Positions 1 through 5,974 of a stretch of 5,974 nucleotides of DNA are shown in pieces. Position numbers and translations under genes: made by a program. The first letter of the stretch is position 1; every line of letters begins with the position of its first letter. The notes beneath the pieces are model-generated. The model had not been told where the DNA came from, ran no database searches, and saw only the letters and a program-made list of their open reading frames with translations. The DNA comes from Desulfobacteraceae bacterium (GTDB lineage: Bacteria; Desulfobacterota; Desulfobacteria; Desulfobacterales; Desulfosalsimonadaceae), in assembly GCA_003551985.1 (NCBI GenBank), contig PUOB01000354.1:1-5974 (forward strand), in the 5' to 3' direction.

Positions 1-1
1 G

Positions 2-70
2 CTTATCGACCGAACGATGGCCGAAGCCGAGGCCATTATCCGGGAACGCCTGACAGGCCTGCTGGGCTGA
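2..70 (+). CDS. C-terminal end of an unrecognised protein (5'-truncated by the window)
   Basis: An open frame enters from the left edge and ends at TGA (68-70). The 22 visible residues, LIDRTMAEAEAIIRERLTGL plus LG, look like a terminal amphipathic helix with alternating acidic, basic and hydrophobic residues. Codon use (GCC, CGG, CTG, GAA) matches the genes downstream, which supports real coding. The fragment is too short to assign a family. About 600 bp and a sigma-54 promoter separate it from the next gene, so it probably belongs to a different transcription unit. Confidence 0.5.
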   Translation, partial: LIDRTMAEAEAIIRERLTGLLG

Positions 71-357
71 ACCGGCTGGCGCCGACTCCCGGTCTTTGAG
101 ATTCGGGCCATTGATAAATGCCTGGGCAGGCCCTATTCCTGCCATCACCGGCCAACGAATATCCTGTCCTGCATACTGATCCCATGGCCATGCCCGGCCT
201 GCAACAAGTGAATCCGCCAATACCCCTGTTTTGCCTTGCCATTCAAACGATAGACCCTCAGACAGTCCTAAAGTTTTCCGCCATTTACACAGAAAATGAA
301 CAGTTAACGTATAAAGCTGATTTACCTTAAACATCCTGAGACATCGGATGATGTTGG

Positions 358-373
358 CGTGGATTCGTCCACG
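358..373 (+). terminator. Possible small terminator hairpin with TTCG loop
   Basis: CGTGGA (358-363) and TCCACG (368-373) pair perfectly around a TTCG tetraloop and are followed by TTTAAT. A 6-bp stem with a short, interrupted U-tract is at best a weak intrinsic terminator. It lies nearly 300 bp after the upstream stop codon, so it might block read-through toward the mutase promoter. It could equally be a DNA-level dyad for a regulator. Confidence 0.3.
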
Positions 374-440
374 TTTAATAGTTGAGGTTTAATCGCCGGA
401 TTACGTGACCGGTTATGATGAACCCGCCCCGGTTTATTTT

Positions 441-479
441 GGGTCACTTATGGCCGATTATCCGGGTCTTTTATGACCC
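441..479 (+). promoter_or_regulatory. Candidate upstream activator site: two GGGTC-type dyads
   Basis: Two related 16-bp elements are arranged as a direct repeat 23 bp apart, about two helical turns. Element one is GGGTCACTTATGGCCG (441-456). Element two is GGGTCTTTTATGACCC (464-479), a perfect inverted repeat with 5-bp arms and a 6-bp spacer. The outer arms TTGGGTCA (439-446) and TGACCCAA (474-481) also form an 8-bp inverted repeat. The pair lies about 125-165 bp upstream of the predicted sigma-54 start, the usual distance for binding sites of sigma-54 enhancer-binding proteins. The regulator is unknown. Confidence 0.45.
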
Positions 480-502
480 AATTGCTATGGTGATACGGGG
501 TA

Positions 503-522
503 AAAATTTTGTCCAAAATTTT
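503..522. promoter_or_regulatory. Perfect AT-rich inverted repeat upstream of the promoter
   Basis: AAAATTTTG (503-511) and CAAAATTTT (514-522) form a perfect 9-bp inverted repeat around TC. A direct copy of AAAATTTTG recurs at 515-523, and a partial AAATT follows at 526-530. It lies between the candidate activator sites and the -24/-12 promoter, where sigma-54 promoters commonly carry a bent or IHF-bound segment. I find no clear IHF consensus, so it may be an operator, an intrinsically curved segment, or both. Confidence 0.4.
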
Positions 523-577
523 GTAAAATTACATAATAACGGTATCTTATATATCGATTCGACGGGTTCAATCGGTC

Positions 578-593
578 TGGCATATTAATTGCT
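578..593 (+). promoter_or_regulatory. Sigma-54 (-24/-12) promoter of the mutase operon
   Basis: TGGCATATTAATTGCT matches the RpoN consensus TGGCACG-N4-TTGCW at every core position except bases 6 and 7, with exact spacing between the GG (579-580) and GC (591-592) elements. Counting the final C of the GC as -12 puts transcription start near 604. This leaves a leader of about 64 nt before the ATG at 668. Transcription would need an ATP-dependent enhancer-binding activator, consistent with the dyads found upstream. Confidence 0.75.
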
Positions 594-653
594 TAAATGT
601 GTTCGAAAGGGCAGCACCATTGGTTCAAGACATCCCGGCATCGAACAACAGGC

Positions 654-661
654 AAAAGGAG
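654..661 (+). promoter_or_regulatory. Ribosome binding site that decides the small-subunit start
   Basis: AAAAGGAG ends six bases before the ATG at 668. The in-frame ATG at 599 has no comparable site and would precede the predicted sigma-54 transcription start near 604. The ATG at 668 is therefore preferred. Confidence 0.8.
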
Positions 662-667
662 TATTCA

Positions 668-1078
668 ATGGGTCAGGAGCAGAAAATTCGGGTCCTGGTG
701 GCAAAACCCGGGCTGGATGGGCACGAACGGGGCGCCCATGTTGTGGCGTACGGATTGCGGGACGCCGGTTTCGAAGTCATATATACTGGGCTTCGCCAGA
801 CCACGGCGCAGATTGTCAGCACCGCGATCCAGGAGGATGTCCACGTTATCGGGCTGTCCATTTTGTCCGGGGCGCATCTATCTCTGGCCGGGAAAGTCAT
901 GGAAGGCTTACGGGCTCAGGGGGCCGACGATATCATGGTCATCGTCGGGGGGATCATTCCGCCGTCGGACATCGATGGCTTGAAGGCGCTCGGGGTGAGC
1001 GGCGTATTTACCGCCGGTACCCCGGTGCCGGAAATAACGGCGTTTATCGAATCCGCTGTCGCCGCTGCCGAAACTTGA
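668..1078 (+). CDS. Acyl-CoA mutase small subunit, cobalamin-binding domain protein (methylmalonyl-CoA mutase family)
   Basis: This 136-residue stand-alone B12-binding subunit should carry adenosylcobalamin for the large subunit encoded next. The visible fold signature is complete. It has DGHERG at 17-22, where His19 is the expected lower axial cobalt ligand in the base-off/His-on D-x-H-x-x-G motif. S-I-L at 64-66 is followed by SGAH. A GG pair lies at 94-95 before IIPP, and TAGTP at 115-119 lies near the end. The length fits a separate C-terminal-domain subunit of about 130-140 residues. The longer frame from 599 would add 23 residues ([10 protein letters not shown] and onward) unlike the family N-terminus, so I start at 668, where [17 protein letters not shown] begins promptly. 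It is the first gene of the sigma-54-driven unit. Its partner is the large subunit, 211 bp downstream. The acyl substrate cannot be told from this domain. Confidence 0.93.
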
Positions 1079-1115
1079 TACTCTCGTAAAAAATCGCGAT
1101 CAGACGACGTTGTAA

Positions 1116-1131
1116 TCACGCCATGGCGTGA
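1116..1131. promoter_or_regulatory. Perfect 16-bp palindrome (possible operator) in the mutase intersubunit gap
   Basis: TCACGCCATGGCGTGA is identical to its reverse complement over all 16 bases, with no spacer. It lies 38 bp after the small-subunit stop codon. There is no U-tract after it and no loop, so it is a poor terminator and better suited to a dimeric DNA-binding protein. A smaller dyad, GACTT-ATTACG-AAGTC, lies further on at 1234-1249. Function is unknown. Confidence 0.45.
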
Positions 1132-1160
1132 CAAGATCAAGGTTTGCGCAACCTCTAACT

Positions 1161-1184
1161 GTAGGGGCGAATAATCATTCGTCC
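1161..1184. repeat. Decayed palindromic intergenic repeat (GTAGGGGCGAAT type)
   Basis: The segment begins GTAGGGGCGAAT. GGGCGAAT (1165-1172) pairs with ATTCGTCC (1177-1184) around an AATC loop, giving an 8-bp stem with one G-T pair. It resembles half-degraded copies of the short GTAGGGGCGAA...TTCGCCCCTAC palindromes scattered between genes in many bacterial genomes; that likeness is from memory. The right arm has lost the CCCCTAC end. In RNA it would be a hairpin between the two mutase subunit genes. Confidence 0.45.
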
Positions 1185-1289
1185 GATTAAGCGTACGTAA
1201 AATTCTGAGAAATTGTGCATAACGAAGATATTGGACTTATTACGAAGTCGTCAAACTGAGACAACCTGAAATACGATAAAGAGGTTTTC

Positions 1290-3050
1290 ATGGGTGACGA
1301 TGCCAAAGGCAAGACATATACAATCAAGCAGTTGAAAGCGGATTGGGAAGAAAGTGTGCTTAAAAAACGGGTTGACCAATTCGGCATTGAAGAGAGTCCG
1401 ACCCGGTTTTATACACCCGCTGATGTCGAGGACTTCGAATTCACAGAAAACGTCGGGTTTCCCGGCCAATACCCGTTTACCGCCGGTAACAGCCCGTTTG
1501 AATTCTGGCGGGCCTACGCCCGGGATGCCGCAAAGGCCGGTTATCGCCCGGATTGGGGCGGGGCAGGGGGCGTCGGCAAATACGGTGGGTTCGGCACGGC
1601 CGAAGACTACCGGGACTACCTGGTCCGGATGCATGCCATGGGCCGGAAAGGCGGACCCAACATGGCCTTCGACCTGGTGACCCAGTGCGGATACGATTCC
1701 GATGATCCGTTTGCCGAAGGCGAAGTCGGCCGGGTCGGGGTCGCCATCGATACTTTCCGGGATTTTGAAACCATCTACGAACCCTACACCGGCGATCTGG
1801 AAATCGACCGGGTGCCGTCAAATTTTACCATCAACGCGCCGGCGGCCGTTATGATCGCCATGTACTGGGCGCTGGCCGAAAAGCGGGGCATATCGCCCGC
1901 CGTTTTAAGGGGAACCCCCCAGAACGACATTCTAAAGGAATTTGTCGCGCGGGGGACCTATATCTTTCCCCCCGGCCCCTCCATGCGGCTGTTTCGCGAC
2001 ACCTGCATTTTCTGCACACAGCAGATGCCGAAGCTCAACATCAATTCCATGGGCGGCTATCATATCCGGGAAGCCGGGGCGACGCGCATCCAGGATTTGG
2101 CTTTTTCCATGGCCAACGCCGCCGCCTATCTCCAGGCGGGCATCGACGGTGGCATGGCCGTGGATGAATTCGCCCCGAAATTTACGTTCAACGCTTTCGG
2201 CGGTTCAATGGAACTCTACCATGAGATTGCCTTTCAGCGCGCCGCCCGCAGGATATACGCCCGAATGCTCAAGGAGCGTTTTCATGCCATCAATCCGAGG
2301 AGTATGCTGATCCGGCAGCCTATTACCGCGCATATCGGCTGTTCTTCGACAACCCTGCAGCGGCCATTGAACAACCTCCCGCGCGCGGTAGTCGGCGGGA
2401 TCGCCGCCGGCATGTCCGGCGGCATGCCTGGCGTCTTTCCGCCCTTTGACGAGCCCATAGGCCTCGGGCACAGCCAGGAAGCCGTCCAGCTCCAGCTGGA
2501 TGCCACCCGGATACTGATCTATGAAGCCGGGATCGCCGATGTCAACGATCCGTGGGCGGGATCCTATTTCATGGAATCGCTCACCGACGAGATTGAAGCC
2601 CAGGCAACCGCGGAAATGGAGAAAATTGAGGGCATGGGCGGTGCGGTCGCCGCTATCGAGAACGGTTACATGCAGAAGGCGATTGCCGGAAGCGCCTATC
2701 GGAGGCAGCAGGCGATAGAGCGCCAGGATTCTTTTGTCGTCGGGGTCAATTGTTTTAACGGTGACAATGAAATCAATGTTTCGGTCAACCGCGAGGTGGA
2801 AGACACCTATGATCCGGCGCGTATGCAGACGGCCGAGCAGCGGCAGGCGGAAAAGCTCGCGGCGCATAAGCAAAACCGGGACAGTAATACGGTTTCTTCC
2901 CTGCTTGCGACGCTAAAGACCCGCGCCAAGGATGAATCGATAAATTTGATGCCCGATATCTGCGAGTGCGTGAAAAACGATGTTACCCTTCAGGAGATCT
3001 GCGATGTGCTGCGGGATGTGTTTGGAGAATATCAGCAGGCAAAGTTGTAG
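1290..3050 (+). CDS. Acyl-CoA mutase large (catalytic) subunit, divergent methylmalonyl-CoA mutase family
   Basis: This 586-residue TIM-barrel subunit should catalyse a B12-radical 1,2-rearrangement of an acyl-CoA. Family marks are clear: KYGGFGTAEDY (97-107), MAFDL...GYDSDDP (125-140), GTPQNDILKEF (208-218), RGTYIFPP (221-228), GGYHIREAGAT (255-265), NDPWAGSYFME (419-429). The tail NLMPDICECVKN plus ICDVLRDVFGEY (552-581) is typical of large subunits lacking a fused B12 domain. Tyr98, Gln211, Arg221 and His258 align by eye with Tyr89, Gln197, Arg207 and His244 of Propionibacterium methylmalonyl-CoA mutase. Oddities: the canonical TMYxxRPWTxRQYAG stretch is replaced by about 16 extra residues and a Gly-rich WGGAGGVGKYGG; the usual GGTQSLHTN reads GGMPGVFPP (377-385); a CIFC pair sits at 239-242. 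The substrate may therefore not be methylmalonyl-CoA. The start has AAAGAGG (1278-1284) five bases ahead. The B12 domain comes from the gene at 668; MeaB follows. Confidence 0.93.
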   Translation: MGDDAKGKTYTIKQLKADWEESVLKKRVDQFGIEESPTRFYTPADVEDFEFTENVGFPGQYPFTAGNSPFEFWRAYARDAAKAGYRPDWGGAGGVGKYGGFGTAEDYRDYLVRMHAMGRKGGPNMAFDLVTQCGYDSDDPFAEGEVGRVGVAIDTFRDFETIYEPYTGDLEIDRVPSNFTINAPAAVMIAMYWALAEKRGISPAVLRGTPQNDILKEFVARGTYIFPPGPSMRLFRDTCIFCTQQMPKLNINSMGGYHIREAGATRIQDLAFSMANAAAYLQAGIDGGMAVDEFAPKFTFNAFGGSMELYHEIAFQRAARRIYARMLKERFHAINPRSMLIRQPITAHIGCSSTTLQRPLNNLPRAVVGGIAAGMSGGMPGVFPPFDEPIGLGHSQEAVQLQLDATRILIYEAGIADVNDPWAGSYFMESLTDEIEAQATAEMEKIEGMGGAVAAIENGYMQKAIAGSAYRRQQAIERQDSFVVGVNCFNGDNEINVSVNREVEDTYDPARMQTAEQRQAEKLAAHKQNRDSNTVSSLLATLKTRAKDESINLMPDICECVKNDVTLQEICDVLRDVFGEYQQAKL

Positions 3051-3061
3051 GGGGAATGTTA

Positions 3062-3240
3062 TGGGGGCGTTCCTACGCGGGAGCGTAGGAACGATGGGCG
3101 AGGGACAATGGAGGGAGCGTTCCTACGCGGGAGCGTAGGAACGATGGACGAAGATGGAAGGAGCGTAGGAACGATGGACAGAACGATGGGCTAAGATGGA
3201 GGGAGCGCAGGAACGATGGACGAGTAGGAGCGATGGAGTG
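3062..3240. repeat. REP-like array with two perfect 11-bp hairpins
   Basis: A unit close to GAGCGTAGGAACGATGG recurs across the gap. Complete copies lie at 3081-3097, 3131-3147 and 3161-3177. A partial copy is at 3181-3189, a variant GAGCGCAGGAACGATGG at 3204-3220, and a decayed GTAGGAGCGATGG at 3224-3236. The first two are preceded by the inverted arm, giving identical hairpins: CGTTCCTACGC (3068-3078 and 3118-3128), loop GGGA, then GCGTAGGAACG (3083-3093 and 3133-3143). Linkers rich in GATGGA separate the units. No coding frame is evident. This is a REP-type intergenic repeat that has spread by local duplication. Within one transcript the two strong hairpins could protect upstream mRNA ends or reduce meaB expression relative to the mutase. 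Confidence 0.85.
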
Positions 3241-3281
3241 ACCTGGGTATCGAGCCTAATTAAAGCAATAGGGAGTTCAGT

Positions 3282-4295
3282 GTGGACAATGCATGGGAAA
3301 AACTGATTGGCGGGGTTAAGAACGGGGATGTTCGGTCCATGGCACGTCTGATTTCCCGCGTGGAAAACCGCGTAAACGGCTGGCAGGCAGCCATGTCCGA
3401 TATTTACCGAATGACCGGCAATGCACGGATATTGGGCATCACCGGTTCACCGGGGGCTGGCAAGAGCACGCTGACAGGCGCCGTTACCGAAGAACTCGTT
3501 GCCAGGGGCCACACCGTGGGCATCATTGCAGTCGATCCGTCCAGTCCGTTTTCCGGGGGCGCGCTTCTGGGAGACCGTCTCCGCATGCAGCGCCTTTTCA
3601 CCCTTGACGCTGTTTATATCCGGTCCATGGCCACGCGCGGGATGCTGGGCGGCCTTTGCCGGGCCGCCCGGGACGCGGTGCGCATCATGGATGCGTTCGG
3701 CAAGGATATCATCTTAATCGAGACGGTGGGCGTCGGCCAGGATGAGATCGAAATTGTCCGTGCCGCCGACCGGATCATGGTGGTGCTGACCCCGGGGCAG
3801 GGCGACGGTGTTCAGGCCATCAAGGCGGGCATCATGGAGATCGCCGATATATACGTGGTCAACAAGTCGGACCTGCCCGGCGCCGACGAGGTGGTAGCCG
3901 ATATCCGGGCCATGCTCTCCCTGTCCGAATGGCAAAACGATCACGTCCCCCCGGTCGTGCAGACGGCTGCCGGCCTGAAGCAGGGCATCGGCGAACTCAT
4001 CGATGCCGCACTCTCACCCGAGCCTGCCTTGTTGGATCATCCTGCGAACAAAGCCGCCCGCATGCGCGAGGAGATCATCGCCATGGTGGAGCGGGAGGTG
4101 TTTGAGAAGGTTCGGGGCGCCCTGGAATCCGATGCGTCGCTTGATCGGGCGGTTTCTAAGGTGATGGAGAACAACGCCGATCCCTATACCATTGTCCCGG
4201 AGCTGCTGGAAAACACGGATATCCAAATTAAGACAACTGAGGAGCATTGCAATAATGACACCCCCTCCAGGAAAAATGGCCGAAAGACTGGCTGA
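3282..4295 (+). CDS. meaB: MeaB-type GTPase, chaperone of the B12 acyl-CoA mutase
   Basis: This 337-residue SIMIBI-class P-loop GTPase (MeaB/ArgK/MMAA family) gates adenosylcobalamin loading and protects or rescues its partner mutase. Visible motifs are a Walker A GSPGAGKS (55-62), VDPSSPFSGGALLGDR (84-99), the ETVGVGQDE switch region (147-155), and the guanine-specificity NKSD (194-197). An N-terminal helical region (1-48) and a C-terminal helical region (about 255 onward) match the family's dimerisation parts. Translation starts at GTG (3282), with AGGGAG (3270-3275) six bases upstream, so expression may be set lower than an ATG start would give. Placement directly after the mutase large subunit is the usual arrangement and identifies the client. 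The end is slightly odd: after ADPYTIVPELLEN the last 20 or so residues are hydrophilic (KTTEEHCNNDTPSRKNGRKTG region) and overlap the start of the next gene. Function is well supported; the client's substrate is not. Confidence 0.95.
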   Translation: MDNAWEKLIGGVKNGDVRSMARLISRVENRVNGWQAAMSDIYRMTGNARILGITGSPGAGKSTLTGAVTEELVARGHTVGIIAVDPSSPFSGGALLGDRLRMQRLFTLDAVYIRSMATRGMLGGLCRAARDAVRIMDAFGKDIILIETVGVGQDEIEIVRAADRIMVVLTPGQGDGVQAIKAGIMEIADIYVVNKSDLPGADEVVADIRAMLSLSEWQNDHVPPVVQTAAGLKQGIGELIDAALSPEPALLDHPANKAARMREEIIAMVEREVFEKVRGALESDASLDRAVSKVMENNADPYTIVPELLENTDIQIKTTEEHCNNDTPSRKNGRKTG

Positions 4296-5595
4296 ATTTG
4301 CCGTAAAAACGCACAGCCGGGATATCCCCCCGGAGATTTATGACCATGCCAAAGTCGCCTTCATGGACTGGCTGGGCGTGACATACGGGGGAATGGATGA
4401 TCCCCTGGTGGAAAAAGTTGCCGCGTATGCCGCCGAGATGGGCGGCCATCCGCAGGCGACGGTCCTCGGGCGGAACCTGAAAACTTCCGTCGACCAGGCG
4501 GCGCTGATCAACGGCACGGCCTCCCATGTCCTGGACTACGACGACACCCTGGTCTCCTTTTTTGGCCATCCTTCCGTGACGCTTTATCCGTCGCTTCTGG
4601 CCCTTTCGGAATGGCGTGGTAAAAGCGGGCGCGATTTGCTGTGCGCCTACTTGGTGGGGCTCCAGGTCGGCGGCACCATCGGGGTGAGTGCTGGGCTCGA
4701 TCATTACATGGCAGGCTGGCATGCCACATCCACCATCGGGCATTTGGCATCGGCGGCCGGGTGCGCAAAGCTCCTCGACCTGGACGAGACACAGTTTGTT
4801 TATGCCCTGGGCATTGCCGCTACCCAGTCGTCCGGGCTGAAGCGTGTTTTCGGAACCATGTGCAAGCCGTTTCACGCGGGAAGGGCCTCCCAGGCCGGCC
4901 TGATGGCCGCACTGCTGGCGGAGAAAGGCTTTAGCGGGCCGGCGGACATCCTGGAGGGCCCCCAGGGCTTTTTCGAGCTGTTCAAGGGCGGCGTAAACGA
5001 AGATGTCCTTTCGCTTCTGGGGCTGGGCTGGGATGTGGTCAATATCTCCCAGAAATACCATGCCTCGTGCCATGCCACCCACTCCCCCTTGGAAGCGGCA
5101 TTGTCGGTTATTAACACGGAAAATATCGCCCTTGAAGATATCGCCGGTATCACGGTCTCCTCCTCCAAAATGGCCATGGACGCCGCCGGGCAGAAATCCC
5201 CGGAAAACGGGCTTCAGGGCAAGTTTTCCATACCCTTTTGCGTGGCCAATGCGTTGGTAACCGGCGAAACCGGCACCCGGGCATTTATTGATGAAAATAT
5301 CCATAACCCCGGCATCCGGGCGCTGATGAAGAAAATAACCGTGTCGCTTGACCCGGGAAAAGTGGGCCTGGAAGCCCACGTGGACATCGAAACCACCGAC
5401 GGCCGGACGCATTGGGGATTCTCCGATATCCTGCAGCAGATTCCGCCGCTGGCGGTCAAACAGGACCGCGTGGCCAAAAAATTCCTTGATCTTTGCGGCG
5501 GCGCATTAACGCCGGAGAAAGCCGAAAAAATCCGGCAAAAAATTGAAAACCTGGAAAATATCCAAAATATGGGCGCTTTCATGGAAAGGGGATAG
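4255..5595 (+). CDS. MmgE/PrpD-family protein (2-methylcitrate dehydratase / cis-aconitate decarboxylase-like)
   Basis: This 446-residue protein has the MmgE/PrpD two-domain layout: a large helical domain (about 8-265 plus the C-terminal end) and a smaller alpha/beta lid domain (about 266-400). Recognisable motifs are DWLGVTYGG (38-46), NGTASHVLDYDDT (86-98), GHPS (104-107), GWHATSTIG (154-162), KPFHAGRASQAG (204-215), QKYHASC (266-272) and GKFSIPF (322-328). Asp94, His105, His156 and Lys204 sit about where cis-aconitate decarboxylase has its catalytic Asp, His, His and Lys, so the protein looks enzymatically competent. Family members dehydrate, decarboxylate or epimerise di- and tricarboxylates, so the reaction is uncertain. 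The ATG at 4255 is preferred because TGAGGAG (4238-4244) precedes it. A second Met at residue 8 (4276) is an alternative. It overlaps meaB by 41 bp, implying translational coupling and a shared pathway. No signal peptide or membrane segment is seen. Confidence 0.9.
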   Translation: MTPPPGKMAERLAEFAVKTHSRDIPPEIYDHAKVAFMDWLGVTYGGMDDPLVEKVAAYAAEMGGHPQATVLGRNLKTSVDQAALINGTASHVLDYDDTLVSFFGHPSVTLYPSLLALSEWRGKSGRDLLCAYLVGLQVGGTIGVSAGLDHYMAGWHATSTIGHLASAAGCAKLLDLDETQFVYALGIAATQSSGLKRVFGTMCKPFHAGRASQAGLMAALLAEKGFSGPADILEGPQGFFELFKGGVNEDVLSLLGLGWDVVNISQKYHASCHATHSPLEAALSVINTENIALEDIAGITVSSSKMAMDAAGQKSPENGLQGKFSIPFCVANALVTGETGTRAFIDENIHNPGIRALMKKITVSLDPGKVGLEAHVDIETTDGRTHWGFSDILQQIPPLAVKQDRVAKKFLDLCGGALTPEKAEKIRQKIENLENIQNMGAFMERG

Positions 5596-5622
5596 AGGAC
5601 CTAACTGGACTGGTGTTCGAGT

Positions 5623-5670
5623 GTCCATCCTGTCCAATGTCCACATCGTCCACCCTGTCCACAACGTCCA
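5623..5670. repeat. GTCCA minisatellite (six copies, mostly 9-bp period)
   Basis: GTCCA occurs at 5623, 5632, 5639, 5648, 5657 and 5666, with four-base spacers tcct, catc, ccct and caac and one shortened spacer, at. A single inverted copy, TGGAC (5606-5610), lies upstream. The 9-bp period would read in frame on either strand, but no gene with a ribosome binding site fits, so I regard it as noncoding. It occupies the gap between the MmgE/PrpD gene and the activase. No good terminator is seen here, so the two genes may share a transcript. Confidence 0.75.
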
Positions 5671-5759
5671 ACAGCCCCAGCCCCTTTTCAGCCCCAAGGG
5701 TGGGAGCAATGAAAAAAACAGCCAAAGACAAATCATTAAAGCCGCCCCACAGGAAAAAG

Positions 5760-5974
5760 ATGAATAACCAGCCGCTCATCACCGAGATTCAGAAATTTGC
5801 CGTAAACGACGGGCCGGGGTTCCGGACCAGCGTTTTTGTAAAGGGATGCCCCATGCGATGCGCCTGGTGCCACAACCCTGAAACCATTCGCCCGGAGCTC
5901 GACATTTACTGGAAACGGCGTCTTTGCGTGCAGTGCGGGCAATGCATGGATGCCTGCCCCGGCGACGCCATCGA
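5760..5974 (+). CDS. Glycyl-radical-enzyme activase, radical SAM (3'-truncated by the window)
   Basis: The first 71 residues of a radical-SAM activating enzyme are visible. Such enzymes use a [4Fe-4S] cluster and S-adenosylmethionine to place a glycyl radical on a partner enzyme. DGPGFRTSVFVKGCPMRC (17-34) carries the start of the cluster motif C30-x3-C34-x2-C37, followed by HNPE. A second motif, C56-x2-C59-x2-C62-x3-C66-P, is the ferredoxin-like insertion found in activases of benzylsuccinate synthase, hydroxyphenylacetate decarboxylase and related enzymes but not in the short pyruvate formate-lyase activase. The opening PLITEIQKF resembles the BssD-type N-terminus as I remember it, which favours a fumarate-adding partner, but this is not proven. 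Start choice: AGGA (5751-5754) lies five bases before the ATG at 5760. An in-frame ATG at 5709 would add 17 lysine-rich residues. The partner enzyme is expected nearby, probably beyond the right edge. Confidence 0.92.
   Translation, partial: MNNQPLITEIQKFAVNDGPGFRTSVFVKGCPMRCAWCHNPETIRPELDIYWKRRLCVQCGQCMDACPGDAI

Follow-up and report, generated by a model that had tools for sequence, protein, structure and literature searches.

Background

Degradation of alkanes by fumarate addition removes oil, anaerobically, in reservoirs and polluted sediments. The first enzyme of the pathway has been structurally solved, and it is debated whether and how its product is epimerised before the B12-dependent rearrangement (PMC12358834, PMC4561516; these two papers, as well as PMC3653055 and PMC6776118, are cited throughout from excerpts). 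Strain HxN1 growing on hexane was reported to form (2R,1'R)- and (2S,1'R)-(1-methylpentyl)succinate, i.e. two C2 epimers, and alkylbenzene-degrading strains were reported to give a single stereoisomer (PMC4561516). The reported reading is that the synthase is selective and that a subsequent epimerisation prepares the rearrangement (PMC4561516, PMC3653055), while two options for the occurrence of both epimers have been named in the excerpt of PMC12358834, namely a non-selective synthase or an epimerase yet to be found.

The DNA analysed here (the window, i.e. the whole stretch of 5,974 nucleotides) contains a gene for a protein of the MmgE/PrpD family, situated between the genes of a B12-dependent acyl-CoA mutase with its chaperone and the gene of a glycyl-radical activase. 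The question raised by this locus is what such a protein does in such a neighbourhood. In ass cluster 1 of Desulfoglaeba alkanexedens the corresponding gene has been listed as 'ancillary', without a function, and ass cluster 2 of the same organism has been reported to contain functionally homologous genes (Marks 2020, PMC7180275).

Results and Discussion

Gene content of the window

Family scans identified five genes, all on the forward strand (Table 1), in agreement with the two-subunit B12 mutase, MeaB, overlapping MmgE/PrpD protein and activase that a preliminary description had read from the sequence on one strand. The cluster start given there, at 1290, is correct for mcmL and has to be moved for the cluster, since the gene of the mutase small subunit lies further upstream. 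The MmgE/PrpD reading frame shares 41 bp with the end of meaB. Its most plausible start is the ATG at 4255, because the length it gives is that of a database protein of 100% identity (P0121). The activase is represented by about its first 71 residues. Within the window a glycyl radical enzyme gene is absent, and AssA would lie beyond its end; a tRNA scan of the window found none, and an Rfam scan of it yielded no match reaching the gathering score.

Table 1. Features of the window with their positions and the evidence for them
Feature	Positions	Strand	Evidence
sigma-54 type -24/-12 promoter element, TGGCAT-N5-TTGCT	578..593	+	exact match, 75 bp upstream of mcmS
mcmS, B12-binding small subunit of acyl-CoA mutase	668..1078	+	TIGR00640 165 bits, PF02310
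mcmL, large subunit of acyl-CoA mutase	1290..3050	+	TIGR00641 456 bits, PF01642
meaB, GTPase chaperone of B12 mutase	3282..4295	+	TIGR00750 299 bits, PF03308
MmgE/PrpD family protein, 446 aa	4255..5595	+	PF03972 243 bits, PF19305 93 bits
assD-type glycyl-radical enzyme activase, 5' part	5760..5974, cut by window end	+	TIGR02494 96 bits on fragment

The chance expectation of the sigma-54 type element in the window is 0.01. A similar site was found upstream of mutS in all 13 relatives that share the mutS-mutL-PrpD layout (9 strict and 4 looser matches), the list of layouts having been made by hand from gene order after the hits were known.

Gene neighbourhoods in related genomes

With 38 aligned PrpD sequences as the query, a scan of public genome contigs yielded 80 loci. 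The neighbourhoods were read for the 43 loci with at least 45% identity, and the remaining 37 contributed only PrpD sequences (35) to the alignment and the tree. Among the 43 loci, mutL was found in 32, MeaB in 26, mutS and CoA ligase in 23 each, the activase in 22, a crotonase-family gene in 21 and AssA in 17; 34 loci have one or more of mutL, mutS and MeaB, and 25 have AssA or the activase. These counts are lower bounds, as several loci stop at contig ends, and the family names of the gene groups derive from one or a few scanned members per group. Hence the neighbourhood is conserved, the lack of which the preliminary description had held to speak against its reading, and of the further pathway genes it had proposed to look for, a CoA ligase is encoded downstream in relatives, together with the crotonase-family gene.

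In a close relative, G170, the long contig of locus L123 is collinear with the window, with identities of 81% for McmS, 84% for McmL, 70% for MeaB, 77% for PrpD and 76% for the activase (over 71 residues), and continues from the activase to AssA, MoxR and vWA genes. Smithella sp. SCADC (L021) has the order mutS-mutL-MeaB-PrpD-activase followed by AssA, and Desulfatibacillum alkenivorans DSM 16219 (L014) has the same order with one small gene before AssA. The locus with the PrpD nearest to that of the window in the tree (L001) lies on a contig that stops after the PrpD gene. The published ass clusters of D. alkanexedens (PMC7180275, where the MeaB-type gene is named LAO/AO transport system) and of D. 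alkenivorans share with the window the mutase subunits, the MeaB-type gene, the MmgE/PrpD gene and the activase; they include AssA, whereas the window comprises the 5' half only.

Over 66-70 residues, the activase fragment shows 71-78% identity to the eight best-matching activases of the relatives' cluster, five of which adjoin AssA in their locus, and by this identity the first 71 residues are of the AssD type. As to the glycyl radical enzyme of the relatives, the one in locus L002 matches MasD, from the (1-methylalkyl)succinate synthase of solved structure, with 1239 bits and BssA/TutD with 458 bits. All 18 proteins of the AssA cluster exhibit the active-site motif QAC[ML]SP without a tandem Cys pair, and 15 of them the motif RVAGYS, the remaining three ending at locus ends. 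The L002 scores and the motifs in the 18 proteins set aside the BssA, pyruvate formate-lyase and choline-lyase types; an enzyme of another class was the second finding that the preliminary description had regarded as damaging, and its suggestion of an alkane route by fumarate addition gains support from an AssA-type enzyme beside the same gene set.

Sequence and gene order indicate that the window covers the front part of an ass operon, which is a cluster of known kind, because the collinear relative continues to AssA, the L002 enzyme is of the MasD type and the AssA motifs are present. The gene assA would then be expected next on the window's own contig. In some loci, the mutase and PrpD genes occur with AssA not nearby, and the mutase-PrpD module may serve other sources of alkylsuccinates, since in one case (G007) such loci are found in a genome that gave no match to AssA.

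In the tree, 46 PrpD sequences are set apart by a branch with 100/100 support; they were labelled by hand as 27 of ass type 1, 6 of type 2, 5 of type 3 and 8 others. Type-3 clusters contain a radical SAM/PDZ protein.

Substrate-binding residues of the mutase

Alignment of McmL to methylmalonyl-CoA mutase (1req) and 2-hydroxyisobutyryl-CoA mutase (4r3u) revealed that Tyr98 and Arg221 correspond to a Tyr and an Arg of the former, which we take to be its carboxylate-binding Tyr89 and Arg207. Although 4r3u is the best match, it has Ile and Gln where McmL has Tyr and Arg, and assignment of McmL to the 2-hydroxyisobutyryl-CoA type was rejected. Among the 36 members of the mutL group, Tyr98 is present in 31 (3 gaps, 2 Val) and Arg221 in 33 (2 gaps, 1 Cys). 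Thus, the mutase of the window possesses residues suited to a carboxylate-bearing substrate, as the mutase of an ass operon should, and these residues would fit the chemistry of an alkylsuccinate pathway.

Family assignment and active site of the MmgE/PrpD protein

By sequence as well as structure comparison, the closest solved relative of the MmgE/PrpD protein is iminodisuccinate (IDS) epimerase (2hp0, 2hp3), an enzyme that, as in the reaction proposed below, epimerises a C2-substituted succinate; it differs from the window protein in its N-substituted substrate and in having no hydrocarbon context, and the two are 27% identical. His102 and Tyr148, which correspond to His99 and Tyr145 of IDS epimerase and to the proposed acid-base residues of the two-base epimerases of the family, are present in all 46 aligned cluster sequences, that of the window included. 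A carboxylate- and enolate-binding set (H88, D91, H153, K201, K264) is likewise conserved in the cluster. The (S)-(R)-methylsuccinate isomerase, for which His88, Glu91, His152, Lys202 and Lys266 have been reported (PMC12290011), belongs to the same fold family and has the same His/Lys set and His102/Tyr148 pair, with Glu91 in place of Asp91 of the window protein; here residues were matched by position and through IDS epimerase. It acts on a 2-alkylsuccinate as well. However, its gene accompanies that of a CoA transferase in itaconate/methylsuccinate clusters, and its substrate is a C5 acid (PMC12290011), while the clade of the window adjoins AssA and the B12 mutase and a longer substrate is proposed for it.

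The preliminary description had considered a decarboxylase, a dehydratase or an epimerase, and had picked out this protein as the novel piece of the cluster; it is indeed the piece of interest, the gene has however been already in print without a function (PMC7180275), and among the three activities the evidence favours the epimerase. The next relatives include cis-aconitate decarboxylases, and the pathway requires a decarboxylation, so a decarboxylase acting e.g. at the alkylmalonyl stage could be envisaged. Nonetheless we regard it as very unlikely, given that the second base, Tyr148, is kept in the window protein and the mouse cis-aconitate decarboxylase (7br9; PMC7347537) has no Tyr at the position of Tyr145 of IDS epimerase, and that the recurrent crotonase-family gene offers an alternative candidate decarboxylase. 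Proteins of this kind are often annotated in databases as 2-methylcitrate dehydratase, in keeping with the family name, and propionyl-CoA, which such an enzyme would help to oxidise, is described as arising in the pathway (excerpt of PMC4561516). This function is the least credible of all those considered: the scores against the PrpD equivalogs of NCBIfam are 38.6 bits for TIGR02330 (cut-off 458), 48.2 for NF006943 (cut-off 575) and 46.2 for NF042438 (cut-off 950), within the family, 2-methylcitrate dehydratases give the lowest structural Z, and no methylcitrate synthase family was encountered among the scanned recurrent cluster genes.

Co-occurrence of the PrpD clade with AssA

In a survey of 291 genomes from the class to which D. 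alkenivorans belongs, AssA, the window PrpD and the window mutase served as queries, with at most three, five and four candidates, respectively, scored per genome. AssA was called at E<=1e-120 and at least 59% identity to the query, and the PrpD clade at E<=1e-60 and at least 49% identity; 16 weaker PrpD matches (at most 38% identity) and four mutase matches (44-52%) were omitted, which leaves the counts unaffected. AssA was found in 24 genomes and the PrpD clade in 23 of these, the 24th (G148) having a PrpD fragment some 3 kb away from AssA, where its contig stops. A search for sub-threshold AssA fragments in eight genomes revealed one (G094) with a contig-end AssA fragment below the cut and without PrpD, so that 24 of 25 is the stricter count. 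PrpD and AssA are on the same contig in 17 of the 23 genomes, in 13 of them at most 3.6 kb apart. Among the 267 genomes without AssA at the cut, the PrpD clade occurs in four (G081, G291, G099 and G093); G093 encodes a divergent AssA-like enzyme 8 kb from PrpD (738 bits to MasD, 398 to BssA), and in G291 the PrpD contig also encodes a glycyl radical enzyme of 33% identity. Fisher's test with 23 of 24 gives p = 5.6e-29 for the link, on the assumption of independent genomes, though these are related.

Neither the PrpD clade nor the mutase clade was detected in any of the ten genomes with only BssA-like enzymes, where 'BssA-like' stands for 34-38% identity to the AssA query and the enzyme of one genome (G202; 1005 bits to BssA, 525 to MasD) was checked against solved structures. 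The distribution of the clade, with AssA and absent from BssA-only genomes, fits the chemistry of the pathway. The idea that MmgE/PrpD proteins in general are confined to alkane clusters was set back, as four of the ten genomes encode a distant PrpD (about 38-39% identical to that of the window) 11-14 kb from the X-succinate synthase gene, in bss/bbs-like clusters (L111-L116). These four proteins, three of them near copies, form a branch of their own with 100/100 support; the one in L111 lies in a beta-oxidation-like gene set, and the L112 locus also contains activases and MoxR and vWA genes.

Stereochemistry and the proposed role

We propose that the window comes from a Desulfobacterales-like bacterium and comprises the 5' half of an ass operon for n-alkane degradation by fumarate addition, the PrpD of which epimerises free (1-methylalkyl)succinate at C2; to this reading we assign a probability of about 0.65. 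AssA, presumably encoded by the next gene downstream, would convert an alkane and fumarate to (1-methylalkyl)succinate of one C2 configuration. The MmgE/PrpD protein would deprotonate and reprotonate C2 of the free diacid via the two bases His102 and Tyr148, with the enolate held by the conserved His and Lys residues, to yield the C2 epimer. The CoA ligase encoded downstream in relatives would convert the correct epimer to its CoA ester. McmLS, which MeaB keeps in working order, would rearrange this ester to an alkylmalonyl-CoA, and decarboxylation and beta-oxidation would follow.

The same active-site evidence would also apply to an epimerase of another intermediate, such as an alkylmalonate, the alkylsuccinate in its CoA-ester form, or the n-alkylsuccinate side products of fumarate regeneration. 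The excerpt of PMC4561516 places epimerisation after formation of the CoA thioester and describes n-alkylsuccinate side products, and the loci that have mutase and PrpD with AssA not nearby point in the same direction. On the other hand, the substrates known so far for this family are 1,4-dicarboxylates in free form, and the isomerase of C. necator did not accept methylsuccinyl-CoA (PMC12290011). We consider another intermediate unlikely, if the strongest of the competing explanations.

Rather improbable, in our opinion, is that there is no epimerase step at all, i.e. that the synthase is non-selective at C2, makes both epimers, and PrpD has a different role. The mas cluster of HxN1, described with seven genes and, in the excerpt of PMC12358834, with no PrpD among those named, would agree with it. 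Yet relaxed selectivity is held unlikely (excerpt of PMC4561516), BSS is characterized in the excerpted literature as highly stereoselective, and the tight linkage of AssA and PrpD as well as the kept two-base active site would be left unexplained.

It is even less probable that C2 is epimerised by a CaiB-family alpha-methylacyl-CoA racemase encoded elsewhere, with PrpD again in a different role. This is the enzyme sought in the literature, which according to the excerpt of PMC6776118 was expected in, and missing from, the draft genomes of n-alkane-degrading Smithella. CaiB-family genes are present in all seven ass genomes tested, both Smithella genomes included, but of the 43 PrpD loci 4 contain the one recurrent CaiB gene group, and these include none of the loci, 25 in number, with AssA or the activase (genes confined to a single locus were scanned in part). 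Both Smithella loci (L011, L021) carry the PrpD gene.

Conclusions

Within the open-licence literature, which we searched for earlier print, the novelty lies in the role proposed, from sequence comparison, for the MmgE/PrpD gene of ass clusters. As a broader and more tentative suggestion, to which we give slightly less than even odds, the ass-linked MmgE/PrpD clade might be the C2 epimerase of anaerobic alkane degradation that has been suspected and never assigned, acting on the free acid, and its sister branches might epimerise the products of other X-succinate synthases. If this is true, the order of the pathway becomes AssA, epimerase, CoA ligase, mutase, the annotation as 2-methylcitrate dehydratase would have to be corrected, and a second marker gene beside assA would become available for alkane degraders in metagenomes. 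With a named gene and an active-site prediction, the question of epimerisation becomes testable with one purified protein.

Promoter and repeat in the mutase region

The small mutase subunit gene, named mcmS in the window and mutS in the loci of relatives, is preceded in the window by a sigma-54 site that matches the -24/-12 consensus perfectly (Table). Similar sites precede mutS in all 13 relatives that share this layout, nine of them under a strict and four under a looser match, and in 0 of 13 mutS genes from other layouts, the chance rate estimated from single-base shuffles being 0.8% per upstream region. Genes of a sigma-54-activator group are present in 17 of the 43 PrpD loci (at least 45% identity) whose neighbourhoods were read. 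The repeat region between mcmL and meaB, which comprises two near-identical copies and further degraded ones, resembles a small mobile element or a REP-like one.

Table. Positions of the features discussed in the text
Feature	Sequence	Position	Context
sigma-54 -24/-12 site, perfect match	window	578-593	ahead of mcmS
palindromic repeat, unit CGTTCCTACGCGGGAGCGTAGGAACG	window	3063-3223	mcmL-meaB intergenic
crotonase-family gene	L014 (Desulfatibacillum alkenivorans DSM 16219)	19584-20453	adjoins CoA ligase, ass operon
crotonase-family gene	L002 (relative with AssA)	15080-15877	adjoins CoA ligase, ass operon
crotonase-family gene	L021 (Smithella sp. SCADC)	19593-20405	adjoins CoA ligase, ass operon

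Other layouts and glycyl radical enzymes

A second layout, found in six loci (L019, L020, L027, L030, L033 and L038), combines the large mutase subunit and PrpD with a radical SAM protein of ~640 aa that contains a PDZ domain; the small mutase subunit is encoded in all but L027, and a crotonase in all but L020. A search of the genome of L019 returned no match to AssA, the alkylsuccinate synthase. The genome of L020 is a 2.8-Mb bin (G008) in which nine AssA-type genes are close to full length (61-64% identity) and additional fragments occur.

Loci L111-L116 contain BssA-like enzymes, accompanied in L111 by a distant PrpD protein and by a gene set that comprises a CoA transferase, acyl-CoA dehydrogenase, ETF and thiolase; all four distant PrpD proteins of these loci retain His102 and Tyr148. 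Contig G291:C437 encodes a PrpD (53% identity) that falls in the proposed epimerase clade, a mutase from the corresponding clade and, ~9 kb from PrpD, a glycyl radical enzyme just 33% identical to AssA, which may be a further X-succinate synthase or else unrelated.

Candidate decarboxylase

The crotonase-family protein of the ass operons lacks the Glu of the usual hydratase motif. Its matches to methylmalonyl-CoA decarboxylase are weak, with 170 bits for L014 (below the cut-off of 257) and 110 bits for L002 against 1ef8, and ordinary enoyl-CoA hydratases match it equally well or better. We regard it as a candidate alkylmalonyl-CoA decarboxylase.
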